A stretch of DNA of 11,923 bases from Oscillospiraceae bacterium (lineage in GTDB: Bacteria > Bacillota > Clostridia > Oscillospirales > Oscillospiraceae): contig JAIEIQ010000018.1 of NCBI GenBank assembly GCA_029065305.1, positions 1 through 11,923 on the forward strand, in the 5' to 3' direction. Below the pieces are notes generated by a model. That model was given only the letters and a program-made list of their open reading frames with translations, searched no databases and was not told where the DNA came from. Positions 1 to 11,923 of the stretch are shown one piece after another. Numbering within the stretch: position 1 is the stretch's first letter; the number at the start of each line of letters is the position of its first letter. The position numbers and the translations under genes are program-made.

Positions 1-463
1 TCCCATAGGCGCTTCCGCCGTCATCCACCAGATGCCCGAACCCGCCGGCGCGCACCATCTCGCCGCTCTCCCTGCGCCCCAGGCAGATGGAGCCGGTCCC
101 GGCTATCAGGATAATGCCGTGGCATTCCGGAAATGCGGCGGCCAGGGCGGTTTCGCCGTCTGAGTACGTAAAAACTGGCGCCCGATATCCCCTGGCGGCA
201 AATGCCTCTGTAAGAAGCTGTTTGGCCCGGGGATTGCTGATGCCGGCCGCGCCGATTCCGATGCCGCCGCAGCTCTCGGCCTGGAACCCGGAGGCGTTCA
301 GCCAGCGCAGTATCTCCGCAAGCGTTGCCTGAAACTGCTCCGGGCTCTGGCCGTTCACGTTCAGCGGCCCGGCGGTGTGGCGCGCAATCACATGTCCGTC
401 TCTGTCCGCTGCGCTGATTTTTGTGGCGGTGCCTCCGCCGTCCATACCCAGAAGATATTTCAT
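1..463 (-). CDS. BadF/BadG/BcrA/BcrD-type amino-sugar kinase (GlcNAc/MurNAc kinase class), partial
   Basis: The gene starts at the ATG complementary to 461-463 and runs off the left edge, leaving 154 residues and one extra base. I translated it by hand. A phosphate-1 loop GMDGGGTATK lies at residues 6-15, GIGIGAAGIS at 67-76, a possible catalytic-base region YSDGETAL at 100-107, the phosphate-2 loop IAGTGS at 120-125, and GGFGHLVDDGGSAYG at 140-154. This order is typical of the BadF/BadG/BcrA/BcrD ATPase family in the hexokinase/actin-like fold, which includes N-acetylglucosamine kinases and clostridial MurK, which phosphorylates MurNAc and GlcNAc at C6. No signal peptide is visible, so it should be cytoplasmic. 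A ribosome site reading GGAAGGGAGA on the minus strand precedes the ATG by about nine bases. Beside NagZ-like and AmiE-like genes, an amino-sugar kinase of wall salvage is likely. The exact substrate (GlcNAc, MurNAc or both) cannot be read from the sequence. Confidence 0.88.
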   Translation of the reverse strand, partial: MKYLLGMDGGGTATKISAADRDGHVIARHTAGPLNVNGQSPEQFQATLAEILRWLNASGFQAESCGGIGIGAAGISNPRAKQLLTEAFAARGYRAPVFTYSDGETALAAAFPECHGIILIAGTGSICLGRRESGEMVRAGGFGHLVDDGGSAYG

Positions 464-499
464 AGGATGTGTCTCCCTTCCGATCTTGATGGATACCTT

Positions 500-528
500 A
501 GTATACATGGGCAGACGGAAAAAAGCAA
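500..528 (-). promoter_or_regulatory. Predicted sigma-A promoter of the divergent kinase gene
   Basis: On the minus strand, TTGCTT (complement of 523-528) is followed after 17 bases by TATACT (complement of 500-505). The -10 is close to consensus and the -35 keeps the TTG. It lies 37 bases before the kinase start, leaving room for a short leader and the ribosome site. It is called by eye. Confidence 0.55.
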
Positions 529-534
529 GATGGC

Positions 535-549
535 TGAAATAAAGTTTCA
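535..549. promoter_or_regulatory. Candidate operator TGAAA-N5-TTTCA between divergent promoters
   Basis: TGAAATAAAGTTTCA is a perfect 5-bp inverted repeat with a five-base spacer. Its first 14 bases recur exactly at 4150-4163, at the -10/+1 of the second binding-protein promoter, and a degraded version lies at 1878-1891 in the first. It falls between the -35 boxes of the kinase promoter (6 bases away) and the hydrolase promoter (18 bases away). Its sharing among several transcription units suggests a common DNA-binding regulator. RpiR/MurR-type proteins often recognise GAAA/TTTC half-sites, but naming the regulator is inference. Confidence 0.55.
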
Positions 550-567
550 ATGATATTCCAACTGGTG

Positions 568-597
568 TTGACAACCTTTACTGCCCTTTGCTATACT
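568..597 (+). promoter_or_regulatory. Predicted sigma-A promoter of the serine hydrolase gene
   Basis: A consensus TTGACA at 568-573 is followed after 18 bases by TATACT at 592-597. Transcription would begin near 604, about 30 bases before the ATG. The gene's ribosome site GAGAGGGG lies at 621-628. Confidence 0.75.
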
Positions 598-635
598 GAC
601 AGTTATCCAGATTTGGGAAAGAGAGGGGTTAGAGG

Positions 636-1730
636 ATGAAACCATTTCAGAAATCCATCGAGCTGGTACAGAGCGCGGTAGACGCGGGGCGAATCGCGGG
701 CGCCGCCCTGGCAATCGGGGATCGGGACCGGCTGTTTGTGGAGGAGACATTCGGGTATACGTCCTTTGCCGATCTGACCGGCGGCGCTTCGGCGGTGGAC
801 TGCCATACGCTTTACGATATGGCGTCGGTCAGCAAGATCATGTCCACAACAATGGTCACGCTCCGCTTCCTTGCGGACGGGCTGATGGATTTGGCCGACA
901 TGCTGCCGGTGTACTTTGGCGGGATGGTCCCCGAGGACAAGGCCCAGATCACGCTGTTCCAGCTCCTGACCCACACATCCGGCTTCCCGGCGCACCTTTC
1001 GCTGGAGGAGCATGTGGAGCCCGGCGGCGATATTGCTGATTTTCTGCTGCATGAGCCGCTGGCCTATACGCCGGGAACCCAGGTGGTATACAGCTGCATG
1101 GGCTTTATTCTTCTGGCCAAAGCGCTGGAGCGCATCGGCGGACAGCCGCTGGATACGCTGGCCCGCCGGCTGGTGTTTGAGCCGCTGGGCATGGCCCGCA
1201 CCGGATACCACCGGCTGGATATGCCCATCGACGCGGCAAACACAGCCTTTACGGAGCGGGATCACAAAACCGGGCAGTGGCTTGCTGGCAGGGTGCATGA
1301 CGAGAACGCCAGATTTCAGAACGGTGTGTCCGGCAACGCGGGCGTGTTTTCCGATATCAGGGACTGCGTAAGATTCGCGCGGATGCTGGCGGGGTATGGA
1401 ACACTGGACAGTGTGGAGCTGATTCCGAGAAGGATTTTCGACCAGGCGATCCGGAATCATACGCCGGGCATGGAGGAAAACCGGGGGCTGGGATTCCACC
1501 TGGCTAACGGACACTTCAGCTATTCGGGGCTGTTTTTTGACCAGAGGGCCTTCGGCCACACCGGCTTCACCGGGCCCCACATGCTGGTATCGCCGGACAC
1601 CGGGCTGTATGTGGTGCTCCTCAACAACCGTGTGCACCCGGAACGGGAGCGGGACAGCGGAAATCTGCGTCTGCGCCGGCTGCTGAACACACAGGCGGCG
1701 ATTGAATATGAACAAATCCGGATAAAGTGA
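636..1730 (+). CDS. Cytoplasmic serine hydrolase, class C beta-lactamase/AmiE-like family
   Basis: This 364-residue protein belongs to the Beta-lactamase (PF00144) serine hydrolase family. The nucleophile motif SVSK is at residues 64-67, the second motif reads YSC at 152-154 within VVYSCMGFILLAKALE, and HTG at 308-310 is the equivalent of KTG. VHDENA near 220-225 and VSGNAGVFS at 231-239 resemble the VHD(E/G)NA and VSGHAGLFS segments of AmiE/YbbE-type proteins. There is no signal peptide or membrane segment, so it is predicted to be cytoplasmic. Family members include penicillin-binding proteins, esterases, D-aminopeptidases and the Bacillus N-acetylmuramoyl-L-alanine amidase AmiE. Beside a NagZ-like enzyme and an amino-sugar kinase, amidase action on imported muropeptides is the favoured but unproven role. 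The second-motif Cys, where Asn or Asp is usual, is a point of interest. The ATG at 636 has a good ribosome site seven bases upstream. The gene forms its own unit between promoter 568-597 and terminator 1734-1789. Confidence 0.85.
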   Translation: MKPFQKSIELVQSAVDAGRIAGAALAIGDRDRLFVEETFGYTSFADLTGGASAVDCHTLYDMASVSKIMSTTMVTLRFLADGLMDLADMLPVYFGGMVPEDKAQITLFQLLTHTSGFPAHLSLEEHVEPGGDIADFLLHEPLAYTPGTQVVYSCMGFILLAKALERIGGQPLDTLARRLVFEPLGMARTGYHRLDMPIDAANTAFTERDHKTGQWLAGRVHDENARFQNGVSGNAGVFSDIRDCVRFARMLAGYGTLDSVELIPRRIFDQAIRNHTPGMEENRGLGFHLANGHFSYSGLFFDQRAFGHTGFTGPHMLVSPDTGLYVVLLNNRVHPERERDSGNLRLRRLLNTQAAIEYEQIRIK

Positions 1731-1733
1731 AGG

Positions 1734-1789
1734 AAAACTCCCTTCGCGGCTGGGCGGCGGTACGGCGTCCTTCTGCGGGGGAGTTTTTT
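1734..1789 (+). terminator. Rho-independent terminator after the serine hydrolase gene
   Basis: AAAACTCCC at 1734-1742 is complementary to GGGAGTTTT at 1779-1787, and the T run continues to 1789. The loop is long, about 36 bases, and GC-rich, so internal folding is probable. It starts three bases after the stop codon. The right arm lies inside the block (from 1767) that is duplicated upstream of the second binding-protein gene. There the equivalent stretch (4053-4062) keeps a T run but lacks a left arm. Confidence 0.7.
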
Positions 1790-1803
1790 CTCGGCTTTGT
1801 CTC

Positions 1804-1834
1804 TCTTTCATAAAAACCTGTGATTTCAGAAAGA
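1804..1834. promoter_or_regulatory. Upstream dyad TCTTTC-N19-GAAAGA, copy 1
   Basis: The inverted repeat arms TCTTTC (1804-1809) and GAAAGA (1829-1834) are separated by 19 bases and end 15 bases before the -35. Spacing of the arms and distance to the -35 are identical in copy 2, although the bases between the arms have diverged. TTTCAGAAA (1824-1832), itself a short palindrome, overlaps the right arm. The position suggests an activator site or upstream control element; the protein is unknown. Confidence 0.45.
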
Positions 1835-1849
1835 CAAGGATATTTACTA

Positions 1850-1878
1850 TTGACAAAATTCACGAAAGATCATATAAT
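1850..1878 (+). promoter_or_regulatory. Perfect sigma-A promoter of the first binding-protein gene
   Basis: TTGACA at 1850-1855, 17 bases, then TATAAT at 1873-1878: both boxes and the spacing are exact consensus. Transcription should start near 1885, giving a leader of about 190 bases. A degraded copy of the TGAAA-N5-TTTC palindrome overlaps the -10 and start site (1878-1891). Confidence 0.9.
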
Positions 1879-1891
1879 GAAACAAAGTTCC
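1878..1891. promoter_or_regulatory. Degenerate copy of the TGAAA-N5-TTTC candidate operator
   Basis: TGAAACAAAGTTCC aligns with the perfect palindrome at 535-549 and with 4150-4163, but its right arm reads TTCC instead of TTTC. It occupies the same place relative to the -10 as in copy 2. If it is an operator, it should bind more weakly, so the two binding-protein genes may differ in repression. Confidence 0.35.
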
Positions 1892-1944
1892 GCGCAGTGT
1901 CCTGTTTTGGAAAAAAGCGCAAATCCATTCAGCGTTGTATCCCC

Positions 1945-1981
1945 ATTCCGGAGGCGCTTGACGTTCAGGCGCTTTCGGGAT
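1945..1981 (+). promoter_or_regulatory. Long RNA hairpin in the 5' leader of the first binding-protein gene
   Basis: Positions 1945-1961 pair without a break with 1965-1981, giving a 17-bp stem closed by the loop CGT (1962-1964). Four of the pairs are G-U, so the fold is good in RNA but imperfect as a DNA palindrome, which favours an RNA element over an operator. No T run follows, so it is not a normal terminator. It sits in the roughly 115 bases present only in copy 1, about 60 bases after the predicted transcript start and 95 before the ATG. AAAGCGC at 1914-1920 is complementary to GCGCTTT at 1969-1975, so an alternative fold is possible. The rest of the 1731-2076 intergenic stretch holds the terminator, dyad, promoter and a second ribosome-site-like AAGGAGG at 2002-2008. 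I recognise no known riboswitch class. Confidence 0.6.
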
Positions 1982-2076
1982 TCGCAAGCGATCACTGTAA
2001 AAAGGAGGAAGAGGACTGGAGAGAAACAATCACTGACGGCGACTTATTTCTGAAACGATTATGAGGAGGAAAGAGT

Positions 2077-3957
2077 ATGAAGAAAAGAAATCGTTGGCTG
2101 GCTTTGATACTTGCCGGAGTGATGCTGCTGGCGACGGCCTGCGGCGCGAAGCCGGGCAATTCTGGCAATGGCGGCGGCGATGACGTTGTGACCGAGGGGC
2201 CCCACGGCATCAAGTACGCGCAGGATCAAACGCTGCATCTGGTATACTCCACGGAGGCGGAAACCCTGCACCCCTATTCCGGAAGCAACACCGCGGGCAC
2301 TTGGCAGGCCATCTCCAATCTGTGCGAGGGCCTTACCAGCGTGGACCAGTACGGCAACTTTGTCCCCGGCCTGGCGGAGAGCCACGAGGTCAGTGACGAC
2401 GGTTTGGTGTACACCTACCATATCCGCAAGGGCCTCCACTGGGTGGACTGGGAAGGCAATGAGAAGGACGCGCTGACGGCGCAGGACTTCGTGACTGCTG
2501 CCCGCTACATCTGCGATCCGGACAACGCCTCCGGCGCCGCGTCCTACTATCAGGACATCGTCGCGGGAGCCACCGCCCTGCTGGCGGGGGAGACCGAGGA
2601 TATGGAGACCCTGGGTGTGAAGGCGCTGGACGAGAACACCCTTGAGATCACCCTGGAGAAGCCGGTGCCCTACTTCTACGGCTACGGCGGACATATCATC
2701 CCCGTGCCCACCGCCCTCTTTGAAGAGTTGGGCGAGAGCTACGGCATGGATCATGAGTCCATGTACTTCATCGGGCCCTACCGTCTAGTGGAGTTTGAGC
2801 CCCAGATGTCCAGAGCCTACGAGAAGAACAACAGCTACTGGGATGCGGGCAACGTCCATATCCAGAGAGTGGAGATGACCTATAACGCCGAGGCGGATAC
2901 GCTGGCTCCGGAGCTGTTCAAGCGGGGCGAGGTGGACGAGGCGACCATCGGCGCCAACATCGTGACCGAGTGGATGACCGCTGATGACACCAAGGATATC
3001 ACCCTTCCGCCTCAGCCGGATCCCACCTATACTTATTACTATGGCTTCTGCTATGTGCCCGCTTTCGACGCGGAGTATAATCCGGAGGCTTGGGTAAAGG
3101 CTATCGATAACGAGAACTTCCGCCAGTCCCTGTACTGGGGTCTGGACCGTGTGAAGGCCAGAATGGCGACCATGCCCTACAACACGGAGAACTTCTTGGT
3201 CACCACCATCACCCCGGTGCAGTGGTGCCCCATTGACGGAACCGACTACACGGAGCTGGATCCCATTGCGGAGATTACCAACAGGGACAACTTCTCCTTT
3301 GACGAGGCCAAGGCCCTGGAGTACAAGGCGAAGGCCGTGGAGGAGCTGACTGCTGAGGGCGTGGAGTTCCCCATCAAGGTTTATATGCCGTATAACCCTG
3401 CCAGCTCCGGCTGGGATCAGGAGGTGCAGGTCGTCAAGCAGCAGCTGGAGGACCTCCTCGGATCCGACTATGTGGAGATCACCATTGAGGCGGGCCCCTC
3501 CACCGGCTTCCTGGCGGATGTCCGCCGTACCGGCAAGTACGGCTTCATGAAGCTGAACAACGGCGCCTCCGATTATGATCCCCAGGCGTGGACTGTGGCC
3601 TTCTCCGAGGGCAACAGCTGGACCTTCCTTGACGCGGCTGTTGGTCCCAACGTGCAGGCCCTGGCCAAGGAGTACCTGGAGCTGCTGAACAAGGCGAAGT
3701 CGATCACCTCTCTGTCCGTAGAGCGGTATCAGGCGTTTGCCGAGGCCGAGAAGTTCCTTCTGGAGCACGCGCTGGTGATCCCGTTCACCGCCGACTCCAC
3801 CGGGTATGTCGCGGCGAAGGTGAATCCCTTCGAGAAGATGCACAACAGTGACGGCGGCTGGAAGTACGCGAGAGTCCTGGCCGAGCCCATGACCATCGAG
3901 CAGTATAATGCCTGCTACGAGGATTGGCTGGTGGCCCGCGAGGAGTCCAGAAAATAA
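2077..3957 (+). CDS. oppA: Oligopeptide ABC transporter substrate-binding lipoprotein, copy 1
   Basis: This 626-residue family 5 extracellular solute-binding protein (SBP_bac_5) most resembles AmiA/OppA of Gram-positive peptide importers. The N-terminus MKKRNRW, a hydrophobic stretch and ATAC give a lipoprotein signal with Cys22 as the lipidated residue; Ala rather than Leu at -3 is less common. A short Gly-rich linker (about 25-36) precedes the fold. Typical family segments include TLHPY (63-67), YTYHIRKGLHWVDW (112-125), LTAQDFVTAARY (133-144), GPYRLVEFEP (233-242) and the interlobe segment FRQSLYWGLDR. The C-terminus ends in EESRK after an EQYNACYEDWL segment resembling the AmiA tail. The ATG at 2077 has AGGAGG at 2064-2069. 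It is paralogous to the next gene and has its own consensus promoter and 3' hairpin. Its ligand is probably a peptide; a muropeptide is suggested only by neighbours. Confidence 0.9.
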   Translation: MKKRNRWLALILAGVMLLATACGAKPGNSGNGGGDDVVTEGPHGIKYAQDQTLHLVYSTEAETLHPYSGSNTAGTWQAISNLCEGLTSVDQYGNFVPGLAESHEVSDDGLVYTYHIRKGLHWVDWEGNEKDALTAQDFVTAARYICDPDNASGAASYYQDIVAGATALLAGETEDMETLGVKALDENTLEITLEKPVPYFYGYGGHIIPVPTALFEELGESYGMDHESMYFIGPYRLVEFEPQMSRAYEKNNSYWDAGNVHIQRVEMTYNAEADTLAPELFKRGEVDEATIGANIVTEWMTADDTKDITLPPQPDPTYTYYYGFCYVPAFDAEYNPEAWVKAIDNENFRQSLYWGLDRVKARMATMPYNTENFLVTTITPVQWCPIDGTDYTELDPIAEITNRDNFSFDEAKALEYKAKAVEELTAEGVEFPIKVYMPYNPASSGWDQEVQVVKQQLEDLLGSDYVEITIEAGPSTGFLADVRRTGKYGFMKLNNGASDYDPQAWTVAFSEGNSWTFLDAAVGPNVQALAKEYLELLNKAKSITSLSVERYQAFAEAEKFLLEHALVIPFTADSTGYVAAKVNPFEKMHNSDGGWKYARVLAEPMTIEQYNACYEDWLVAREESRK

Positions 3958-3978
3958 CAAAAGAGAGAAAATGCCATA

Positions 3979-4012
3979 GGCCGGCTATCGAGCTTTCGAT
4001 AGCCGGCCCTTT
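3979..4012 (+). terminator. Hairpin after the first binding-protein gene, probable weak terminator
   Basis: GGCCGGCTATCGA (3979-3991) pairs perfectly with TCGATAGCCGGCC (3996-4008), giving a 13-bp stem with the loop GCTT. Only CTTTGC follows, so the U tract is poor. The stem begins 21 bases after the stop codon. It may terminate partly or protect the 3' end of the mRNA. The homologous hairpin after copy 2 differs by compensatory changes. Confidence 0.7.
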
Positions 4013-4075
4013 GCATAATTGCCGCCGGGGGGGATAGTGTCCTTCTGTCAGAGGAGATTTTTACATTTTTGTCTC

Positions 4076-4106
4076 TCTTTCATAAAAACCGACGATTTTA
4101 GAAAGA
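4076..4106. promoter_or_regulatory. Upstream dyad TCTTTC-N19-GAAAGA, copy 2
   Basis: TCTTTC at 4076-4081 and GAAAGA at 4101-4106 have the same 19-base spacing and the same 15-base distance to the -35 as in copy 1. Here the arms extend inward: TAAAA (4083-4087) faces TTTTA (4096-4100), making a longer dyad with one unpaired base. This supports it as a functional site. Confidence 0.45.
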
Positions 4107-4121
4107 TTTTGATATTCACTA

Positions 4122-4150
4122 TTGACAAAATATTGAGAAGAATATATAAT
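4122..4150 (+). promoter_or_regulatory. Perfect sigma-A promoter of the second binding-protein gene and transporter operon
   Basis: TTGACA at 4122-4127, 17 bases, then TATAAT at 4145-4150, exact consensus as in copy 1. The predicted start near 4157 gives a leader of about 77 bases. No other convincing promoter is seen between 6166 and 6307, so this one probably also serves oppBCDF and the genes after them. Confidence 0.9.
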
Positions 4151-4164
4151 GAAATAAAGTTTCC
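4150..4164. promoter_or_regulatory. Candidate operator GAAA-N5-TTTC over the transcription start
   Basis: TGAAATAAAGTTTC matches 535-548 base for base; the next base is C instead of A, so the palindrome here is GAAA-N5-TTTC. It overlaps the last base of the -10 and covers the predicted +1, a classic repressor position. Confidence 0.5.
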
Positions 4165-4233
4165 TGTTGACTGGTTTTTTTGGAAAAAAGTTCAATTCAC
4201 CCGACACCAAAACATTTATAAGGAGGAAGGAGC

Positions 4234-6165
4234 ATGAAAAAGAGAAATCGTTGGATGGCGTTTATGCTCGCCGGATTGATGCTGCTGGCGGTAGCCTGCG
4301 GCACAAAACCGGACAGCACGGACGGCACAGGCGGGAGTCCGAATCCCAGCAATGATTCGGATGCGAACGCGGGCGCTCAGAGCCCGGCCGGCAGCACTCC
4401 ACAGGACAATCCCTACGGCTTGGTTTATGCGGAGGAGCAGACGCTGAACACGGTGTACAACGTGGAGGCGTCCACCCTGCATCCCTACACGGGCGACGGC
4501 TCTGCGGGCACCTGGGTGGCCATTTCCAATCTGACAGAGGGCCTCCAGACCGTGGATCAGTATGGCAACTTTATTCCGGGCTTGGCGGAGAGCATTGAGA
4601 TCAGCGAGGACGAGCTGGTCTATACCTACCATCTGCGCAAGGGCTTGCAGTGGGTGGACTGGGAAGGCAATGAGATGTGCGAGCTGACGGCGCAGGATTT
4701 TGTGACCGCGGCCCAGTTTATCTGTGACCCCGCGAACGCTGCCAGCGCCGCGTCCTACTATGACGGGATTATCTCCGGCGCAACGGCGGTTTTGTCCGGC
4801 GAGGCCGATATGAGCGCGCTGGAGTTTAAAGCCCTGGACGAGTACACCGTCGAGATTACCCTGGAGCGCCAGGTCCCGTATTTTGACGGCTACGGCGGAC
4901 ACTTCCTGCCGATGTGCACCTCTCTGTATGAGGAGCTCGGGGCCTCCTATGGCATGGACAATGAATCCCTGTATTATATCGGGCCCTACCGCCTGACCTC
5001 CTTCGATCCCCAGAGCCAGCGGGTTTATGAGAAGAACTACAGCTACTGGGACGCGGACAACGTACATATTGAAAAGGTGATTGCCACCTACAACGCGGAG
5101 GCCGCTACGCTGGCGCCGGAGCTGTTCAGCCGCGGCGAGATCGACCAGGCCAAGATTGGGACTGATATCCTGTCCGAGCGGATGGCAAATCCCGATACGA
5201 AGAATATTACGATCCCCGGCCAGCCGGACGGCACCTACATGTATTACTACCTGTTCAACTATGTGCCCAACTTCGGCGACGACGCGGCGAAGGCCAAGTG
5301 GATCACCGTGGTTGACAACGAGAACTTCCGCCAGTCCCTGTACTGGGGCCTGGACCGCGTGAAGGCGAAGATGGCCCAGGAGCCCTACAATCCGGAGCTG
5401 TTCCTGAGCAATACGATTACCCCGGTTTCCTGGTGCTCCGTGGACGGCGTAGACTTCACCGAGATCGAGCCTCTGGCAACGATTACCCACAGAGAGAATT
5501 GGGGCTTTGACGCCGGTAAGGCGCTGGAGTACCGGGACAAGGCCGTGGAGGAGCTGACCGCGCAGGGGATCTCCTTCCCCATTGAGATTTACCTGCCCTA
5601 CGACCCCTCCACCCAGAACCTGGATATGGAGACGCAGGTTGTCAAGCAGCAGCTGGAGGAGCTTCTGGGGACGGACTACATCACGATTACCATTGAAACC
5701 GGTCCCTCCACGGGCTTCCTGGACGCGGTCCGCCGCGCGGGCAATTACGGTATGCTCAAGAGCCGCAACGGCGCCGCGGAGTATGACCCGGAGAAGTGGG
5801 TCATTGCCTTTGACCGGAACAACACCTGGTGCTTCCTCGATAAGGCGGCGGGCCCGAACGTGAAGGCTCTAGCCGACGAGTATCTGTCCATGCTGGACGC
5901 GGCCAAGGCTATCACCACCAACTCTATGGAGCGCTATCAGGCGTTTGCGGAGGCGGAGGCGTTTTTGATTGACCACGCCCTGGTGATCCCCGTCTGCGCC
6001 GACTCCACCGGGTACATGGTGACCAAGCTGAATCCCCTGGAGGGGATGCACAACACAGACGGGAGCTTCAAGTATTATCACCTTCTTGCGGAGCCGCTGA
6101 CTGTGGAGCAGTATAATCAGATCTATGCCGATTGGCTGGCAGCCCGCGAGGAATCCAGAAAATAA
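4234..6165 (+). CDS. oppA: Oligopeptide ABC transporter substrate-binding lipoprotein, copy 2
   Basis: This 643-residue paralogue of the preceding gene is also of the SBP_bac_5 AmiA/OppA type. The lipoprotein signal has the same MKKRNRW start and Cys22 (AVAC), followed by a longer Ser/Gly/Pro/Asn-rich linker (about 23-60) that accounts for most of the extra length. Family segments match copy 1: TLHPY, YTYHLRKGLQWVDW, LTAQDFVTAAQF, GPYRLTSFDP, FRQSLYWGLDR, and the end in EESRK. The ATG at 4234 lies five bases after AAGGAGGAAG at 4220-4229. Many differences from copy 1 fall throughout both lobes, so a different ligand range is plausible. This copy heads the transporter operon, separated from oppB only by a hairpin and about 140 bases, so it is probably the main partner of the importer. 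Confidence 0.9.
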   Translation: MKKRNRWMAFMLAGLMLLAVACGTKPDSTDGTGGSPNPSNDSDANAGAQSPAGSTPQDNPYGLVYAEEQTLNTVYNVEASTLHPYTGDGSAGTWVAISNLTEGLQTVDQYGNFIPGLAESIEISEDELVYTYHLRKGLQWVDWEGNEMCELTAQDFVTAAQFICDPANAASAASYYDGIISGATAVLSGEADMSALEFKALDEYTVEITLERQVPYFDGYGGHFLPMCTSLYEELGASYGMDNESLYYIGPYRLTSFDPQSQRVYEKNYSYWDADNVHIEKVIATYNAEAATLAPELFSRGEIDQAKIGTDILSERMANPDTKNITIPGQPDGTYMYYYLFNYVPNFGDDAAKAKWITVVDNENFRQSLYWGLDRVKAKMAQEPYNPELFLSNTITPVSWCSVDGVDFTEIEPLATITHRENWGFDAGKALEYRDKAVEELTAQGISFPIEIYLPYDPSTQNLDMETQVVKQQLEELLGTDYITITIETGPSTGFLDAVRRAGNYGMLKSRNGAAEYDPEKWVIAFDRNNTWCFLDKAAGPNVKALADEYLSMLDAAKAITTNSMERYQAFAEAEAFLIDHALVIPVCADSTGYMVTKLNPLEGMHNTDGSFKYYHLLAEPLTVEQYNQIYADWLAAREESRK

Positions 6166-6186
6166 CTAAGACGGGGAAAATGCCAT

Positions 6187-6218
6187 GGGCTGGCTGTCGG
6201 ATCTCCGATGGTCAGCCC
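6187..6218 (+). promoter_or_regulatory. Intercistronic hairpin between binding-protein gene 2 and oppB
   Basis: GGGCTGGCTGTCGG (6187-6200) pairs with CCGATGGTCAGCCC (6205-6218) through 14 pairs, three of them G-U, around the loop ATCT. Only TTTG follows, so read-through into oppB is expected. Such a hairpin commonly lets a binding protein be made in excess over its permease, by partial termination or by protecting the upstream mRNA. It is homologous to the hairpin at 3979-4008. Confidence 0.65.
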
Positions 6219-6307
6219 TTTGAGCGTATACCCGCAGGCGGAGAAGGGAGGCCAAGGTCCTGTCCGGGGTGCTTGGTTACTTTCAGAAAAGGAGAATGGA
6301 AGATCAT

Positions 6308-7249
6308 ATGCTGAAATACTGTCTGAAGCGAATCATGCGGGCCTGTATCAGTCTTGTCATCGTGATAGCCGTTGTGTTCTGCCTGCTGCGGCTGATGCCC
6401 ATCGACAGCTACTTCCCGAACCTTGACGACATGACGGAGATCCAGCTCTACAACGCCAAGGAGAAGCTGGGGCTCAACGACCCGGTGCCGGTCCAGCTGG
6501 GGAATTTCTATCAGCAGCTGCTGCGCGGGGATCTGGGGCTCTCCAACAAGTACCGGGTTGACTATCCGATCACAAAGATTCTGGCCAAAAAAGCGCCCGT
6601 TTCCATCAAGTTTGGACTGATGGCAATGGGCATCAGCCTGCCGCTGGGCCTGCTCTTGGGCGTGCTGATGGCCAGAAACCGGAACGGCATTTTGGATCGT
6701 GTGGGAACCGGATACGTTGTTCTCATGCAGGCGGTGCCTGCGGCTGTGTACTATCTGATGGTGCAGATCTACGGCAGCGACTGGACGGGACTGAATATCC
6801 TATATAAAACGGGGGTCCCATCCAGTATTATCCTTCCCGTTGTATCGCTGGCTCTGCCCTCCATCGCCTGGTACGCCATGTGGCTCAGGCGGTACATGGT
6901 GGACGAGGAGAACAAGGACTATATCCGCATGGCCAGAGCCAAGGGCGTGCCGCAGCGGGCCATCGGCTTTAACCACGTGTTCCGCAACGCAATTGTTCCC
7001 TTGATTCACGGGATACCGTCCTCCCTGCTGCTGACAATCTCCGGCTCTATTTACGTGGAGTCCCTCTATTCCATACCGGGAATGGGCGGCCTGCTGGTGG
7101 AGGTCATCAAGATGCAGGACAACTCCATGGTGCAGGCGCTGGTTATTGTGTACGCCGCCCTGGGCATCATCGGCCTGCTGATGGGGGATATCCTGATGGC
7201 GGTTGTGGATCCGCGGATCAGTCTGACAAAGAAGGAGGGTGCTCGCTGA
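6308..7249 (+). CDS. oppB: Oligopeptide ABC transporter permease OppB
   Basis: This 313-residue inner-membrane subunit belongs to the DppB/OppB binding-protein-dependent permease family. It begins MLKYCLKRIMRA followed by a membrane helix (about 12-29), a long external loop with DLGLSNKYR, then further helices near 100-121, 133-154, 172-193, 233-250 and 277-300. The EAA coupling loop, DYIRMARAKGVPQR through RNAIVP, is at 204-231, and YSIPGMGG at 254-261 and the end DPRISL are typical. I chose the ATG at 6308 because family members begin with this MLKY sequence. In-frame starts at 6269 (GTG) and 6296 (ATG) exist, but GGAG at 6291-6294 is too close for 6296. For 6308 the ribosome site is unusual: GGAG at 13 bases or GGAAG at 5. 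It overlaps oppC by one base. Confidence 0.9.
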   Translation: MLKYCLKRIMRACISLVIVIAVVFCLLRLMPIDSYFPNLDDMTEIQLYNAKEKLGLNDPVPVQLGNFYQQLLRGDLGLSNKYRVDYPITKILAKKAPVSIKFGLMAMGISLPLGLLLGVLMARNRNGILDRVGTGYVVLMQAVPAAVYYLMVQIYGSDWTGLNILYKTGVPSSIILPVVSLALPSIAWYAMWLRRYMVDEENKDYIRMARAKGVPQRAIGFNHVFRNAIVPLIHGIPSSLLLTISGSIYVESLYSIPGMGGLLVEVIKMQDNSMVQALVIVYAALGIIGLLMGDILMAVVDPRISLTKKEGAR

Positions 7250-8301
7250 TGTCTAAATTTTCGATGAACGATCATATCTCCAAGAAGCTGGAGAAGAGCC
7301 TGACGGAACAGGATCTGGCGGATGCGGGCCGTCTGCCGGATGTGCTGACGGAGGAGCAGATTGCGGCCCTCCCCGCGTCTCTGTTTTCGCGGAGGGCGTA
7401 TAGCGAGGAGGAGGCGGAGCGGACCGGATATTCCGATTACTCCTACTGGCGGAGCACCATCCGCGCGTTCTTTAAGAACAAGGCGGCGGTGTGTATGCTG
7501 CTGCTCGCCATGTCGCTGGTGCTGTTCTCGGTGATCCAGCCCTACCTGCCGGGACAGTATGACCCCAATTTCATCAATAACGACCCGGAGACCGGTATGC
7601 AGATCATCAACCAGCAGCCGGGCGGGCAGTTCATTCTGGGAACCAACGCCATAGGCCAGGACTTCTGGGCGCGGCTTTGGGCCGGAACCAGGACCTCCAT
7701 GTTCCTGGGCCTGACGGTGGCCGCTATCCAGACCGTGATCGGCATCGCTCTGGGAATGATTTGGGGCTATCTGCGCAGTGTGGATGTGTTCTTTACGGAG
7801 CTCTACAACGTTGTCACCAACATTCCGTCCACGATTATCCTGATTCTGGCCTCCTATGTCCTCAAGCCCGGCATCTGGACAATGGTGTTCGCCATGTGCG
7901 TCACCGGCTGGCTGGGCGTGGCCCAGTATATCCGTACCCAGGTGATGATTATCCGGGACCGGGACTTCAATATGGCCTCCCGCTGTCTAGGAACACCGCT
8001 GGACCGGATCATCATGAAAAACCTGCTGCCCCATATCGTGTCGGTTATCATGCTGCGCATGGCCCTGGCGATTCCCTCGGCCATCGGCAGTGAGGTATTT
8101 ATGACCTATATCGGGCTGGGGCTCCCCATTGAGACGCCGTCCCTGGGCAATCTGGTCAACGCGGGCCGGGGCATGCTGATGTCGCCCTCCCTGCGCTACC
8201 AGCTGATCTATCCGGCTATCGTCCTGTCCGTGATCACGGTGTGCTTCTATATGGTTGGCAACGCCTTCGGCGACGCGGCTGATCCGAAGAATCATCTGTA
8301 G
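7249..8301 (+). CDS. oppC: Oligopeptide ABC transporter permease OppC (AmiD-like)
   Basis: This 350-residue second permease has a charged cytoplasmic N-terminal extension of about 65 residues. Next come the OppC N-terminal segment YWRSTIRAFFKNK (66-78) and a first helix (about 80-96). Then there is an external loop with LGTNAIGQDFWARLW, and further helices near 150-173, 193-220 and beyond. The EAA loop FNMASRCLGTPLDRIIMKNLLP lies at 240-261. LYNVVTNIP, YIGLGLP and the end DAADPKNHL recall streptococcal AmiD. It partners OppB to form the membrane pore. The start overlaps the oppB stop as TGATG at 7247-7251, consistent with translational coupling, and AAGGAGGG lies shortly upstream inside oppB. 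Confidence 0.92.
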   Translation: MSKFSMNDHISKKLEKSLTEQDLADAGRLPDVLTEEQIAALPASLFSRRAYSEEEAERTGYSDYSYWRSTIRAFFKNKAAVCMLLLAMSLVLFSVIQPYLPGQYDPNFINNDPETGMQIINQQPGGQFILGTNAIGQDFWARLWAGTRTSMFLGLTVAAIQTVIGIALGMIWGYLRSVDVFFTELYNVVTNIPSTIILILASYVLKPGIWTMVFAMCVTGWLGVAQYIRTQVMIIRDRDFNMASRCLGTPLDRIIMKNLLPHIVSVIMLRMALAIPSAIGSEVFMTYIGLGLPIETPSLGNLVNAGRGMLMSPSLRYQLIYPAIVLSVITVCFYMVGNAFGDAADPKNHL

Positions 8302-8312
8302 GAGGGAGTGTC

Positions 8313-9368
8313 ATGGAGAAAAAGGCTATTTTATCCATACAGGATCTGAACATCAAATTCAACCTCCGCGGCCAGCTCCTTCACGCAATCCGCGGCGTCT
8401 CCCTGGATCTTCTGGACGGTGAATGCCTCGCCATTGTGGGCGAGTCCGGCTCCGGCAAGTCGGTGCTGGTCAAAAGCTGCATGGGCCTGCTGGATAAGAA
8501 CGGCTTCATCGATTCCGGCTCCATTGTCTATAACGGGATGGAGCTCACCGCGAACAAGAAGGAGAAGGAGTGGGAGAAGATCCGGGGCGGACAGATCGCC
8601 ATGGTCATGCAGGACCCGATGACCAGCCTGAACCCGCTGAAGTCCATCGGCTGGCAGATCGGAGAGTCTCTGAAATACCACCAGGATCTGACGGGAGAAG
8701 CGGCGAAGAACAAGGTCATGGAGATGCTGACGGACGTGGGAATCGACGATCCCAAGAGGCGTTACAGCCAGTACCCCCACGAGTTTTCCGGCGGTATGCG
8801 CCAGAGAGTGGCTATCGCCATCGCCCTGGCCTGCAATCCGCGGATCCTGGTGTGCGACGAGCCGACGACCGCCCTTGATGTGACGATACAGGCGCAGATC
8901 CTGGATCTGGTCCGGGGCTTGCAGAAGAAGTACCATCTGACAACAATCTATATTACCCACGATCTGGGCGTGGTGGCGAACGTGGCCGACCGGGTCGCGG
9001 TCATGTATGCCGGCGATATCGTGGAGATCGGCGGCTGCAAGGAGATCTTCTTTGATCCGAAGCATCCGTATACCTGGGCGCTCCTGTCCTCCCTGCCGCA
9101 GATCGCCGCAGCGGGGACGAAGCTGTATTCCATCCACGGGACGCCGCCGAACCTGTTCATGCCCGTGCGGGGCGACGCGTTCGCGCCGCGGAACCCGTAT
9201 GCGCTGGATATCGATTTCCTCCACCGGCCGCCGTATTTTGAGGTCAGCCCGACCCACAAGGCAAGAACATGGCTTCTGGACCCCCGTGCGCCGAAGATCG
9301 ATCCGCCGGAGGCCATTCGGGAAATCAAAAATCTGAAAGCGTTCGGAGGTGACTGGGGTGAAGAATGA
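8313..9368 (+). CDS. oppD: Oligopeptide ABC transporter ATPase OppD (AmiE-ATPase type)
   Basis: This 351-residue ATPase of the peptide/nickel importer family has Walker A GESGSGKS (43-50), Q-loop Gln100 in VMQDPMTSLNP, the ABC signature FSGGMRQR (158-165), Walker B ILVCDE (178-183) and switch His216 in YITHDLGV. The C-terminal oligopeptide domain contains HPYTWALLSSLP and GTPPNLF. Where many OppD/DppD proteins carry four cysteines for an iron-sulfur cluster, this one has Asp288, Asn294, Asp301 and Thr319, as I recall for streptococcal and bacillar OppD/AmiE ATPases. It powers peptide import with OppF. It follows oppC by 11 bases with an AGGAGGGAG ribosome site, and its last 11 bases overlap oppF. 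Confidence 0.93.
   Translation: MEKKAILSIQDLNIKFNLRGQLLHAIRGVSLDLLDGECLAIVGESGSGKSVLVKSCMGLLDKNGFIDSGSIVYNGMELTANKKEKEWEKIRGGQIAMVMQDPMTSLNPLKSIGWQIGESLKYHQDLTGEAAKNKVMEMLTDVGIDDPKRRYSQYPHEFSGGMRQRVAIAIALACNPRILVCDEPTTALDVTIQAQILDLVRGLQKKYHLTTIYITHDLGVVANVADRVAVMYAGDIVEIGGCKEIFFDPKHPYTWALLSSLPQIAAAGTKLYSIHGTPPNLFMPVRGDAFAPRNPYALDIDFLHRPPYFEVSPTHKARTWLLDPRAPKIDPPEAIREIKNLKAFGGDWGEE
9345..9352 (+). promoter_or_regulatory. Ribosome site that fixes the oppF start at GTG 9358
   Basis: GGAGGTGA, a strong anti-SD match, lies inside the oppD 3' end and ends five bases before the GTG at 9358. The earlier in-frame GTG at 9349 overlaps this site and cannot use it. Confidence 0.7.
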
Positions 9369-10293
9369 TAAAAAAGAGGTCCTTGTCCGTGTAAAAGACA
9401 TGCATGTGACCTTCGGGCGCGGCAAAAAGACCTTTGAGGCCGTCCGCGGCGTCAACTTCGATATCTACAAGGGCGAGACCTTCGGCCTTGTGGGGGAGTC
9501 CGGCTCGGGGAAAACCACCATTGGCCGCGCCATCATCCGTCTGTATCCGATTCAGGGCGAGGTGATCTATCAGGGAGAGCGCATCAGCGGAAAGATCTCC
9601 AGAGAGCTGGACAAGAGGGTGATTCAGCAGATCCAGATGATCTTCCAGGATCCGATGGCCTCCTTGAATGAGCGGGCCAAGGTCAGCTATATTGTCTCGG
9701 AGGGCCTGCTGAATATCCACAAGAACCTCTCCCGGCAGGAGATCAAGGATCGGGTGGACAAGGTGCTTCTGGAGGTGGGACTGCTCCCGGAGTTCTCCAG
9801 CCGCTTTCCCCATGAGTTCTCCGGAGGACAGAGACAGCGGATCGGCATCGCCCGGGCGCTGATTATGGAGCCGTCGTTCATTATCGCCGACGAGCCCATC
9901 TCCGCGCTGGACGTGTCCATCCGGGCCCAGGTATTGAATCTGCTGTCGGATTTGCAGAGGACGAGAGGGCTTACGTACCTCTTCATCGCCCACGATCTCT
10001 CGGTGATGCGGTTTATCTGTGACAGGATTGCCGTCATTCAGAAGGGGCGCATCGTGGAGCTGGCGGAGACGGAGAAGCTGTTTGCCCATCCGACGCACCC
10101 CTATACCAGAGCCCTCCTTATGGCGATTCCCATGCCGAATCCGGATGTGGAGAAGGATAAGGTACTGCGGATTTACGACGCAGAAAAGTATGCCAGCTGG
10201 GAGCGCGGCAGCGTCTGGGCGGAGATTGAGGACGGCCACTGGCTGCTGGCGGACCAGGAGACGATTGAGCACTACAGGCAGAAGCTGCGCTAG
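9358..10293 (+). CDS. oppF: Oligopeptide ABC transporter ATPase OppF (AmiF type)
   Basis: The second ATPase has 311 residues from GTG 9358. Walker A GESGSGKT is at 46-53, Q-loop Gln97 in MIFQDPMASLN, the signature FSGGQRQR at 154-161, Walker B FIIADE at 174-179 and His212 in LFIAHDLSV. After HPYTRALLMAIP the C-terminus is short and without cysteines, reading VLRIYDAEKY and IEDGHWLLADQ. This resembles streptococcal AmiF rather than the cysteine-rich DppF tail. It dimerises with OppD to drive the permease. The start overlaps oppD by 11 bases, consistent with coupled translation, and the stop lies 26 bases before the NagZ-like gene. Confidence 0.92.
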   Translation: MKNDKKEVLVRVKDMHVTFGRGKKTFEAVRGVNFDIYKGETFGLVGESGSGKTTIGRAIIRLYPIQGEVIYQGERISGKISRELDKRVIQQIQMIFQDPMASLNERAKVSYIVSEGLLNIHKNLSRQEIKDRVDKVLLEVGLLPEFSSRFPHEFSGGQRQRIGIARALIMEPSFIIADEPISALDVSIRAQVLNLLSDLQRTRGLTYLFIAHDLSVMRFICDRIAVIQKGRIVELAETEKLFAHPTHPYTRALLMAIPMPNPDVEKDKVLRIYDAEKYASWERGSVWAEIEDGHWLLADQETIEHYRQKLR

Positions 10294-10319
10294 AGCCGGC
10301 TTCTGAGCGGGAGGTCAAC

Positions 10320-11882
10320 ATGGCGGAAAAATGGACGCGGGAACAGCTCCGGCTGGAGATCGGGCAGCACTTCATGGCGGGCCTGGACAGCACGGAACTG
10401 ACGCCGGAGATGGAGCGGTTCCTGGCGGAGTACCGGATAGGGAATATCATTCTCTTCAAGCACAATGTGGAGAGCAGCGCACAGTTGCGGCGCCTCTGCG
10501 CCGATGTTCAGGAGTGCGTCCGGAAGCACACAGGACACGGCGCGCTGATCGCTATCGATCAGGAGGGCGGGCCTGTCACCCGCCTCAGCGGCGACAGCGT
10601 AAACGTCCCCGGCGCAATGGCTGTTGCCGCCGCCGGCGGGCCGGAGCTGGCCCGGCGGGCCGGCCGGCTGACCGGCAGGCAGCTGCGCTCGCTGGGCGTG
10701 AATTTTGACTTTGCCCCCGATATGGACGTAAACTGCAATCCGGACAATCCGGCCATTGGCGTGAGGAGCTACGGGGATACCCCGGAGCAGGTCATCGCCT
10801 ATGGTACCGAGATGCTCCGGGGGCTTCAGGAGAGCCGGGTGCTGGCCTGCGCCAAGCATTTTCCGGGATACGGCGATTTGAATTTGGATCCCCATCTGAG
10901 CCTTCCCAAGGTAACGAAGCCGCTGGAGCAGCTGGAGAAGGTGGAGCTTCTTCCGTTTGCGCGGGCTGTGGAGGCCGAAGTGGCCAGCATCATGACGGCC
11001 CATGTCATTTTCCCGGCCCTGGAGCCGGAGGAGATACCGGCCACCATGTCTCGCCGGATCATTACCGGGATGCTGCGGGAGAGGATGGGCTATGAGGGCC
11101 TGGTGGTGACGGACTGCATGGAGATGGGGGCCATCGCCTCCGGCTATGGGACAGTCCAGGGCGCGGTGCGCGCGCTCCAGGCCGGCGCGGATATTGTCCT
11201 GGTTTCCCATACCGCCCAGACGGCGATGGAGGCGGTCGAGGCGGCGGAAGAGGCGTTGAGGAATGGGAGTATTTCCATAGAGGAGCTCCAAAAGAGCACG
11301 GAGCGAATCCTGCGCTTCAAGAGGGCGTATCAGGTGGGCGAGACAGCACCGGAGTACGATAACGCCGAGGATATGCAAGAGACAGAGCGGATTCTGCGGC
11401 GCTCGATTGCCGGATACCGCCTCCCGGAGGGGAGAATCCCGGATCTCGGCCCCAACCCGCTCTTTGCCTCGGTGCAGTCCTACCGCGCCACGCTCGCGAA
11501 TAACGAGGAGCGCCGGACGCTGAGCTTTGCCGGGTACATGGCGGAGGGCTATGGCGGGGACAGCTATCTTCTCCCCCGGGAGCCCTCCGAGAAGGAGATT
11601 GCGGAGCTGTTCGCGGCGGCGGAGGGGCACAGTGCCCTTGTGATCGGAACCTACAACGGCCACCTGTGGAAGGAACAGCGGGAAATGCTGGGACGGCTGG
11701 ATCAGGTAAAGGTGCCTGTGCTGGTGGCGGCGTTTGGCCTGCCCTATGATTTGCAGGACACGCCGGCGGATATTCCGGGCCTTGCGGCCTGGGAGTACAC
11801 CCCTCGGAGTATGGAGGCGGTTCTTGCGATACTGCGGGGAGAGGAGCGCCCGGTGGGGAGGATGCCGATCCATCTGGCGTAG
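10320..11882 (+). CDS. nagZ: Glycoside hydrolase family 3, NagZ-like beta-N-acetylhexosaminidase
   Basis: This 520-residue GH3 enzyme has a first TIM-barrel domain with IGNIILFKHNV (40-50), IDQEGGPVTRL (79-89), FAPDMDVNCNPDNPAIG (131-147), the sugar-binding Lys179-His180 in KHFPGYGDL, and the Asp190/His192 dyad in DPH, the general acid/base signature of NagZ-type enzymes. Nucleophile Asp265 lies in VVTDCMEMGAI. A second domain (about 360-520) ends in GRMPIHLA, as in two-domain Firmicute enzymes, though it is shorter than Bacillus NagZ. NagZ removes GlcNAc from muropeptides or GlcNAc-MurNAc. There is no signal peptide, so it should act in the cytoplasm, unlike secreted Bacillus NagZ. In the loop usually written PGHGDT, this protein has Tyr184 and Leu187. 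The ATG at 10320 has GGGAGG at 10309-10314. The short 26-base gap suggests cotranscription with oppBCDF. Confidence 0.9.
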   Translation: MAEKWTREQLRLEIGQHFMAGLDSTELTPEMERFLAEYRIGNIILFKHNVESSAQLRRLCADVQECVRKHTGHGALIAIDQEGGPVTRLSGDSVNVPGAMAVAAAGGPELARRAGRLTGRQLRSLGVNFDFAPDMDVNCNPDNPAIGVRSYGDTPEQVIAYGTEMLRGLQESRVLACAKHFPGYGDLNLDPHLSLPKVTKPLEQLEKVELLPFARAVEAEVASIMTAHVIFPALEPEEIPATMSRRIITGMLRERMGYEGLVVTDCMEMGAIASGYGTVQGAVRALQAGADIVLVSHTAQTAMEAVEAAEEALRNGSISIEELQKSTERILRFKRAYQVGETAPEYDNAEDMQETERILRRSIAGYRLPEGRIPDLGPNPLFASVQSYRATLANNEERRTLSFAGYMAEGYGGDSYLLPREPSEKEIAELFAAAEGHSALVIGTYNGHLWKEQREMLGRLDQVKVPVLVAAFGLPYDLQDTPADIPGLAAWEYTPRSMEAVLAILRGEERPVGRMPIHLA

Positions 11883-11894
11883 AGGAGGAGGACC

Positions 11895-11923
11895 ATGAGA
11901 GTCATATTGGGCGTGGAGCGCCT
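11895..11923 (+). CDS. Start of a further operon gene, possibly DUF1343/NamZ, partial
   Basis: An ATG at 11895, with AGGAGGAGGA at 11883-11892 and 12 bases after the NagZ-like stop, opens a frame that stays open to the window edge and reads MRVILGVERL. Ten residues cannot establish a family. DUF1343 proteins (exo-beta-N-acetylmuramidase NamZ, GH171) often begin with a similar hydrophobic (V/L)GxxRL segment, and in Bacillus namZ lies next to nagZ, so this is the leading guess. The existence of a gene here is more certain than its identity. Confidence 0.6.

Follow-up and report, generated by a model that had tools for sequence, protein, structure and literature searches.

The question raised by this locus is how fragments of the cell wall enter the cell, and whether an Opp-type importer could take them up before they are cut apart in the cytoplasm. 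The window, that is the whole stretch of 11,923 nucleotides that was analysed, is an entire contig (C90) of a draft Oscillospiraceae genome (G000) that is 70% complete, and therefore the flanking genes were read in relatives and on a second contig of the same genome that carries pathway genes (C253). An earlier sequence-only reading had named a kinase, a hydrolase, two lipoproteins, oppBCDF and a NagZ in the window, and every one of these genes was found, the BadF kinase as a partial copy. Following these analyses, we consider that the locus probably covers import and the first cleavages in a pathway that salvages peptidoglycan in the cytoplasm, with wall fragments entering via Opp (probability about 0.65), with enzyme activities and an imported ligand that are predicted from the genes.

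Gene content of the window

Open reading frames and Pfam/NCBIfam profiles placed badF divergently from amiE, which is followed by oppA1, oppA2, oppBCDF and nagZ. The minus strand from 2 to 463 encodes the N-terminal 154 codons of a BadF/MurK-like amino-sugar kinase (PF01869, in the frame 2-574), truncated by the contig end. The full-length copy found in a relative (genome G002, locus L007, 17951-18916) has as its best solved relative 8zo3, a MurNAc/GlcNAc kinase (E 2.3e-45). All other genes lie on the plus strand. The first encodes an AmiE/PBP4B-like serine hydrolase, a putative MurNAc-L-Ala amidase (636-1730, PF00144), with the motifs SVSK, YSC and HTG that are features of this group; S64, K67, Y152 and H308 do not vary among 16 aligned sequences. 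Of the NCBIfam models PBP4B scores best, with 119 bits, under the cut-off of 385. The hydrolase was found in only 4 of 60 relatives (the window's own genome counted), in one of them at 37% identity, and several more distant hydrolase relatives adjoin namZ, murQ, badF or anmK.

The last gene (10320-11882, PF00933 at 271 bits) encodes a NagZ-type two-domain GH3 protein, a predicted beta-N-acetylglucosaminidase, which scores 208.2 bits with the NCBIfam beta-N-acetylhexosaminidase model (cut-off 207). Aligned to NagZ/YbbD of B. subtilis (3bmx), it keeps what we take to be the D..H dyad and the Asp nucleophile, while KHFPGHG is changed to KHFPGYG. Hydropathy gave no strongly hydrophobic N-terminal segment in either the hydrolase or NagZ, bearing out the earlier claim that both lack a signal peptide. 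In a control with 29 GH3 relatives with loci, all 8 that aligned over two domains were without an export segment and 20 of the 21 others had one. The window thus holds together a BadF-type kinase, predicted to act on MurNAc/GlcNAc, and a NagZ without export segment. NagZ-like matches in two further loci, L056 (8 kb off) and L061 (0.8 kb off, 33%), were not taken as support.

Between hydrolase and NagZ lie the importer genes: oppA1 (2077-3957) and oppA2 (4234-6165), both PF00496 and 65% identical to each other, the permease genes oppB (6308-7249 with its ATG at 6308; PF00528 and PF19300, on 6311-7249) and oppC (7249-8301; PF00528, PF12911), and the ATPase genes oppD (8313-9368) and oppF (9349-10293), both with PF00005 and PF08352. 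The product of oppA1, with a lipobox read from the sequence, is a lipoprotein receptor whose match to AliB has an E value of 1.7e-57, and of 1.2e-89 using a profile of five receptors, which places it among the Ami/Ali proteins. The importer had been called Ami-type, correctly, as the nearest solved receptors are AliB, AliC, AliD and AmiA. An AlphaFold2 model of oppA1 made from five sequences had a mean pLDDT of 40 and was set aside as poor.

The genes from oppB to nagZ are separated by -1, 11, -20 and 26 bases, and the promoter scan found sites matching at 11-12 of 12 positions only before amiE, oppA1 and oppA2, the strong promoter-like site at 568-597 lying in the 172 bases between badF and amiE (464-635). 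This fits the earlier suggestion of a few co-regulated units, and we infer that the locus is co-regulated. The hexamer GTATAC, considered as a common operator (6 copies in the window versus 0.83 expected), was dropped because most copies fall within genes.

Pathway genes in relatives

The relative G002, 93-100% identical to the window outside the receptors, has the order badF | amiE-oppA-oppBCDF-nagZ-namZ-murQ-GNAT-SGNH with rpiR close by. A search of the flanks for namZ, murQ and an RpiR gene, proposed in the sequence-only reading, was therefore successful in this genome: namZ and murQ follow nagZ, and the RpiR gene lies about 1.6 kb past murQ on the opposite strand, so that amiE, nagZ, namZ, murQ and the regulator stand together. 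Its MurQ scores 406 bits against a cut-off of 302. In the window's own genome, C253 opens within murQ, which is followed by GNAT, SGNH, rpiR and an esterase, in the G002 order and at 96-98% identity; amiE and nagZ are thus on C90 and murQ and rpiR on C253, and no namZ was seen in this 70%-complete draft. In a third genome, G019, the corresponding region also has MurQ and RpiR and adds LdcA, DppA (M55), an M20 peptidase and an epimerase-like enzyme; nagZ and namZ are interrupted there, and opp is absent at the corresponding place. The epimerase-like and LdcA-type genes of G002 and G019 lie in the same region but do not adjoin opp.

MurQ and two importer models, AmpG and PTS_EIIB, were surveyed in 8 chosen hydrolase-carrying genomes, all incomplete assemblies. 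MurQ was present in all 8 and above the cut-off in 7, the window's own copy falling under it because the contig end truncates it. The AmpG model matched none of these assemblies, the window's genome and G002 included. PTS_EIIB was found in one, G019, away from the locus; it is absent from G000 and G002 as assembled, and from the locus.

How far the gene order is conserved was a further point of the sequence-only reading. The set recurs outside the family: badF, murQ, rpiR and nagZ share one contig in 2 of 5 Lachnospiraceae genomes, both of which carry, at another place, amiE in divergent orientation to a related opp. Within the genus, on the other hand, the grouping is patchy. Of 62 MurQ matches outside the window's genome, 59 are covered by 58 loci and three weak partial ones (G497, G559, G678) were left out. 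Neighbouring genes were assigned with Pfam on a selection, the remainder being named by tblastn to those; short amiE fragments in L099 and L101 were excluded from the gene counts, and the transporter of L103 was left aside. Full Opp sets were seen in only 2 of these 58 other murQ loci. One more set, in G545, starts some 9 kb away from murQ, on the far side of a sugar-type ABC importer. The epimerase-like stretch of one locus (L179) contains a stop codon.

The receptors and the imported ligand

In the published work on AliB and AmiA, W500/D503 and W504/D507 respectively grip the amine at the peptide N-terminus, and the ligands are ordinary peptides (PMC11192437). This stretch, NWGAD in relatives, reads NNGAS in oppA1 and RNGAA in oppA2, so that the WxxD clamp has become NGAS and NGAA, with Trp and Asp both gone. 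Of 17 aligned receptors, 14 retain the clamp; the three without it are the window's two and the single receptor of G002. Because the latter is a mosaic of the window's oppA1 and oppA2, the clamp was lost independently no more than once or twice. The anchor may have been displaced, since a slip of one residue in the loop would set an acidic residue (D or E) beside the old position. A MurNAc-capped peptide lacks the free N-terminus that the clamp holds, and the loss of the clamp in both receptors therefore fits with MurNAc-capped ligands. What is new here is this loss in receptors whose nearest Opp relatives, often linked to murein-peptide genes, all retain Trp and Asp.

Those same relatives provide an argument for another explanation, namely that Opp imports free murein peptides only, that sugars or muropeptides enter through a different, unlinked importer, and that the genes are grouped because one regulator governs the salvage of both peptidoglycan halves. 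In 5 of the 10 loci fetched for them, the nearest Opp relatives, clamp kept, have LdcA and the epimerase-like gene as neighbours, and murein tripeptide is a ligand of DppBCDE in B. subtilis (PMC10924461). The clamp also persists in L099 and L101, loci of another family where Opp stands beside badF, nagZ and murQ, in the Opp that two Lachnospiraceae carry in linkage with amiE (L043, L045), and in a different Opp elsewhere in G019, the genome whose pathway region carries the peptide-degrading genes. In G013, a 17.5 kb locus with hydrolase, M20, Opp and epimerase-like genes is free of nagZ, namZ, murQ and badF, and some other salvage clusters carry sugar-type ABC importers. Nevertheless, we regard this explanation as unlikely. 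It is exactly the window-type receptors that lost the clamp, a cytoplasmic AmiE-like enzyme and NagZ would require glycopeptides inside the cell, and the two other importers searched for in the 8 incomplete assemblies were not found (AmpG) or found once (PTS_EIIB).

The locus might instead serve chitin or other GlcNAc-glycans, or ordinary peptides, the wall link being family resemblance only; the best solved relative of NagZ, 6k5j, is a GH3 beta-N-acetylglucosaminidase, presumably from Paenibacillus and with a role in chitin use, and the closest receptors bind ordinary peptides, but this is very improbable given that the gene set borders on MurQ, NamZ and an RpiR regulator, that the kinase has a MurNAc/GlcNAc kinase as its best solved relative, and that MurQ and NamZ are not known outside MurNAc chemistry. 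Just as improbable is that the receptors changed by drift rather than ligand adaptation, as a duplicated pair that is decaying or has freshly recombined: the G002 mosaic, the interrupted genes and missing opp of G019 and the long branch leading to the window receptors (1.05 changes per site) might suggest it, but in the window neither receptor frame is shortened, and both have a lipobox and perfect consensus promoter sites, align well along their entire length, and are altered at the identical two positions.

Proposed pathway and known systems

In the salvage pathway that we favour, the Ali/Ami-type importer and its two dedicated lipoprotein receptors would take up wall fragments, most likely with MurNAc still attached. 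In the cytoplasm the AmiE-like hydrolase would strip the stem peptide, NagZ and NamZ would remove GlcNAc and MurNAc, the BadF/MurK kinase would phosphorylate the free amino sugars, and MurQ would convert MurNAc-6-phosphate to GlcNAc-6-phosphate, probably under the RpiR/MurR-like regulator. The peptide half would be degraded by LdcA, DppA, the M20 peptidase and the epimerase-like enzyme of the G019 region. Opp itself is kin of the murein-peptide systems of epimerase-oppABCDF-LdcA loci, probably re-specialised when both receptors dropped Trp and Asp.

The import-first salvage proposed in the sequence-only reading is therefore supported in its flanking genes and gene set, whereas carriage of the intact GlcNAc-MurNAc-peptide by Opp is still something we infer. 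At slightly under even odds, we suggest that Opp plays the role of AmpG in a Gram-positive, being an ABC importer dedicated to glycosylated muropeptides that it takes up intact; it would derive from a murein-peptide Opp that lost the clamp in both receptors and came to lie upstream of cytoplasmic NagZ, NamZ and MurQ. In the literature searched, outside which most subscription papers lie, we recognised no description of an Opp-type muropeptide importer or of such a salvage set in Gram-positives. If Opp carries MurNAc-peptides, this would name a transporter for those Gram-positives of the gut that have neither AmpG nor a MurNAc PTS, and loss of the receptor Trp and Asp could be a two-residue signature separating some such importers from peptide and murein-peptide importers. 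If gut Clostridia take up muropeptides, this would matter as well for the amount of these immune-active molecules that reaches the host.

Among the closest known systems is the B. subtilis murQ-murR-murP-amiE-nagZ-ybbC locus, where ybbC corresponds to namZ. It likewise has an AmiE-like hydrolase, NagZ, NamZ, MurQ and an RpiR/MurR-type regulator, but there AmiE and NagZ are extracellular and MurNAc enters through the PTS transporter MurP (PMC5061867). In the window, by contrast, hydropathy shows no export signal on the enzymes, the set includes a BadF kinase as well, and Opp takes the PTS place. In the MurK/NagZ recycling of C. acetobutylicum, too, a kinase acts on MurNAc and GlcNAc (PMC5790795). 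Work by Reith and colleagues in 2011 reportedly placed a NagZ in its cluster together with an Opp transporter.

The import-first order proposed for the window, with cleavage in the cytoplasm, is that of E. coli. AmpG is a single membrane permease, and its model was without a match in the 8 genomes searched. In E. coli it imports the glycopeptide, which the cytoplasmic amidase and other enzymes then cut (PMC2954226, PMC5061867). The pneumococcal Ami/Ali receptors are the closest solved structures by sequence, but both positions that hold the N-terminus differ in the window receptors. Finally, the B. subtilis dpp-ykf operon, which is not known to include AmiE, NagZ, NamZ or the kinase, has a layout like that in 5 of the 10 loci of the window's nearest Opp relatives. 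Its ABC peptide importer genes adjoin those for an LD-carboxypeptidase and an L-Ala-D-Glu epimerase and serve murein peptides (PMC2954226, PMC10924461). The dpp-ykf system takes these peptides free, whereas the window receptors have given up the clamp for a free amine.

Gene content, and predicted transcription units and enzyme location

The window, a complete contig of a 1.88 Mb draft genome (70% complete), carries by gene calls and domain matches a BadF-type kinase on the minus strand, truncated by the contig start, and on the plus strand, in order, an AmiE/PBP4B-like hydrolase (amiE, 636-1730), two SBP_bac_5 lipoproteins (oppA1, 2077-3957; oppA2, 4234-6165), oppB, oppC, oppD, oppF and a GH3 NagZ. 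This is the set claimed in the sequence-only reading, and we regard it with high confidence as a peptidoglycan salvage locus. Perfect TTGACA-17-TATAAT promoter-like sites lie upstream of oppA1 (1850-1878) and oppA2 (4122-4150), and one with 11-12 of 12 consensus matches lies upstream of amiE (568-597); the remaining nine sites match at 9/12 each, and shuffled sequence yields a mean of 4.6 sites. From these three strong sites and the gaps from oppB to nagZ (-1, 11, -20 and 26 bases) we read three predicted units, amiE, oppA1 and oppA2-oppBCDF-nagZ, which agrees with the few co-regulated units proposed earlier. The surroundings of the two perfect oppA promoters are alike, and the duplication therefore seems to have taken in the promoter. 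A perfect hairpin, CCGGCTATCGAGCTTTCGATAGCCGG, is found at 3981-4006, 3' of oppA1; perhaps it is a terminator or attenuator separating receptor output.

Hydropathy of the first 40 residues revealed a strong N-terminal hydrophobic segment in the two receptors only (2.98 and 2.65), with values of 0.44-1.65 for amiE, nagZ, badF, namZ and murQ. As a control we took 29 GH3 relatives in other genomes of the order for which locus sequence was available: all eight that align over both domains are without an export segment (maximum 1.87), whereas in 20 of the other 21 the N-terminus is extended and carries a segment of 2.24-3.28. These results bear out the claim that the hydrolase and NagZ lack signal peptides. 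With cleavage apparently taking place in the cytoplasm, it is likely that wall fragments would enter before being cut. NagZ aligns with B. subtilis NagZ across the catalytic domain and retains the Asp/His dyad and nucleophile Asp; the motif KHFPGHG is KHFPGYG in the window and in its close relative G002.

Flanking genes and conservation of the set

The sequence-only reading proposed looking for namZ, murQ and an RpiR/MurR regulator in the flanks. In G002, which has the same gene set with a single receptor, nagZ is followed by namZ (PF07075/PF20732 domains), murQ (TIGR00274, 406 bits versus a cut-off of 302) and genes for one GNAT and one SGNH protein, then farther out by an RpiR/SIS regulator on the opposite strand, an esterase, and PP2C-like, transglutaminase-like and dipeptide-epimerase-like proteins. 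Contig C253 of the window's own genome starts within murQ and continues with GNAT, SGNH, rpiR and esterase genes (96-98% identity to G002). This matching order places murQ and the regulator in the own genome; namZ would lie in the assembly gap.

The salvage region of a second close relative, G019, holds LdcA (S66), DppA (M55), a transglutaminase-like protein, an M20 peptidase, an epimerase-like enzyme (254 bits with the NCBIfam model for L-Ala-D/L-Glu epimerase, below the cut-off of 500), an Amidase_2 protein, RpiR and MurQ. Opp is absent there, and nagZ and namZ are interrupted: across L008 1900-3900 and 16280-17450, amiE leads directly into a nagZ that is shortened at its N-terminus and changes frame, namZ pieces lie in two places, and opp is missing between. 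Decay or misassembly could explain this. The transglutaminase-like protein (454-461 residues; L007 877-2262 in G002, L008 5903-7267 in G019) is without a hydrophobic N-terminus in G002 and is perhaps a peptidase for wall peptides.

Conservation of the grouping is patchy: the hydrolase has relatives at E 1e-30 in 4/60 nearby genomes, own included. The copy in G013, of the same genus, is just 37% identical, and nagZ, namZ, murQ and badF were not found in the 17.5 kb read around it; it stands with an M20 peptidase gene, an Opp set that is more distant, and an epimerase-like gene (L010, 4249-16806). A wider scan of named genomes gave 23 hydrolase loci, the window's own relatives counted, with neighbours assigned by tblastn: namZ in 7, murQ in 2, badF in 3, anmK in two (L050, L059), and Opp genes of the window's kind at L041, L043 and L045. 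In the last two (Lachnospiraceae), amiE (70% and 68%) diverges from opp, the permeases and ATPases present are 57-69% identical to the window's, and rpiR, murQ, nagZ and badF lie on a separate contig (47-75%). Around murQ in three other Lachnospiraceae genomes, the short stretches of 3-13 kb showed rpiR in one, badF in two and nagZ in none.

MurQ occurs in all eight chosen hydrolase-bearing genomes (seven above cut-off) and in 57/391 genomes of the class sample (51 above cut-off). Among 58 non-own murQ loci, covering 59/62 matches, NagZ (at least 38%) is near murQ in six and a full opp set in two, L099 and L101, both of one genus in another family and both also with nagZ, badF and rpiR. SBP_bac_1/8-type importers occur at L096, L102 (receptor barely above cut-off) and L110; at L096 a distant Opp set starts about 9 kb from murQ, behind such an importer. 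Cytoplasmic-type salvage sets thus recur, with the importer as the variable part. MupG-type 6-phospho-N-acetylmuramidase genes (PF19200/PF05913) accompany NamZ, NagZ, badF and AnmK-like genes at L099 and L102, which unusually combine phosphorylated with unphosphorylated MurNAc routes.

The importer and its receptor clamp

Among eight genomes searched as incomplete assemblies, an AmpG model found no match and PTS_EIIB was found in G019 alone. The solved proteins nearest to the window receptors are AliB, AliC, AliD and AmiA. The Asp of AliB W500/D503 and AmiA W504/D507 salt-bridges the peptide amino end and the Trp three residues earlier packs against it (PMC11192437); docking and dynamics work assigns the same role to Trp416 and Asp419 of OppA (PMC6305025). 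Both residues are present in 14/17 aligned receptors and neither in the window's two or G002's one (NNGAS, RNGAA versus NWGAD). A one-residue slip in the loop would put an acidic residue close to the former clamp position, where it may serve as a displaced anchor.

These three receptors group on a long branch within a 15-member set excluding L099 and L101, their precise position unsettled. The G002 receptor (L007, 14503-16383), compared with window 2077-6165, matches oppA1 exactly across residues 1-350 and oppA2 almost exactly from there on, a mosaic that reflects recombination between tandem copies or assembly collapse; clamp loss accordingly counts as one or two events.

Against an adaptation to MurNAc-bearing ligands, the clamp is retained in the Opp beside wall-salvage genes at L099 and L101 and in the amiE-linked Opp of L043 and L045. 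Either clamp loss, then, does not mark such loci in general, or free peptides are what those Opp systems import. Also against it, G019 keeps the enzyme region without opp at that place and has a clamp-keeping Opp elsewhere.

Kinship with murein-peptide importers

Ten loci were read for the closest relatives of the Opp within the order and the genus. In five (L170-L173, L179) the Opp adjoins an epimerase-like gene and LdcA, one of these also with DppA, and namZ is near in one further locus (L174); Pfam assignments cover three of these genes. With the clamp loss, this kinship leads us to read the window Opp as a murein-peptide Opp probably turned to ligands with a blocked N-terminus, which fits a muropeptide because its L-Ala is bound to MurNAc. 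That the window Opp would carry MurNAc-bearing fragments is our best reading, and we put the whole explanation, a salvage locus with import first, such an Opp and putative enzyme activities, at about 65%.

Literature searches on Opp-type muropeptide import and Gram-positive salvage found no description of an Ali-type Opp linked with AmiE, NagZ, NamZ and MurQ, of how this Opp is related to murein-peptide Opp loci, or of the altered receptors. The amino-sugar kinase of C. acetobutylicum is part of a gene cluster. Its action on both MurNAc and GlcNAc is known (PMC5790795). The recurring epimerase-like gene-oppABCDF-LdcA locus of the order resembles the dpp-ykf operon of B. subtilis.
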